This document shows positions 1 through 64,000 of a stretch of 64,000 nucleotides of DNA, piece after piece. This DNA is from Rikenellaceae bacterium (lineage in GTDB: Bacteria > Bacteroidota > Bacteroidia > Bacteroidales > Rikenellaceae), in NCBI GenBank assembly GCA_015060005.1, contig SUZI01000001.1, positions 434,001 through 498,000 on the forward strand, in the 5' to 3' direction. The translations under genes were made by a program, and so were the position numbers. The notes beneath the pieces were generated by a model, which ran no database searches, was not told the DNA's origin, and worked only from the letters and a program-made list of their open reading frames with translations. Positions within the stretch are counted from its first letter, which is position 1. Every line of letters begins with the position of its first letter.

Positions 1-1
1 G

Positions 2-736
2 GTGGTGAAAGAGCATCCCGCCGAGGGCGTATACCTCAGCCAGGAGATGTTATCGCTCAACCACGTACTCTACGCCGCAGAGGCACACCTTGCCCTGCTA
101 AATCGTAGTGCCGAGGCTCTGTTCGGAATAGTGCTGCCGCTATCGGCAAGCGAGCTGCGTCAAATGGTGGCTACCCTACTGCAACACAACAACCCCTCGC
201 GGCGAGGCTCGGTACGCATCACGCTGACGCTCAATGCCAATGCAGAGTACAGCATACGCAACGATGAGGCTTCGATATATGATGGGTACGTGATGCGTTC
301 GCTACATCCAAAGGCTACATACATAGAGATAGCGACACCCATACCACAACATCCATCATCGGCGATGGCTCATACACGCGACTTAGCAGACGCATTGGCT
401 CGCTGTCGCGGATTTGAAAAGGGTGTGATAGCCAAAGGCGAAAACATCGTTGCCGACATAGCTCGCCCACTAATTGCATTGGGAGGGCGTACTCTACTCA
501 CGCACCCATCGACGTGCGAGAGCGTGGAGGGGGCTCGCATAATAGCAGCAGCGGAGGCTTTAGGCTACACGATACGCACACGCGAGGTAACAAAAGCCGA
601 CTTGGCAAAAGCCGAAGAGGTGATGATACTCGACTGGCAAGGGGCACTATCCCTGGCACGTTTAGAGCAGAGAGTATACTCGCACATCTCGGTTGAGAGG
701 ATAATGGGCGAGGTTGAAAAGAGATTAAAACCATAA
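2..736 (+). CDS. Class IV aminotransferase-like protein, 5' truncated
   Basis: The 244 visible residues resemble the PLP fold-type IV family (branched-chain aminotransferase / aminodeoxychorismate lyase). The C-terminal half has the usual order: a short Glu-containing stretch ('AKGENIVADI'), a 'LLTHPST' strand, a helix with 'EGARIIAAAEALGY', and 'EEVMILDWQGAL'. Family members start 25-35 residues earlier with a 'GDGLFET'-type motif, so the gene almost certainly begins outside the window and the GTG at base 2 is not the real start. The usual PLP-binding lysine (family 'HK' motif) is not evident; the equivalent place reads 'HTRDLAD'. It ends 10 bp before coaD, so the two are probably cotranscribed. 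The family assignment is moderately sure; the substrate is unknown. Confidence 0.6.
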   Translation: MVKEHPAEGVYLSQEMLSLNHVLYAAEAHLALLNRSAEALFGIVLPLSASELRQMVATLLQHNNPSRRGSVRITLTLNANAEYSIRNDEASIYDGYVMRSLHPKATYIEIATPIPQHPSSAMAHTRDLADALARCRGFEKGVIAKGENIVADIARPLIALGGRTLLTHPSTCESVEGARIIAAAEALGYTIRTREVTKADLAKAEEVMILDWQGALSLARLEQRVYSHISVERIMGEVEKRLKP

Positions 737-746
737 CAGATAAGAT

Positions 747-1223
747 ATGACACGTACTGCCATATTTCCAGGGTCGTTTGACCCATTCACACGAGGACAC
801 GCAGCATTAGTGGAGGATGCCCTGCGTATGTTTGATAAAGTGGTCATTGCCATAGGCGACAACATCGCGAAGAAGGGATTGCTCACCGTAGAGCGACGCA
901 AACAACTCATAGCCGACCTATATCGTAACGAGCCTCGCGTGGAGGTGTGTACATACTCCACACTCACAATCGAAGTGGCTCGCGAGATGGGGGCTGTGGC
1001 GATAATTCGCGGAGTGAGAAACAGCATAGATTTCGAGTACGAGAAGACAATGGCACAGGCAAACCGCCGCCTCTTCCCCGAGATTGCAACCATTATGCTC
1101 GCAACACCAGCCGAGCTGAGCGACATAAGTTCGTCGACAATACGCGAGATAAGAGCCTTCGGTGGCGAGATAGCAGAAATGATGCCCGAGGGGGTACGAT
1201 TGGAGGATTATATGACAAAATAG
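747..1223 (+). CDS. coaD: Phosphopantetheine adenylyltransferase
   Basis: CoaD transfers AMP from ATP to 4'-phosphopantetheine, giving dephospho-CoA, the penultimate step of coenzyme A synthesis in the cytosol. The 158-residue protein has the family length. It starts with the nucleotidyltransferase signature 'PGSFDPFTRGH', whose GxxxPxxxGH core binds the ATP phosphates, and near the C-terminus it has the 'ISSSTIRE' motif that closes over the nucleotide. The 'RGVRN' segment for substrate binding is also visible. The ATG at 747 follows the preceding gene by 10 bp, so translation is probably coupled. There is no terminator between them. Confidence 0.97.
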   Translation: MTRTAIFPGSFDPFTRGHAALVEDALRMFDKVVIAIGDNIAKKGLLTVERRKQLIADLYRNEPRVEVCTYSTLTIEVAREMGAVAIIRGVRNSIDFEYEKTMAQANRRLFPEIATIMLATPAELSDISSSTIREIRAFGGEIAEMMPEGVRLEDYMTK

Positions 1224-1233
1224 TCATATAAAT

Positions 1234-1264
1234 TTTGAAACAACACAAATTATTCATACTTTTG
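1234..1264 (+). promoter_or_regulatory. Bacteroidetes-type promoter for lpxD
   Basis: TTTG at 1234-1237 and TACTTTTG at 1257-1264 are separated by 19 nt. This matches the Bacteroidetes primary-sigma consensus (TTTG, 19-21 nt, TAnnTTTG). It lies in the 84-nt gap between coaD and lpxD and would start an lpxD transcript about 35 nt before its ATG. Confidence 0.75.
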
Positions 1265-1307
1265 GAAGCTAAGCTGAAATATTAACAACTAAATAACGAT
1301 AACCAAT

Positions 1308-2336
1308 ATGGAATTTACAGCAGAAATGATTGCCGGTATTTTGGGCGGCGAAGTTGTAGGAGACAAGAATGCAGCGGTGCACACCGTATCCTCTATCGAG
1401 GGAGGCAAGAAGGGCTCGCTCACATATCTCACAAACCCAAAATATGAGCAGTTTATCTATACGACTGAGGCATCTATCGTCTTGGTGGCTAACTCTTTTG
1501 AGCCAACAGCTCCCATAGCAGCGACACTCATAAAGGTGGAGGATGTAGGCGTGGCAGTGCTCAAACTCTTGGAGATGTACAACGCGATGAAGCCCCAGAA
1601 GAAGGGCATAAGCAAGATGTGCTCAATATCGGAGAAGGCGACAGTGGCAGAGGATTGCTACGTGGGCGACTTCGCAGTAATCGAGGCAGGAGCATCGGTA
1701 GGCAAGGGTTGTAAAATCTACCCACAGGTATACATCGGCGACGGTGTGAAGGTGGGCGAGGGCACGACACTCTACCCTGGTGTGAAGATTTATGAGGGTT
1801 GCCGCGTAGGTAGCAACTGTATTATCCACGCAGGAGCAGTGATAGGTGCTGACGGATTTGGATTCCTGCCAAAGCCAGATGGCACATTTGACAAGATACC
1901 ACAGCTCGGAAATGTGATAATCGAGGATAACGTGGAGATTGGTGCAAACACCTGCATCGACCGTGCAAAGACCGACTCAACGATAATACGCAAGGGCGTG
2001 AAGCTCGACAACCTTATCCAAGTGGGACACAATGTAGAGATTGGCGAGAATACAGTATCATCGGCACAGATGGGTATTGCCGGTACGTCGAAGGTTGGTC
2101 GCAACTGTTTCTTGGCGGGTCAGGTGGGTATCGCCGACCACGTAACGATTGGCAACTACGCCAAGATTGGCTCGAAGACCGGTATCGACAAGGATGTGCC
2201 CGACGGAGAGATTCGCTTCGGCTCACCAGCACTGCCAGGAATACAGTATCACCGCTCGTTTGCTGTATTCAAGGATCTGCCAAACATCTCACGTCGATTG
2301 TCGGCAGTAGAGAAGGCTCTGAAAGACAAAGAGTAA
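1308..2336 (+). CDS. lpxD: UDP-3-O-acylglucosamine N-acyltransferase
   Basis: LpxD adds the N-linked hydroxy fatty acid from acyl-ACP to UDP-3-O-acylglucosamine in lipid A synthesis. The 342-residue protein has the expected layout: an N-terminal uridine-binding domain (about residues 1-100), a left-handed beta-helix built of hexapeptide repeats (about 105-300, for example '[17 protein letters not shown]'), and a C-terminal helical tail. The catalytic histidine sits in '[11 protein letters not shown]'. It stands apart from other lpx genes here, with its own promoter, and is followed 37 bp later by a thioredoxin-fold lipoprotein. Confidence 0.97.
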
Positions 2337-2373
2337 TGAGCAATTTGACAAACAATTAAAAAACAATAAGACA

Positions 2374-3468
2374 ATGAAGAGATTTTTTATTTTCTGCATC
2401 GCAGCAGCTACAATGGTAGCTTGTGGTGCTCCTGCACAGCAGGGTCCAGCAGCCTACACAATCAACGGTACTGACGAGGCTTTTGAGGATGGTAAGATTG
2501 TATACCTCATTAAGTTGGAAAACAACGAGTTTATCCCTGTCGACACATTGACAGTAGAGAACAACACAATTCACTTTGAGGGTATGGTGGAGGAGCCAGA
2601 GATAAGATACATCGCAGTGGAGAATGCAAACCCACGCGGTTCGGAGCTCTTCTTCTACTTCTTCTTGGAGGCAGGCGAGATGACTATTAAAAAGACCACA
2701 GGTGCTCGTCTGGGTGGCTACGCTGTTGTTGGCACCGAGCTCAACGATAAGAGCTATGACTACGGTAAGACGATGAGGGCTGTCAACGAGAGCTACGACA
2801 AGGCTCAGGAGGCTGGCGACAATGCTGGTATGGAGGCTGCTATGGCTGCGTACAAAGAGAATATCAAGACTTTCGCCGCAGCAAACATTGACAACCTGCT
2901 GGGCCGTCAGATTCTTCGCGACTACGGATCGATGCTCGAGCCACAGGAGATATTGGATATCTTGGCTAAGGCACCACAGAGCGTTCAGGAGGATTTCGCT
3001 CCGCTGAAGGAGAACGCAGAGAAGGCACTCAAGACCGAGCCAGGACAGCCTTACATCGACATCGAGGAGCCAGGTTTGAATGGTGAGCCTATCTCGCTCA
3101 AGAGCGTAATAGAGAACGAGGCTAACAAGTATGTGCTCCTGGACTTCTGGGCATCGTGGTGCGGCCCTTGTATGGGTGAGGTACCACACTTGTTGGAGAC
3201 ATACGCTGCTTATCACGGTAAGGGATTTGAGATTTATGGCGTATCACTCGACGCAAAGGATGAGAGCTGGCGTGAGGCTATAGCAGAGCATAAGATGGAT
3301 TGGGTACACGTGAGCAACGTGAAGTATTGGGATACCCAGTCTCGTAAGGATTACGCAGTAAACAGCATCCCATCGAACTTCCTCATCGACTGCTCAACAG
3401 GTAAAATCGTTGCAAAGAACCTCCGTGGCGAGGCTCTCAAGGCGAAGATTGCTGAGTTGTTAGACTAA
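2374..3468 (+). CDS. Thiol:disulfide oxidoreductase lipoprotein (DUF4369 plus TlpA-like thioredoxin)
   Basis: The 364-residue protein has a lipoprotein signal ending in 'MVACGAP' (Cys17), so it is probably anchored on the periplasmic side. Residues about 25-115 look like DUF4369, a beta-rich domain often found in Bacteroidetes before a thioredoxin fold. A helical linker follows, then a TlpA/ResA-like thioredoxin domain (about 225-364) with the redox motif 'WASWCGPC' and the cis-proline region 'NSIPSNFLI'. Such proteins reduce or isomerise periplasmic disulfides, sometimes for cytochrome c maturation. No cytochrome genes are near, so the client is unknown. It lies between lpxD and ruvC on the same strand. 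Confidence 0.88.
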   Translation: MKRFFIFCIAAATMVACGAPAQQGPAAYTINGTDEAFEDGKIVYLIKLENNEFIPVDTLTVENNTIHFEGMVEEPEIRYIAVENANPRGSELFFYFFLEAGEMTIKKTTGARLGGYAVVGTELNDKSYDYGKTMRAVNESYDKAQEAGDNAGMEAAMAAYKENIKTFAAANIDNLLGRQILRDYGSMLEPQEILDILAKAPQSVQEDFAPLKENAEKALKTEPGQPYIDIEEPGLNGEPISLKSVIENEANKYVLLDFWASWCGPCMGEVPHLLETYAAYHGKGFEIYGVSLDAKDESWREAIAEHKMDWVHVSNVKYWDTQSRKDYAVNSIPSNFLIDCSTGKIVAKNLRGEALKAKIAELLD

Positions 3469-3490
3469 TCGAGAAGACTGACACCACCCT

Positions 3491-4117
3491 ATGACCACAC
3501 AAAATCAGCCAGAGGAAAGAACGTATCGTATTATGGGCATAGACCCTGGTACGAACTATATGGGTTATGGCATAATAGAGGTCGAGGGAAGAGTGGTTCG
3601 CTCGGTGGTGATGGGCGACATAGACCTGCACAAGATGACTGACCCCTACGCAAAGCTCAGATATATATTTGAGCGTGTGGGAGCTCTCATCGAGGAGTAT
3701 AAACCAAAGGAGGTGGCTCTCGAGTCGCCTTTCTTTGGTACAAACGTGCAGAGTATGCTCAAGTTGGGACGTGCACAAGGCGTTGCAATGGCAGCGGCAC
3801 TATGGCGTGGCAAGGAGGTGTTTGAATATGCCCCATCACGCATCAAACAAGCCATAGCAGGCAGCGGTGCAGCATCGAAAGAGCAGGTGGCTGGGATAAT
3901 AAAACGTATGCTCAAGATTGAGTATATGCCTCGCCGATTAGATGCTACGGATGGTATGGCGGTGGCTATGTGCCACTACTACACTGCACGTACGCCCATA
4001 TCGAACGCAATGGGCAGTGCTCGCGTAAAGGGACTCGGAGGTGGCAAGAAGGCAGCCAAAGGCTCTTCGTCGTGGGAGGCTTTCATACGTCAAAACCCCG
4101 AACGCGAGATAAAATAG
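3491..4117 (+). CDS. ruvC: Holliday junction resolvase RuvC
   Basis: RuvC is the endonuclease that cuts Holliday junctions moved by RuvAB. The acidic active-site residues are visible: Asp18 in 'GIDPGT', Glu in 'VALESPFF', and the paired Asp in 'LDATDGMAVA'. The length of 208 residues is slightly above the family norm because of a basic, Gly/Lys-rich C-terminal tail ('VKGLGGGKKAAKGSS'), which may contact DNA. It starts 22 bp after the thioredoxin lipoprotein and is followed 22 bp later by a GNAT-like gene. ruvA and ruvB are not in the window, as is common in this phylum. Confidence 0.95.
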   Translation: MTTQNQPEERTYRIMGIDPGTNYMGYGIIEVEGRVVRSVVMGDIDLHKMTDPYAKLRYIFERVGALIEEYKPKEVALESPFFGTNVQSMLKLGRAQGVAMAAALWRGKEVFEYAPSRIKQAIAGSGAASKEQVAGIIKRMLKIEYMPRRLDATDGMAVAMCHYYTARTPISNAMGSARVKGLGGGKKAAKGSSSWEAFIRQNPEREIK

Positions 4118-4139
4118 GAACAGAACGAAAAATAACGAT

Positions 4140-5357
4140 ATGAGTAACACAAAATATACCCTCAAGGAGGTAACATCGGCTGCGTTGGAGCAGGAGTTCA
4201 TCGACCTACCAAAACGCCTCTACAAAGGTAATCGCTATTGGGTGTGTCCTCTCGACGACGACATAAAGGCGGTATTTAACCCTGAGAAGAATAAGTATTT
4301 TGCCGACGGAGAGGCTATCCGCTGGATAGCATACGATAGAAACGGAGTGGCAGTAGGTCGTATAGCAGCATTCTACGATAAAGAGCACGCCTACTCCCAG
4401 GACTATGAGCAGCCTACGGGAGGCTGTGGCTTCTTTGAGGCGGTGAACGACCAGGAGCTTGCCAACCTGCTATTCGACACAGCACGTCTGTGGTTAGTGA
4501 GCCGCGGAATGGAGGCGATGGATGGCCCTATAAACTTCGGACCTCGCGACTCGTGGTGGGGACTGCTGGTTGACGGTTTTGAGTTCCAGCCACTCTACGC
4601 AAACCCATACAACCCGCCATACTACAAGGAGCTCTTTGAAAACTACGGATTTCAAAACTACTTCAACCAGAACACCTACCTCTGGAGGGTAGATGATGAC
4701 GATATCAACACGATGATTCATCAGCGTGCCGAGCGACTGATGAACACCCCGGGCTACACGTTTGACCACATCAATATGAAGGATCTGGAGAGCGTGGCAG
4801 AGGATTTCCGCATCATATACAACAAGGCGTGGTCGCTCTTTACGGGTGTAACACCTATGACAAAGGAGGAGGCTCAGAAGATAGTGAACACGTTGCGTCC
4901 TATAATCGACCCAAACATCATCTTCTTCACCTACTTCAACAACGAGCCTGTCGGATTCTTCATTATGGTGCCCGACATCAACCGTATCATAGGCAAGTTT
5001 AACGGTAAGCTCAACCTGTGGAACAAACTGCGTCTGATGTGGGACTTGAAGGTGCGTAAGTCGTGCGACCGCATATTCGGAATGATATTCGCCGTAACAC
5101 CAGAGTTCCAGGGTAAGGGCGTGGAGTCGGGTATGATTAAGTATGTCTACGACACATATTTCCGCTCGGGAAAGACCAAATACAAGACTGTGGAGTTTGC
5201 GTGGATTGGCGACTTCAACCCTGTGATGAATCGTATGATTCAGAGCTACGTGTGTGCTACACGTCATAAGATGCACACCACATATCGCTACCTGTTTGAC
5301 CGCACAAAGGAGTTCAAGCGTTGTCCTCGACTCGGATTTAAGCGTAGCGAGAAATAG
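4140..5357 (+). CDS. GNAT-fold N-acetyltransferase-like protein, conserved in Bacteroidetes
   Basis: The 405-residue cytosolic protein has no signal or membrane segment. The first 100 residues contain a small domain with 'WVCPLDDDIKAVF' followed by a GNAT-like beta-alpha core ('WIAYDRNGVAVGRIAAFYDKEH'). The second half repeats GNAT-like features, including 'VTPEFQGKGVESGMI', which resembles the acetyl-CoA pyrophosphate-binding motif (Q/RxxGxG/A). It is therefore probably a double-GNAT protein. Substrate and pathway cannot be read from the sequence. It sits between ruvC and gcvT with short gaps of 22 and 24 bp. Confidence 0.7.
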   Translation: MSNTKYTLKEVTSAALEQEFIDLPKRLYKGNRYWVCPLDDDIKAVFNPEKNKYFADGEAIRWIAYDRNGVAVGRIAAFYDKEHAYSQDYEQPTGGCGFFEAVNDQELANLLFDTARLWLVSRGMEAMDGPINFGPRDSWWGLLVDGFEFQPLYANPYNPPYYKELFENYGFQNYFNQNTYLWRVDDDDINTMIHQRAERLMNTPGYTFDHINMKDLESVAEDFRIIYNKAWSLFTGVTPMTKEEAQKIVNTLRPIIDPNIIFFTYFNNEPVGFFIMVPDINRIIGKFNGKLNLWNKLRLMWDLKVRKSCDRIFGMIFAVTPEFQGKGVESGMIKYVYDTYFRSGKTKYKTVEFAWIGDFNPVMNRMIQSYVCATRHKMHTTYRYLFDRTKEFKRCPRLGFKRSEK

Positions 5358-5381
5358 AGAAATCTTAAAACTTATAATAAT

Positions 5382-6476
5382 ATGAAAACAACAGCTTTTA
5401 CAAAGTATCATATCGCTGCGGGTGCCAAGATGGCGGAGTTCGCAGGATATAATATGCCTATCGAGTTCTCGGGCATCAACGACGAGCATATGACCGTACG
5501 CGGGAAGGTGGGTGTGTTCGACGTGAGCCATATGGGAGAGATATGGGTGAAGGGCGAGAAGGCTCTCGACCTGTTGCAGTATATCGCATCGAACGATGTG
5601 AGCAAGCTATACGACGGTAAGGTGCAGTATTCAACTATGCCTAACGGTAAGGGAGGCATAGTGGATGACGTGCTCATCTACAAGTTCAGCGACACGAAAT
5701 ATATGCTCTGCGTGAATGCAGCCAACACCGAGAAGGACTGGAACCATATCTGCGAGGCAGGTAAGAAGTTCGGTATGGAGCCAGGCAGGGAGTTGGAGAA
5801 CTCATCGGACAACATTGCACAGGTGGCTATTCAGGGTCCTTTGGCAATGAAGCTCGTACAGAAGATGTGCGAGGAGCAGGTCGAGGATATGGAGTACTAC
5901 ACATTCAAGCAGACAAAGGTGGCTGGATGCGATGCTATACTCTCTATCACAGGTTACACAGGCTCGGGTGGCTGTGAGATTTATATGTACAACGCCGACG
6001 CTGACACCATCTGGGAGGCTATGTGGAAGGCTGGCGAAGAGTTTGGATTGAAGAATATCGGTCTGGGTGCTCGCGACACACTCCGCTTAGAGAAGGGATT
6101 TGCTCTCTACGGTAACGACATCGACGACACTACATCACCTCTGGAGGCTGGTCTGGGCTGGGTAACAAAGTTTGCCGAGGGCAAGAATTTCATCGACCGC
6201 GAATATCTCGCAAAGCAGAAAGCTGAGGGCGTAGAGCGTAAGTTGGTGGGACTCAAGATGATTGACCGAGGCATACCTCGCCACGGATATAAGATAGCAA
6301 CACTCGAGGGTGAGGAGATAGGTGTAGTAACATCGGGCACAATGTCGCCTATGCTCAAAGTGGGTATAGCTATGGGCTACGTGAAGGCTGACCAGGCAAA
6401 GGTGGGCAACGTGGTAGCAGTAGTAATTCGCGAGCGTCTGCTCAAGGCGGAGATTGTAAAGTATCCGTTTGTATAA
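5382..6476 (+). CDS. gcvT: Aminomethyltransferase (glycine cleavage system T protein)
   Basis: GcvT moves the aminomethyl carbon from the lipoyl H protein to tetrahydrofolate, releasing ammonia and 5,10-methylene-THF. The 364-residue sequence has the family N-terminus ('[16 protein letters not shown]'), the '[11 protein letters not shown]' stretch with the functional aspartate, '[14 protein letters not shown]', and '[21 protein letters not shown]' folate-domain motifs. The C-terminal barrel carries '[21 protein letters not shown]'. The other glycine cleavage genes (gcvH, gcvP) are not nearby. A hairpin follows the stop codon at 6497-6535. Confidence 0.97.
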
Positions 6477-6496
6477 TCACCTTATATATAATAAAT

Positions 6497-6540
6497 ATAG
6501 GGAGCTTCGCCCAAAGATGGAGCGTAGCTCCCTATTTTGT
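6497..6540 (+). terminator. Rho-independent terminator after gcvT
   Basis: A 10-bp perfect stem (6497-6506 with 6526-6535, core AGGGAGCT/AGCTCCCT) is followed by a short T-run (TATTTTG). It ends 12 bp before the next ATG, so it may attenuate rather than fully separate the next gene. Confidence 0.75.
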
Positions 6541-6551
6541 GAGACAGGACT

Positions 6552-6986
6552 ATGGAAAACCTGAAGATAACAATCGTCGATAGCTTCGATAGCTCGCTCG
6601 TTGAGCCAATAGGCAGAATGTTGCAGCAGCTGACAGGCACAAAGAGCACATTCGATGAGGAGCAGCTGCGGATAATAATACGCGATATGTCGTGCCGATT
6701 ATTCGTAGCTCGTTCACAAGGTGAGGTGGTGGGAATGTTCTCGCTCTGCACCTACTCATCGCCCTCGATGCGTAAGGTATGGTTGGAGGATGTGGTGGTA
6801 GATAGTGCGGCACGAGGTCGCGGCATAGGTCGTGCAATGGTGGCGTATGCGATAAACTTCGCACGTCAGATAGCACCCTGCTGCCTGATGCTCACATCGT
6901 CGCCCCACCGCACAGAGGCTAATGCCCTATACCGCAGTATGGGCTTCGAGCCAAAGCAGACAAATCTCTATAAGATGGATTTCTAA
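6552..6986 (+). CDS. GNAT family N-acetyltransferase
   Basis: The 144-residue single-domain protein has the GNAT acetyl-CoA site 'VVDSAARGRGIGRAMVAYAI' (RGRGIGR is the R/QxxGxG/A loop). The C-terminal strand-helix 'LTSSPHRTEANALYRSMGF' is characteristic of the superfamily. The substrate (small molecule, antibiotic-like amine or protein N-terminus) cannot be told. It is convergent with dusB, whose stop lies 12 bp downstream. Confidence 0.85.
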   Translation: MENLKITIVDSFDSSLVEPIGRMLQQLTGTKSTFDEEQLRIIIRDMSCRLFVARSQGEVVGMFSLCTYSSPSMRKVWLEDVVVDSAARGRGIGRAMVAYAINFARQIAPCCLMLTSSPHRTEANALYRSMGFEPKQTNLYKMDF

Positions 6987-6998
6987 GGCTACACCTCA

Positions 6999-8021
6999 CT
7001 AAATATCGTGGGATAGGGATGGTGGCACAGCACCACTCATATCGTAATCACCCCAACGCTGGGCTACATAGTCGAGCGTAGAGTATATCTCCTGCTCGTC
7101 GAACAGAGTAACCAACTTGAGGCGGGTCTGCTTGAAGTCGGGCAAGCCCTTGAAGTAGTTGGACATGTGGCGACGCATCTCCAGAATACCGACTCTGTCG
7201 CCCTTAATCTCGATAGACTTGGCTAAATGACGTTTGGCAATCTCCACACGCTCGACAACAGATGGCTGTGGCAGGAGTTCGCCCGTCTGCAAATAGTGCT
7301 TAACCTCGCGGAATATCCAGGGACGACCATAGGTGGCACGTCCTATCATAACACCATCGACACCATACCTATCGAACATCTGTTTTGCCTTCTGAGCAGA
7401 ATCAACATCTCCATTGCCGATGATAGGGATGTGGATTGCGGGGTTGTTCTTGACCTCGCCGATGAGTGTCCAATCAGCCTCACCACGATACATCTGTGAG
7501 CGTGTGCGACCGTGGATGGTGAGTGCCCTGATACCCACATCCTGCAAGCGGAGGGCTATATCCATAATATTCTTCGACTCCTCATCCCAGCCAAGACGCG
7601 TCTTGACAGTTACGGGGAGCTTCACAGCCTCGACAATCTGACGTGTCATCTCGACCATAAGTGGCACATCACGCATCATACCCGAGCCGGCACCTCGCGA
7701 GGCAATCTTCTTTACAGGACAACCGAAATTGATATCGATAAAATCGGGATTAGCACTCTCGGCAATGCGGGCAGCCTCGACCATAGGCTCGATGAGATGC
7801 CCATAAATCTGGATACCTACGGGTCGCTCTGCCTCGTCGATATTGAGCTTGGCACGCGACTTCCAGGCATCGCGGATAAGTCCATCCGAAGAGATGAACT
7901 CGGTGGTTACGACATCCGCCCCAAACTGCTTGCACATATATCGGAACGAAGGGTCGGTAACATCCTCCATCGGTGCTAAAAAGAGTGGCTGAGAGCCTAA
8001 ATCTATATCTCCAATTTTCAT
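6999..8021 (-). CDS. dusB: tRNA-dihydrouridine synthase
   Basis: Dus enzymes reduce uridines in the tRNA D-loop with FMN and NADPH. The 340-residue protein is a TIM barrel with a C-terminal helical tRNA-binding domain. Visible motifs are 'APMEDVTDPSFR' at the FMN site, 'DINFGCPVKKI' containing the catalytic cysteine, 'VTVKTRLGW' and 'IGNGDV' for FMN phosphate binding. The KKI after the catalytic Cys-Pro-Val fits the DusB-type branch. A reverse TATCTTTG box (8040-8047, read on -) lies just upstream of the start. Confidence 0.93.
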   Translation of the reverse strand: MKIGDIDLGSQPLFLAPMEDVTDPSFRYMCKQFGADVVTTEFISSDGLIRDAWKSRAKLNIDEAERPVGIQIYGHLIEPMVEAARIAESANPDFIDINFGCPVKKIASRGAGSGMMRDVPLMVEMTRQIVEAVKLPVTVKTRLGWDEESKNIMDIALRLQDVGIRALTIHGRTRSQMYRGEADWTLIGEVKNNPAIHIPIIGNGDVDSAQKAKQMFDRYGVDGVMIGRATYGRPWIFREVKHYLQTGELLPQPSVVERVEIAKRHLAKSIEIKGDRVGILEMRRHMSNYFKGLPDFKQTRLKLVTLFDEQEIYSTLDYVAQRWGDYDMSGAVPPSLSHDI

Positions 8022-8094
8022 CGTTCAAAGTCTTTGTGGCAAAGATACGATAAAAAAATCTTATAACCATAGAGAAATATTTTATAGATTCAGC

Positions 8095-8125
8095 TTGCAA
8101 TTCGGTAAAAGGTTATATATCTTTG
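8095..8125 (+). promoter_or_regulatory. Promoter for rubredoxin
   Basis: TTGC at 8095-8098 (3 of 4 to the -33 consensus) and TATCTTTG at 8118-8125 are separated by 19 nt, giving a good Bacteroidetes-type promoter about 70 nt before the rubredoxin ATG. The divergent dusB promoter box lies 70 bp away. Confidence 0.6.
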
Positions 8126-8199
8126 CAAAAAGATAAAATTGTTATGTGTAATCGGCACGAAGATTGAACTATCGGAAGTGTCAAAAATATTGAAAGATT

Positions 8200-8358
8200 A
8201 TGAAATATCGTTGTACAGTATGTGATTGGATTTATGACCCCGAGCTGGGTGATCCAGATTCAGGTATCGCTCCAGGCACCGCATTTGAGGATATCCCAGA
8301 AGATTGGTCTTGTCCACTCTGCGGAGTAAGCAAAGAGGATTTTGAGCCTGTAGAGTAG
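8200..8358 (+). CDS. Rubredoxin
   Basis: This gene is too short for the ORF track. It encodes 52 residues starting '[14 protein letters not shown]', with the second metal knuckle 'SCPLCGVSK'. The two CxxCx pairs form the single Fe(Cys)4 centre of rubredoxins, and the conserved aromatic residues (Tyr/Trp) and '[20 protein letters not shown]' loop are all present. It is a one-electron carrier in the cytosol, in anaerobes often serving peroxide or oxygen reductases. No partner oxidoreductase is adjacent. It has its own promoter and a strong terminator, so it is probably a single-gene unit. Confidence 0.97.
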
Positions 8359-8364
8359 TGTAGA

Positions 8365-8399
8365 AAAAGAGATTGTCCAAAAGGACAATCTCTTTTTTT
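8365..8399. terminator. Bidirectional terminator between rubredoxin and the B12 receptor gene
   Basis: AGAGATTGTCC and GGACAATCTCT form a perfect stem with an AAAA loop, flanked by A-run and T-run, so it can terminate transcripts from both sides. The stop codon of the TonB-dependent receptor lies at its edge. Confidence 0.9.
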
Positions 8400-10443
8400 A
8401 CCACTTGGGTGTAATGCCTATAAATATCTCAAAGTTGATACCCGGCATTGGGCGTGAGAGGACCGAAAGATACTCCTCGTCGAAGAGATTGTTGACACTA
8501 CCCTTAACAGAGATATCTGCCCAGCTGAGCGAAAAACCCTTCTCGAGCGAGAGGTTATTCATATAGTATTTGGGGAGCTCGCCCGTGAGCGTTATGTCGT
8601 TGCTCGACATAGTATATCGCTCGCTGTAATAGCACCACTTATAGAGTAACGACCAGCTACGCCACCTGAGTTCACCCGTGAGCGAAGAGGACCACTCGGG
8701 GGTATAGGGGAGCTGCTGTCCTACTGACTTATCGGCAGGGGTCAGAGGCTCGCCCTCGTTTATGGAAGGCGTCCACGAGAGTGTAGCATTGAGTCTGAGG
8801 AGCCACTCCTTCGTAATAGCGACATCAGCCTTCGACTGCAACTCCACACCATAGGCGTGCACATCCTTCACATTGCGTGGCGAGAGGAAGCCCTTGGTTG
8901 TTGTGAGCCACAAAATCCAATCCTCGATATGAGAGTCAAACCACGTCGCCGACGCCTCTATGCGATAGCTATCCTCCTTGCCGACAGCAAACGATATGCC
9001 CGCATCGTAGCTCCAACCCTTCTCCTTACGCAGGTCGGGATTACCACCTGGCAGGAAATAGAGGTCGTTGAGCGTAGGGAAGCGGAAGTTACGTGATAGA
9101 GAGCCCTTGAGCATAACTGCTCCACGTCGCGACAGTTCATACTCGGCAAACAGAGCCGGAATGACAGGCGAAAACTCCTCGCCATACATCTCCTCACGCA
9201 CCACAGCCGACAATCCCAACCGCTCCGTAGGTCGCCACTTGAGCGACAGAGAGCCCGAGAGCTCCGTTCGGCTCTGGTCGTAGCCGACAACAGCCTTGTT
9301 GCCATCCTGGCGGATGACATTCTTATCGCGGCTCTCGACAAAGTGCTGATGGGCTGTGAGATTGGCTGTTACGAGCCATCGGTTGGATATAAACCACTCG
9401 CCCTCGCCCTGGGCAAAGAGTGTATTGGTGAGGCTACGTGAGCGAGTCATCGACTCCATATTTCCATTGCCCGGGTCTCGCTTGAAATCGTATGCGGTCC
9501 ACGAATAGACATATCCTGCACGGGCTGCCACCTTCCAATCGCGTCGCAGGTGTTCCCACTGAACAACACTACGCAGGGTCTGCTCCCGCTGGCGGTTGTC
9601 GAAGGCATCCGCATCGCCATAGTCGGTGGTGAGCATAGCCAGCTCACGATTGGAGTTCACGTACCACGCACTCAACGAGAGTCTATCACCTTTGCCGCTG
9701 TTAAAAGATATCTCCTGCAAGATATTCAGATCCTTATATGCTCCGCTGCGGTTACGCTCGACGGGGTAATACTTGCCAATGATATTCATCTCGTCATCGT
9801 AGATATTCTCTCGCTTGTCGCGGTTGCGATACTTGAAATCATTGGGCGACGAAGAGTACGCCACACGTGTGGAGAATTGCCACTTTCGACTGCCATACGT
9901 CAATCGCAAAAACTCATCGAAAGTACGGAAAGAGCCCACACCCTGGATATATTGCAAGCCGAAGCCCTCGGTCGTGAGAGGCTGCGTAGAGAGCCTCACA
10001 GAGCCACCCAAACCACCACCCGTATCGTGGATAGAGGAGGTGCCGTGAAGTAGCGAAGCCTTGTCAATAAAATAGGAGGGTATCATCGAGAAGTCGGTCA
10101 TACCCAACATAGGACTGTTGACTCTCAGTCCATTCCACGTAACTTGCGTATGCGAAGGCGAAGTGCCTCGGAATGAGACGGTAGAGAGAGTTGCACGACC
10201 ATAGTTCTTAACGAAGATAGAGGAGTTGAAGGTCAGCACATCAGCCATAGAGAGCGAGATGCTCTCCTTGAGGACACGCTCCTCAAAGTCGGTCTTCTGG
10301 GTGCCTATATCCTTCATTGGCCGCTCGCCAAAAAACTCCACCTCGGGGATGTCGATACCATCCTCAAGCCAATTGTCATTGGTCTGAGCGTGAGCCGACA
10401 TCAGAGCTGCAAGAGCGAACAATATGACCAAAAAGCTCCTCAT
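8398..10443 (-). CDS. btuB: BtuB-like TonB-dependent outer-membrane receptor (vitamin B12)
   Basis: This is an outer-membrane beta-barrel with an N-terminal plug. I place the start at 10443, where 'MRSFLVILFALAALMSAHAQ' gives a clean signal peptide; the ORF-track start would add six residues overlapping the upstream gene. The plug (about residues 35-160) includes 'VSFRGTSPSHTQVTWNGLRVNSP', and the barrel ends in a typical aromatic C-terminus ('GITPKW'). It lacks the SusC-type N-terminal extension, in keeping with BtuB-like receptors. Its substrate is inferred from context: it is the last gene of an operon led by a cobalamin riboswitch and directly follows a BtuG-like lipoprotein. Confidence 0.88.
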   Translation of the reverse strand: MRSFLVILFALAALMSAHAQTNDNWLEDGIDIPEVEFFGERPMKDIGTQKTDFEERVLKESISLSMADVLTFNSSIFVKNYGRATLSTVSFRGTSPSHTQVTWNGLRVNSPMLGMTDFSMIPSYFIDKASLLHGTSSIHDTGGGLGGSVRLSTQPLTTEGFGLQYIQGVGSFRTFDEFLRLTYGSRKWQFSTRVAYSSSPNDFKYRNRDKRENIYDDEMNIIGKYYPVERNRSGAYKDLNILQEISFNSGKGDRLSLSAWYVNSNRELAMLTTDYGDADAFDNRQREQTLRSVVQWEHLRRDWKVAARAGYVYSWTAYDFKRDPGNGNMESMTRSRSLTNTLFAQGEGEWFISNRWLVTANLTAHQHFVESRDKNVIRQDGNKAVVGYDQSRTELSGSLSLKWRPTERLGLSAVVREEMYGEEFSPVIPALFAEYELSRRGAVMLKGSLSRNFRFPTLNDLYFLPGGNPDLRKEKGWSYDAGISFAVGKEDSYRIEASATWFDSHIEDWILWLTTTKGFLSPRNVKDVHAYGVELQSKADVAITKEWLLRLNATLSWTPSINEGEPLTPADKSVGQQLPYTPEWSSSLTGELRWRSWSLLYKWCYYSERYTMSSNDITLTGELPKYYMNNLSLEKGFSLSWADISVKGSVNNLFDEEYLSVLSRPMPGINFEIFIGITPKW

Positions 10444-10448
10444 AACAA

Positions 10449-11519
10449 CTATTTCCAACAAAAAGCACCAGGAATAACGCCCACATAGAATTCATCCAAC
10501 TTCTCGCCCCGAGCAGAGTAACGATATATCATTCCGGGCTGCTGATAATCTATCGCATCGGCTATATATACATCACCCGAACGAGGACACACGGTCAAGC
10601 CGTAGTAGATTGTACCCTTCGCAGCGAGGAAAGGCTCAAAGGGCAGAAGTGTGGCGTCAACCGACATCTGCCAGATATCATCGTTAATCCAATAGATGGT
10701 GTCGCCCTGGCGGTTAATCTGAATCTCCGAGGGGGCATCGCCCTTACGGAAGCGGAACTCTCGTTCGATAGTAAAGGTCTCGGCATCAATGCAATACAAT
10801 GCAGGAGCTTCGTAGCCATAGGGGCTACCATCGAAGCCGCCATCGGTGATGGTCCAGAGCTTATTGTTCTTGTCAAGTACCACAGATGTAGGCTGGATAC
10901 CCACCTCCAACTGAGCTACTATCTCGTCGGTACGGGTATCAATCTTAAGGATTTTGTTTTGATATGACCAGCAGTTGACAAAGACGTAGTCGCCACACTG
11001 CACCATCTGCTCCGTAGAGCCACTCTCCATATTCATACCCTCACACTCGATGTAGCCCGTAATCTCATATCGTCGGGGGTTGACGATAGCGATACGATTA
11101 TCCCAAATCTGGGTAACATAAGCCTTCTCATCCGACACAAAATGGATGTATCGTGGCGAAGTAAAGCCCTCGATTCTACCCACCTCGCGGAAGGTGCGGG
11201 TGTCGATGGCGAATACAACGTGCGAGTTATTGACTACCACCCAACCGATGTTGTTGTGAATAGTCATCGACTGAGCTACGTCGCCCAGACGCATAGCATT
11301 GGCACGATAGAAGACCTCGTTCTCGACACGTTTAGTAGTAGGGTTATAGTACGAAAGCGTAGCATTGCCATAGTTGAAGTTGCCCTCGTTAAGGATGAAC
11401 AACCCCTCATCCGAGACCGAGAAATCCTCCTCGATACCATATTTCCAATCCATACAACCGCTTAGTGCCGACACAAAAGCCAGCACTAAAGCGAATTTGT
11501 ATGTTGAAAACTTTATCAT
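10449..11519 (-). CDS. btuG: BtuG-like surface lipoprotein (DUF5074/YncE beta-propeller)
   Basis: The 356-residue protein has a lipoprotein signal with Cys22 ('LSGCMDWKYG'). The mature part consists of repeating four-strand blades of the YncE / DUF5074 type (for example 'HVVFAIDTRTFREVGRIEG', 'NKILKIDTRTDEIVAQLEVG'), fitting a seven-bladed propeller. In Bacteroides, BtuG propellers sit on the cell surface, bind cobalamin extremely tightly and lid the BtuB barrel. The position immediately upstream of a BtuB-like receptor (5 bp gap) and downstream of a B12 riboswitch supports the same role here. The family is clear; cobalamin binding itself is inference. Confidence 0.85.
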   Translation of the reverse strand: MIKFSTYKFALVLAFVSALSGCMDWKYGIEEDFSVSDEGLFILNEGNFNYGNATLSYYNPTTKRVENEVFYRANAMRLGDVAQSMTIHNNIGWVVVNNSHVVFAIDTRTFREVGRIEGFTSPRYIHFVSDEKAYVTQIWDNRIAIVNPRRYEITGYIECEGMNMESGSTEQMVQCGDYVFVNCWSYQNKILKIDTRTDEIVAQLEVGIQPTSVVLDKNNKLWTITDGGFDGSPYGYEAPALYCIDAETFTIEREFRFRKGDAPSEIQINRQGDTIYWINDDIWQMSVDATLLPFEPFLAAKGTIYYGLTVCPRSGDVYIADAIDYQQPGMIYRYSARGEKLDEFYVGVIPGAFCWK

Positions 11520-11523
11520 ACTA

Positions 11524-12456
11524 CTAAAATACCATTTTGTAGTCTACCACAGAAAAGACCTCTGTCGAGAGCTCGCCCAGATGACCGCTCTTGGCATTGA
11601 CACCACACTGCACCTTGACAAAGTCGATATACTCTATCTCTGCGGCATTACCCCACGTATCCATAGCATTGTCGATATCGAAAAGGTTGAATGCTCCGTT
11701 GCGAGAGATGAAATCCACAGAGCTCTGATTGTCGGCATAACCCCAATCGTAGGCAGGTTGCACCCACATTGTGCCATTACCTGACTTGTCATAGTTACGT
11801 GCCTCGAGGCGTGTGCCACTCAGGGTATAGCTGTCGGTGGCAATCCACGCAGGGTAGTAATAATCCTGCGAGTGGTGAGCACCCACATAATCTATCTCGC
11901 CCTCTACTCCCTCGCTGTCGCTCCACTTAACAGGCGACTGAGGCTCTGCGGGGCGGTAGTAGGTAACGGCGTAGTTCTGTATGGTCGTAGGTTTTCCGCT
12001 CTCGCTACCTCGCAGCTCATACCAAGTGTCGTTAGGCTTGCCATCGCCATTCTCATCCTGCATAACCCACACGATGCCTGGCTCGGACGAGCCGTCGAAG
12101 GAGTTACCCTCAACAGCAAAATCGTAGCCACCAGCATTATCGACACTATGGTCGAAGCCGACAACGATATAGCCACCAAAGCCTCCGAGCGAGACGAAAC
12201 GACCCTCGCTCATACGTCGCTCGGCATAAGCCACAGCAGCCTCGGCGGTAAGCTCCTCGCCCGTAAAACCCGAAGTCTTCAGCTCGTTGATGAACTGACC
12301 GGGGGCAGGAGTGTACTCCCACACCTTTTGAGCCTCCGCTACGGAAGACTCGGTGCGAGGGCGATAATGCTCATCCTCAATCTGCTCGGTTATAAGCTCG
12401 TTCTTATTACACGCCACTGCAAGGAGCAATAGCGACAAAAGTCTTAAATACTTCAT
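11524..12456 (-). CDS. Surface lipoprotein of the cobalamin uptake operon
   Basis: The 310-residue protein has a lipoprotein signal with Cys16 ('LLLAVACNKNE'). The mature domain is beta-rich with 'GGFGGYIVVGFDHSV', 'DFAVEGNSF' and 'EPGIVWVMQDENGDGKPNDTWYELRGSE', the last resembling a Ca-binding Asp/Asn-rich loop. Homologues with this block are annotated as cell surface proteins next to DUF4465 and BtuG genes in Bacteroidetes B12 loci. It is probably an additional ligand-capture or lid protein. I do not recognise a catalytic site. It is 4 bp from btuG, and the next gene upstream ends 8 bp before its start. Confidence 0.75.
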   Translation of the reverse strand: MKYLRLLSLLLLAVACNKNELITEQIEDEHYRPRTESSVAEAQKVWEYTPAPGQFINELKTSGFTGEELTAEAAVAYAERRMSEGRFVSLGGFGGYIVVGFDHSVDNAGGYDFAVEGNSFDGSSEPGIVWVMQDENGDGKPNDTWYELRGSESGKPTTIQNYAVTYYRPAEPQSPVKWSDSEGVEGEIDYVGAHHSQDYYYPAWIATDSYTLSGTRLEARNYDKSGNGTMWVQPAYDWGYADNQSSVDFISRNGAFNLFDIDNAMDTWGNAAEIEYIDFVKVQCGVNAKSGHLGELSTEVFSVVDYKMVF

Positions 12457-12464
12457 TATATCGT

Positions 12465-13613
12465 CTATTCAAATATTACCTTCACATCATCGTAGGCAAA
12501 GTATCCTGCAACGCCCAGACCATACTCGGTATAGAGGTCCTCGCTACCCACAAGGTTGAAATCTACCCTTGCTACCTTACCCAGCGATGTCAAATCCCAC
12601 TCGGTCCACTCCGCAACACCTACTCTGCCCTCACGCCAGAGATAGAACTCTGCCTCGCCCGTAGGCTCATCGTTCTCATCGAAGCCATACGCCACAATCT
12701 TAAACCAGCTCTCATCCGATGCTCCCGTAGGTACCTGCCAGCCATCGCCATTGGTGAGCAGATTATATACATAGGTAGTGTTGGTAACCATCATACTCTC
12801 GATGGTGCGTGCCACGCCATCGGCAAAATGGAAGCCTAACATCTCGTTCATCATACCCAAGCCAGAGTCATCGACAAAGCCAAAATGAACGCAGAAGTTC
12901 TCCGAGCCATTAGCTCCGCCTGCAACATTATACGCCTGCAGGTCGTGTGTATAGTCGCCTTGCGAAAGGTCGCTGCCCACGTAGTGCGATAGTGCGTGTC
13001 CGCCATAGCCGGGGAACAATGCATCTGTTGCCGGAGTGAAGGCTAACATCGTATTACCCTCGTCTACCCACGCGTAATGGCCATTACCGTTGCCATACTC
13101 ACTATCCGCAGGGATGAAATCCGACCAATAGGTAGCCGAGACACCACCTTTGTAGTCCGAGTCCTCGAAAGTCAAAGTACGTACCTCTGCCATAGGCTCC
13201 TCCGAAACGGTAGGAAGAACTATCACACGTCCATCGGTCAGTGTGATGATGACCACACCATCGCCAATCTCAACCGAAGCAAAGAGAGAATCACCACTTG
13301 TGCCATCCTCACCATCTTTGCCATCCTCGCCGTCCTGACCGTCCTCTCCATCACGTCCGTTGCGGATTGCGATAGATGAGCCATCGCTGAAATGGAGGGT
13401 ATAACCCTCATCGGTAGGCTCTACTGAGGTGATAACCTTTCCCTCCGAAAGAGCATCCATCAGTGCTGTGAGCGTTGCGATATCCTCAGTGTTCTGATCA
13501 ATCTGCCCCTGCATCTGTTCAACCTTCGACCATAAATCATCGTCGTCGTACTCACATCCCACCATTGGTGCCACAGCTAAAGCCACAGCTGCCAAAATAA
13601 AAAATCTCTTCAT
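12465..13613 (-). CDS. DUF4465-type surface lipoprotein with coiled-coil and collagen-like stalk (possible B12 binder)
   Basis: This 382-residue protein opens the B12 operon. It has a lipoprotein signal (Cys20 in 'APMVGCEYDDD'), a DUF4988-like coiled coil (about 25-60), a collagen-like GEDG/GKDG stalk (about 85-108), and a C-terminal beta-sandwich (about 140-382) resembling DUF4465, with 'FEDSDYKGGVSATYWSDF' and the conserved 'GHALSHYVG' and 'CVHFGFVDDS' segments. Surface B12-binding proteins of the BtuH class occur in this position in Bacteroidetes cobalamin loci, so B12 or corrinoid binding is likely but not proven. Its 200-nt leader after the riboswitch is unusually long. Confidence 0.8.
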   Translation of the reverse strand: MKRFFILAAVALAVAPMVGCEYDDDDLWSKVEQMQGQIDQNTEDIATLTALMDALSEGKVITSVEPTDEGYTLHFSDGSSIAIRNGRDGEDGQDGEDGKDGEDGTSGDSLFASVEIGDGVVIITLTDGRVIVLPTVSEEPMAEVRTLTFEDSDYKGGVSATYWSDFIPADSEYGNGNGHYAWVDEGNTMLAFTPATDALFPGYGGHALSHYVGSDLSQGDYTHDLQAYNVAGGANGSENFCVHFGFVDDSGLGMMNEMLGFHFADGVARTIESMMVTNTTYVYNLLTNGDGWQVPTGASDESWFKIVAYGFDENDEPTGEAEFYLWREGRVGVAEWTEWDLTSLGKVARVDFNLVGSEDLYTEYGLGVAGYFAYDDVKVIFE

Positions 13614-13740
13614 AATGCATCAATATTTTAAGTTAATAAAAAGGTCGCATCTTGAAGAGCAGAACCAAAAAATTAACTCAAAACATCTTTGCCGTAAGCG
13701 TCTGAAAAACAGCAATTTCCCAAACACATAGCCCTAAAAC

Positions 13741-13796
13741 ACTACGGGCTCAATTCTAACATTACGGATAAAATTAGTTTTGATTTGTCCCGTAGT
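13741..13796 (-). promoter_or_regulatory. Candidate expression platform of the cobalamin riboswitch
   Basis: Just downstream of the aptamer (reading -) lies an 8-bp inverted repeat, ACTACGGG/CCCGTAGT (13741-13748 with 13789-13796), enclosing about 40 nt. Within the loop, CCGTA can pair with the same 5' arm (TACGG), so two mutually exclusive hairpins are possible. A short T-run follows the 3' arm. This architecture fits a switch, but folding has not been computed. Confidence 0.45.
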
Positions 13797-13819
13797 CCTG
13801 CAGGTCAAAAATCTAAAAT

Positions 13820-14003
13820 GCAAAGGCAGGTCTTCTGACTTATCCCCCTGTCGCGCCTTCCCGGTTTTACCCAGTGGCAAAGAGTGCGACAGCCTTCGAT
13901 TCCGAAGCCGGAATGGGACTTACAGCAACAGGTATTGTTACGGATTTACACCGTATTTCCTTTTCACCTCGTTGACCGCAGCGGGTCGCAGAGGAACCAT
14001 TTG
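13820..14003 (-). ncRNA. Cobalamin (adenosylcobalamin-type) riboswitch
   Basis: Read on the minus strand the region contains the B12 box 'AAGTCAGAAGACCTGCCT' (plus coordinates 13824-13841), preceded by 'GGGAAGGCG', 'GCCACTGGG', and an upstream 'GGTGAAAAGGAA' plus 'GGTGTAAATCCGTAAC' segment. These are the conserved blocks of the cobalamin riboswitch in the correct order. It sits between its own promoter and the four-gene surface B12 uptake operon. Excess cobalamin is therefore expected to shut down the operon. Confidence 0.96.
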
Positions 14004-14009
14004 CGAGTG

Positions 14010-14040
14010 CAAAATTATCCATAATTTCTGAAATTGCAAA
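14010..14040 (-). promoter_or_regulatory. Promoter of the B12 uptake operon
   Basis: On the minus strand, TTTG (plus 14037-14040) and TAATTTTG (plus 14010-14017) are spaced by 19 nt, an exact consensus match. Transcription would begin near 14003, directly at the 5' edge of the riboswitch. Confidence 0.85.
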
Positions 14041-14104
14041 CAAACGGTGTGTTTTTTTTGAAATTTGACTATCTTTGCACTTTGATAGAAAATAGCAACG
14101 ATTT

Positions 14105-15190
14105 ATGGCAGATAATTCAATACTTATTCGCTTGGATGGCTTGAAGCTCAAGTACGAAGAGATAGGTCAGAAGCTCACCGACCCCGAGGTGATTGCCGAC
14201 GTGAAGCAGTTTGTTCAGCTCACAAAGGAGTACAAGGAGTTGGAGCCTATAATTGAGACATCGGAGCGTTATCGCAAAGCTGTCGACGCACTCGCCGATG
14301 CAAAGGATATCCTCGCAAATGACAAGGATGAGGATATGCGTGAGATGGCACGTGAGGAGATTGCGACACTCGAGCCTCAGCTCACCACAATGGAGGAGGA
14401 GATAAAGCTCCTGCTCATACCAAAAGACCCTCAGGATGAGAAGAATGCGATACTCGAAATCCGTGGCGGTACGGGTGGCGACGAGGCTGCTATATTCGCA
14501 GGCGACCTGCTGCGTATGTACACCAAATATATCGAGTCGAAGGGCTGGCGTTATGAGATTACATCGTTCTCTGACGGTGCAGTAGGTGGCTACAAAGAGG
14601 TGGTGCTGAAGGTTACCGGTCAGAGCGTATACGGAACACTCAAATATGAGTCGGGAGTACACCGCGTACAGCGTGTGCCACAGACCGAGACACAGGGACG
14701 CGTTCACACCTCGGCAGCATCGGTAGCAGTATTGCCCGAGGCAGAGGAGTTCGATGTAGAGATTTCGATGAATGATATTCGCAAGGATATATTCTGTGCA
14801 TCGGGTCCTGGTGGTCAGTCTGTTAATACCACCTATTCGGCTATCCGTCTGACGCACATCCCTACGGGTATCGTCGTGCAGTGTCAAGACCAGAAATCGC
14901 AGCTCAAGAACTTCGACAAGGCTTTCGAGGAGTTGCGTACACGCGTCTTCAACCTCGAGTACTCGAAGTACCTCGACGAGATTGCATCGAAGCGTAAGAC
15001 TATGGTCTCGACAGGCGACCGCTCGGCAAAGATTCGTACCTACAACTATCCTCAGGGTCGTATCACCGACCACCGCATAAACTACACTATCTACAACCTC
15101 TCGGCATTTATGGATGGCGACATCCAGGATTGCATCGACCACCTCATAGTGGCTGAGAACGCCGAGCGACTGAAGGAGAGCGAGTTGTAG
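14105..15190 (+). CDS. prfA: Peptide chain release factor 1
   Basis: RF1 recognises UAA and UAG stop codons and triggers peptidyl-tRNA hydrolysis. The 361-residue protein has family length. The universal catalytic motif is in 'SGPGGQSVNTTYSAIR' and the N-terminal helical domain spans about residues 1-100. The codon-recognition region follows 'HRVQRVPQTETQGRVHTS', which contains the family PxT element. A TATCTTTG box at 14070-14077 lies 27 nt upstream, back to back with the B12 operon promoter, though without a good -33 box. A strong terminator follows. Confidence 0.96.
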   Translation: MADNSILIRLDGLKLKYEEIGQKLTDPEVIADVKQFVQLTKEYKELEPIIETSERYRKAVDALADAKDILANDKDEDMREMAREEIATLEPQLTTMEEEIKLLLIPKDPQDEKNAILEIRGGTGGDEAAIFAGDLLRMYTKYIESKGWRYEITSFSDGAVGGYKEVVLKVTGQSVYGTLKYESGVHRVQRVPQTETQGRVHTSAASVAVLPEAEEFDVEISMNDIRKDIFCASGPGGQSVNTTYSAIRLTHIPTGIVVQCQDQKSQLKNFDKAFEELRTRVFNLEYSKYLDEIASKRKTMVSTGDRSAKIRTYNYPQGRITDHRINYTIYNLSAFMDGDIQDCIDHLIVAENAERLKESEL

Positions 15191-15224
15191 CAGGCAAAAA
15201 AACAAGGTTTTTCAACATAGAATG

Positions 15225-15258
15225 GAGTTGTCCGCATACCATCGGGCAACTCTTTTTC
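15225..15258 (+). terminator. Terminator after prfA
   Basis: GAGTTGTCC (15225-15233) pairs with GGGCAACTC (15244-15252) in a 9-bp stem including one G-T pair, followed immediately by TTTTT. Confidence 0.88.
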
Positions 15259-15345
15259 GTTTGTGAGGTACACCAAATAGCAAAACAGACACCCTACGTA
15301 TCATAAAAAAGAGTCTTTTGCAGGGCTAAAAAGTCGACGCAGGAG

Positions 15346-15376
15346 TTGGCGAAACCGAATATTATTCCTATCTTTG
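15346..15376 (+). promoter_or_regulatory. Promoter for the tatA operon
   Basis: TTGG at 15346-15349 and TATCTTTG at 15369-15376 are separated by 19 nt. This is a near-consensus promoter 53 nt before tatA and marks the probable start of the tatA-tatC-isomerase operon. Confidence 0.65.
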
Positions 15377-15428
15377 GAGTTGAAACTGAACTTATCATTT
15401 TTGTAAATTATTTTAATAAAATAAAATT

Positions 15429-15620
15429 ATGGATTTTTTGGTTTTTGGATTGGGAACAACCGAGATTGTACTTATCGTTTTGGTAGTGCTGCTTCTCTTC
15501 GGAGGCACAAAGCTCCCACAACTTATGCGTGGTATGGGTCGCGGCGTTCGCGAGTTTAAGGAGGGAATGAACACCCCTATCGAGGAGCAGGAGAAGCAGG
15601 AGGCAGAGAAGAACAAATAA
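15429..15620 (+). CDS. tatA: Sec-independent protein translocase subunit TatA
   Basis: The 63-residue protein has a short N-terminal transmembrane helix ('[20 protein letters not shown]') with the conserved FG-(T/S)-K-LP hinge, then an amphipathic helix ('[16 protein letters not shown]') and a charged tail. TatA oligomerises to form the passage for folded proteins crossing the inner membrane. It lies 41 bp upstream of tatC. No tatB is visible; Bacteroidetes usually run a TatA-TatC system. Confidence 0.95.
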
Positions 15621-15661
15621 ATCGGCGAGTTGATAGCCTGGGCTGATAATCGAGGAGAGGA

Positions 15662-16561
15662 ATGAGCACACAAAACGTGAACGACGAGAAGGAGATGACC
15701 TTCGGCGAACATCTTGAGGAACTCCGCAAGATATTGATGAGAGTGGTGATAGTATTTGTCATCCTCTTCATCGTAATGTTCGCTGTGAGTAACATCTGGC
15801 TCAAGATACTGATGGGTCCCCAGAATGCCAACTTCCCAACATACCAATTCCTGGCGTGGATGGGCGACGTGCTGGGCTCGGAGGCTCTGAAAATCTCTCC
15901 CGACAACTTTGAGCTGATAAACACCCGTATGGCGGGACAGTTTTTGCTCGATATGAAGTGTGCCTTCATAGGTTCACTCATCGTTGCCCTACCCTACCTA
16001 CTCTTCGAGCTATGGCTCTTCGTAAAGCCTGCCATACCGCCACATCTGCGTCGTAAGTGTATGCGTTACACGATAGAGACACCCGTGTGGTTTATGGGAG
16101 GACTGCTCTTTGGATATTTTGTGATTGTGCCGCTGACGATAAACTTCCTGACACACTACTCAGTGGATGCACCTATCGCCAATATGATTACCCCCGACTC
16201 ACTCATCAGCACAGTGATGGGAGTGGCGATGGCAGGAGGTATCACATTCCTGCTGCCTATGTTCATCCGACTGATAGCAACGATGGGACTCATAACAGCC
16301 GACACAATGCGAAATTATCGCCGACACGCAGCGGTAGCACTGCTGATATTCGCCGCGATAATAACACCTCCCGACGTGTTTAGTCAGGTGCTGATTTTCA
16401 TCCCCTGCTACTTTATGTACGAGTTGGGAATACGTATCGCAGCACGTATAGACGCTCAGCGAGCAAAAGCTATGGCTAACGTGCCAGCAACGACACCTGC
16501 TGTAGCGGTGGAGGATGATGACGAGGTAGAGGACCGCGAGACGGTACGTTACGACGACTAA
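15662..16561 (+). CDS. tatC: Sec-independent protein translocase subunit TatC
   Basis: TatC is the multi-spanning receptor that recognises twin-arginine signal peptides. The 299-residue sequence has the conserved N-terminus 'TFGEHLEELRKILMRVV', about six hydrophobic segments, and the 'FELWLFVKPAIPPHLRRK' stretch after TM2 that contributes to the signal-peptide site. Compared with the roughly 250-residue E. coli protein it has a longer first periplasmic loop (about residues 50-95) and an acidic C-terminal tail ('EDDDEVEDRET'). It is followed 20 bp later by a sugar isomerase gene, placing translocase and putative export client genes in one operon. Confidence 0.95.
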   Translation: MSTQNVNDEKEMTFGEHLEELRKILMRVVIVFVILFIVMFAVSNIWLKILMGPQNANFPTYQFLAWMGDVLGSEALKISPDNFELINTRMAGQFLLDMKCAFIGSLIVALPYLLFELWLFVKPAIPPHLRRKCMRYTIETPVWFMGGLLFGYFVIVPLTINFLTHYSVDAPIANMITPDSLISTVMGVAMAGGITFLLPMFIRLIATMGLITADTMRNYRRHAAVALLIFAAIITPPDVFSQVLIFIPCYFMYELGIRIAARIDAQRAKAMANVPATTPAVAVEDDDEVEDRETVRYDD

Positions 16562-16581
16562 AAAACGAGGTGTAGGGCGAT

Positions 16582-17550
16582 ATGGATAGGTTGAGCTTCT
16601 TCAAGCAGATGTTATCCTCGACGATGGATGCAGCATCTTCGGTTATGGGACTCAAGAAGGCTGCCGAGGAGATAACAGAGGCGGTGGATGACGTGATGCG
16701 TGGTGTGCAAGCCGAGATAGGATTATACCTGCCATCGGTCGACGCAGCGATGTACGATTCTGCATCGGGAACACTCTACGAAGTGGCACAGATGGGATAC
16801 ACCACATTGGAGGTGGGCTCATACTACGATGGTAAGTGCTACAATATGGGAGCGGAGAAGTTCAAAGAGATGGTCCGCCGCGAGGGGTTACGGATATCGG
16901 CACTGCGTATCAACAAACCCTATGTGAAGCCTGCAGCCACGGCTCAGGCAGATGACGATACAACCAAAGCTAAAGAGGAGGGAGCAGAGTCTGCTGGCGA
17001 GACGATAATAAGCTCCGACCACAGCGAGTGGCTAACAAAGGCAATAGCGACAGCAAAGAGATTGGGATGTAGCTACCTATCGATGGCAAACTTCCCCGAC
17101 GAGCCAATAGCGGAGCAGATAGCCGACTACGCACGCTACTACAACCTCATAGGCACGATGTGTCGCGAGCGAGGCATAACGCTCTGCATACATCCAACGT
17201 GGGAGGCTATGCGGAAGCAAGCCGAGGGCTCGATATTCAAGCAGATATGGCACAAGTGCGACAAGGAACTTGTGCAACTGAGCCTCGACACACAGGAGTG
17301 CAAACGAGCTGACGTAGAGATAAAGCAGCTCATAGAGGCGAACAAAGGGGCGGTAGCGACACTCCACCTGCACGACAGTGGCATAGTGGGCGAGAGTGGC
17401 GAGATAGATTTTGACAAGGTGATAGCCCTCGCCGAGGAGTGTGGCACGAAGAGCTACTACATAGAGGTGAGCCGCTGCACACTGCCACCAATGAACTGCT
17501 TAGAGCGAAGCATATATTATGTAGAGTCGCTGCCGAGCGTGAAATATTGA
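16582..17550 (+). CDS. Sugar phosphate isomerase/epimerase family TIM-barrel protein
   Basis: The 322-residue protein belongs to the xylose-isomerase-like TIM-barrel (AP endonuclease 2) family. Metal-ligand-like residues are visible in the usual order: 'ITLCIHPTWEA', 'LSLDTQE', 'ATLHLHDSG' and the terminal 'YYIEVSR'. Between strand 2 and 3 there is an acidic low-complexity insertion ('QADDDTTKAKEEGAES') not typical of the family. The first 30 residues form an unusual helical extension and no obvious signal peptide. Members next to Gfo/Idh and DUF1080 genes act in 3-keto-sugar or glycoside breakdown. It probably acts with the next two genes; the exact reaction is inferred. Confidence 0.8.
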   Translation: MDRLSFFKQMLSSTMDAASSVMGLKKAAEEITEAVDDVMRGVQAEIGLYLPSVDAAMYDSASGTLYEVAQMGYTTLEVGSYYDGKCYNMGAEKFKEMVRREGLRISALRINKPYVKPAATAQADDDTTKAKEEGAESAGETIISSDHSEWLTKAIATAKRLGCSYLSMANFPDEPIAEQIADYARYYNLIGTMCRERGITLCIHPTWEAMRKQAEGSIFKQIWHKCDKELVQLSLDTQECKRADVEIKQLIEANKGAVATLHLHDSGIVGESGEIDFDKVIALAEECGTKSYYIEVSRCTLPPMNCLERSIYYVESLPSVKY

Positions 17551-17627
17551 TACGAAGTAAAGGAACAGACAACAGACAGAATAACAATCTAATAAAGAAA
17601 ACTTAGTATTAACCTAAAATTACAGTT

Positions 17628-19112
17628 ATGTCAAAGAAAATTTCAAGAGCTGATTTTTTGAAGGCCTCAGCTACAGGTCTGGCAGCTATGACTGTAGTGC
17701 CTAACAATGTAATGGGTGCTGCACTTGGACACAAAGCTCCATCTGACAAACTTAACATCGCAGGTGTCGGCGTCGGCGGACGTGGTGCTGGTGTATTGAA
17801 GGGTTTGGAGGGAGAGAACATCGTAGCACTTTGTGATACTGACTGGAAGTATGCAAAGGGCACTTTCGACCGCTACTCTAAGGCTCAGCGTTTCTGGGAC
17901 TGGCGTGAGATGTACGACAAGATCGGCAATCAGATTGATGCTGTGATGTGTGCTACTCCTGACCACTCACACGCTATCGTATCGGCAACAGCAATGGAGC
18001 TCGGTAAGCACGTATATTGCGAGAAGCCTCTGACTCACTCAGTATATGAGTCTCGTCTTTTGACCAAGATGGCTGCTCACACAGGCGTGGCTACACAGAT
18101 GGGTAACCAGGGTTCATCGGATGACGGTGTACGTCTGGTATGCGACTGGATCTGGAACGGTGAGATTGGTGAGGTTACCCGCGTAGATACCTTCACTGAC
18201 CGTCCTATCTGGCCTCAGGGCTTGATGCGTCCTACAACAGTTGACCCTGTTCCTGAGACTTTGAACTGGGACTTGTTCATCGGTCCTGCTAAGTTCCGTC
18301 CATACAACCAGGTATACCAGCCTTGGAACTGGCGTGGTTGGTGGGACTTCGGTACAGGTGCATTGGGTGATATGGCTTGCCACATCCTCCACCCTGTATT
18401 TAAGGCTCTCCAGCTCGGCTATCCTACAAAGGTAGAGGGCTCGTCAACAGCTCTGCTCACAGACTGTGCTCCACAGGCTCAGAAGGTGAAGATCGTATTC
18501 CCTGCTCGCCAGAATAAGCTCGACCAGAAGGTGAAGGTTAAGTTCCCTGAGGTTACAGTTAACTGGTATGACGGTGGTCTGCTCCCAGAGCGTCCAGAGG
18601 GTCTCGACCCAGGTATCAACCTCAACGATGCAGGTGGTGCTTGTATCTTCTACGGTACTAAGGATATCCTTATCTGCGGTTGCTACGGTCGTAACCCATA
18701 CTTGGTATCAGGTCGTGTGCCTAAGGCTCCATCACGTGCTCGTAAGGTTGAGCTCACTCACTACGAGGATTGGGTACGTGCTTGTAAGGAGGATAAGGCT
18801 ACACGTCTGCCTTCTATCTCTGACTTCGCCGAGGCAGGTCCTTTCAACGAGATGGTAGTAATGGGTGTATTGGGCGTACGTCTGCAGTCCCTCAACAAGA
18901 CTCTGGAGTGGGACGGCGAGAAGATGGAGTTCACCAACATCGGCCCAGACGAGACATTGCGTATTATGGTTGAGGATGGCTTCTCGGTTGTTGACGGCCA
19001 CCCAACATTCAACAAGACATATACCGATCCTATCAACGCTCAGGAGTTCGCTCGCGAGATGATCAAGCACAACTACCGTGAGGGTTGGAAGCTTCCTAAT
19101 ATGCCTAAATAA
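17628..19112 (+). CDS. Gfo/Idh/MocA family oxidoreductase with Tat-like signal
   Basis: The 494-residue protein starts with a Tat-like signal ('KISRADFLKASATGLAAM') that carries SRxxFLK but only one arginine of the pair. A Rossmann domain follows ('IAGVGVGGRGAGVLKGL', 'VALCDTDW'), with the signature 'YCEKPLTHSVYESR' that includes the conserved EKP lysine. The C-terminal alpha/beta domain ends with 'HNYREGWKLP'. Such enzymes oxidise or reduce sugar hydroxyls with bound NAD(P), and cofactor binding before export explains Tat use. Codon use is strongly biased to GGT/GCT/CGT-type codons, unlike the preceding genes, suggesting high expression. It sits 77 bp after the isomerase gene. Confidence 0.88.
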   Translation: MSKKISRADFLKASATGLAAMTVVPNNVMGAALGHKAPSDKLNIAGVGVGGRGAGVLKGLEGENIVALCDTDWKYAKGTFDRYSKAQRFWDWREMYDKIGNQIDAVMCATPDHSHAIVSATAMELGKHVYCEKPLTHSVYESRLLTKMAAHTGVATQMGNQGSSDDGVRLVCDWIWNGEIGEVTRVDTFTDRPIWPQGLMRPTTVDPVPETLNWDLFIGPAKFRPYNQVYQPWNWRGWWDFGTGALGDMACHILHPVFKALQLGYPTKVEGSSTALLTDCAPQAQKVKIVFPARQNKLDQKVKVKFPEVTVNWYDGGLLPERPEGLDPGINLNDAGGACIFYGTKDILICGCYGRNPYLVSGRVPKAPSRARKVELTHYEDWVRACKEDKATRLPSISDFAEAGPFNEMVVMGVLGVRLQSLNKTLEWDGEKMEFTNIGPDETLRIMVEDGFSVVDGHPTFNKTYTDPINAQEFAREMIKHNYREGWKLPNMPK

Positions 19113-19123
19113 TGAATTACACA

Positions 19124-19153
19124 GGGGCTGTGCGACATAGCAGCCCCTTATTT
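19124..19153 (+). terminator. Hairpin between the oxidoreductase and DUF1080 genes
   Basis: GGGGCTG (19124-19130) and CAGCCCC (19141-19147) form a 7-bp stem followed by TTATTT. It is a moderate terminator and may lower transcription into the DUF1080 gene rather than block it. Confidence 0.65.
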
Positions 19154-19177
19154 AGCAACTTAAAATAATTGAAAGAT

Positions 19178-19936
19178 ATGAAAAAGGTAATGGTAATGGC
19201 ATTGGCAGCTGCTGCTTTGGTTAGCTGTGGCAATGCTCCACAGAAGAAGGCTGCTGCTGAGGCTGAGGACCCAAACACTATCGTGTTGTTTGACGGTACA
19301 AGCCTGGACGGTTGGAGAGGTTATAACAAGGATCACGTGCCTGCACGCTGGGTAATCGAGGACGGTGCTCTTCGTTTCAAGGGCTCAGGTGGCGGTGAGG
19401 CTCAGACTGAGGAGGGTGGCGACATCATCTTCGACCAGAAGTTCAAGAACTTCGAGCTCTCATTCGAGTGGAAGGTAGCTAAGGGCTCTAACTCAGGTGT
19501 GTTCTATCTCGCACAGGAGATTGAGGGTCAGCCTATCTACATCTCTGCTCCAGAGTTCCAGATTTTGGATAACATCAACCATATCGACGCTAATATGGGT
19601 AAGGACGGTAACCGCCAGTCTGCATCGCTCTACGATATGATTCCTGCAAAGCCACAGAACGCTAAGGCTATCGGCGAGTGGAATACATCGAAGATTATCG
19701 TTTATAAGGGTACTGTTGTTCACCAGCAGAACGGTGAGAACGTATTGGAGTATCACCTCTGGACACCACAGTGGACCGAGATGTTGCAGAAGTCTAAGTT
19801 CAGCCAGGAGGCTTGGCCATTGGCATTTGAGCTCTTGAACAACTGCGGTGGTGAGAACCACGAGGGTTACATCGGCTTCCAGGATCACGGCGACGATGTA
19901 TGGTTCCGTAACATCAAGGTTAAGGTGTTGGAGTAA
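19178..19936 (+). CDS. DUF1080 (3-keto-disaccharide hydrolase-like) lipoprotein
   Basis: I choose the ATG at 19178 rather than the upstream TTG. It gives 252 residues with a lipoprotein signal ('AALVSCGNAPQ', Cys17). The mature part is a concanavalin-like jelly roll of the DUF1080 family: 'VLFDGTSLDGWRG', 'LSFEWKVAKGSNSGVFYL', 'APEFQILDN' and 'IGFQDHGDDVWFRNIKV'. Family members cleave 3-keto-glycosides made by Gfo/Idh/MocA oxidoreductases. The neighbouring oxidoreductase and TIM-barrel isomerase make a 3-oxidation glycoside pathway the likeliest role. Codon use is as biased as in the preceding gene, suggesting abundant product. Confidence 0.85.
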   Translation: MKKVMVMALAAAALVSCGNAPQKKAAAEAEDPNTIVLFDGTSLDGWRGYNKDHVPARWVIEDGALRFKGSGGGEAQTEEGGDIIFDQKFKNFELSFEWKVAKGSNSGVFYLAQEIEGQPIYISAPEFQILDNINHIDANMGKDGNRQSASLYDMIPAKPQNAKAIGEWNTSKIIVYKGTVVHQQNGENVLEYHLWTPQWTEMLQKSKFSQEAWPLAFELLNNCGGENHEGYIGFQDHGDDVWFRNIKVKVLE

Positions 19937-19968
19937 TCTAAAAACCTAACAACAATAGTAAAGAAGCT

Positions 19969-20205
19969 GTCTAACAAGGCTCTTTCGGCATCTGCCTTGT
20001 CTGAAAAATGCTCATTTACGCTAAGTAAACTCCGCTTTTTCAGACTGCGAGCAGCTTGGAAAGAATTATGTTATTCTTCCCTTGTCTGCTCTCGCTTGGC
20101 ATAGTTCAAGCGAGCTTGGCTCTGCTCTCGCTTACTCGCAGCCTTCAAAATAGCTCTTGTTATACAACTTCTAACAAAATGGGCGTGTCTATAAACTTGT
20201 TAGAC
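19969..20205. repeat. 237-bp structured element with 10-bp terminal inverted repeats
   Basis: The intergenic stretch starts with GTCTAACAAG (19969-19978) and ends with its exact reverse complement CTTGTTAGAC (20196-20205). Inside are a 10-bp perfect inverted repeat (GTCTGAAAAA, 19999-20008, with TTTTTCAGAC, 20036-20045), the pair CTGCGAG/CTCGCAG, and a 12-nt direct repeat CTGCTCTCGCTT (20086-20097 and 20122-20133). There is no convincing coding frame. It looks like a non-autonomous (MITE-like) insertion or a structured RNA. Confidence 0.55.
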
Positions 20206-20216
20206 ACGCCCTTTCT
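20181..20216. terminator. Hairpin terminator between the DUF1080 and AraC genes
   Basis: GGGCGTGTCT (20181-20190) pairs perfectly with AGACACGCCC (20202-20211), followed by TTTCTT on +. It forms the right end of the 237-bp repeat element and separates two convergent genes. Confidence 0.8.
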
Positions 20217-20236
20217 TATCAATTGTGTATCACGGC

Positions 20237-21136
20237 TTAGAATCGCTGTGCCTTAAAACGCGATGGCGACATACCTACTCGCTGCTTGAAATATTTACCG
20301 AAGAACGACTGCGAGACAAAGTTGAGCTTCTCGGCAACCTCAGCGATAGACAATCCCGACTGCATCAACATAGACTTAGCCTTACGCACAACAGCCTCAT
20401 CGATAATCTTCGACGCATTGCGGTTCATATGCTTGCGGCAGATGATAGAGAGATACTTTGGAGTGATACCCAGCTGCTTGGCATAGTACTCTACACTACG
20501 CTCCTTACCACACTCACGTGTGAGCATCTCCATAAATGAGTGAAGCAACTCACCGCTACGATGGCTGTGCGAGATAGTAACCGACTGACGACAGATGTCG
20601 AGAATAGACGCCAAAGTGTAGAAACAAGTGGTGAACAACGATGAGATAATCTTATCGGTGTATAGATAATCGTTAGTCGAGATGACCTCCGACAACAGTG
20701 TCGCAACACTGTGCAGACGGTGAGCATCACGCTCGGGGATAGTCAACAGAGTGTGGCTACGGAAAGTCATATATACCGACATATAGTCCTCCACATCGAC
20801 AATAACATTCTCAACAAAGCTGCGTGAGAAACGTATCAGATAACCTACACACGCCTTACTCACACGGAACGATTCTACCCTCTTGTCGTCCGTAATCAGG
20901 AACATATCGTTCGCCCTGAACTCCATTGGCTTGCCATCGACATTCGCTTTGACAGTACCACTATAAACAATACCTATCACGAAGCCCGACAAATCGGCTC
21001 GCTCGGCATTTACATCCAAATTACTCAACGATGTGAGCACAAAATCATCCGACTTAAATTTGGTATCTGCAATGTGTTTTCGGATCTTCAAAACAGAAAA
21101 CTTCTTTTCCTTCACAGTTGAATCCTTTCTCTCCAT
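20237..21136 (-). CDS. AraC family transcriptional regulator
   Basis: The 299-residue protein has an N-terminal cupin-like effector domain (about 1-165) and a C-terminal double helix-turn-helix (about 195-295). The first HTH carries 'YYAKQLGITPKYLSIICRKH'. The second has the AraC signature region 'SIAEVAEKLNFVSQSFFGKYFKQRVGMSPSRF'. Effector and targets are unknown. It is convergent with the glycoside operon and heads no obvious operon, though the lipid kinase gene lies 38 bp upstream on the same strand. Confidence 0.93.
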   Translation of the reverse strand: MERKDSTVKEKKFSVLKIRKHIADTKFKSDDFVLTSLSNLDVNAERADLSGFVIGIVYSGTVKANVDGKPMEFRANDMFLITDDKRVESFRVSKACVGYLIRFSRSFVENVIVDVEDYMSVYMTFRSHTLLTIPERDAHRLHSVATLLSEVISTNDYLYTDKIISSLFTTCFYTLASILDICRQSVTISHSHRSGELLHSFMEMLTRECGKERSVEYYAKQLGITPKYLSIICRKHMNRNASKIIDEAVVRKAKSMLMQSGLSIAEVAEKLNFVSQSFFGKYFKQRVGMSPSRFKAQRF

Positions 21137-21174
21137 ACTTAGTTTTGTGTTTTATAGTTTTATTATCTTTTTAA

Positions 21175-22059
21175 TCATTTTTTGGGACACACTATATTGA
21201 GCTCTCCCGCCAGGCAGGTAACTCGCAGAGGGAAGTGTCCGCCATTCTGACCATCGACATCGGTGTCCTCCTCGGTAGGTGTTACAAGTGTAAGCGACTT
21301 TGTACGAAGGAATTTTACCGCACGTGGCTTAATACCAATAAGGTACAAGAGCATATTCATCGCCGACAAGAAGGCATTACGCTTACGCAGGAAGAGACAA
21401 TCAAAGACTCCATCACGAAGACTTGACTTACGTGCTAAACGCACCCTGCCCGCAGTCTCTCCATTGAAAATCAACGCCATAAGCGTAGGATAGTAGAACG
21501 ACTCGGTATCGGTTGTAATGGTAAGAGGTATACCGTGCATATTCTTCAAATCGTGCATACCCGCAATACCATACGCCAAACGCCCGAACTTATGCTTCAA
21601 CTCGTCCGACGTATGCTGCGACGTGGTAGTGAAGATGCCAAAGCTGAATATGTTGACAAAATAGAGTTTCTCGCCCTTGCCATTCATAGGCTCAACGACA
21701 CCACAGTCAATCTTCTCAACCTCTCCCGTAGCTATCTGACGTGCCGCTTTATAGACATTACGCGACATACCAAGAGCACCCGCAAAGTCGTTAGCAGTAC
21801 CCGCAGGTAACACGCCAAGAGTGAGGTCCAAGCCCCGCTCCTTCATCCTGTTGACAACATAGTTCAACGTGCCATCGCCACCAGCAACGACCACCAAATC
21901 TATGTTATCAATATCATCAAACGGATTAACCGAAAAATCTATTACGACGGGCTTCAGCTCATAACCATTCTCACGGAAGATACTGACAATCTTGTCTACC
22001 TTTTTCTCGGCACGTCCTTTACCAGCCTGCACGTTGTATAACAATATCGCCCTTTTCAT
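21175..22059 (-). CDS. Diacylglycerol kinase-like lipid kinase (YegS/BmrU family)
   Basis: The protein has the diacylglycerol kinase catalytic domain with the nucleotide loop 'VVVAGGDGTLNYVVN' and 'GVLPAGTANDFAGALG'. The C-terminal beta-sandwich is typical of YegS-type kinases that phosphorylate diacylglycerol, phosphatidylglycerol or sphingoid lipids. The ATG at 22059 is preceded by GGGAG and begins 'MKRAILLYNVQAGKG'; the ORF-track start nine bases upstream is a GTG and less likely. Since a serine palmitoyltransferase is encoded elsewhere in the window, a sphingoid base substrate is possible, but this is speculation. Confidence 0.88.
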   Translation of the reverse strand: MKRAILLYNVQAGKGRAEKKVDKIVSIFRENGYELKPVVIDFSVNPFDDIDNIDLVVVAGGDGTLNYVVNRMKERGLDLTLGVLPAGTANDFAGALGMSRNVYKAARQIATGEVEKIDCGVVEPMNGKGEKLYFVNIFSFGIFTTTSQHTSDELKHKFGRLAYGIAGMHDLKNMHGIPLTITTDTESFYYPTLMALIFNGETAGRVRLARKSSLRDGVFDCLFLRKRNAFLSAMNMLLYLIGIKPRAVKFLRTKSLTLVTPTEEDTDVDGQNGGHFPLRVTCLAGELNIVCPKK

Positions 22060-22080
22060 ATCTCCCACACTTTCAATCGA

Positions 22081-23133
22081 TTATATCGCCGCATATCCCT
22101 CTGTATGGCTCATCATAGGAGCAAGCTCCTTGGAGTAAAATATCTTGTATTTATCGCCCTCACCAGATGTTATCAGGTAGACCATAACGCCCTCGTCGAC
22201 GAGCGTCTGAGCAACCTCAACTGCTCGCTCTGCACCCAACGCCACAAACATCGTAGCATAGGCATCAGCCTCGGCACACGTAGGTGCAACAACAGTCGCC
22301 GAGAGGACATCCGTTACAGCACTCTTACCCGTACGTGGGTCAACAATATGAGCAACCTTGTTGCCATTCTCATCAATGAAATATCTGCGGTAGTTGCCCG
22401 ACGTAGCCATAGCACAATCAGTCAGCGAGAGCACCTGCTGGATAGAACCTCCGACATTCATATTACCGTCGTATGGTGTCTCCACACCAACACGCCACGC
22501 ACCTCTCTTGGAGTTGATACCTCGACAACGTACCTCACCACCTATCTCGACGACATAATCCTTAACACCGAAACGCTCCAGCTCTGCTGCTACCAAATCA
22601 ACCGTATAGCCCTTCGCAATAGAGTTAAAATCCAACTCCATACGCTCATCAGCCTTGGTGAGCATAGTCTCATCATAAGAGAGTTTGTCGAAGCCAACGA
22701 ACACCATAATCGAGTCGACATTGACATTTTTGTGAGGGGTTCCATTGATAAAGCCATAGGCATCGACCAGAGGCTTCACCGTTACGTCGTACGCTCCGCC
22801 ACTAACCTGATAGACGTGCTCGGCAAGACGCAGGTTATTATATATGTGTTCATCAATACTATCGGTCAGGTTCGAGTTGACACGACTGAGCAACGACGCC
22901 TCGTCGAAGACCGACATAGAGCTCTTCATCTGATTGTCAACCTCCATTATTCGCTTATAGATATCAACCGACTGTGAGTTGGTGCGAGCCGAGACGTGGA
23001 AAGTCGTGCCGAGCATATAGCCATCAATATCGACGAAACGTCCCATATTCTGGCTACAAGCAATAAGCACCACCACAACACCCGACAGAAGCGACCACTT
23101 CAGGAGTGATTTTTTAGCTAAACGTCCTAACAT
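22081..23133 (-). CDS. apbE: FAD:protein FMN transferase
   Basis: ApbE attaches FMN covalently to threonine in Na+-translocating NADH:quinone reductase and Rnf subunits. The 350-residue protein has an N-terminal membrane/lipoprotein segment ending in 'VVVLIACSQNMG', and family motifs 'MGLTF'-like 'MLGTTFHVSA', 'LDFNSIAKGYTVDLVA', 'YVVEIGGEVRCRG' and 'HIVDPRTGKSA'. The C-terminal 'DAYATMFVALG' contributes to the Mg2+/FAD site. It is probably periplasmic. It is 21 bp upstream of the lipid kinase gene on the same strand. nqr or rnf genes are not in the window. Confidence 0.95.
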   Translation of the reverse strand: MLGRLAKKSLLKWSLLSGVVVVLIACSQNMGRFVDIDGYMLGTTFHVSARTNSQSVDIYKRIMEVDNQMKSSMSVFDEASLLSRVNSNLTDSIDEHIYNNLRLAEHVYQVSGGAYDVTVKPLVDAYGFINGTPHKNVNVDSIMVFVGFDKLSYDETMLTKADERMELDFNSIAKGYTVDLVAAELERFGVKDYVVEIGGEVRCRGINSKRGAWRVGVETPYDGNMNVGGSIQQVLSLTDCAMATSGNYRRYFIDENGNKVAHIVDPRTGKSAVTDVLSATVVAPTCAEADAYATMFVALGAERAVEVAQTLVDEGVMVYLITSGEGDKYKIFYSKELAPMMSHTEGYAAI

Positions 23134-23295
23134 TTATCGTTTATATATATCGTTTTTTCTTAAGATAAAAGTCTGTAACACATACGTGCAGACTACTTCA
23201 ACTCCGCAAATATACGCAAATTTAACAAAAAAACGTCAATTTGCGTCAAAAAGAATAAAATTCAGTAACTTCCGTTCACGTTTTTACTCAAAAAA

Positions 23296-23327
23296 TTTGT
23301 GTCTTAATGAAATTAAGAGTATTTTTG
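23296..23327 (+). promoter_or_regulatory. Promoter for rpsO
   Basis: TTTG (23296-23299) and TATTTTTG (23320-23327) are separated by 20 nt, a full consensus match. The transcript would start near 23334, leaving a leader of about 100 nt before rpsO. Confidence 0.85.
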
Positions 23328-23349
23328 TGCACACTTTGGTGTTATCCGC

Positions 23350-23449
23350 GGTAAGGAGGATGCATCGTAAAGTGGAACCAGGGTTGCGACCGTTCTGGAT
23401 TGACTGTGCGGCACAACCCATAAAACTTAAATTTTTATGGCTTATTTAA
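23350..23449 (+). promoter_or_regulatory. Structured rpsO leader with possible S15 autoregulatory hairpin and short upstream frame
   Basis: GGGTTG (23381-23386) pairs with CAACCC (23414-23419), with an inner CCG/CGG step. An alternative hairpin CCAG-GGT/ACC-CTGG overlaps the same bases. A 29-codon frame starts at 23360 directly after an AAGGAGG and ends at 23449, overlapping the rpsO start by 13 nt. Ribosomal protein S15 regulates its own mRNA through different leader structures in several phyla, so a similar role is plausible here. Folding and binding are not tested. Confidence 0.4.
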
Positions 23450-23709
23450 CAGCAGAGAAAAAGCAAGAGCTTTTCGGTAAGTACGGCAAGTCTAACACTG
23501 ACACTGGTTCTCCAGAGAGCCAGATCGCATTGTTTTCATACCGTATCAGCCACCTTACAGAGCACCTTAAGAGCAACAAGCACGACTTCGGTACCCAGCG
23601 AGCACTGCTCCGCTTGGTAGGTAAGCGTCGCCACTTGCTCGAGTACTTGAAGGAGGTTGATATCGAGCGTTACCGTGCTATCATCAAGACTCTTAACCTC
23701 CGTAAGTAA
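23437..23709 (+). CDS. rpsO: 30S ribosomal protein S15
   Basis: S15 binds 16S rRNA at the three-way junction of the central domain. The 90-residue protein is complete, with 'TDTGSPESQIALFSYRISHLTEHL' and 'HDFGTQRALLRLVGKRRHLLEYLK', which hold the conserved rRNA-contact residues. It is followed by a terminator and then pnp, the usual rpsO-pnp order in bacteria. Confidence 0.98.
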   Translation: MAYLTAEKKQELFGKYGKSNTDTGSPESQIALFSYRISHLTEHLKSNKHDFGTQRALLRLVGKRRHLLEYLKEVDIERYRAIIKTLNLRK

Positions 23710-23723
23710 TACGAGGTGGAAAA

Positions 23724-23769
23724 GGGGGTTGTCCGGTGTCGAGGATATCGACAACTCCCTATTTTTTGA
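23724..23769 (+). terminator. Terminator/attenuator between rpsO and pnp
   Basis: GGGGGTTGTC (23724-23733) pairs with GACAACTCCC (23750-23759) in a 10-bp stem with one G-T pair, followed by TATTTTTTG. It lies in the rpsO-pnp gap and probably tunes readthrough into pnp. Confidence 0.8.
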
Positions 23770-23820
23770 AGACATTTTTTTAGACGAATATAGACGAATA
23801 AGAAGACGAAAGAAGAATTT

Positions 23821-26052
23821 ATGGAAGAACAAAAGTTGTACAATGCTGTACAAAAGACGATTACGCTTGCCGATGGTCGCGAGATTACTATCGAGACCGG
23901 TAAGTTGGCAAAGCAGGCTGACGGCTCAGTAGTAGTGAAGATGGGCGACACGATGTTGCTCGGTACTGTAGTCGCAGCGAAGGACGCTAAGGAAGGAACA
24001 GATTTTATGCCTCTGCAGGTAGAGTACAAGGAGAAGTTCGCATCGTGCGGTCGCTTCCCAGGTGGTTTTATGAAGCGTGAGGGTAAGGCAAGCGATGCCG
24101 AGATTTTGGTGGCTCGTCTTATCGACCGTGCTCTCAGACCATTGTTCCCCGCAGATTATCACGCCGAGGTATTTGTTACTGTAAACCTTATCTCGGCAGA
24201 CAAGGATATTCAGCCAGATGCTCTCGCCGGCTTGGCAGCATCGGCAGCACTCGCCGTATCGGACATCCCATTTGGTGGCCCTATCTCGGAGGTACGTGTA
24301 GCACGTATCGGTGGCGAGTATGTTATCAACCCTAACTTCTCGCAGATGAGTGAGGTTGACCTCGACATTATGGTTGGCGGTACTATCGACAACATCCTGA
24401 TGGTTGAGGGTGAGATGAAGGAGGTATCGGAGGATGTTATGCTCGGTGCCATCAAGTTCGCTCACGAGGAGATTAAGAAGCAGTGTGCTGTTCAGATTGA
24501 GCTCTCGAAGGAGCTTGGCAAGGACGTTAAGCGTGAGTACTGCCACGAGACAAACGATGAGGAGTTGCGTCAGACAATCATCACCGAGCTCTACGACAAG
24601 GCATACGCTATCGCTACAAGCGGCACAGCAAAGCACGAGCGTTCGGAGGCTTTCGAGGCTCTGGAGGCTGAGTTCGCTGCTCGCTTCACTGAGGAGGAAC
24701 TCGAAGAGAAGGCTCCACTCATCCACAAGTACTTCCACGACGATGTACAGAAGAAGGCTATGCGTAATATGATTCTCGACGAGGGTAAGCGTCTTGACGG
24801 ACGTCGCACCGACGAGATTCGCCCTATATGGTGCGAGGTAGGTTACCTGCCTGCTGCACACGGCTCGGCTATCTTCACACGTGGTGAGACTCAGTCGCTC
24901 ACAACAGTTACTCTCGGCACAAAGCTCGACGAGAAGATGATTGACGAGGTTTTGGTTCAGGGCTCGGAGAAGTTCACCCTGCACTATAACTTCCCTCCAT
25001 TCTCAACAGGCGAGGCTCGTCCTTCACGTGGTGTGAGCCGTCGTGAGATTGGCCACGGCCACTTGGCTTGGCGTGCATTGAAGCCTATGATTCCTACAGG
25101 CGAGCAGATGCCTTACACGCTCCGCGTAGTATCAGACATCCTGGAGTCTAACGGTTCATCATCTATGGCTACCGTATGTGCCGGCACATTGGCATTGATG
25201 GATGCAGGTGTTAAGATTGCAAAGCCTGTGTCGGGTATCGCAATGGGTCTTATCTCTGACTCGGCAACAGGTCGTTGGGCAGTGTTGTCTGACATCTTAG
25301 GCGATGAGGACCACTTGGGCGATATGGACTTTAAGGTTACAGGTACACGCGACGGTATCACCGCAACACAGATGGATATCAAGGTTGACGGTCTGTCATA
25401 CGAGGTGCTGGCAACAGCATTGGAGCAGGCACGCGTAGGACGTATGCACATCCTCGATAAGATTGTTGAGTGCATACCTGAGCCACGCGAGGATTACCGT
25501 CCATTCGTACCACGTCTGGTACAGATTCAGATTCCTAAGGACTTCATCGGTGCTGTCATCGGTCCTGGTGGTAAGGTTATCCAGGAGATTCAGAAGACTA
25601 CCAACACCACTATCACTATCACCGAGACCGAGGAGGCAGGTGTTGTGGATATCTTCGGTGTTGACAAGGAGGCTTTGGATGGAGCGTTGGCTCGTATCAA
25701 GGCTATCGTTGCAGTGCCAGAGGTCGGTGAGGTATACAACGGTACGATCAAGAGTATCGTAGCATTCGGTGCTTTCGTAGAGATTTTGCCAGGCAAGGAG
25801 GCTCTTCTGCACATCTCGGAGATTGACTACAAGCGTTTCGAGACTATGGACGAGACAGGTCTGAAGGAGGGCGACCAGATTGAGGTTAAGCTCATCGGCA
25901 TAGATACCAAGACCAACAAGTTCAAGCTCTCACACAAGGCTCTGCTGCCAAAGCCCGAAGGTTGGGTAGAGCGTGAGCGTAAGCCTCGTGAGGGACGCGA
26001 TGGCGGTAAGCCACGTGGCGAGCGTCGTGGTCCAAAGGAGCACAAGAACTAA
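23821..26052 (+). CDS. pnp: Polyribonucleotide nucleotidyltransferase (PNPase)
   Basis: PNPase degrades RNA 3' to 5' with phosphate, and can also polymerise tails. The 743-residue protein has two RNase PH domains (about 1-230 and 320-560, the second with '[26 protein letters not shown]'), a KH domain ('[20 protein letters not shown]', GxxG loop) and an S1 domain ('[29 protein letters not shown]'). The C-terminus is a basic Arg/Gly-rich tail ('[18 protein letters not shown]') likely to bind RNA. It follows rpsO after an attenuator hairpin. Confidence 0.98.
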
Positions 26053-26104
26053 GCAAGTGAGGAACTAACAAACACAAATATTTTACTTTTTAATACTTAC
26101 AATT

Positions 26105-27832
26105 ATGAGAACTATTAAATTTTTGATGGCTGTTGCTGTCGTAGCTCTTGTAACAAGCTGCGGTTGCTTCAGAAAGATGGCTCGAAACGCTGAGGATGTA
26201 AGCATCGCTTGCAATCCTGAGGTTTTGGTTTTGAACAACGGTAAGGTTGAGGCTGACATCACTGTTAACTTCCCTGTAGAGTACTACAACAAGAAGGCAG
26301 TTGTGAAGGTAACTCCTGTTATCGTATTCGAGGGCGGCGAAGTTGAGGGTGCTACCTACTTCTTCCAGGGCTCAAAGGTTGATGACAACTACACAGTTGT
26401 TGACAAGGCTATGGGTGGCAAGTTCACTCAGCACGTAGAGTTCCCATACGACTGCCGTATGGCTATGAGCGAGTTGCACCTCCGCGTGGAGATTAAGTGC
26501 CCATCAGGCAAGTGCAAGGAGTTTACTTTGGTAAACGCTAACACTGGTGCTATCGCAACAAAGAAGGAGAAGGCTGTTTTGGCAGCTGGTGGTGCTGAGG
26601 CTGACGCATTGAAGCGTGAGTTCGGTTTGGTTGTTGCTAAGGGTGTTAACACTCTCCAGAAGGATTTGGACTATGCTGACGCTATGTCAACTACAGCTAA
26701 CAACTACAAGAACGTAACAACTGTTGTTACAGATGCTGAGATCCTCTACGCTGTTAACTCTTCACGCGTGAAGAAGGGTGCTGCTGAGACTGAGGGTGTT
26801 CAGGCATTCTGGGCAAATGTTGAGGCTCAGCAGGGTAACGACCGTGCTACTCAGAACCTCTTCATCACAGGTTATGCTTCTCCAGAGGGTCCTATCAAAT
26901 TCAATAAGGATCTTTCTGACAAGCGTTCACAGTCAGCTAACAAGGCTGTTGCTGCTCAGGCAGAGGAGCTTGGTGTAGCTTTCACACTCGAGTTCAAGGG
27001 TGAGGACTGGGACGGTTTCCAGGAGTTGGTTGCTGCATCTAACATCGAGAACAAGGATCTTATCCTCAACATCTTGAGCACTTACACTGATGCTGCTAAG
27101 CGTGAGGAGGAGATTATCAACCTCTCTAACGTATATCCTACTATCAAGAAGGAGATTCTCCCATTGCTCCGTCGTGCTCAGCTCATCAACAGCACTGACA
27201 TCAAGGGTAAGACTAACGAGGAGATGAAGGCTTTGGCTGAGGCTGGCAAGTACAACGAGTTGGATCTTGAGGAGTTGCTCTACACTGCTGAGAGCGTACT
27301 TTGCTGCGACAAGTGCAAGGCTGCTACTTTGGAGTATGCTGCTAAGGAGTACAACGATGCTCGTGCATACAACAACCTCGGCGTAGCTTACGCTGGTTTG
27401 GGCGAGAACGAGAAGGCTTTGGCTGCTTTTGAGAAGGCTGCTGAGCTCGGTTTGAAGGACGCTAACCTCAACAACAATATCGCTTTGGCTAACCTTGCTA
27501 ACGGTAATGTTGAGAAGGCTAAGACTTATGCTCCAGCTGCTAACGCTGAGACTAAGGCTCTTATCGCTGCTTCAGAGGGTCAGTACAGTGCAGCTGCTGC
27601 TATCGACGGCTACAACGCTGCTATCGCTAACGTAATGAACAACGACCTCACAGCTGCTAAGAAGGCTATCGCTGCTGACAAGTCTGCTAAGGCTGACTAC
27701 TTGCGTGCTGTAATCGCTGTTAAGGAGGGTGATATGGAGACTGCTAAGGCTCAGTTGAACAGTGCTATCTCTAAGGACGAGACTTTGAAGGAGAAGGCTG
27801 CTAAGGATATCAACTTGGCTCCATTGGCTTAA
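26105..27832 (+). CDS. Abundant lipoprotein with OmpA-like and TPR domains
   Basis: The 575-residue protein has a lipoprotein signal ('VALVTSCGCFRKM', Cys19). The N-terminal 130 residues are beta-rich. A middle segment with 'LFITGYASPEGPIKFNKDLSDKRSQSAN' resembles the OmpA C-terminal peptidoglycan-binding motif. The last 150 residues form TPR helices ('ARAYNNLGVAYAGLGENEKALAAFEKAAELG'). Codon use is extremely biased (GCT, GGT, AAG, AAC), as in ribosomal proteins, so it is probably one of the most abundant envelope proteins. The role is inferred: outer membrane to cell wall tethering or scaffold. It follows pnp by 52 bp and has its own terminator. Confidence 0.78.
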   Translation: MRTIKFLMAVAVVALVTSCGCFRKMARNAEDVSIACNPEVLVLNNGKVEADITVNFPVEYYNKKAVVKVTPVIVFEGGEVEGATYFFQGSKVDDNYTVVDKAMGGKFTQHVEFPYDCRMAMSELHLRVEIKCPSGKCKEFTLVNANTGAIATKKEKAVLAAGGAEADALKREFGLVVAKGVNTLQKDLDYADAMSTTANNYKNVTTVVTDAEILYAVNSSRVKKGAAETEGVQAFWANVEAQQGNDRATQNLFITGYASPEGPIKFNKDLSDKRSQSANKAVAAQAEELGVAFTLEFKGEDWDGFQELVAASNIENKDLILNILSTYTDAAKREEEIINLSNVYPTIKKEILPLLRRAQLINSTDIKGKTNEEMKALAEAGKYNELDLEELLYTAESVLCCDKCKAATLEYAAKEYNDARAYNNLGVAYAGLGENEKALAAFEKAAELGLKDANLNNNIALANLANGNVEKAKTYAPAANAETKALIAASEGQYSAAAAIDGYNAAIANVMNNDLTAAKKAIAADKSAKADYLRAVIAVKEGDMETAKAQLNSAISKDETLKEKAAKDINLAPLA

Positions 27833-27859
27833 TCCAAGCAAGTATAAGTTCAAAACACG

Positions 27860-27893
27860 AAGGTGTGTTCCTAATGGGACACACCTTTTTTGT
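27860..27893 (+). terminator. Terminator after the OmpA/TPR lipoprotein
   Basis: AAGGTGTGTTCC (27860-27871) pairs with GGGACACACCTT (27876-27887), with one G-T pair and a TAAT loop, followed by TTTTT. Confidence 0.92.
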
Positions 27894-28005
27894 GGGGTGA
27901 ACGAGAGCTTTTGCTTAATTTTTGCTAAATATTTTATACCTTATATTATATATTAAGCAGACAAATTTGTATATTTGCATTGTAAACCCCCAAGAACGAT
28001 TTGTT

Positions 28006-28881
28006 ATGGAATATGCAAACCGACTTAAAGAGTATGCTTCGGCACCTACCGTAGAGCAGGTTGCCGAGGAGGTTGCAGCACTCAAGGAGGCTGCCAAAGA
28101 GAACTACAACACCGAGGTATATAAGTTCTGCTATTCGTCTATCGACCTTACGACACTCTCGTGCAACGACTCGGTAGAGTCTGTTACGCAGTTTGCAACA
28201 AAGGCTGCAGAGTTCTATCAGGCTTATCCCGACGTGCCAAATGTCGCTTCGATATGTGTCTACCCTCCATTTGTAGAGACCGTAGGTCTGGCTGTGGATG
28301 GTACACCTATGCGTATCACAAGTGTGGCTGGTGGCTTCCCATCATCGCAGACCTTTATGGAGGTGAAGATGCTGGAGGTAGCTATGGCTGTGGAGAATGG
28401 TGCCGACGAGGTGGATATCGTCATCAACGTAGGCAAGATGCTCACTGGAGCGTACGATGAGGCGGCTGCCGAGGTGGAGGTGCTGCGTGAAGAGTCGCAG
28501 GGTGCTGTGCTGAAAGTTATCCTCGAGACAGGTGCTTTGAAGACGCCCGACCTTATTCGCAAGGCTTCGATACTCTCGATGGAGGCTGGTACCGATTTCA
28601 TCAAGACATCGACAGGTAAGATTGATGTAGCTGCAACACCTGAGGCTGCTGTAGTTATGTGCCACGCCATAAAGGATTACTACGAGAAGACAGGTCGCAA
28701 GGTGGGATTCAAGGCTGCCGGAGGTGTTCGTACAGCCGAGGATGCTGCCCTGTATTACACCATCGTGGAGCGTATCCTGGGCAAGGAGTGGATTACAACC
28801 GACCTGTTCCGCATAGGAGCTTCATCGGCTGCCAACAATATCCTCTCTTCAATCAAGGGCGAGCAGATTAAATATTATTAA
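28006..28881 (+). CDS. deoC: Deoxyribose-phosphate aldolase
   Basis: DeoC splits 2-deoxyribose 5-phosphate into glyceraldehyde 3-phosphate and acetaldehyde. I use the ATG at 28006 ('MEYANRLKEYAS'); the ORF-track start 84 bp earlier runs through promoter-like sequence (TATATTTG at 27969). The 291-residue TIM barrel has 'EVDIVINVGKML', the Schiff-base lysine segment 'GTDFIKTSTGK', and 'VGFKAAGGVRTAEDA' with the second active-site lysine. It is longer than the 220-residue DeoC type, matching the E. coli-like class. It appears to be a single-gene unit with its own terminator. Confidence 0.95.
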   Translation: MEYANRLKEYASAPTVEQVAEEVAALKEAAKENYNTEVYKFCYSSIDLTTLSCNDSVESVTQFATKAAEFYQAYPDVPNVASICVYPPFVETVGLAVDGTPMRITSVAGGFPSSQTFMEVKMLEVAMAVENGADEVDIVINVGKMLTGAYDEAAAEVEVLREESQGAVLKVILETGALKTPDLIRKASILSMEAGTDFIKTSTGKIDVAATPEAAVVMCHAIKDYYEKTGRKVGFKAAGGVRTAEDAALYYTIVERILGKEWITTDLFRIGASSAANNILSSIKGEQIKYY

Positions 28882-28901
28882 TCAAGCAGATAACAATAGA
28901 A

Positions 28902-28940
28902 AAAGCAGGATGCCAACGAGGTATCCTGCTTTGTTTTTGA
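28902..28940. terminator. Terminator after deoC
   Basis: AAAGCAGGAT (28902-28911) pairs with ATCCTGCTTT (28923-28932), followed by TGTTTTTG. It separates deoC from the convergent trmH-like gene and could serve both. Confidence 0.9.
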
Positions 28941-28956
28941 TTGGGCTTCAGCACAA

Positions 28957-29667
28957 CTACAAATCAAACTTTCGCTCCATAATACGCTCACCATCACGTA
29001 CCGACGAGAGTGTCCAACGAAACAACAGCTCCGCCTGCGAGGGCTCATCTATCTGCCACCTCACATCGCTCAGACGCATACGCTGAGAGAGCATATAGAT
29101 GAGTATAGCCGCCGAAGCCGAGACATTGAGGCTCTCGACCATACCACACATAGGTATCTGCAAATACTCATCTGCCGACTCCAAAATCTCCTCCGACACT
29201 CCCGCGTGCTCGGTGCCAAAGACCAGACAGAAAGGTCCTGCCGTAACGTCAAAAGTCTCGGGAGTGCAGCTCATATGGTGAGGTGTGGTAGCCACCACAC
29301 GATAGCCTGCCGACTTGAGAGTACTAATAGCTTCGGTGGTATCCTCGTGGCGGATGATATCTACCCACTTATCCGTACCACGCACGATATTTACGTTGGG
29401 GTTGAACTTACAACGTGTCTCCACAGTATGCAAATCCTGCAAGCCAAAAGCCTCACAATGACGCACCAAAGCGGAGGCATTCTGGGGATGGAAGGTGTTC
29501 TCGGTAAGGATGGTCATATAGCGTGTACGCTGCTCCAAGGTACGACTCAGAACGCCCATACGCTCCTCGGTGAGAAACTCCCTCAGGTAGGCTGTACGCT
29601 CGGCATACCACTCTATGCTATGCCCGGCGTATTGCAATCGTTTACTTTCGGTATTTTTCATCGTCAT
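28957..29667 (-). CDS. TrmH/SpoU family RNA 2'-O-methyltransferase
   Basis: The 236-residue protein is a SPOUT-class methyltransferase. The three knot motifs are visible: 'NTFHPQNASALVRHCEAFG' (motif 1, with the conserved Asn and Arg), 'FCLVFGTEHAGVSEEIL' (motif 2) and 'MVESLNVSASAAILIY' (motif 3). The length and motifs fit TrmH, which methylates G18 of tRNAs, but other RNA targets are possible. An alternative ATG at 29661 exists. The gene start overlaps the rsgA stop by 20-26 bp. Confidence 0.9.
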   Translation of the reverse strand: MTMKNTESKRLQYAGHSIEWYAERTAYLREFLTEERMGVLSRTLEQRTRYMTILTENTFHPQNASALVRHCEAFGLQDLHTVETRCKFNPNVNIVRGTDKWVDIIRHEDTTEAISTLKSAGYRVVATTPHHMSCTPETFDVTAGPFCLVFGTEHAGVSEEILESADEYLQIPMCGMVESLNVSASAAILIYMLSQRMRLSDVRWQIDEPSQAELLFRWTLSSVRDGERIMERKFDL

Positions 29668-30568
29668 CCATCATTTTTAAGTAACTCTCATAGCGAGAAT
29701 ATGACACCTCGCCACGCTCCACAGCCTCCACGACAGCACAATGAGGCTCGTGGGTGTGAGAGCAGTTATAGAAACGACACTCGGGAAGGTATCGCATCAT
29801 CTCGGGGAAGTAATGTGCTAACTCCGCCTCCTCGATATCTATCAAGCCGAAGCCCTTGATACCAGGCGTATCGATGATGAAACCACCCTCCGAGAGAGGA
29901 TACATCGTAGAGAAGGTGGTGGTGTGCTTACCCTTATTATGGCTCTGCGAAATCTCACCCGTACGGATATCCAGCCCTGGTTCAACAGCCTGCACAAGTG
30001 TCGACTTGCCAACACCCGAGTTACCCGAGAGGAGCGTTGTCTTGCCTCGCAAAAGCTCTTTGACACGCTGCACGCCCTCACCCTCGGTTGCCGATATTTC
30101 CACTATCGGATAGCCCGCACGCTCATATATCGAGCGGAACTCCTCGATGAGTTCTGGCCGCTGACGTGCCAAATCTATCTTCGCTAAAAGTATCGTAACA
30201 GGTATCTTATACGCCTCACACGTAACCAAGAAACGGTCGACAAACTCGTTAGCGGTCTCGGGAGAGAAGAGCGTAACGACAAGCAGTGCCTGGTCGATGT
30301 TGGCAGCTATGATATGCGACTCTTTAGAGAGGTTGGAGGCTCGGCGTATGATGTAGTTGCGACGCTGCTCGATAGCCGAGATGACGTAACTTCCGTCGAC
30401 ATCCTTCTCGCACGTTACCACATCACCCACAACGACAGGCGACGTAGAGCGAGCACCCTTCAGACGTAACTTGCCACGAATACGACACTGCAGTCGCTCC
30501 TCGCCACACATCACCTCGTACCAGCTACCTGTGGCACGTACAACAACACCCTTAACCTGCTCCGCCAT
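29642..30568 (-). CDS. rsgA: Ribosome small subunit-dependent GTPase A
   Basis: RsgA is a late 30S subunit assembly checkpoint GTPase. The 308-residue protein has an N-terminal OB fold (about 1-65), a circularly permuted GTPase domain with G4 'LLAKIDL' before G1 'LLSGNSGVGKSTL' and G3 'DTPGIKGFG', and a C-terminal zinc knuckle with 'CRFYNCSHTHEPHC'. The permuted motif order is diagnostic. Its start codon overlaps the cvpA stop by one base (TAATG), and its 3' end overlaps the trmH-like start, so the three genes form a tight operon. Confidence 0.97.
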   Translation of the reverse strand: MAEQVKGVVVRATGSWYEVMCGEERLQCRIRGKLRLKGARSTSPVVVGDVVTCEKDVDGSYVISAIEQRRNYIIRRASNLSKESHIIAANIDQALLVVTLFSPETANEFVDRFLVTCEAYKIPVTILLAKIDLARQRPELIEEFRSIYERAGYPIVEISATEGEGVQRVKELLRGKTTLLSGNSGVGKSTLVQAVEPGLDIRTGEISQSHNKGKHTTTFSTMYPLSEGGFIIDTPGIKGFGLIDIEEAELAHYFPEMMRYLPECRFYNCSHTHEPHCAVVEAVERGEVSYSRYESYLKMMDDDEKYRK

Positions 30569-31065
30569 TATAACTTGTACTCCATTAAGCTATCGTAGAG
30601 CTCCTCAAAGAATGGAGCTATCTCGTGCACGAAGTTAACCAACTTGGTAAAGAAGAGCGACTCCTCGATGGTCGCCATCGACACCCATCCATTGAGTAGG
30701 TTAAAAGACATAAACCACGAGAATACAATTCCCATAATTAGCAGAGCCTTAACTCCACCCAACGCCGTGCCAAGCAACGCATCAACACCTTTGAGGCCTA
30801 TGGCGTGGAACATCGTGCGGGTGATATATCCCAGCACAAACATAGCCACCAAAGCCACAAAAAAGATAGCGATGAAGCCACCCACAGCAGCCACATCGTG
30901 CTTCATACCCAACAACTCGCCAACCTCCTGACTGAAGTATGTAGCTGTATAGAGTGCCGCAAGCAGGACTACAATCTGCACCACCTGCCACACAAAACCA
31001 CGTCGCCAGCCCATAAATGCCGAGAAGAGAAATACTGCGATGACCAATAAATCAAAAATATTCAT
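30568..31065 (-). CDS. CvpA family membrane protein
   Basis: The 165-residue protein has four hydrophobic segments and the CvpA-family N-terminus 'DLLVIAVFLFSAFMGWRRGFVWQVVQ'. The central 'KGVDALLGTALGGVKALLIMGIVFSWFM' segment is also typical. CvpA proteins are inner-membrane proteins linked to colicin V production and envelope stress in other bacteria; the role here is unknown. It begins the cvpA-rsgA-trmH-like operon. Confidence 0.88.
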   Translation of the reverse strand: MNIFDLLVIAVFLFSAFMGWRRGFVWQVVQIVVLLAALYTATYFSQEVGELLGMKHDVAAVGGFIAIFFVALVAMFVLGYITRTMFHAIGLKGVDALLGTALGGVKALLIMGIVFSWFMSFNLLNGWVSMATIEESLFFTKLVNFVHEIAPFFEELYDSLMEYKL

Positions 31066-31262
31066 CTCTTGGATTTTTTAATTTGTTACAATGCTACATC
31101 ATCTGCACAAAACTTCCGTTAAGCACAATTATTGCACGAAGTTAAGCATTTTCTTTCAATTATTTGTATCTTTGTTCTCAAAATAAATACTTTGCCGAAT
31201 TGTGTTACGTTAGGTAATAGTTGAGTTTGGCAACAGATAAACAGATATAAAACTATCAGGTT

Positions 31263-33260
31263 ATGAGAAGACTATTTATCACTATTATACTCCTTTGTGT
31301 GGCTGTGGCGACCAATGCCCGTGAGGTATTCTCGCTCAACGACAACTGGAAATTCTTCTTCAAGGCGGAGACAAGCTCCGACAATGCTCTCAGCGTCTCG
31401 CTGCCTCACACGTGGAACCTCGATGCTCTGGCAGGTCAGGGACAATATATGCAGACTATGGGCAACTACACCCGTAGCGTATATATCCCTCAGGAGTGGT
31501 CCGACAAACGTCTGTTCCTCAAGTTCTACGGCTCGCAGGGTGTAACCGACGTATATATCAATGGCTACCACGTAGGCGAACATCGTGGTGGTTGGACAGC
31601 CTTCACATTCGAGATAAGCAAAAATATCAACTTCGGGCAGGAGAACACCATCCTCGTTACCGTTAGCAACGCCTACCACAACGATATCCTCCCAGGCTCG
31701 AGCGAGCTCAATTTCTATGGCGGATTGTATCGCGAGGTAGAGCTCATAGTAACCCAACCGACAACAATATCGCCTCTATACTACGGTTCAGACGGCATAT
31801 TTATTCACCAGCAGGAGTTTACCGACAACTCGGTGAATGCTGTTGCGGCGGTATGGATTTCGACGCTGAAGGATAAGGCGTGCGATTTGGAGATTGTAGT
31901 ACGCTCGCCACAGGGTGATGCAGTATTCACCAAATATGTCAAGGAGCGTATCGAGCAAGATAAGCCTATCGTGATACCATTCACCATCGATGAGCCGCTA
32001 CTCTGGAGCCCAGAAGAGCCCAACCTCTATACGGTGAGCATCGGTGTGGGTATGCGTTTTGAGGATGTGGTAACCGTAACGACAGGCTTCCGTAAGATAG
32101 ATTATAGCCCAAGTGGTATAAAGATTAACGGTAAACGCATAGATATCAAGGGTGTAACACTCGCCCACGACCGCTCGGGTGTCGGTGGTGCTCTGCAGAC
32201 CCGCCACTACGACAGCGACATAGAGCAGATAATGGACTTAGGTGCTAACGCTGTGCGTTCATTCACCTCGCCTCACGCACAGTACTTCTACAACCGCTGC
32301 GACGAGGAGGGATTATTGGTGTGGGTAGATACACCTTTCACACGTGCCCCATTCCTGAGCGATATGTATTTTACGGGCACAAGCCGATTTAAGGACAACG
32401 GCATACAGCAACTCAAGGAGGTCATACTCCAGAACTATAACCACCCCTCAATCATCACGTGGGGCATATTCTCGCTCATACGTCCGCGTGGCGAGGACAT
32501 CCTCAACTACGTGAAGGAGCTCAACGCCACAGCCAAGTCGCTCGATGCAACTCGCCCTACGGTAGCCTGCAGCAACCATAATGGCGACATCAACTTCGTG
32601 AGCGACCTTATCGTGTGGCAGCAAAATCTCGGCTGGGGCAGAGGTATGATTGACGATATTACTATCTGGAAGCAGCGACTCTTCAAGAATTGGAAGCACC
32701 TGAACTCTGCCATAGCCTATGGCGAGGGCGGTAACATCGACCAGCAGAGCGAGGATAGCAAGAAACCTGCTAAGGTGAGCGACCGCTGGCTGCCCGAGCG
32801 TTGGCACACCGAGCTTCACGAAGGCTATGCACGCCAGGTCGTTGGCGAGAAGGGCTTCTGGGGAGTGTGGATTAACGATATGTTTGAGTTTGGCTCATCG
32901 CGTTATGCCTATGGCATCTCGCATCGCGGCTTGGTAACATTCGACCGTAAGGATAAGAAGGATGCCTACTACCTCTATCGTGCCCTGTGGAACAGCAAGA
33001 GCCCTACGCTCCACCTCACAGAGAAACGTCGTAACGTGCGACAGGACACCCTACAAGTGATACGTTTCTACTCGTCGGCTAAGGAGCAACCCATATTGCT
33101 AATCAACCGAGATACTGTCGCGGTGCGTAATATAGCTCCTTGTCAGTTTACATCCGACACCGTTGTTATGCACGGACGCAACCGCATAGTGCTGCGTGCA
33201 GGAGAGTTGGAAGATGAGCAGATGATTACAATTGGCAACGCATTAAGACCCCGTCAATAG
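31263..33260 (+). CDS. Glycoside hydrolase family 2-like protein lacking both catalytic glutamates
   Basis: The 665-residue protein has a signal peptide ('LFITIILLCVAVATNA') and the GH2 order: sugar-binding jelly roll (about 20-180), immunoglobulin-like domain (about 190-285), TIM barrel (about 290-600). Barrel landmarks are clear ('GVTLAHDRSGVGGALQ', 'DMFEFGSSR', 'GLVTFDRKDKKDAYYLYRALWN'). The acid/base Asn-Glu expected after 'WGIF' is Ser404-Leu405, and the nucleophile Glu expected before 'YG' is Ala485 ('AIAYGEGG'). The reading frame is intact, so this is probably a non-catalytic, carbohydrate-binding GH2 homologue. A TATCTTTG box lies at 31167-31174. Confidence 0.85.
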   Translation: MRRLFITIILLCVAVATNAREVFSLNDNWKFFFKAETSSDNALSVSLPHTWNLDALAGQGQYMQTMGNYTRSVYIPQEWSDKRLFLKFYGSQGVTDVYINGYHVGEHRGGWTAFTFEISKNINFGQENTILVTVSNAYHNDILPGSSELNFYGGLYREVELIVTQPTTISPLYYGSDGIFIHQQEFTDNSVNAVAAVWISTLKDKACDLEIVVRSPQGDAVFTKYVKERIEQDKPIVIPFTIDEPLLWSPEEPNLYTVSIGVGMRFEDVVTVTTGFRKIDYSPSGIKINGKRIDIKGVTLAHDRSGVGGALQTRHYDSDIEQIMDLGANAVRSFTSPHAQYFYNRCDEEGLLVWVDTPFTRAPFLSDMYFTGTSRFKDNGIQQLKEVILQNYNHPSIITWGIFSLIRPRGEDILNYVKELNATAKSLDATRPTVACSNHNGDINFVSDLIVWQQNLGWGRGMIDDITIWKQRLFKNWKHLNSAIAYGEGGNIDQQSEDSKKPAKVSDRWLPERWHTELHEGYARQVVGEKGFWGVWINDMFEFGSSRYAYGISHRGLVTFDRKDKKDAYYLYRALWNSKSPTLHLTEKRRNVRQDTLQVIRFYSSAKEQPILLINRDTVAVRNIAPCQFTSDTVVMHGRNRIVLRAGELEDEQMITIGNALRPRQ

Positions 33261-33831
33261 CGGCAGGTCCCTCGCACAGCAACAAATCCAGCACCGAGAG
33301 GTTAGGCTGGAAAGGCATACGCTCCGAAAAATTCTGGAAATAGGGCTCGGCAACAAACGTCGAGCCTTCTCTGTGCTTGGGGCGTAAGTCCACATCGCCC
33401 TCGTGAGCCTCGACATACTGTTCCGAGAGAGGTAACGGCATAGGCGAGCCAAGCAGACGCAACAACACCTCGAGCAACTCGCGGTTGTAATCCACTAAAT
33501 AACGCCACTCACGACGATAGAAGGGCTCTAAATAGGGGGCATAGTGGTCGAAGTAGGGCGATGACTTATACGCCGAGAGTATCGACACCCAATGCTGATG
33601 TTGCCACCGCTTGGAGTAGTCTATCTCCACATCACGCATAGGCAGACGAGGGCGGTTACCTCCCACGACATTGACCGTCAGCGGCATAACCTTATTTGCC
33701 GAGAGGATATAGGCTCGGTTTCGCTCGGAGCGTTTCACATAGTGCTCGCCCACATCTATCACACACTGCTCACGCAGCAGACGAGCCACATACTCCACCG
33801 AAGGGAGATAGCTAAGAGGTAGTATAGTCAT
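33226..33831 (-). CDS. WbqC family protein
   Basis: The 201-residue protein matches the WbqC-like family, with 'YLPSVEYVARLL', 'RNRAYILSANKVMPLTVNV', 'DVEIDYSKRWQHQHWVSILSAYKSSPYFDHYAP' and 'FQPNLSVLDLLLCEGP'. WbqC proteins are found in polysaccharide gene clusters and more widely in Bacteroidetes; their activity is not firmly established. The last 35 bp overlap convergently with the GH2-like gene. It is 4 bp downstream of prmA, so it is cotranscribed with it. Confidence 0.85.
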   Translation of the reverse strand: MTILPLSYLPSVEYVARLLREQCVIDVGEHYVKRSERNRAYILSANKVMPLTVNVVGGNRPRLPMRDVEIDYSKRWQHQHWVSILSAYKSSPYFDHYAPYLEPFYRREWRYLVDYNRELLEVLLRLLGSPMPLPLSEQYVEAHEGDVDLRPKHREGSTFVAEPYFQNFSERMPFQPNLSVLDLLLCEGPAAIDGVLMRCQL

Positions 33832-33835
33832 TGCT

Positions 33836-34681
33836 CTAACACTTTACACATTCCACAACAGCCCAGCCCTCACGCTCCCGCTGAGCCACAAAAGCGAAGC
33901 CCTCACGCTCGGCTGCCGAGCGGATAATCGCCACATCCTCAACCAAAAAGCCACTCATAAGCAACTTGCCGCCGCGAGGTAACATTTCGCCAAACGAGGT
34001 CATCATCATAAGCAGAATATTACGATTGATATTGGCGAAGATAGCATCCACTCGCTCACTCGCCACGACATCGATAGAGCCGCAACGCACGTCGATACTC
34101 TCGGCGACACCACTCAGCAGAGCACTATCGCGACAACTCTCGCACGCCCAATCATCAATATCGACAGCCACGACACTCTTCGCCCGTCCGCTCTTGAGTG
34201 CCACAATAGCCAGCACACCCGTACCGCAACCCATATCCAATGCTCTGTCGCACGTCTTATCCATCTCGGCTATCGACTGCGACATCAGAGCAGTGGTTAT
34301 GTGGTGTCCCGTGCCGAATGACATACGTGGAGCTACTACCACATCTATAACATCGCCCTCGGGCGGCGTGTGGTGCTCGGCACGAATCATTATCGCCCTG
34401 CCATCGGCTGTGGTAACCTCCACAGGCTCGAAGTCGCTCTCCCACTCGCTATTCCAATTCTGCTGCTCTATAATGCGGGTGGAGAAGTGCTTCACACCCC
34501 ACTGAGCCAAAAGCTGCTCAACGTCTGCCTTACAACCATCGTACTCCTTTTGCTGAATATATGCCCTCAGAGAGTCGCTCTCCTGCTCAAAGCTCTCGAA
34601 GGGGTAATCCTCCAACATAGCCATAAGGATGTCGGACTGCTCCTGAGAAAAAATTTCAATATCGAGTGAAAGGTATTCCAT
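33836..34681 (-). CDS. prmA: Ribosomal protein L11 methyltransferase
   Basis: PrmA trimethylates several positions of ribosomal protein L11 with S-adenosylmethionine. The 281-residue protein has an N-terminal substrate-recognition domain (about 1-100) and a class I methyltransferase domain. The SAM-binding motif I is 'ALDMGCGTGVLAIVALKSG', followed by 'VVAVDIDDWA' and the NIN-type motif 'IFANINRNILL'. 'PRMSFGTGHHITT' is the family signature preceding motif I. It is divergent from xerD, with a 50-bp gap. Confidence 0.96.
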   Translation of the reverse strand: MEYLSLDIEIFSQEQSDILMAMLEDYPFESFEQESDSLRAYIQQKEYDGCKADVEQLLAQWGVKHFSTRIIEQQNWNSEWESDFEPVEVTTADGRAIMIRAEHHTPPEGDVIDVVVAPRMSFGTGHHITTALMSQSIAEMDKTCDRALDMGCGTGVLAIVALKSGRAKSVVAVDIDDWACESCRDSALLSGVAESIDVRCGSIDVVASERVDAIFANINRNILLMMMTSFGEMLPRGGKLLMSGFLVEDVAIIRSAAEREGFAFVAQREREGWAVVECVKC

Positions 34682-34731
34682 ATTATGTAAAATTTTGTTA
34701 TCTTCGCACCAACGACAAAGGTAGCAATATT

Positions 34732-38755
<4,024 letters not shown>

Positions 38756-38785
38756 ACAAAGAAAATAGACACTAATTTAGACATC

Positions 38786-38826
38786 AATAATCCGTTGCGG
38801 CACGCTCCACAACGGATTATTTCTTA
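38786..38826 (+). terminator. Terminator after the beta-galactosidase gene
   Basis: A 12-bp perfect stem, AATAATCCGTTG (38786-38797) with CAACGGATTATT (38810-38821), is followed by a short T-rich tract (TCTTAAT). Confidence 0.88.
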
Positions 38827-38887
38827 ATATCAAACGTCTTATCATCAAAAAAATATATATATAAATCTCTTCGTATAATTTTTTTGC

Positions 38888-38895
38888 TAACTTTG
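38888..38895 (+). promoter_or_regulatory. Probable -7 box for the structured RNA / 98-residue membrane protein transcript
   Basis: TAACTTTG fits the TAnnTTTG consensus. No good -33 TTTG is found at the expected distance, so confidence is limited. It lies immediately before the structured region. Confidence 0.5.
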
Positions 38896-39132
38896 TAGTG
38901 CCGTAGGTGCCATACCTATGGCAGGACATAATTGGTGAAAGTGTTTCTCATTAATCCCGAATAGGAATCTGGAAAATTCATTGCTGGGGATGAATAGTGG
39001 CACTCATCATCTGTATTGGTATGTGTGTACATACTCATACTATACGGGTGTGGGGTCTTGTGTCAGTTTATTCCAGCAAAGGTATTCCAGAACCTCTATT
39101 CGAATAAACAGAGAACTGCTCCACACTTTCTG
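38896..39132 (+). ncRNA. Strongly structured RNA of unknown class
   Basis: Five nested long-range helices can be read: 38937-38944/39123-39130 (GAAAGTGT/ACACTTTC), 38945-38949/39111-39115, 38960-38964/39096-39100, 38969-38974/39085-39090 (CTGGAA/TTCCAG) and 38981-38987/39073-39079 (TTGCTGG/CCAGCAA). Two hairpins cap the rod (GATGA/TCATC at 38989-39008; GTATGT/ACATAC at 39019-39034). A 10-bp hairpin precedes it at 38899-38923. There is no coding frame, and a -7 box lies just upstream. No strong terminator follows, so it could be a 5' leader of the 98-residue membrane protein or an independent 6S-like RNA. I do not recognise the family. Confidence 0.55.
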
Positions 39133-39187
39133 TTACTATTAATATAATCATTGAGGGGCAGAATGATATAGTTCAAATTATATTATT

Positions 39188-39484
39188 ATGGAACAAAGTC
39201 AAAACAACCCTAACGCACAACATGGTATGCAACAGACCATTATCGTGCAAAAAGAGAGCTCCAACGGTGTGGGCACTGCAGGATTTGTTCTCTCTCTAAT
39301 CTCCCTATGTCTATCGTTTATTCCTGGCATAGGCTGGTTTATCTGGTTTTTAGGTCTTATTCTATCTTTTATTGGCATATTTGGAAACCCTAAAGGGTTA
39401 GCAATCACAGGGTTTATTATTTCGTTAATAGATTTAATAATTTTAATAGCTATCTTCGGAACTCTTGCATCAATCCTTCCATAA
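39188..39484 (+). CDS. Small membrane protein, DUF4190-like
   Basis: The 98-residue protein has a polar, Asn/Gln-rich N-terminus (about 1-30) and two hydrophobic segments ('GTAGFVLSLISLCLSFIPGIGWFIWFLGLILSFIG' may form two closely packed helices; 'LAITGFIISLIDLIILIAIFGTLASI' a third). Gly and Pro between helices resemble DUF4190-type proteins. Function is unknown. It is AT-richer than its neighbours. It is preceded by a 290-nt leader that includes the structured RNA, which suggests post-transcriptional control. Confidence 0.65.
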   Translation: MEQSQNNPNAQHGMQQTIIVQKESSNGVGTAGFVLSLISLCLSFIPGIGWFIWFLGLILSFIGIFGNPKGLAITGFIISLIDLIILIAIFGTLASILP

Positions 39485-39490
39485 ATTTAC

Positions 39491-39550
39491 AAAGGGGTTG
39501 TCCAACAAGTACGTTGTGACAGCCCCTTTGTGTAGAAGTTATATAACAAG
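39491..39550 (+). repeat. Hairpin terminator plus GTAGAAGTTATATAACAAG motif (repeat family copy)
   Basis: AAAGGGGTTGTC (39491-39502) pairs with GACAGCCCCTTT (39518-39529), with a G-T step, and terminates the small membrane protein gene. It is followed by GTAGAAGTTATATAACAAG (39532-39550). The same arrangement recurs at 53825-53887, 59291-59357 and, on the other strand, 20154-20211. Confidence 0.7.
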
Positions 39551-39553
39551 TGG

Positions 39554-39590
39554 GATTTTGAGAGTGAGCGTAACGCAGAAATCACCTTAT
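39554..39590 (+). repeat. Relic of the 120-bp MITE-like repeat
   Basis: These 37 nt match 31 of 37 positions of 45747-45783, the right part of the MITE-like hairpin, including the uninterrupted AACGCAGAAATCAC. Only the right part is recognisable. Confidence 0.6.
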
Positions 39591-39606
39591 TAGGCACGTT
39601 CTCTTT

Positions 39607-40095
39607 TTATAACTCATCTACCTCCTGCTCCTCCACCGAACACTCGCAGAAATGAAACTCCTCACGAGCCTTATCCTTCGGAAAGAGGAAATAAAGACAC
39701 GACGCCCGGGTGCAGAGAGTGCCATCCGAGGATAATATCTCGACAGCTATATCGACCAGGTTACGTGCCTGGCGAGCCACCACAGCACGTAGCGTGATAT
39801 ACTCATCACGCGTAGAGATAGGCTTGAGGTATCGCACCTCCATCTTGGATGTTACGCCGCTGGTCTGGAACTTACGAAACACCACCCAGCTCGCTATCTC
39901 GTCGGCAAGTGTTGCCTGCACGCCTCCGTGCAACGTGTCGACCCAACCCTGAAACTCTGCACGTGGCTTCCAACGGCTCACTATCGCCTCGCCATCTTCA
40001 TAAAACTCCATACGCAGGCCTCGCTCGTTGTCGGGCGAGCAACCAAAACAGTGGTATGACTCCATACCACGCCACGGATTGATAATCTTCTTCAT
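39607..40095 (-). CDS. PaaI-type hotdog thioesterase
   Basis: The start at 40095 ('MKKIINPWRGMESYHCFGCS') is chosen over the longer ORF because it leaves a 2-bp gap to the upstream gene. The 162 residues form a hotdog fold with the PaaI-like signature 'LHGGVQATLADEIASWVVFRKF', where Asp/Glu on the central helix act in thioester hydrolysis. 'CFGCSPDNERGLRMEFYEDG' at the N-terminus is typical of the family. The acyl-CoA substrate is unknown. It is translationally coupled with the TSCPD gene. Confidence 0.88.
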   Translation of the reverse strand: MKKIINPWRGMESYHCFGCSPDNERGLRMEFYEDGEAIVSRWKPRAEFQGWVDTLHGGVQATLADEIASWVVFRKFQTSGVTSKMEVRYLKPISTRDEYITLRAVVARQARNLVDIAVEILSSDGTLCTRASCLYFLFPKDKAREEFHFCECSVEEQEVDEL

Positions 40096-40097
40096 CG

Positions 40098-40346
40098 CTA
40101 CTCCTTTATCTTTCGCAATGCACGTGCCAGCTGGTCGGGACACGATGTTGCTTTGCTACCGCAACGAATACCCTCCAAACGGGCGATAACATCATCGACC
40201 TTCATACCACGTACCAGAGCCGCTATACCCTGCGTGTTACCCTGGCAGCCGCCATAGAACTCAACGCTCTGCACCACATCGCCCTCGACGGCTATCATTA
40301 TAGCCTGTGAGCAGACACCTTGTGGCTGATAAACTATCTTCTTCAT
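40098..40346 (-). CDS. TSCPD domain protein (TIGR03905-like)
   Basis: The 82-residue protein carries the TSCPD motif ('ATSCPDQLARAL') and upstream 'VEFYGGCQGNTQGIAALVRGM'. This domain also occurs at the C-terminus of some class II ribonucleotide reductases, and free-standing copies are found in many anaerobes. Three cysteines ('GVCSQ', 'GGCQG', 'TSCPD') may bind metal. The function is unknown. It heads a two-gene unit with the thioesterase. Confidence 0.9.
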   Translation of the reverse strand: MKKIVYQPQGVCSQAIMIAVEGDVVQSVEFYGGCQGNTQGIAALVRGMKVDDVIARLEGIRCGSKATSCPDQLARALRKIKE

Positions 40347-40473
40347 CGCAAAAATCTTATCTGTTTACGACACAAAGTTAAAAAAATTGCAACAAAACAC
40401 CCCAAAACCAAAAAATATAGCCATCATATGACTACAATTTTGTACTTTTGTAGAAAATAACAAACAAGCGACT

Positions 40474-41721
40474 ATGTACGATGTGATAGTTATCGGAGCA
40501 GGTGCGGCAGGTATGATGGCTGCGGCAACAGCAGCACGTAGCGGCAAGCAGGTGCTCCTGATGGAGAAGATGGAGAAGGCGGGACGTAAAATCCGCATCT
40601 CGGGTAAGGGACGATGCAATCTGACAAATGCTCGCCCTCCCGAGGAGTTTCGCGAAGCGATACGCACCAATGCCGACTTCTTCGACGTGGCTTTTGCCGA
40701 GTTCAACAACTTGGCAACGATACGCTTCTTCGAGCGACAGAAGGTTAAGCTCGAGATTGAGCGAGGACAACGTGTATTCCCCAAGAGCGGCAAGGCGTGG
40801 GATATAGCCAATGCCTTAGAAGATTACTGTCGCGACAATGGCGTAGAGATAGTATTCAACGCCCAGGTTACCGAGATTCTGACCCTCGAGGGTAAGGTCT
40901 ACGGTGTACGTTACCGCAACAAGCGAGGCTTCGAGCGTAAGGAGGAGGCAGAGAATGTCATCATCGCTACGGGTGGCGTAAGCTACCCAGGCACGGGTTC
41001 TACGGGCGACGGATATGACTTCGCCGACAGTGTGGGACACACCATCGAGGAGGTACGCCCTTCGCTCACGCCACTCCGCACATCACATCCACAACGTAAA
41101 TATTTAGATGGACTGCTGCTGAAGAACATCAACGCCAAACTCTATATCGACGGCGAGTTGGCACGTGAGGAGTTTGGCGAGATAAGTTTCTCGGAGCGAG
41201 GCATTGAGGGTGCAGTAGCACTGCGTGTGAGCCGCGATGCGGTGGATGCCCTCATCGATGAGCGACGCGTGAAGCTTGTCATAGATATGAAACCTGCTCT
41301 GACCGAGGAGATACTCTTCGAGCGTATCAAACGTGAGATTAGCGAGATGCAGCCTGATGAATTCTTCTCGGAGCTGCTGCGTAAACTTGTCCCTAAACAC
41401 TTAGTGATGCCTATCGCACACGAGATGGATGTGCACTCGAAGAACTACATCCGTAAAGTTACCGACGAGGAGATTCACCGACTGATAAAGATTCTCAAAG
41501 GTATGGTCTTCCCTATCGACGACTATGCTCCGTTTGAGTATGCTGTTGTTACCGCAGGAGGTGTACGCTGCGACGAGGTCAACAAATACACTATGGAGTC
41601 GCTCAAGGTCAAAGGCTTATATTTCGCAGGCGAGGTGCTCGACTTGGATGCCAACACCGGTGGATATAACCTTCAGATAGCCTTCTCGACAGGTCGATTG
41701 GCAGGACAACTCAAGAAATAA
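40474..41721 (+). CDS. HI0933/YhiN family FAD-dependent oxidoreductase
   Basis: The 415-residue flavoprotein starts with the dinucleotide fold 'VIVIGAGAAGMMAAATAARSGKQVLLMEKMEKAGRKIRISGKGRCNLTNA', of which the last part is the family signature. It ends with 'GLYFAGEVLDLDANTGGYNLQIAFSTGRLAG', the second FAD-binding element. The family's physiological reaction is not established. A TACTTTTG box lies at 40443-40450. It is followed 5 bp later by a small methyltransferase-like gene. Confidence 0.92.
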   Translation: MYDVIVIGAGAAGMMAAATAARSGKQVLLMEKMEKAGRKIRISGKGRCNLTNARPPEEFREAIRTNADFFDVAFAEFNNLATIRFFERQKVKLEIERGQRVFPKSGKAWDIANALEDYCRDNGVEIVFNAQVTEILTLEGKVYGVRYRNKRGFERKEEAENVIIATGGVSYPGTGSTGDGYDFADSVGHTIEEVRPSLTPLRTSHPQRKYLDGLLLKNINAKLYIDGELAREEFGEISFSERGIEGAVALRVSRDAVDALIDERRVKLVIDMKPALTEEILFERIKREISEMQPDEFFSELLRKLVPKHLVMPIAHEMDVHSKNYIRKVTDEEIHRLIKILKGMVFPIDDYAPFEYAVVTAGGVRCDEVNKYTMESLKVKGLYFAGEVLDLDANTGGYNLQIAFSTGRLAGQLKK

Positions 41722-41726
41722 GGAGG

Positions 41727-42251
41727 ATGAAAATCTCGGGTAGAACCATAAAACAACGTCTTTACGGATTGCGTAAGCTCCCTTCGGATTTGAAGCGAGC
41801 TCGTTACTTCCGCGGACACGGAGTGCACTCACCCTACGTATATTCTATTGTACGTCAGGTATTTATGGTGTCGCACCTTGTCAGCGACGAGCACTCGCTC
41901 TACGAGGCTCTGCTCTCGAGGGGCGTAGGTCGCAAGCGTGCCACACAGCTACAAAATCTCGCCTGCCACTGCCACTACGAACGTGTCGGCATAGATTGTG
42001 CTGTTGAGGAGTTCTCGGAGTATGATATGGTTATTGCTACTGTAGATATCCCACTTGAGCAGTTACCCGCTATGGCTCACGAGGCTCATCAGCAGCAAAT
42101 GACACTATGCGTAATGTCGCCTTCGCTCAATCGTGAACGCGACAAGATGTGCAGGAGCCTTGTCGAGGAGCACCCATCAACCAGCGTTGACAACCGTGGC
42201 TACCTCTTACTATTTAATAATCACCTACCAAAGCAAATTTTCAAGTTATGA
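41727..42251 (+). CDS. Conserved hypothetical, possibly methyltransferase-derived
   Basis: The 174-residue protein begins with a basic segment and 'RYFRGHGVHSPYVYSIVRQVF', a start also seen in Bacteroidetes class I SAM-dependent methyltransferases. The glycine-rich SAM-binding motif that should follow is absent; instead the sequence goes to 'CHCHYERVGIDCAVEEF' and 'MVIATVDIPLEQLPAMAH'. It may be a degenerate or repurposed methyltransferase. An AGGAGG directly abuts the ATG, unusually close for a ribosome-binding site. Its last 4 bases (ATGA) overlap the start of the adenosyltransferase gene. Confidence 0.6.
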   Translation: MKISGRTIKQRLYGLRKLPSDLKRARYFRGHGVHSPYVYSIVRQVFMVSHLVSDEHSLYEALLSRGVGRKRATQLQNLACHCHYERVGIDCAVEEFSEYDMVIATVDIPLEQLPAMAHEAHQQQMTLCVMSPSLNRERDKMCRSLVEEHPSTSVDNRGYLLLFNNHLPKQIFKL

Positions 42252-42799
42252 GAGTATATACCAAGTGTGGCGATAAGGGCCAGACGGACCTTATCGGCGG
42301 CGAGCGAGTTAGTAAGTGCGATGTGCGTGTCGAGGCTTACGGAACGGTTGATGAGTTGATGGCTTTCACCGCACTGCTGGCAGATGAGATGATGGGCTCG
42401 GAGGCCCTTGCGACGTATGTCGAGCAGCTGCGAGGCATTGAGTCGCGACTGATGACCCTCTCGGCACTGCTGGCTGTGGGCGAGGGTGGCGAGGATAAGG
42501 TCGCACGCCTCAAGCAGGACGACACCGCCACTTTGGAGCAGGCGATAGATGCTATGCAGGCGGAGCTCCCTGCCATCACCAAGTTCACCATTCCTGGCGG
42601 CGATAGGCGTCATTCGCTCTGCCACGTATGCCGCACCATCACACGTCGTGCCGAGCGAGCTGCACTACGCGTTGCCGAGAGGAGTGAGGTGGATGCTACC
42701 GTGCTGTCGTATCTGAACCGCCTGTCGGACTATTTTTACCTTCTGGGGCGTACTGTAACGCGTCTTACTGCGTGCGAGGAGATTTTGTGGATTCCATAG
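42248..42799 (+). CDS. Cob(I)alamin adenosyltransferase, PduO type
   Basis: This enzyme converts cob(I)alamin and ATP to adenosylcobalamin. The 183-residue protein has the PduO-type N-terminal ATP motif 'YTKCGDKGQTDLIGGERVSKCDVRVEAYGTVDEL', and the helical-bundle segment 'FTIPGGDRRHSLCHVCRTITRRAERA' with the active-site Arg/Asp residues. It completes the link from surface B12 capture (8.4-14 kb) to the active coenzyme, although it is not under a visible riboswitch. Its ATG overlaps the previous gene by 4 bp. Confidence 0.95.
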   Translation: MRVYTKCGDKGQTDLIGGERVSKCDVRVEAYGTVDELMAFTALLADEMMGSEALATYVEQLRGIESRLMTLSALLAVGEGGEDKVARLKQDDTATLEQAIDAMQAELPAITKFTIPGGDRRHSLCHVCRTITRRAERAALRVAERSEVDATVLSYLNRLSDYFYLLGRTVTRLTACEEILWIP

Positions 42800-42835
42800 A
42801 TTATCAGAATATTATAACATATATAGCACGAAAAA

Positions 42836-42865
42836 TTTGCAATTACCATTTTTTTACTACCTTTG
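42836..42865 (+). promoter_or_regulatory. Promoter for the DUF2795 gene
   Basis: TTTG (42836-42839) and TACCTTTG (42858-42865) are separated by 18 nt, one short of the common spacing. The leader to the ATG would be about 45 nt. Confidence 0.6.
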
Positions 42866-42914
42866 TCGCCACTAATGGGCAAACGAGTTAAAAAACACTA
42901 TAAAATTTAAGACT

Positions 42915-43136
42915 ATGTATTGGACTTTAGAGTTAGCATCGAAGCTGGAGGACGCTCCTTGGCCAGCAACCAAAGAGGAGTTGATCGACTATGCCATTCG
43001 TTCGGGTGCTCCACTTGAGGTTTTGGAGAACTTGCAGGAGATTGAGGATGAGGGCGACATCTACGAGTCAATCGAGGATATTTGGCCCGACTATCCTTCA
43101 AAGGATGACTTCTTCTTTAACGAGGAGGAGTATTAA
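42915..43136 (+). CDS. DUF2795 domain protein
   Basis: The 73-residue acidic protein has the DUF2795 pattern: 'APWPATKEELIDYAIRSGAPLEVLENLQEI', a small helical fold related to those that bind nucleic acid or protein partners. The C-terminus is rich in Asp/Glu and aromatic residues ('DDFFFNEEEY'). Small proteins of this type are conserved and usually well expressed in Bacteroidetes; the function is unknown. It has its own promoter. Confidence 0.88.
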   Translation: MYWTLELASKLEDAPWPATKEELIDYAIRSGAPLEVLENLQEIEDEGDIYESIEDIWPDYPSKDDFFFNEEEY

Positions 43137-43240
43137 TCGTATAACTCATCCAGTATGAGTTAATGAACACACAATAGGGCAACTCTATGGGTTACCCTTT
43201 TGTTGTATATATATCGAACCGCAAACCAAACTTAAAACAG

Positions 43241-45049
43241 ATGACCTTACGACACTTTTTGCTATCGCTGCTGATGGCGACGGTGTTTACTGCCTGCAAT
43301 CCATCGGAGGAGATTGATAACCAGCAGCCAACCGTACAGCCAGAGCCGGAACCAGAACCAGAGCCAGAGCCAGAAGCACCACAATTTAAGGTTGTGCTGA
43401 ACGAATTGTGTGGCAACAAGGCATACTATGGCAACAAATTTATCGAGCTTTTCAACGCAGGACCCGACGCTGCCGACATATCAAACTGGACTCTCCGCAA
43501 GTACGCTTCGGACGCTACCGATGTTGAGGGCGAGTACGATGTCTGTTGGCGTGCACTCAAGGGTATGACACTCGACGCAAAAGAATACTTGGTTTTAGAG
43601 TCTGATCAAACCGACCCTACAAAGGGCTTCAACGCAGGTCTATCGGCAAAGAAAGAGCTAAAGTTTGAATTGGTGAATGCCGAGGGCGAGGTTGTCGATA
43701 GGTTCCTCCGCGGCGAGGACAAGTCGCCTTTCGAGGAGAGGGAACTCCCCGAAAACAAGGAGGCATCGTTCTCCCGCGTACCAAACAGCATAGGCGACTT
43801 TGCATACGCTGCACCTACCCCGGGCAAGGTTAATGGCGAGTATATGGGCGACATCGAACACGTCGCTCCAGAGCCTGACCCCGAGCCAGAGCTCACCCAC
43901 TTTCCCGAGATTCGCATAATGGTCGAGGATGGTAAAAATGTCGAGAGTAAGGATTACTATCTCAATGCCGAGATTGCAATCAACTCGGGTGAGCAGACAC
44001 TCCTCTCAGCTACGGGACGCATAAAAGGGCGAGGTAATGCCACCTGGAACTACGAGAAGAAGCCATACAAGATAAAGTTCGATGAGAAGCAGGGGCCATT
44101 TGGTTTTGCAGCCAACAAGGAATGGGTGTTGCTCGCAGAGTATTGCGATAAGTCGCTCCTGCGTAGTGCCTATATGTTTGAGCTCGCCCGCACCGCAGGT
44201 CTGCCTTACCCACAGAACTACCGCCACGTACAACTCTTCCTCAACAATGAGTATGTCGGTTTGTATCTGCTCACCGACCAGGTGGAGAAGAAGTCCAACC
44301 GTGTCGAGATAGAGGATGACGGTTTCCTTTTTGAGAACGACAACTACTACTTTATGGAGCCTGTTCAGTTCCAGACAACCCTCCGCCAATATTGGTACAC
44401 GTTCAAATACCCCGATGCCGATGATGGCGAGATTGTCAAGGGCGACGACAACTACAACTTCATCAGTGGCTTTATGAATGACTTTGAGGCTGCACTCTAT
44501 GGCGACAACTTCAAAGACCCCGAAACAGGCTACCGCAAGTATATCGATGTGGAGTGCTTCGCCAAGTGGTTCTTAGTGCAGGAGCTCATCGCCAACCTTG
44601 AGCCTAATCTGTACTATGTACTCCCTTCACGCAATGCTAAGTTGCAGATAGCTCCCGTATGGGATGCCGAGTGGAGTATGGGACTCGCCTATCGCCCCGA
44701 TGAGAATACAGGCTGGTTACTCCCACCACAACAGCCCGACAGATACCAGGCTATATGGAGTCAGTGGAAGTATTTCGGTCGTCTATTCCAAGATGACTAC
44801 TTCGTAGGCGTTGTACAAGCAGAGTGGGAGAGGCTCAAGCCTCTCATCCCAGCCTTCCAGAGCAAGATGACACAGGTCGCAAATAGTATCAGTGTAGAGC
44901 AAGCCTATAACTTTGGCAGATGGAACATCCTCGGTCAATATATCAGCGTAGGGCTGATTAACTTCGCCATCTGGGACGAGGAGAGGAGCTATGTAGAACT
45001 ATTCTTTGCCGACAGAGTCGCGTGGCTCGACAGCTACATCTACCTGTAG
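43241..45049 (+). CDS. CotH-kinase family lipoprotein with lamin-tail domain
   Basis: The ATG at 43241 gives 602 residues with a lipoprotein signal (Cys19 in 'VFTACNPSE'). A Pro-Glu repeat stalk ('PEPEPEPEPEPEAP') leads to a lamin-tail domain (about 50-190, 'VVLNELCGNKAYYGNKFIEL'), and then a CotH domain (about 220-600) with 'RIKGRGNATWNYEKKPYKIKF', 'YVGLYLLTDQVEKK' and 'ELIANLEPNLYYVLPSRN'. The usual WD-x-D-x-x-x-G is 'WDAEWSMG'. CotH is an atypical protein kinase in spore formers; here the role is a surface adhesin or kinase of unknown target. It is paralogous to the gene at 59.4-61.9 kb. Confidence 0.88.
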   Translation: MTLRHFLLSLLMATVFTACNPSEEIDNQQPTVQPEPEPEPEPEPEAPQFKVVLNELCGNKAYYGNKFIELFNAGPDAADISNWTLRKYASDATDVEGEYDVCWRALKGMTLDAKEYLVLESDQTDPTKGFNAGLSAKKELKFELVNAEGEVVDRFLRGEDKSPFEERELPENKEASFSRVPNSIGDFAYAAPTPGKVNGEYMGDIEHVAPEPDPEPELTHFPEIRIMVEDGKNVESKDYYLNAEIAINSGEQTLLSATGRIKGRGNATWNYEKKPYKIKFDEKQGPFGFAANKEWVLLAEYCDKSLLRSAYMFELARTAGLPYPQNYRHVQLFLNNEYVGLYLLTDQVEKKSNRVEIEDDGFLFENDNYYFMEPVQFQTTLRQYWYTFKYPDADDGEIVKGDDNYNFISGFMNDFEAALYGDNFKDPETGYRKYIDVECFAKWFLVQELIANLEPNLYYVLPSRNAKLQIAPVWDAEWSMGLAYRPDENTGWLLPPQQPDRYQAIWSQWKYFGRLFQDDYFVGVVQAEWERLKPLIPAFQSKMTQVANSISVEQAYNFGRWNILGQYISVGLINFAIWDEERSYVELFFADRVAWLDSYIYL

Positions 45050-45074
45050 CATCACAACACTATATCACACAAGA

Positions 45075-45102
45075 ATGCAGTCCTTCGGGGCTGCATTTTT
45101 TA
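45075..45102 (+). terminator. Terminator after the first CotH gene
   Basis: ATGCAGTCC (45075-45083) and GGGCTGCAT (45088-45096) form a 9-bp stem around a TTCG tetraloop, followed by TTTTT. This is a textbook rho-independent terminator. Confidence 0.95.
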
Positions 45103-45172
45103 TGCAATGACACAAACTGTCAAAAAACCATCATACCTTTGCACAAAAGAATAAATTACAAACCACCAATCT

Positions 45173-45580
45173 ATGATAGCAGAATTTGCAGAGTGGCTCA
45201 ACAAGCAGCCTAAAGAGAAACGAGCTCAAATCATCAATCAGTTTGTTTATGTCTATAACACCGAGCCCTATAAGGGCGAGATTGCTCTTTTGAAACGTAC
45301 ATTAGCTAAGAAGGAGCAGGAGATAGGTGAGCTCAAATCCTATTGCGACGAGCTTATATATAAAGCATCGCACCCCTCTCTGCAACAACTCTATGTGCAA
45401 TCGTGCCACGAGCCTGTCATCGAAGAGGCGAAGAAGCGAATCACCGCAGCTTTCCTATATAAAAGTCTATGCGACATCAATGCCGCACTTCGCAAGGATA
45501 GATCCTTCTACCACAAAGAGACTATAAGGTTGGGGTTGGAGATGGCTAAACTACAGCAACAAATCTACAGTAAGGAATAG
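45173..45580 (+). CDS. Hypothetical coiled-coil protein
   Basis: The 135-residue protein has no signal or membrane segment and is almost entirely helical. The N-terminus ('EFAEWLNKQPKEKRAQIINQFVYVYN') is followed by a heptad-like stretch ('EIALLKRTLAKKEQEIGELKSYCDELI') and more helices. I do not recognise a family. A TACCTTTG box lies at 45134-45141. It sits alone between two terminators, so it is probably its own unit. Codon use and composition are A+T-richer than in the flanking genes. Confidence 0.65.
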   Translation: MIAEFAEWLNKQPKEKRAQIINQFVYVYNTEPYKGEIALLKRTLAKKEQEIGELKSYCDELIYKASHPSLQQLYVQSCHEPVIEEAKKRITAAFLYKSLCDINAALRKDRSFYHKETIRLGLEMAKLQQQIYSKE

Positions 45581-45626
45581 CAGATATTTGTTGTATAAAC
45601 TTCAAAGAAGCTCTATATGCACAAGA

Positions 45627-45653
45627 AAGGCGTTACCCCTCGGGCAACGCCTT
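45627..45653. terminator. Bidirectional terminator between the coiled-coil gene and fba
   Basis: AAGGCGTT (45627-45634) pairs with AACGCCTT (45646-45653), with an inner CCC/GGG step. On the minus strand it is followed by TCTTG, on the plus strand by CAATATT, so it best suits the minus-strand aldolase transcript. Confidence 0.75.
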
Positions 45654-45674
45654 CAATATTCAACTCAGTTTTCA

Positions 45675-45794
45675 GGAGGTGTTTTAGAATAGGGATTTCA
45701 AGGCTCGCGATGTCCGAAAAACCGCAGCATACTCAGCGTATGTGAGGATTTTGAGGCGGAGCACAACGCAGAAATCACATTATAAAACAACTCC
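45675..45794. mobile_element. 120-bp MITE-like hairpin element
   Basis: The ends are inverted repeats of about 25 nt: GGAGGTGTTTTAGAATAGGG... matched by ...TTATAAAACAACTCC (about 20 of 25 positions). The interior is also self-complementary (CATACTCAGCGTATG at the tip, GAAAA...TTTT flanks), so the whole unit folds into one long hairpin. No frame is coding. A partial copy lies at 39554-39590. No clear target-site duplication was seen. It lies 6 bp beyond the fba stop codon. Confidence 0.6.
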
Positions 45795-45800
45795 AAGTAT

Positions 45801-46796
45801 TTACTCTACGCGACCTGCAGAACCCAAAACATTCTCGCACTTGTGCATATAGAGCTTCTTCAACTCATCACGTGCTGGGCCCAAGTACTTACGTGGGTCG
45901 AACTCTGCTGGGTTGTCAACGAATACCTTACGTACCATTGCAGTCATAGCCAGACGACCGTCAGAGTCGATGTTAATCTTACATACAGCACTCTTAGCAG
46001 CCTTACGCAACTGCTCCTCTGGAATACCTACTGCGTCCTTCAATGCACCACCGTGAGTGTTGATAATCTTCACATACTCCTGTGGTACTGATGATGAGCC
46101 GTGGAGTACGATAGGGAAGCCTGGCAACTGCTCCTCGATAGCCTCCAGGATGTCGAAACGCAATGGTGGTGGGAGAAGGATACCATCCTCGTTACGAGTA
46201 CACTGCTCTGGCTTAAACTTGTTAGCACCGTGTGAAGTACCGATTGAGATAGCCAAAGAGTCAACGCCTGTCTTAGTTACGAAGTCTACAACCTCCTCTG
46301 GACGTGTGTAGTGAGCAACCTCTGAAGATACCTCATCCTCAACGCCTGCCAATACACCCAACTCACCCTCAACTGTTACGTCGAACTGGTGTGCGTAGTC
46401 AACAACCTGCTTTGTGAGAGCTACGTTCTCGTCGTATGGGAGGTGTGAGCCATCGATCATCACTGAAGAGAAGCCCATATCGATACAGTTCTTACACAAC
46501 TCGAAAGAGTTACCGTGGTCGAGGTGCAATACGATAGGAATATTCTTACCCAACTCCTTAGCATACTCAACAGCACCCTGTGCCATATAACGCAACAGTG
46601 TCTGGTTAGCATACTTACGAGCACCTGAAGATACCTGCAAAATAACAGGTGATGAGCACTCTACGCAAGCTGAGATAATAGCCTGCATCTGCTCCATATT
46701 GTTGAAGTTGAATGCTGGGATAGCATAACCTCCCTCGATTGCCTTCTTGAACATCTCACGGGTGTTCACAAGACCCAAATCTTTGTAAGATACCAT
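45801..46796 (-). CDS. fba: Class II fructose-bisphosphate aldolase
   Basis: This zinc enzyme splits fructose 1,6-bisphosphate in glycolysis. The 331-residue protein has the metal site 'VLHLDHGNSFE', 'SVMIDGSHLPYDENV', 'VEGELGVLAGVEDE' and phosphate-binding 'VLHGSSSVP' plus 'KINIDSDGRLA'. The insert and length place it in the class IIB, longer-loop group. Codon use is typical of highly expressed genes. A CAAAGATA box at 46888-46895 (TATCTTTG on -) is a probable -7 element. Confidence 0.96.
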   Translation of the reverse strand: MVSYKDLGLVNTREMFKKAIEGGYAIPAFNFNNMEQMQAIISACVECSSPVILQVSSGARKYANQTLLRYMAQGAVEYAKELGKNIPIVLHLDHGNSFELCKNCIDMGFSSVMIDGSHLPYDENVALTKQVVDYAHQFDVTVEGELGVLAGVEDEVSSEVAHYTRPEEVVDFVTKTGVDSLAISIGTSHGANKFKPEQCTRNEDGILLPPPLRFDILEAIEEQLPGFPIVLHGSSSVPQEYVKIINTHGGALKDAVGIPEEQLRKAAKSAVCKINIDSDGRLAMTAMVRKVFVDNPAEFDPRKYLGPARDELKKLYMHKCENVLGSAGRVE

Positions 46797-46985
46797 AATT
46801 GTTTTGTTTTATTTTTGAAAGTTAAATGTTTGTTCCTGCTCAGAAGTGTCGCCACCTAAAAACGATAGCTCCACACTTTGGACGATGCAAAGATATAAAT
46901 TATTCCTCATTATTAAAATTTTTTCACTATTAATACTTTGTATTAATGTCAAATTTTGTTTTTCTTCGCTACGAACAGCCGTTTT

Positions 46986-47861
46986 CTATTGTATGAGCAT
47001 CGTGCCTTTATCGAAATCAAACACCACGGGCGAAGAGAAGAATCTTGTGCCCAGAAAGCCCAACTGCTTGATACTTTGCATTTTATCCGTAACACCTATG
47101 GATATGTCGTGATACTCCCTTCCAAACAGGCATACGTCATTTGCATAGATACCCTGAGCCACCACTTCGCCCTGCTTGTTGTAGGCATCCTTGAGCTCTA
47201 TTTCCCCATTTTCTATCGCCCTTGTCAAACTCGCGTGCTGCTTGAGCAGAAACAACAGCGAGGGATTACCAAAATCTACTATCAGATTACCCTTAACGTT
47301 CGCTCTTCCTTTCGATGTCGTCATCCTGACCGAAGCTTTAACAAGCGGAAAACCTAACTCCTTATCGAACGACAAACGGAACTTTTCAGCACCACGGCAC
47401 TTCTTTGCTTCACCTACCTGCAAATAGCCTTCGGACAAATCTACGGTAACCACCCTTCGCTTCGAGGCAGCATCTTTGAGATATTGTATCGGAATGCTTA
47501 CACCATCGTAGTCCGCCAACACAAATATAGGTCCATCATACTCCGCATTTCCAATCTTCACCACCCCTTCCGCACGATATATGATGTCGTAGAGCTTATT
47601 GAGCAGACGTATCTTCTGCTGCGATGGCTCAAACGTAATTTCACTCTCAATGAGACATTTTTCGTAGACACTCTCTCCCACAAGCAATGCAGGTATTCCC
47701 GACTCCACCATCAAATCTGCAGGCACATCGTTGATTGTCGCCGTGAAATAATAGTGTCCACCTCGCTTCTCCAAGCCAAAACGCTCCTGTGCAAAGATAT
47801 CTGTCGCACCGAGTACGGTTAATGCGACAATAGCCACTAACAGCAGTTTAATCCTCCTCAT
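46986..47861 (-). CDS. Retropepsin-like exported protein with degenerate catalytic motifs
   Basis: The 291-residue protein has a signal peptide ('LLLVAIVALTVLGATDIFA'). The mature part resembles bilobal retropepsin-like aspartic proteases: 'HYYFTATINDVPADLMVESGIPALLVG' in the first lobe, and 'KGNLIVDFGNPSLLFLL' in the second, each followed by beta-strands and a 'LGFLGTRFFSSPVVFDF' closing strand. The expected Asp-(Thr/Ser)-Gly is Glu53-Ser-Gly in the first lobe and Asp196-Phe-Gly in the second, so classical catalysis is doubtful. It is flanked by long gaps and appears monocistronic. The fold call is inference from motif pattern. Confidence 0.55.
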   Translation of the reverse strand: MRRIKLLLVAIVALTVLGATDIFAQERFGLEKRGGHYYFTATINDVPADLMVESGIPALLVGESVYEKCLIESEITFEPSQQKIRLLNKLYDIIYRAEGVVKIGNAEYDGPIFVLADYDGVSIPIQYLKDAASKRRVVTVDLSEGYLQVGEAKKCRGAEKFRLSFDKELGFPLVKASVRMTTSKGRANVKGNLIVDFGNPSLLFLLKQHASLTRAIENGEIELKDAYNKQGEVVAQGIYANDVCLFGREYHDISIGVTDKMQSIKQLGFLGTRFFSSPVVFDFDKGTMLIQ

Positions 47862-48041
47862 AGCAAAATGATTATTTCACACAAAGTTATTAAATTTCCA
47901 GCAACATCCGCCACATTTAACCAAGAAATTACCATATCACCCAAGCCACAAATATCGCCACCCCATCACCACATCTCAGCTGCCAATCACTTTCTATATC
48001 AAAAAAATCAGCAATAATACCACTCGCCACGAAAAAATCGT

Positions 48042-48049
48042 TATCTTTG
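48042..48049 (+). promoter_or_regulatory. -7 box for the rhamnosidase operon
   Basis: TATCTTTG matches the consensus. No TTTG is seen at the expected -33 distance. It would give a leader of about 155 nt that contains the REP-like repeats. Confidence 0.5.
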
Positions 48050-48085
48050 TAATGGTGGCAAAACTTGTTTTGCATTTAATGCGAT

Positions 48086-48172
48086 ACGTCATTCCCCGAC
48101 TTGTGGGGTGTGTGGAGCAAAGTAATAAATAACACGTCATTCCCCGACTCACGCAGTGAGGCGATGGGAATC
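48086..48172 (+). repeat. REP-like direct and inverted repeats in the rhamnosidase leader
   Basis: The 16-mer ACGTCATTCCCCGACT occurs twice, exactly, at 48086-48101 and 48134-48149. The second copy continues into a hairpin (ATTCCC at 48139-48144 with GGGAAT at 48166-48171, inner CTCAC/GTGAG), while the first forms CCCC/GGGG. This is the pattern of short palindromic repeats scattered in genomes. Confidence 0.6.
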
Positions 48173-48209
48173 TACCTTTTACAAAGTGAAAACTAAAAAC
48201 TCAAAGATA

Positions 48210-50891
48210 ATGAAACGTCTATTACTTCTTCTTTGCCTTGTGTGGGCAATGCCTACAATGGCACAAGTAACACTCTCGGAGTTAAAGGTAAACCACCTCG
48301 CAGAGCCCGAGGGCGTGGTGGATGACCAGCCCGTATTCAGCTGGATTATCTCCTCAGCGGAGCGTGGTGTGAGCCAATCGGCATACGAAATCGTGGTCTA
48401 CGAGGGCAATAGCCGCGTGTGGTCGTCGGGCAAGGTCGCATCCGACAACTCTATCACAGCACCTTACGAGGGCAAGCCTCTCCGCTCGAGTACTCGCTAC
48501 ACCTGGCGTGTACGCGTGTGGGACAACACGGGCAAGGTGTCGAAATGGGCAAGCAGCACATTCCTCACAGGACTCTACTCAAAGGATGAGTGGCAGGCAA
48601 AGTGGATTGAGCCTAAATTGCAGGATGACCGCTCACCACTTCTGCGTAAGTCGTTCACTCTCAAGAAAAAAGTCGCTTCGGCTGTAATGCACGTTACGGC
48701 ACACGGCCTCTACGAGGCTTCGCTCAATGGCGAGAAGGTGGGCGATGCTCTGCTCACTCCGGGCTGGACAGCCTACAACAAACGTCTGCAATATCAGACC
48801 TACGACGTTACGGATATGCTCTCACGTGGCGAGAATGTCTTCGGACTGGAGCTTGGCTACGGCTGGTATCATAGCCGTATGTGCTTCCACGACCGCAAGG
48901 ACCGCTATATGTACAACATCCATCAGGTGGGTGCTTTGGCTCAAATCAACATAACCTATACCGACGGCACTAAGGAGTGCATCGTAACCGACTCATCGTG
49001 GGTAGCCTCTACGGGTGAGATTCTCCACTCTACGCTCTACGACGGCGAGATAACAGATGGCCGCCTTGAGAAGCAGGGCTGGAACACCACAGCCTACGAT
49101 GCATCGGCTTGGGAGGCTGTGAATGAGGCAGAGTACTCGCTCGACGAGTTGGTCGCATCGGAGTCCGAGCAGGTCAAGGTACGCCAGAGAGTAAAGCCCG
49201 TAGCTCTTATCACCACCCCTGCGGGCGAGAAGGTGCTGGACTTCGGTCAGAACTTGGTCGGACACGAGGTTGTCAAGGTAAATGGCAAGGCGGGACAGGA
49301 GATACTCTTCTCTCACGCCGAGGTACTCGACGAGAAGGGCAACTTCTACACCATTAACCTCCGCACCGCCAAGGCTCAACGTCGCCACATCTGCACCGAT
49401 GGCGAGCAGACCATCACGACGAAGTTTACGTGGTATGGCTTCCGCTATCTTAAGGTCGAGGGCATCGAGGATATCAACCTCGAGGATTTTGAGGCAGAGG
49501 TCATCTTCTCCGACTTTTCGGAGATAGGCGACTTCACATCGTCAAATCAGCTTGTCAACCAGCTCCAGAGCAATATCCGTTGGGGTATGCGTGGCAACTT
49601 TGTCGATGTACCAACCGACTGCCCACAGCGTGATGAGCGTATGGGCTGGACGGGCGACGCCAACGTATTCTTCCGCACAGCATCATTCTTGGGCGACGTG
49701 CAGAACTTCTTCATCAAGTGGCTACGTGATTTGGCTCTCGACCAGTGGCCTGGTGGCGAGATTACCGACTTGGTGCCTTGCATCCCTGGCTGGATGGGTG
49801 CAGGTCGTACGGTATGGGCTGACGCCGGTGTAACAATCCCATGGCAGCACTATATGGCATATGGTGATAAGCGAGTGTTGGAGAATCAGTACGAGAGTAT
49901 GAAGCGATGGATTGACTATATGTTCGGCAACTGCAACAACTACCTATGGAACACAGGCTGGCATTATGGCGACTGGCTCTTTTACAGTGCCGACAATGAC
50001 TTTGGTGGCGACTCGGCTGTAACCTACCGTCCACTCATCCAGCAGTGCTTTATGGTACGCTCTGCCGAGCAGTTTGTCGAGGCGGCAAAGGTCTTGGGCA
50101 AGGATGACGTGGCACGTCGCTATGCACGCACCGTCGAGAAGTGTAAGGAGGCATTCTGCCGAGCATACCTCACCCCGGGTGGCTACCTTGTGTCGAACAC
50201 CCAGACCGCCTATGCCATAGCTCTTGAGTTCGATATGGTACCCGACGAGGTACGTCCCGTTTTGGCACAACGCCTCGCCGACGAGGTACGTCGCTACGGA
50301 CATATCACCACAGGCTTTGCGGGCACACCTTTCATCTGCCACGCCCTGAGCAACAACGGTTACACCGACTTAGCATACCACCTGCTCCTGCACGAGGGTT
50401 ATCCGGGCTGGTTATACTCTGTTAAGATGGGTGGCACAACCATCTGGGAGCTGTGGGACTCTATGAAGCCCGACCGCACCATTCCCGACACCGGTATGAA
50501 CTCGTTCAACCACTACTCTAAGGGTGCTATCGGCGACTGGCTCTATCGTGAGGCTGTCGGTCTGAAGGAGACTTCGGCAGGCTATAAGAGCTTTATGGTG
50601 CAGCCAAAGATGGGTGGCGGCTTCAGCCATATGGCTGCCTCTACCGTAACACCTTATGGTAAGGCATCTGCCGACTGGCGTTTCGAGGGTGGTCGCTTCA
50701 AGTTAGATGTTACCGTTCCGGTGAACACCACCGCCGAAGTATATGTTCCTTCGCACGCCGCCGAGATTGTTAAGTTGGACGGTGTGAAAGTCGAGGAGCA
50801 CTCAGCCGTTAAGGTCTTGGGTAACGATGGCAGCTACACCCACCTGCAAGTAGGCTCCGGAGAGTACAGCTTCAGAGTATTGTGGGATTAA
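48210..50891 (+). CDS. Alpha-L-rhamnosidase, GH78
   Basis: The ATG at 48210 gives 893 residues with a signal peptide ('LLLLLCLVWAMPTMAQ'). GH78 order: N-terminal beta-sandwich ('VNHLAEPEGVVDDQPVFSW'), two further beta domains, the (alpha/alpha)6 barrel (about 450-800) and a C-terminal beta-sandwich. Catalytic regions are intact: 'DCPQRDERMGWTGDA' with the general acid Glu, and 'GGTTIWELWDS' with the general base Glu. It removes terminal alpha-L-rhamnose from plant polysaccharides or glycosides. It precedes a GH43 enzyme by 49 bp; the pair probably degrades rhamnose/arabinose-bearing pectin side chains or similar. Confidence 0.94.
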   Translation: MKRLLLLLCLVWAMPTMAQVTLSELKVNHLAEPEGVVDDQPVFSWIISSAERGVSQSAYEIVVYEGNSRVWSSGKVASDNSITAPYEGKPLRSSTRYTWRVRVWDNTGKVSKWASSTFLTGLYSKDEWQAKWIEPKLQDDRSPLLRKSFTLKKKVASAVMHVTAHGLYEASLNGEKVGDALLTPGWTAYNKRLQYQTYDVTDMLSRGENVFGLELGYGWYHSRMCFHDRKDRYMYNIHQVGALAQINITYTDGTKECIVTDSSWVASTGEILHSTLYDGEITDGRLEKQGWNTTAYDASAWEAVNEAEYSLDELVASESEQVKVRQRVKPVALITTPAGEKVLDFGQNLVGHEVVKVNGKAGQEILFSHAEVLDEKGNFYTINLRTAKAQRRHICTDGEQTITTKFTWYGFRYLKVEGIEDINLEDFEAEVIFSDFSEIGDFTSSNQLVNQLQSNIRWGMRGNFVDVPTDCPQRDERMGWTGDANVFFRTASFLGDVQNFFIKWLRDLALDQWPGGEITDLVPCIPGWMGAGRTVWADAGVTIPWQHYMAYGDKRVLENQYESMKRWIDYMFGNCNNYLWNTGWHYGDWLFYSADNDFGGDSAVTYRPLIQQCFMVRSAEQFVEAAKVLGKDDVARRYARTVEKCKEAFCRAYLTPGGYLVSNTQTAYAIALEFDMVPDEVRPVLAQRLADEVRRYGHITTGFAGTPFICHALSNNGYTDLAYHLLLHEGYPGWLYSVKMGGTTIWELWDSMKPDRTIPDTGMNSFNHYSKGAIGDWLYREAVGLKETSAGYKSFMVQPKMGGGFSHMAASTVTPYGKASADWRFEGGRFKLDVTVPVNTTAEVYVPSHAAEIVKLDGVKVEEHSAVKVLGNDGSYTHLQVGSGEYSFRVLWD

Positions 50892-50940
50892 GAAAACTGA
50901 AAAATTTTGAATTTTGAATTTTGAATTATAAAATTAATAT

Positions 50941-51909
50941 ATGAAACATCTTCTTCCGTTCATTGTTCTGCTCGCTGCGGCATGCACTCCTGCGACTAAC
51001 ACCGTAACAAAGTCGGGCAACCCTATCTTCGAGGGCACGTATGCCGACCCCGAGGGCGTAGTGTTTGGCGACGAGTGTTGGATTTATCCTACGTGGTCGG
51101 TCAATTATGATGAGCAGCTCCACTTCGACGCCTTCTCCTCTAAGGACTTGGTACATTGGACCAAGCACGAACGTATCATCGACTCCTCTCGCGTCAAGTG
51201 GGCACGTCGTGCTATGTGGGCACCTGCCGCTGTTGAGAAAGATGGCAAATACTACCTCTTCTTCGCAGCTAACGATGTTCACGAGGGTGAGATAGGAGGT
51301 ATCGGCGTAGCTGTTGCCGACTCCCCCGCAGGACCTTTCGAGGATATGTTGGGTAAACCTCTCATTGGCGAGATTATCAACGGAGCACAGCCTATCGACC
51401 AATATGTCTTTAAGGATAAGGATGGCTCATACTATATGTACTATGGCGGTTGGGGACACTGCAACATCTGCCGCCTTGCCGACGACTTCGGCTCTGTGGT
51501 ACCTTTCGACGATGGCGAGATGTTCAAGGAGGTTACTCCCGAGGGCTATGTCGAGGGCCCATTTATGTTTATCCACAACGACAAATACTATTTTATGTGG
51601 TCCGAGGGTGGCTGGACAGGACCCGACTACCGTGTCGCCTATGCCATTGCCGACTCGCCTTTTGGTCCTTTCGTGCGTCGCGATGTCATCCTCCGCACCG
51701 ATGAGAATGTGGCAACGGGTGCAGGCCACCACTCTGTGGTATATAACGAGCGTAGCGACAAATACTATATCATCTATCATCGCCACCCATTGGACTCGAC
51801 CGATGGTAACAACCGCGTAACCTGCATCGAGCAGATGCACTTCGACGCCGAGGGCAATATTCTCCCCGTGAAGCTCACTTTCGAGGGTGTCGCCGCCGAT
51901 AGATTTTAA
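50941..51909 (+). CDS. GH43-family glycosidase lipoprotein
   Basis: The 322-residue protein has a lipoprotein signal ('VLLAAACTPAT', Cys15) and a five-bladed beta-propeller. The three catalytic acids are in place: Asp in 'TYADPEGVV' (general base), Asp in 'QPIDQYVFKD' (pKa modulator) and Glu in 'YVEGPFMFIHND' (general acid). 'MWAPAAVEKDGKYYLFFAAND' is the family blade-2 pattern. It probably releases arabinose, xylose or galactose units at the surface or periplasm. It forms an operon with the GH78 gene. Confidence 0.9.
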   Translation: MKHLLPFIVLLAAACTPATNTVTKSGNPIFEGTYADPEGVVFGDECWIYPTWSVNYDEQLHFDAFSSKDLVHWTKHERIIDSSRVKWARRAMWAPAAVEKDGKYYLFFAANDVHEGEIGGIGVAVADSPAGPFEDMLGKPLIGEIINGAQPIDQYVFKDKDGSYYMYYGGWGHCNICRLADDFGSVVPFDDGEMFKEVTPEGYVEGPFMFIHNDKYYFMWSEGGWTGPDYRVAYAIADSPFGPFVRRDVILRTDENVATGAGHHSVVYNERSDKYYIIYHRHPLDSTDGNNRVTCIEQMHFDAEGNILPVKLTFEGVAADRF

Positions 51910-51937
51910 TTTCACCATTAAATAAAACCCAAGGAGT

Positions 51938-53758
51938 ATGAAAGCCCGATTGATGATAATAGCTTGTCTGCTGACAATAGCTTTGCCTCTCTCTACATTA
52001 GCCAAGACTATTACCAAGGTTACAATATCAATAGAAGAGCCCACAGTAGGTGGACTACCACCGCAGACTGCGTCCGTTCCCGAGACTGCCAGCACCGAGG
52101 TTGCAGAGGTATCTTGGTCGGGCGAGTTCGATGGGGATAAGTTTATCCAGGGCAATAACTACACCATCACCATAAAGATAAAGGTGAAGGAGAGCTCTGC
52201 GAACACATTCTCCCCTTCGTCTACCATCAACGCTACCGTCAATGGTAAGAAGGCACGAGCAAGCTACGTCGGAGCAAAGAACATCACGGTAAAGTACACC
52301 TGGAAAACTCTTGGTGGCGAGAACCCCAACACCCCTCAATACAAAATCAAGTCTCAGCTCGCTGAGCTCGCTAAGGCATACACCGCAACCAACGCTACCG
52401 ACGACAAGGAGGTGCTTGAGTATCTGAGAAAGGCTCTGCCACAGGCAGAGATATGGTGTGCCGGAGGAGCGTATAAATACACACGCAAATTGCCTTCTGA
52501 TACCAAGGATGGCAACTTCTCTATGGCAATTGGAATCACAATGGACGGCATAACCATCGAACGATATGGCTTCCTTGCGGTGATTCCGGCTCTCAACAAA
52601 TCAGAGGACGCCACAAATCTGGATGCCGACAGGATTTTGATGGAGAAGGCACTGCGAGATTTCGACACTACGGCAAAGACCAAGCCGGAGGAGCTGCTTG
52701 CAGCACTGAATGCAGCGGCGACCCACGGCACACAGGCTACGTGGGGTGATAAATTTGCTTACAACGCACCGTCGTCAAACAGCAGAGGAAGCATTGAAGG
52801 TAATATCATCATCTCTCTGGGCGACAAAAGAGCTGTTATCAGTGCATATAAGGTGCTGCCAATAGACGGCACGCCTGACGACGCTGCTGTGGATGAAGAT
52901 TTCAGTTCTATCCTCAGAGCTTTGAAGGCGTATGAAGTAACTAAGAACACCACCGAGCAGGAGTTGATGACTGTAGCAAGAGCAGCTATCAAAAATGACT
53001 CTAAGCTCACCTGCACCGGCTTCTCGGTATCGCTGCCGGACTATGACAGGGAGGGTAAGGTTGTTCTGAATATGGAGCTGGAGCTCAATGGCAAGACCCG
53101 TATCCCTCGCTTCGCAGCATCGCTGCCAATGGAGGAGCGAATCATAGAAAACTTCCCCGACGGTTGGAGTGTAAATTACCACGAATGGGAGGTGCTTCGC
53201 CTGACCAACATCGAACGTCATAAGAAGGGTGTCGGTCCTCTGATAATGGCTCCGGAGTTGATTACCACTGCCGACCTTCGTGCCAAAGAGATAACTCAGG
53301 AATATAGCCACACTCGACCTAATGGATCACCATTTTATGTCGCTATTGACCATGTATTCATTTTGAATAAAATAACGGGTGAGAATATAGCTAAAATGGC
53401 GAAAACCCCCGAACAGGTGGTCACAGCTTGGATGAACTCTCCGGGACACCGTGCAAATATGCTCAAGGGTGCATTCACATACTTTGGCTGTGGTGTTGCC
53501 GTACACAGGGATGTGAAACACTGGGTTCAGCTCTTCGCCACAGGTGGCGGTATGGTCACAGCTAAGACCAGCAACGGTGTTTACCACTTCGAGACCATCG
53601 AGCAGATGGAGCAGGCTATCGTCATCTGTACCACCAACGAGGGATATACGGGATACATCCCGCTTGAGGCAGATTGTATGACACAAAATGGTAATCGCTT
53701 CACCTATAAACTCGAGGGCACATCAATAACCGTAACGGTCGCCAATATTGGCGAGTAG
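51938..53758 (+). CDS. CAP/SCP-domain protein with three internal repeats
   Basis: The 606-residue exported protein has a signal peptide ('MIIACLLTIALPLSTLA'), a beta-rich segment (about 25-125), three similar repeats of about 90 residues (R1 about 137-218, R2 about 232-310, R3 about 321-398), a CAP domain (about 414-545) and a beta tail. Each repeat has a helix pair with 'T..(T/D)..EL/VL' ('TDDKEVLEYLRKAL', 'KPEELLAALNAA', 'TEQELMTVARAA') then two or three beta-strands. The CAP part has 'EYSHTRPNGSPF', 'ENIAKM' and 'WMNSPGHRANML'. The role is unknown; CAP domains occur in secreted, sometimes hydrolytic or binding proteins. Confidence 0.82.
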   Translation: MKARLMIIACLLTIALPLSTLAKTITKVTISIEEPTVGGLPPQTASVPETASTEVAEVSWSGEFDGDKFIQGNNYTITIKIKVKESSANTFSPSSTINATVNGKKARASYVGAKNITVKYTWKTLGGENPNTPQYKIKSQLAELAKAYTATNATDDKEVLEYLRKALPQAEIWCAGGAYKYTRKLPSDTKDGNFSMAIGITMDGITIERYGFLAVIPALNKSEDATNLDADRILMEKALRDFDTTAKTKPEELLAALNAAATHGTQATWGDKFAYNAPSSNSRGSIEGNIIISLGDKRAVISAYKVLPIDGTPDDAAVDEDFSSILRALKAYEVTKNTTEQELMTVARAAIKNDSKLTCTGFSVSLPDYDREGKVVLNMELELNGKTRIPRFAASLPMEERIIENFPDGWSVNYHEWEVLRLTNIERHKKGVGPLIMAPELITTADLRAKEITQEYSHTRPNGSPFYVAIDHVFILNKITGENIAKMAKTPEQVVTAWMNSPGHRANMLKGAFTYFGCGVAVHRDVKHWVQLFATGGGMVTAKTSNGVYHFETIEQMEQAIVICTTNEGYTGYIPLEADCMTQNGNRFTYKLEGTSITVTVANIGE

Positions 53759-53824
53759 GCACATCTCGCCGCCGATAGGTTATAGTGGCGTGATAGAGTT
53801 TGAGTAGAGCCGACTGTAGAAAGC

Positions 53825-53887
53825 AAGGGGCTGTCGCAACAAATCAATGTTGGACAGCCCTTTTCGTAGAAGCTATATAGCAAGAGC
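53825..53887 (+). repeat. Hairpin terminator plus GTAGAAGCTATATAGCAAGAGC motif (repeat family copy)
   Basis: AAGGGGCTGTC...CAACA pairs with TGTTGGACAGCCCTTTT (53825-53864), a strong terminator after the CAP gene. The motif at 53866-53887 follows directly. It is a second copy of the family described at 39491-39550. Confidence 0.75.
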
Positions 53888-53901
53888 TACTTTTAGAGTT
53901 C

Positions 53902-54435
53902 TTACTGTTTCAGCTTAATAAAGACCACTCCATCCGACACATCGCCATACTGCTCAAACGCCTTAGCATCCTCATTCTTCAGCACGGTAATCAAATCAAT
54001 ATTGAGTGGGTGGACACTGTCGAGATTATCTATGACCTTCACATTATTCTCGCCATCCACCTGGATATATAGAGGCTTTATTGTCATAAACGGTTCGCCA
54101 TCTTCACCTGCTTTTTTTGCAGCCACAACCGTTACCGACTTGGTTTCGCTGTTACCCTCTGTTCGTTTCTTTACAATAACCACAGGCTCCTCATCCGCAG
54201 ATATAGGAGTTGCGTCAAAATGCAGCAGAGGGTGTGCTGTTCGCATCAGCATCACACGCTCCACACCCTTCACGATTTGGGTATCCTTCACCTCCTCGGC
54301 AGGCATATTCTTAAACACCTCCTCCGACACCACCTCACCGTTTATAACATAGAGAGTCTTGCCCTCCTCCTGATTCTGTGCCGACGCCACCATAGCCGAC
54401 GCTAAGGCGAGCACCAAAAACAACATCTTTTTCAT
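53902..54435 (-). CDS. Small periplasmic protein with two TonB-plug-like segments
   Basis: The start at 54435 ('MKKMLFLVLALASAMVASAQ') gives 177 residues and fits the promoter position. After a signal peptide, two segments resemble the plug motif of SusC/TonB receptors and BlaR/M56-associated proteins: 'TLYVINGEVVSEEVFKNMPAEEVKDTQIVKG', and 'PLYIQVDG...ITVLKNEDAKAFEQYGDVSDGVVFIKLKQ'. The last part matches the 'LKdasA...YG.rg.nGVI.I.tK' pattern. There is no barrel. It is divergent from a sensor kinase gene and may be a target or partner of that system. Confidence 0.7.
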   Translation of the reverse strand: MKKMLFLVLALASAMVASAQNQEEGKTLYVINGEVVSEEVFKNMPAEEVKDTQIVKGVERVMLMRTAHPLLHFDATPISADEEPVVIVKKRTEGNSETKSVTVVAAKKAGEDGEPFMTIKPLYIQVDGENNVKVIDNLDSVHPLNIDLITVLKNEDAKAFEQYGDVSDGVVFIKLKQ

Positions 54436-54462
54436 AATAAAATCGCTTGTTTGAAAGTTATA

Positions 54463-54494
54463 CAAATGTAGCAAACCGGTTTTTCTACTGCAAA
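54463..54494 (-). promoter_or_regulatory. Promoter for the plug-like periplasmic protein
   Basis: On the minus strand TTTG (plus 54491-54494) and TACATTTG (plus 54463-54470) are separated by exactly 20 nt. It supports the start codon at 54435 and excludes the longer ORF-track start. Confidence 0.85.
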
Positions 54495-54583
54495 TATAAC
54501 GTCGTACAAATGATAAAAATGTAAACCAAGCGTTAAGAAATGTTAACAAATGTTAACTCCTCGTTTTATTAGAAAAATATCCA

Positions 54584-54591
54584 TACTTTTG
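54584..54591 (+). promoter_or_regulatory. -7 box for the two-component system operon
   Basis: TACTTTTG fits TAnnTTTG and lies 22 nt before the kinase ATG. The -33 region is poor, which is compatible with activator dependence or autoregulation. Confidence 0.55.
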
Positions 54592-54612
54592 TTTTAAGAA
54601 ATCACTTTTGCG

Positions 54613-55833
54613 ATGAATCGCCGCTACTTTCGTAACATATCACTCTTTGTCATTGCGTCGCTTATGCTGCTCGCCACTATCCAGGCAGTATCGGTATATA
54701 GTGCCTACCGCAACAGAGTCGAAGAGTATCACAACCGCGTTGAGACGACGACCTACAAGAGTATCTACTCCGCTTTCCGTATGGATGCTGTGCCGGGCGT
54801 ACCCAATGCCTCTCGCGTAAGGATTAATCTGCAGGAGTTCCGCCTCTTCTTTGAGCCCAACCTGCGTGATGTAGCCATTGATGAGCCATACAACATAGAT
54901 ATTATCGACAAGCAGAGCGGGCGTACAATGATGCAATACCACACCGACAAAGCTATTGAAAACCCCACAACACACCTCTTCGATGTCGATGATGACTCAC
55001 TCTTCGCTCTACGCCTTACGATTAACACCCCATACGAACAGTTCTGGAGCGATGTCAAATGGATTATCCTCTCTTCGGTGGCTATCGTCATATTACTTGC
55101 AGCCATACTCATCTACCTCATCCGCACGATGTATCGCCAACGCACCCTTGAGCAGATGCGACGCGACTTTACACACAACATAACGCACGAGCTGAAGACC
55201 CCCATATCGGTTGCTGTCGCCGCCACAGATGCTATGCGTAACTTCTCGGCAGACGCCGACGTGGAACGCCGCAGCCGCTACTTGGAGATGGTCGAGCAGC
55301 AGCTAACACAGCTATCCACCATGGTCGAAAACATCCTCACGGTGTCGGTAGATGGCAGAGAAGTTCGTTGCAACTTCACCCGCTTCAGGCTTCTTCCTCT
55401 GCTACAAAGCACCACACAAGCCATATCGCTCAGCCAGCAAAAGAGCGTAGAGTTCTGTATCGAGTGCTCCGACAGCCAGGAGGTGCGAGCCGACGAGATG
55501 CACCTGCGACAGATACTCTCGACGCTGATTGACAACGCCATAAAATACTCTGGCGAAAGTGTCAAAATCACGCTACGAGCCTACTCCGAGGCAGACCACA
55601 CCGTAATAGAGTGCAGCGACAACGGGTTCGGTATCTCTCGCGAGCACCAACGCCATATCTTCGAGAAGTTCTACCGAGTGCCGACAGGCGAGATTCACCA
55701 CGCCAGAGGCTACGGGTTGGGGCTCTATTATACCCACAAAGTCATCCGCCAACACGGTGGCGAGATTAGTGTCAACAGCCGCATAGGCAAAGGCTCTACA
55801 TTTACCATAAAACTACCTACGAATGGAGAATAA
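54613..55833 (+). CDS. Sensor histidine kinase
   Basis: The 406-residue kinase has two membrane segments (about 9-27 'LFVIASLMLLATIQAVSVY' and about 156-178 'WIILSSVAIVILLAAILIYLI') around a 125-residue periplasmic sensor region. The phosphoacceptor H-box is 'FTHNITHELKTPISVAV', and the ATPase has N-box 'TLIDNAIKYS' and G-boxes 'CSDNGFGIS' and 'ARGYGLGLY'. It forms an operon with the response regulator, whose start overlaps its end by 11 bp. The signal is unknown. It is divergent from the plug-like periplasmic protein. Confidence 0.95.
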   Translation: MNRRYFRNISLFVIASLMLLATIQAVSVYSAYRNRVEEYHNRVETTTYKSIYSAFRMDAVPGVPNASRVRINLQEFRLFFEPNLRDVAIDEPYNIDIIDKQSGRTMMQYHTDKAIENPTTHLFDVDDDSLFALRLTINTPYEQFWSDVKWIILSSVAIVILLAAILIYLIRTMYRQRTLEQMRRDFTHNITHELKTPISVAVAATDAMRNFSADADVERRSRYLEMVEQQLTQLSTMVENILTVSVDGREVRCNFTRFRLLPLLQSTTQAISLSQQKSVEFCIECSDSQEVRADEMHLRQILSTLIDNAIKYSGESVKITLRAYSEADHTVIECSDNGFGISREHQRHIFEKFYRVPTGEIHHARGYGLGLYYTHKVIRQHGGEISVNSRIGKGSTFTIKLPTNGE

Positions 55834-56506
55834 AATCAAATTGTTGCTCGCCGAGGATGAGCAGATGTTAGCAGAGATTCTATCCGACACCCTCTCTGAG
55901 CGAGGCTTCGACATACGCATAGCACGCGATGGTGAGCAGGCATTGAAGCTTGCACGCCTCGAGGAGTGGGATGTCATCGTGAGCGATGTTATGATGCCAC
56001 GTATGGATGGCTTCAACTTCGCCCGAGCACTACGTCGCCAGGGCTGCACCACACCAATTCTCTTCCTCACAGCCCTCTCCGCTACGAGCGATGTTGTCAA
56101 GGGCTTCGAGGTTGGCGGCAACGATTTTCTGAAGAAGCCTTTTGCAATCGACGAGCTTATAGTCCGCTGTCGTGCTTTGGCTGGCAGGGGTCGCTATGAG
56201 CAGAACGAGCCCAAAAGCTACGAGATAGGCTCTTTTGTCTTCACACCCTCGGACTACACCCTTACCATACAGAATACGACCACCCTGCTCTCGGCTCGCG
56301 AGAGTGCTGTGCTGCATCATCTTGTCCGCCACAAAGGTGAGGTGGTCGAGGCAAGCACCATACTCCGAGAGCTGTGGGGCGACGACAACTATTTCAACCT
56401 CCGCTCGCTGAATGTCTATATCTCACGTCTGCGTCGCTGCTTATCGAGCGACAGCAATGTGGAGATTATCAGTATAAGGGGCGTCGGTTACCGCCTAAAA
56501 GATTAA
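55823..56506 (+). CDS. OmpR-family response regulator
   Basis: The 227-residue protein has a receiver domain (about 1-120) with acidic pocket 'LLAEDEQ', phosphoacceptor Asp in 'VIVSDVMMPRMDGF' and Lys in 'FLKKPFAIDEL'. The C-terminal winged helix (about 135-227) has 'LSARESAVLHHLVRHKGEVV' and 'LNVYISRLRRCL'. It is cotranscribed with the upstream kinase. A likely target is the divergent plug-like gene, by proximity only. Confidence 0.95.
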   Translation: MENKIKLLLAEDEQMLAEILSDTLSERGFDIRIARDGEQALKLARLEEWDVIVSDVMMPRMDGFNFARALRRQGCTTPILFLTALSATSDVVKGFEVGGNDFLKKPFAIDELIVRCRALAGRGRYEQNEPKSYEIGSFVFTPSDYTLTIQNTTTLLSARESAVLHHLVRHKGEVVEASTILRELWGDDNYFNLRSLNVYISRLRRCLSSDSNVEIISIRGVGYRLKD

Positions 56507-56544
56507 ACAATAAGCGGAGAGGCATCAACCTCTCCGCTCACTAT

Positions 56545-59148
56545 TTAGTTTGCAAACGTTAGCTTCTCGCCATCACTATCTATCCTTATCGGCACTTCGC
56601 GATTAACCGTGCCTGCCAAAATCTGCTTCGACAGTGCATTGATAACCTCTCGTTGCAGGACTCGTTTCACGGGGCGAGCACCGAAAAGCGGGTCGTATCC
56701 CCAGCGAGCAATAAGCTCCTTAGCCGCCACGCTATACTCCAACTTGATACCATTCTGGGCAAGCATACGACTGATGATACCCATCTGAATATCTACAATC
56801 TGCTCTATGTCGCGACGTGTCAGCGGCTCAAACATCACTATCTCGTCGATACGATTCAGGAACTCGGGCTTCAGATGCACCTTCAACATCTCCACCACAG
56901 CCTCACGTGTCCGCTCGACAACATCTTCCTGCAGTGCTTCGCCATCGAAAGCCTTGGCGAAGTTCTCCTGGATAATCTGCGAGCCCATATTCGATGTCAT
57001 AATGATTATCGTATTGCGGAAATCGACCACACGACCCTTATTATCCGTCAGACGACCATCATCCAGCACCTGCAACAAGATGTTAAAGACATCGGGGTGA
57101 GCCTTCTCTATCTCGTCCAGCAACACCACCGAATAGGGCTTGCGACGTACCGCCTCGGTCAGCTGTCCACCCTCATCGTAGCCTACATATCCCGGAGGAG
57201 CTCCCACTAAACGCGATACGCTGTGTCGCTCCTGATACTCGCTCATATCGATACGTGTCATCATCGAGTCATCGTTGAAGAGGAACTCCGCCAGAGCCTT
57301 TGCCAGCTCGGTCTTACCCACGCCCGTTGTGCCCAAGAAGATAAACGAGCCTATCGGACGACGCACATCACTCAGTCCGGCACGTGAGCGACGCACCGCA
57401 TCCGAGATGACCTCTATGGCGTGCTGCTGTCCCACCACGCGGCGGTGCAACTCCTCCTCCATCGAGAGCAGTTTCTCACTCTCCGATGCCATCATACGCT
57501 GTACGGGGATACCTGTCCAGCGAGCCACCACCTCGGCTATATCCTGCGAGTCGACCTCCTCCTTTATCATCGCCTTACCCGACGCTGTCGTAAGGTCCAA
57601 CTCCTCCTGCAGAGCCTTTATCTTCTGCTCACACTCCACTATCTTACCGTAGCGAATCTCCGCCACACGACCGTAGTCGCCGCTGCGTTCCGCCTGCTGA
57701 GCCTCCACCTTCAGGTGCTCTATCGCATCCTTGTTGCTCTGTATGTTATGTAGGATATCTCGCTCACCCTGCCACTTGGCTCTCAGGGCTGACTCCTTGC
57801 TCTTGAGCTCCTCTATGTCGCGTGTAAGCATCTCCACACGCTGCTTATCCTTCTCGCGACGTATCGCCTCTCGTTCAATCTCCAACTGACGTATACGACG
57901 GTCGAGGTTATCTATCTCCTCGGGCACAGAGTTCATCTCCAAACGCAGATGTGCTGCCGCCTCATCCACCAGGTCGATAGCCTTGTCGGGCAAGAAACGC
58001 GATGTAATATAGCGGTGCGAGAGCTCCACAGCCGCCACTATCGCCTCATCCTTGATACGCACACGGTGGTGCGACTCATAACGCTCCTTCAGACCTCGCA
58101 GGATAGATATCGCGTCCTCGGTTGTAGGCTCATCGACCATCACCTTCTGGAAACGACGCTCCAGAGCCTTATCCTGCTCGAAATACTTCTGAAACTCATC
58201 GAGCGTCGTAGCACCTATCGTACGCAACTCGCCACGAGCGAGGGCTGGCTTCAGGATGTTGGCAGCATCCATCGCTCCGCTCGTCTTACCCGCACCGACC
58301 AGAGTGTGAATCTCGTCGATGAAGAGCAATATCTCTCCATCGCTCGCTATGACCTCCTGCACGACACCCTTCAGTCGCTCCTCAAACTCGCCCTGATACT
58401 TCGCTCCGGCAACCAATGCTCCCATATCGAGCGAGAAGATAAGCTTCGATTTAAGGTTTTCGGGCACGTCGCCATCCACTATACGATGGGCTATACCCTC
58501 GGCTATGGCTGTCTTACCAACACCCGCCTCACCGACAAGTATAGGGTTGTTCTTCGTGCGACGCGAGAGAATCTGCAACACACGACGTATCTCATCATCG
58601 CGACCAATCACAGGGTCTAACTTTCCGCTACGTGCCATCTCATTCAGGTTGATAGCATACTTTCCAAGTGCATTAAACTCCTGTGAGGCGGTCTGCGAAT
58701 CCACCGTCGAGCCCTTACGGAATGTACGTATTGCCTCCATAAGCTCCTTCTCCGAAGCACCTTGTCGCTTCAGTATGTCGGCTGCCGCACCTCGCTCGGC
58801 AACAAGTGCCAACAGCAGATGCTCCACCGAAGCATATTTATCGTTAAACTTGCGAGTGAAATCTATCGCTCGCTGCACCACCTTCGATGTGTCGGTCGAG
58901 AAGTAGTTCTCGCCCGTAGCACCCGTAACTTTCGCTAACGAGGCTACCGCCTGCTCCACCTCCTGACGTAGCGAGCGTGTCGAAACACCCACTCTACCCA
59001 ACAAAAATACCGATAGCGAGTCCTCCTCACGTATGAGCGAGAGAAGTACGTGCAGTGGCTCTACCGCCTGCTGCTGACGCTCTGCGGCAATGGCTATTGC
59101 ACCCTGCAATGCCTCTTGTGCCTTGATTGTTAAAGAATTGATGTTCAT
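56545..59148 (-). CDS. clpB: Chaperone ClpB
   Basis: ClpB is the AAA+ disaggregase that works with DnaK. The 867-residue protein has the N-domain (about 1-145), NBD1 with Walker A '[13 protein letters not shown]' and Walker B '[11 protein letters not shown]', a long coiled-coil middle domain (about 410-530), and NBD2 with '[14 protein letters not shown]' and '[11 protein letters not shown]'. It lacks the ClpA/ClpX-type IGF loop for ClpP, as expected. The upstream region contains a perfect palindrome TGACATTTTGTCA. It is convergent with the two-component operon. Confidence 0.97.
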
Positions 59149-59261
59149 AGTTTTTCTGTTTTTTCGTTTGGTTTATGCAGGTGCAAAACCTTTGCCACTC
59201 CATTTTTCGCCTCGACATCAATCCATTTTGGCAGACTTTGACAGCCTACGCCACATCGCTA

Positions 59262-59274
59262 TGACATTTTGTCA
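59262..59274 (-). promoter_or_regulatory. Palindrome upstream of clpB, candidate operator
   Basis: TGACATTTTGTCA is a perfect inverted repeat (TGACA, 3 nt, TGTCA) 114 bp before the clpB ATG. A related half-site, TTGACA, lies at about 59238. No CIRCE element was seen. The regulator is unknown. Confidence 0.4.
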
Positions 59275-59290
59275 GTTGCAAACAAAAAGA

Positions 59291-59357
59291 AGCTGTCCAA
59301 CCGAAAAGTTGCGACAGCTCCTTAATATAAAACCTTACGTAGAAGTTGTATAACGAG
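59291..59357. repeat. Hairpin terminator plus GTAGAAGTTGTATAACGAG motif (repeat family copy)
   Basis: AGCTGTCCAAC (59291-59301) pairs with GTTGCGACAGCT (59308-59319). On the minus strand it is followed by TCTTTTTG, so it terminates the CotH gene. The motif lies at 59339-59357, between the terminator and the CotH stop codon. Confidence 0.75.
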
Positions 59358-59363
59358 AATATA

Positions 59364-61856
59364 CTACTGCTGAGGTATACTACTCTTCTTAACCGTAAAG
59401 AAATTGTTTGAGCCAGGGCTCATAATACGATACTCCGAGTGGTTACTCCACGATGCGGGGCGGTCCTCGATGACCATATCCTCGCCTGTGTCGTTTGGCA
59501 CATACTGACGGATAAGGTTTTGCCAAACAGCTATACGCTGCATACTGCCTGTCGCACCGAACAAATTATCGTCGTTGCACAACTCGCGAAGTGCATCGAG
59601 ATATATCTTGCGATACTCGGGATACTCCAGCAGCTTACTGATGAGCTTACGCGAGCTATCACCCCAGCGTGTTGGGTCCTGACGACCTGCGTCAATAATA
59701 TTAGACGTACCGAGCGTATTATCGTAGTCGTAAGGGATGAAGAAGAACTGATAATCGTACTTGTCGTTCGAGTTGAAGTAGATATAGTAGTTGTTCATAT
59801 TACCCCAATAGTCGTCCCACATACCCACAGCGACATTCACTGCATAGGTCTTCAACAGCAGCTCCACGTCTGTTACCTGGTTAATCCAGGTCTTGAAGCT
59901 ATCACCCGTCTTGCCGTTGAGCTTGAGGATGAAGTCTATGAGCTGCTCCTTTGCCGAAGCAAACTTGTCGCAGTTGGTCTTCAACACGTATGGATAGTTA
60001 CCTGTGCCGGCATCGTCATCGTTCACGAAACGGTTGCTGCCACCGGTCTCCTTCAGGTCGGCTCCGTAGCCACACTTCCAGAGATTGAACTCGCCCTCGC
60101 CAAAGAGCTCGGTACGATTCTTCAGATACTCCTCGTCGATAGCCTCCAACATCTCATATACACCGTAGTATGTCTCTCGAGAGTCGCCCTCAACCTTAAG
60201 CCACAATCGACCATACGAGCAACGGATACCCGCCTCGATACCGTAGCGACGGAAGAGGTTATAGCAATATATCTCGCGAACGTATGCAGGGTCATCCTTA
60301 CACCACTTGAGGTGAATCTTCCTTACGCCACCCAGCTCGTGAGCATCATCCTTCTGGAACTTACGCAGGTTGAGCATAAAGTGTACGTGCTGCCAATCGG
60401 CATTATCGCCCTTGTGCATCTCGCCATTGTTTCCCGCCTCGGGACGACGACGTGAGGTGTTTCCACGCAGACGCAGACCGGCATCGGCAAACGAGTGCTC
60501 CTCGCCATCCTTGATGAAACGTGCATCGCAGTGGATATAGGCGTCGGTGTTGATATCTTTGTCGTACTCCTTCAGCAGGGTGTTCCACTGCTCGAGCGGT
60601 ATCTCCAAGTGAATCTCGGGCAGAGCCTCCAAATCAAAGATATACGATAATCCATCAGCTACCGTTGGGTTGGGATTTGGATTGGGCTCAGGTGTGGCTG
60701 CAGTGTGCTCTATCTCGCCTGTTGCCTCACCGTTAGCCTCGCCAGGGGTTGGAACAGCGTACGCAAACTCACCCTCTCCGTTTGGCACGCGAGAGAACGA
60801 AGCCTCGGTGTTCTCGGGCAACGACTTCTCCGCAAAAGGTGTCGCATCCTCGCCTCGGATAAAGCTATCGACCACCTCGCCCTTGGCATTTACCAGCTCA
60901 AACTTCACCTCTTTCTTTGCCGAGAGACCTGCACTGAAGCCTTTCGATGGGTCGGTCTGGTCAGCCTCCAAAACTAAGTAACCTCCTGCGTCTATAGTCA
61001 AGCCCTCGGGAGCTGTCCAGCAGATGTTATATACACCTACGACATCCGTAGCATCTGAGGCATATTTACGCAGTGTCCAGCCTGCCATTGCAGCTGCTTC
61101 ATCACTGAGGTTGTACAACTCGATGAACTTGTTACCGTTGTATACTTTGTTACCACACAACTCATTCAGCACAACATTACCCTCGCCTGCTCCTGGGTTT
61201 GGTTCTGGGTCGGGCTCTGGGTCGGGAGCAGTATGCTCTATCTCGCCTGTTGCCTCGCCGTTAGCCTCGCCAGGGGTTGGCAGAGCGTATGCAAACTCAC
61301 CCTCTCCGTTTGGCACGCGAGAGAACGAAGCCTCTTTGTTCTCGGGCAACGACTTCTCCGCAAAAGGTGTCGCATCCTCGCCTCGGATAAAGCTATCGAC
61401 CACCTCACCCTCGGCATTTACCAGCTCAAACTTTACCTCTTTCTTTGCCGAGAGACCTGCATTGAAGCCCTTTTTCGGGTCGGTCTGGTCAGCCTCCAAA
61501 ACCAGGTAACCATCGGCAGCAAGTATCAAGCCCTGCGGAGCTCTCCAGCATACATTATATACACCCTCCACATCGGTAGCGTCGGATGCGTACTTACGCA
61601 GTGTCCAGCCTGTCATTGTGGCTGCATCCTCACCGGCGTTATACAACTCGATGAACTTGTTACCGTTATACGCCTTGTTGCCGCACAACTCGTTGAGCAC
61701 AACTTTCACCTCGCTTGGCTCGGGTTCTGGCTCTGGGTCGGGGTCGGGATTAGGTTGTTCGTGATTGGGATTTTCTGGAATAGCTGGGTCTTCGTCCGTA
61801 CACGATGTTGCCAGCAGTGCTGCTACGCAACACACACAAAGAAAAATCTTTTTCAT
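59364..61856 (-). CDS. CotH-kinase family lipoprotein with two lamin-tail domains
   Basis: The start at 61856 gives 830 residues with a lipoprotein signal (Cys19 in 'LLATSCTDED'). Two Pro-Asp-Glu stalks each precede or separate near-identical lamin-tail domains (about 49-190 and 215-360), followed by a CotH domain (about 385-800) with 'GLRLRGNTSRRRPE', 'YGVYEMLEAIDEEYLKNR', 'VGMWDDYWGNMNNYYIYFN' and 'FIPYDYDNTLG', the last two holding the kinase-fold Asp/Asn residues. Unlike the paralogue at 43.2 kb, the metal-binding Asp motif here is canonical. A consensus promoter lies upstream and a hairpin terminator downstream. Confidence 0.9.
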   Translation of the reverse strand: MKKIFLCVCCVAALLATSCTDEDPAIPENPNHEQPNPDPDPEPEPEPSEVKVVLNELCGNKAYNGNKFIELYNAGEDAATMTGWTLRKYASDATDVEGVYNVCWRAPQGLILAADGYLVLEADQTDPKKGFNAGLSAKKEVKFELVNAEGEVVDSFIRGEDATPFAEKSLPENKEASFSRVPNGEGEFAYALPTPGEANGEATGEIEHTAPDPEPDPEPNPGAGEGNVVLNELCGNKVYNGNKFIELYNLSDEAAAMAGWTLRKYASDATDVVGVYNICWTAPEGLTIDAGGYLVLEADQTDPSKGFSAGLSAKKEVKFELVNAKGEVVDSFIRGEDATPFAEKSLPENTEASFSRVPNGEGEFAYAVPTPGEANGEATGEIEHTAATPEPNPNPNPTVADGLSYIFDLEALPEIHLEIPLEQWNTLLKEYDKDINTDAYIHCDARFIKDGEEHSFADAGLRLRGNTSRRRPEAGNNGEMHKGDNADWQHVHFMLNLRKFQKDDAHELGGVRKIHLKWCKDDPAYVREIYCYNLFRRYGIEAGIRCSYGRLWLKVEGDSRETYYGVYEMLEAIDEEYLKNRTELFGEGEFNLWKCGYGADLKETGGSNRFVNDDDAGTGNYPYVLKTNCDKFASAKEQLIDFILKLNGKTGDSFKTWINQVTDVELLLKTYAVNVAVGMWDDYWGNMNNYYIYFNSNDKYDYQFFFIPYDYDNTLGTSNIIDAGRQDPTRWGDSSRKLISKLLEYPEYRKIYLDALRELCNDDNLFGATGSMQRIAVWQNLIRQYVPNDTGEDMVIEDRPASWSNHSEYRIMSPGSNNFFTVKKSSIPQQ
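60706..61761. repeat. Tandem duplication of a 528-bp lamin-tail unit
   Basis: Two units with a period of 528 bp (60706-61233 and 61234-61761) are nearly identical over long stretches, for example TGCTCTATCTCGCCTGTTGC at the start of each. The translated copies share almost the whole 'ATPFAEKSLPEN' to 'GEATGEIEHTA' part. The duplication is therefore recent or kept alike by gene conversion. Confidence 0.9.
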
Positions 61857-61882
61857 CCTCACAATGTTTGATAATTTGGTGG

Positions 61883-61914
61883 CAAAGATAACTAATTGGC
61901 TCACAACTACCAAA
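61883..61914 (-). promoter_or_regulatory. Promoter for the second CotH gene
   Basis: On the minus strand TTTG (plus 61911-61914) and TATCTTTG (plus 61883-61890) are separated by 20 nt, a full consensus match, 27 nt before the start codon. Confidence 0.88.
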
Positions 61915-62033
61915 TTAAAAAAAATCAATTTTTCGCTCTCTTTTGGTTTTCCGCCACTAAGTATAAATACCTATTTACCCCCACGTGTCCATCAAAATTG
62001 GCTCTAAAGAGGATGTCATTGGAGAAAAATTAC

Positions 62034-62041
62034 TATCTTTG
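62034..62041 (+). promoter_or_regulatory. -7 box for serine palmitoyltransferase
   Basis: TATCTTTG matches the consensus, with a leader of about 90 nt to the ATG. The -33 box is not evident. Confidence 0.5.
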
Positions 62042-62138
62042 CTTGGTTAAAATGGCGGAATCAGACTCCGCTATGGATAAATACGACTCTTCGCCGAGAG
62101 TTAGGTCAATAGAACAGAAACACTAAATTATAAACACT

Positions 62139-63410
62139 ATGGTTGATATTTTCGAGAGATTAGAGAAGAATTCTGGTGGTCCGATTGGTCAGTATATGCA
62201 GTTGGTACACGGCTATTTTGCTTTCCCAAAGTTGGAGGGTGAGTTGGGACCTCATATGCGTTTCCGCGGTAAGATGATGCTCAACTGGAGCTTGAACAAC
62301 TATCTTGGCTTGGCTAACCACCCCGAGGTACGTAAGGCTGACGCAGCAGGTGCTGCAGAGTTCGGTATGGCAGCCCCTATGGGTGCACGTATGATGAGTG
62401 GTCAGACCAAGTATCACGAGCAGCTGGAGCGTGAGTTGGCAGAGTTCGTAGGTAAGGAGGATGCCTTCCTGTTGAACTTCGGTTACCAGGGTATGATTTC
62501 GATTATCGACTGTCTGCTCACCCCACGCGACGTTGTCGTTTACGATGCTGAGTGCCACGCTTGTATCATCGACGGTCTGCGTATGCACAAGGGTAAGCGT
62601 TTCGTTTACGGTCATAACGACGAGGCTTCGTTGCGTCTGCAGCTCAAGCACGCTACAGAGCTCGCCGAGGAGCAGCGTGGTGGCGTATTGGTTATCACCG
62701 AGGGTGTATTCGGTATGAAGGGCGACTTGGGCTTCTTGGATGTTATCGTGAAGGCAAAGAAGGACTTCAACTTCCGTCTGCTCGTTGACGATGCTCACGG
62801 TTTCGGTACTATGGGTCCTGGTGGTCGTGGTACAGCGGCTCACTTCGGCGTTATCGAGGGTGTGGACGTGTTGTTCAACACCTTTGCCAAGTCTATGGCA
62901 GGTATCGGTGCTTTCGTGAGTGGTCCACGTTGGTTGATTAACCTCTTCCGCTACAATATGCGTTCACAGCTCTACGCTAAGTCATTGCCAATGCCTATGG
63001 TTATCGGTGCATTGAAGCGTCTGGAGCTCATCCGTAACCACCCTGAGTACCAGGAGAAGTTGTGGGAGATTACACGTGCTATCCAGAGCGGTTTCAAGGA
63101 GAATGGCTTTGAGATTGGTGTAACACAGTCGCCTGTAACCCCTGTCTATATGAAGGGCGGTAACGAGGAGGGTACAAACCTTATCGTAGACCTTCGTGAG
63201 AACTATGGTATCTTCTGTTCAATTGTTATCTACCCTGTAATTCCTAAGGGCGAGATTATCTTGCGAATCATCCCTACTGCAGCTCACACTATGGAGGATG
63301 TGGAGCGTACCATCGCTGCATTTAAGGCAGTACGCGATAAGTTCGAGGCAGGTTACTACCGCTCGATGCCTATCCCAATGAAGGCTGACCCTGAGTTCAA
63401 GCTTCGATAA
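62139..63410 (+). CDS. spt: Serine palmitoyltransferase (alpha-oxoamine synthase family)
   Basis: The 423-residue PLP enzyme condenses L-serine with an acyl-CoA to 3-ketosphinganine, the first step of sphingolipid synthesis, a hallmark of Bacteroidetes. Visible motifs: 'NWSLNNYLGLANHPEV', 'GARMMSGQTKYHEQLE', 'DAECHACIIDGLRMHKG' (the His stacks on PLP), 'LLVDDAHGFGTMGPGGRG' and the PLP-lysine 'NTFAKSMAGIGAF'. The SMAG after the lysine, rather than the KGLG pattern of KBL/BioF, favours SPT. Codon use indicates strong expression. Confidence 0.92.
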   Translation: MVDIFERLEKNSGGPIGQYMQLVHGYFAFPKLEGELGPHMRFRGKMMLNWSLNNYLGLANHPEVRKADAAGAAEFGMAAPMGARMMSGQTKYHEQLERELAEFVGKEDAFLLNFGYQGMISIIDCLLTPRDVVVYDAECHACIIDGLRMHKGKRFVYGHNDEASLRLQLKHATELAEEQRGGVLVITEGVFGMKGDLGFLDVIVKAKKDFNFRLLVDDAHGFGTMGPGGRGTAAHFGVIEGVDVLFNTFAKSMAGIGAFVSGPRWLINLFRYNMRSQLYAKSLPMPMVIGALKRLELIRNHPEYQEKLWEITRAIQSGFKENGFEIGVTQSPVTPVYMKGGNEEGTNLIVDLRENYGIFCSIVIYPVIPKGEIILRIIPTAAHTMEDVERTIAAFKAVRDKFEAGYYRSMPIPMKADPEFKLR

Positions 63411-63436
63411 GAAGATATTACTCTAATTATAATTTT

Positions 63437-63464
63437 GGCGAGTCTTTCGAGGCTCGCCTTTTTT
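63437..63464 (+). terminator. Terminator after serine palmitoyltransferase
   Basis: GGCGAGTCT (63437-63445) pairs with AGGCTCGCC (63450-63458) around a TTCG tetraloop, with one G-T pair, followed by TTTTTTG. Confidence 0.95.
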
Positions 63465-63504
63465 GTACGGTTGTTGCAACGGATGTTCATAAACAAAAAG
63501 TATT

Positions 63505-64000
63505 ATGAAACGTAAACAACACAACCGTATGTTACTTCTCGCACTGACATTGTTATTTGGACTCTTCGCCTATGAGAGCGTAGGGCAGGAGATTGACCGC
63601 ACGCGAGTCGAGAAGTTTGATTTGCAGAGTTTTTTAGGTCGCTGGTATGAGATTGCTCGCCTCGACCACCGCTTTGAGCGAGGTATGACCGACGTGGTAG
63701 CCGAGTATAAGATGCTGCCCAACGGAAAGATTGAGGTCATCAATAGCGGCTTGAAGGATGGTAAACGCTCCGTAGCACGTGGCAAAGCCAAGCTCACCGA
63801 CACTCCCGCACACCTCCGCGTATCGTTCTTCTGGTTTTTCTATGCCGACTACAACATCTTGGCTATGGGCGATAGTGGCGAGTGGGCACTCATCGGCAGC
63901 CGTTCACCAAAGTATCTGTGGATTTTATCTCGCACACCCACCCTGCCCGAGGCTACGCTGCAACACATCGTTGCCATAGCCCACAAACGTGGCTACAACA
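63505..64000 (+). CDS. blc: Lipocalin family protein, 3' truncated by the window
   Basis: This frame runs off the window and is not in the ORF track. The 165 visible residues begin with a signal peptide ('LLLALTLLFGLFAYESVGQ'), without a lipobox cysteine. The lipocalin signature 'FLGRWYEIARLDHRFERGM' (GxW motif) follows, then the beta-barrel strands, 'LRVSFFWFFYADYNILAM' and 'YLWILSRTPTLPEATL', the last being the conserved C-terminal helix region of Blc-type lipocalins. Bacterial lipocalins bind lipids at the envelope. Only a few residues are likely missing. Confidence 0.9.
   Translation, partial: MKRKQHNRMLLLALTLLFGLFAYESVGQEIDRTRVEKFDLQSFLGRWYEIARLDHRFERGMTDVVAEYKMLPNGKIEVINSGLKDGKRSVARGKAKLTDTPAHLRVSFFWFFYADYNILAMGDSGEWALIGSRSPKYLWILSRTPTLPEATLQHIVAIAHKRGYN

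Follow-up and report, generated by a model that had tools for sequence, protein, structure and literature searches.

The question of the RNA upstream of a small membrane protein gene

What is the large structured RNA encoded at positions 38896–39132 of this Rikenellaceae genome segment, and does it act on its own or on the gene that follows it? The window, by which we mean the whole stretch of DNA analyzed, is 64,000 nt long. An initial annotation made from its letters had described here a rod of five nested helices matching no recognizable RNA class, either an independent regulatory RNA (the rod recalling 6S) or the cis-acting leader of a 98-residue membrane protein. That description was right yet understated, as both a multi-copy family and a second, competing conserved fold were missed.

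The predicted fold energy of 38896–39132 is −86 kcal/mol. Its 200 dinucleotide-shuffled versions average −59.4 kcal/mol (sd 4.5; z −5.95) and not one is as stable, and this, together with the covariation of the helices, bears out the view that a chance origin is unlikely. All five complementary helices were found in place, as was the preceding hairpin, GCCGTAGGTGCCATACCTATGGC (38900–38922), which is variable in sequence and present in most copies of the alignment. The −7 promoter box that had been proposed is TAACTTTG, of the Bacteroidetes type TAnnTTTG, at 38888–38895, from which the transcript is expected to start at about 38899–38903 (these and all further features of this copy lie on the + strand). 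There is indeed no notable reading frame within the RNA; frames there are only small and overlapping, and a coding element was rejected. The proposed end at 39132 had to be moved: the RNA extends to a tail hairpin, ATCATT-GAGGGGCAG-AATGAT (39147–39167), recognized from sequence and alignment, whose loop pairs back to 39116–39122. Farther upstream, after a GH2/LacZ-like gene, a hairpin AATCCGTTG..CAACGGATT with a T-rich tail (38793–38830, +) is likely the terminator separating this gene from the promoter of the RNA.

Family size and distribution

The RNA is a member of an uncatalogued family that is present several times in a genome and is spread among the gut bacteria of the Bacteroidales. When 38896–39132 was used as a BLAST query, five places in its own genome were found, and 102 of 200 relatives also gave matches. 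With a covariance model trained on 45 copies, the count in its own genome rose to 8, and a search of the order Bacteroidales detected copies in 81 of 295 genomes, representing 55 of 184 genera. Weaker matches to the model occur in other genomes of the class Bacteroidia. Bacteroides xylanisolvens XB1A, B. acidifaciens, and B. heparinolyticus have 4–11 copies per genome (E ≤ 0.001), counts that include a few weak or opposite-strand matches. Named genomes found by a pattern scan were mainly Rikenellaceae (Alistipes, Tidjanibacter, Rikenella), plus the same three Bacteroides species. Divergent copies are shorter (150–165 nt), and the sampling of copies is skewed, as the searches favor the long type. 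Phage and plasmid collections contain few copies.

The term "unrecognised" remains appropriate. At gathering score, Rfam 15 has no family for the window copy or for ten homologue loci, and over 38700–39500, with the limit relaxed to E = 10, it gave only matches at the level of chance, to families that are unrelated. The Bacteroides copies and the divergent copies were also unmatched by Rfam, and the class-level homologues were unmatched up to E = 0.01. No matching prior description was found in the open PubMed Central literature; a fragment may already stand under a number in wider motif surveys. The sole Rfam match in the window is a cobalamin riboswitch at 13808–14017 (−), with 82.4 bits.

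The rod and its tail pseudoknot

The first of the two folds (fold A) consists of the annotated helices and the tail pairing. In 61 homologous sequences 91.3% of its cells are paired and double changes occur at 24 of 37 pairs; there are 344 double-changed cells, compared with 111 after shuffling and at most 86 with slid partners, and the covariation score is 0.382 versus 0.152. The check for compensatory changes suggested by the annotation thus found the five helices conserved and covarying, also in a separate count over 111 sequences of the family (z of 38 for H2, 26 for H4, 23 for H3, and 13 for S2), statistics in which kinship among the aligned copies is only partly controlled.

The rod is closed by P1, in which GAAAGTGT (38937–38944) pairs with ACACTTTC (39123–39130); 98% of the cells are paired, and in divergent copies the two strands have covaried to AAAAGCGT/ACGCTTTT. 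It continues with H1b, TTCTC (38945–38949) with GAGAA (39111–39115; alignment columns 25–201, z 16.7), and with H2, GAATAG (38959–38964) with CTATTC (39096–39101), where z reaches 38 and all 6 pairs show double changes. In H4, TTGCTGG (38981–38987) pairs with CCAGCAA (39073–39079); z reaches 26 and double changes are found at 7 of 7 pairs, while only 76% of the cells are paired in a part where the alignment is poor. The apical domain contains P3, formed by CACTC (39001–39005) and the GGGTG that opens the mid segment, GTGTGGGG (39048–39055). The arms H2–H4 have an energy of −30 kcal/mol with their real partners and −15 kcal/mol with swapped ones; of the two negative controls in this comparison, one contained H2 and hence is no control, and the other behaves as a control. 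A hairpin P0 (GAUGAAAG/CUUUUAUC) has support in the long type only and was excluded from the core model.

The annotation had drawn its five helices as one nested rod. They are all present; H3, however, may be something other than a rod helix. Its strands, TCTGGA (38968–38973) and TCCAGA (39086–39091; columns 52–177, z 23), are located in the loops of two small hairpins, which covary as well (columns 44–58 and 174–183), and they connect these loops, perhaps as a kissing pair. The second of these hairpins is Pc, AGGT-ATTCCAGA-ACCT (39080–39095; columns 174–183, z 9.3).

Beyond the rod, S2 pairs CTGCTCC (39116–39122) with GGGGCAG in the tail loop (39155–39161), the consensus being NNGCTCC with GGAGCNN. 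Double changes were counted at 6 of its 7 pairs, and the pairing has z values of −13.1 and −8.8. S2 is a pseudoknot that crosses P1, and its tail partner is located beyond the U-rich tract TTTCTGTT (39127–39134). As S2 covaries and lies past this tract, the read-through RNA must matter. The same pairing speaks against a simple terminator hairpin, a candidate that P1 and the U tract alone would fit.

A competing hairpin before the U-rich tract

In the second fold (fold B), which also covaries, the mid segment at 39048–39055 pairs with 39119–39126 and a long hairpin results directly before the U-rich tract. The mid segment GTGTGGGG is invariant and complementary to CTCCACAC (39119–39126), and this helix, Palt, draws on ACAC, which P1 also needs, and on CTCC, which the tail also needs. 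The first bases of the mid segment belong to P3 in fold A, and the whole segment to Palt in fold B. At least 6 of 7 Palt pairs can form in 159 of 166 copies, and compensatory variants include GCGTGAGG/CCTCACGC, GCGTGAGA/TCTCACGC, TCGTGGG/TTCACGA, CCGTGGA/TTTCACGG, and ACGTGGG/CCCACGT. Comparisons of nearest relatives gave 10 compensatory double changes, versus 3 and 1 with slid partners, and swapping strands between copies weakened the pairing in both sequence types (z −7.5 and −6.7). P3 also constrains the mid segment, so that part of the Palt signal could be mimicked by P3.

The hairpin is carried onward by Pb (GTTTAT/ATAAAC; in the window GTTTATTC at 39066–39073 with GAATAAAC at 39102–39109), for which pair counts across copies give at least 8 pairs in most of them. 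Its z is −8.8 in the short type and only −2.0 in the long type, whose sequence is nearly invariant. An alternative local hairpin, P2, encloses the 5′ arm, with ATCCC (38954–38958) pairing with GGGAT (38987–38991); the real partners (ATCC../..GGAT) are better than swapped ones, with z of −6.6 and −5.8. In 156 of 159 copies, the 12 nt that follow the 3′ strand include 7–11 T; this U tract is weaker in the window copy than in most.

Fold B cannot coexist with P1 or with the local P3 pairing, and it is unlikely to form alongside the full H2–H4 arms. In 165 of 166 copies, nearest-neighbor energies (pseudoknots not included) favor fold A over Palt, which costs a median of 14.7 kcal/mol relative to fold A, and 13 kcal/mol in the window copy. 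With fold A favored thermodynamically, fold B must therefore be kinetic, factor-assisted, or an intermediate. Terminators are usually far shorter than the Palt-Pb-Pc hairpin, which a scan for simple terminators did not list.

Promoter, spacing, and downstream genes

The linkage of the RNA to a promoter and to a gene is a property of the family. Of 135 distinct copies, 129 have a TAnnTTTG box no more than 75 nt upstream of the core, and the best downstream frame is a same-strand gene in 113 of the 125 copies with enough sequence. Start codons, assigned by a simple open-frame rule, peak 45–60 nt after the core, with medians of 55 and 57 nt in two sets; in the window the gene for the predicted membrane protein (98 aa, 39188–39484) starts 57 nt after the end of the core. 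By position, spacing, and covariation the structured domain thus occupies the 5′ UTR of the downstream gene, of which it is a putative regulator. For comparison, 5′ UTRs in B. thetaiotaomicron have a median length of 32 nt (PMC7366714).

The proposal of a cis-acting leader therefore holds at the level of the family, with a promoter before the RNA and a same-strand gene at a near-fixed distance after it. For the window gene itself, which has no match in Pfam or NCBIfam, it is favored by homologues in two other genomes of the same genus, whose operon has the same RNA as its leader. In other relatives the same core, up to 91% identical over 209 nt, precedes an unrelated lipoprotein gene; cores and genes have thus been reshuffled.

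The downstream genes are mutually unrelated, and mostly encode lipoproteins, outer-membrane proteins, or secreted proteins. When a crude N-terminal rule is applied, some 70% of the products look like lipoproteins, secreted proteins, or membrane proteins, and the Pfam matches are diverse (BspA-type leucine-rich repeats, outer-membrane barrels, BACON, lipocalin-like, fimbrillin-like, and restriction proteins). A ligand candidate was sought in this gene set and none was found, the genes pointing to no single signal. Two family members lead proteins that match HSDR_N and resemble N-terminal domains of type I restriction R subunits, unlike the surface-protein majority; judging from sequence, the two loci are likely L059 3504–4571 (−) and L119 6339–7397 (+). 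Another copy in the genome of the window (contig C12, 18188–18375) leads a Cys-rich protein of 241 aa (L154 1738–2460), which is related, below the cut-off, to the Cys-Xaa-Xaa-Xaa repeat radical-SAM target family TIGR04117.

Relation to known RNAs

The nearest parallels in the same bacteria are the DUF805 (RF03081) and DUF805b (RF02914) motifs, which are also multi-copy in Bacteroidales and stand in cis-regulatory positions before diverse genes. They differ in being motifs of 35–68 nt with other conserved sequence and structure, and neither matches the window copy. In some divergent copies (L184, L161, G227, G141, and G264) these motifs occur 20–130 nt downstream of the RNA and not on it. At L184 (1501–1767) a DUF805 motif starts right after the tail-loop region and a second sits between two genes; at L161 (C11:132580–132815, −, in the genome of the window) a DUF805/DUF805b motif is found just downstream of the divergent family member, in the same leader. 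As the DUF805 motifs are distinct and usually stand alone, we file the family as a new cis-regulatory, riboswitch-like RNA family, its riboswitch status being putative. Bacteroidales-1 (RF01693) and other motifs of the phylum Bacteroidetes are conserved structured RNAs as well (PMC2864571), but their Rfam models do not match the new RNA.

Metabolite riboswitches and attenuators with strand-exchange platforms (for example SAM, cobalamin, and T-box) share with it a long 5′ leader, a pseudoknot, several loci per genome, and mutually exclusive helices, one of which is followed by a U tract. No sequence or Rfam match is shared, however, the genes of the new RNA do not belong to one pathway, and its competing hairpin encloses much of its own conserved domain. 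The rod-like fold and the long-range closing helix are reminiscent of 6S RNA and 6S-Flavo (RF01685), which differ from the new RNA in that the latter is multi-copy, constantly linked to a gene, provided with a tail pseudoknot, and without an Rfam match. The 6S covariance model did not match at gathering score, nor up to E = 10 over 38700–39500, and a 6S-like small RNA was rejected on the copy number (8 in the genome), the gene linkage (113/125), and the missing 6S match.

Proposed mechanism and alternatives

We lean toward the view that the RNA is the mRNA 5′ leader of a new multi-copy cis-regulatory family of the Bacteroidia that works by strand exchange. The 5′ segment and the tail would compete with the mid segment for one 3′ segment. 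When the 3′ segment GAAUAAAC..CUCCACACUUUC pairs with the 5′ segment, the long rod (P1, H1b, H2, H3, H4, P3) would form and dock to the tail hairpin through S2. When it pairs instead with the mid segment GUGUGGGG..GUUUAUUC, the Palt-Pb-Pc hairpin followed by the U-rich tract would result, and the 5′ arm would fold locally as P2. Most likely, fold B would end transcription and fold A, locked by S2, would permit read-through into the gene; a ligand, a protein, or a growth condition acting on the rod would decide between the two.

The main rival, which we consider rather unlikely, is post-transcriptional control, in which the docked tail hairpin, 20–30 nt before the start codon, would set translation initiation or mRNA stability and the U tract would be merely a linker or a part of the pseudoknot. 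The bacteria concerned hardly use Shine-Dalgarno pairing. S2 covaries and keeps a near-constant place between core and start (S2 strand at about 18–27 nt, ATG at 45–60 nt), and the thermodynamic preference for fold A would suit such a leader; what it leaves unexplained is the covariation of the mid and 3′ strands and the position of the U tract, immediately next to the Palt hairpin in almost every copy.

It is improbable that the RNA acts on its own as a small RNA, either 6S-like or trans-acting, whose end is formed by P1 or Palt with the U tract and whose downstream gene is transcribed separately. Such an RNA would have its own promoter, a rod shape, and a U tract, all of which are seen here, but it would not account for the constant distance at which a same-strand gene follows most of the 125 copies, for a covarying tail pairing that needs transcription past the U tract, for up to 11 copies per genome, or for the lack of an Rfam 6S match. 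More improbable still is a structured element, mobile or repeated, that is propagated by recombination and lacks a regulatory role. Copies up to 91% identical (209 nt) do precede unrelated genes in different genomes of the same genus, and such copies differ in their 5′ and tail hairpins. Against this stand the strong covariation across divergent families, the constant order and spacing of promoter, RNA, and gene, and the rarity in phage and plasmid collections; in an unsystematic look no element ends, target-site duplications, or transposase were noticed. A selfish element was rejected, as nothing was noticed beyond recombination between copies.

To return to strand exchange in a leader, its conserved parts, namely a leader of about 270 nt (shorter in divergent copies), complementary loops, a tail pseudoknot, and a three-way exchange of strands, might be those of an orphan riboswitch. 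It is quite possible, if still short of probable, that this is an unnamed, probably class-wide family of such riboswitches in the Bacteroidia, through which one signal would coordinate scattered genes for surface and envelope proteins.

Implications

Bacteroidales are dominant gut bacteria, and their surface proteins govern nutrition and contact with the host. To our knowledge, few cis-regulatory RNAs of this order have been described. The present family is directly testable, because culturable Bacteroides species carry 4–11 copies of it. A covarying multi-copy element found in many genera, with two competing folds, leads to the hypothesis that one signal may act through one RNA module on many surface genes.
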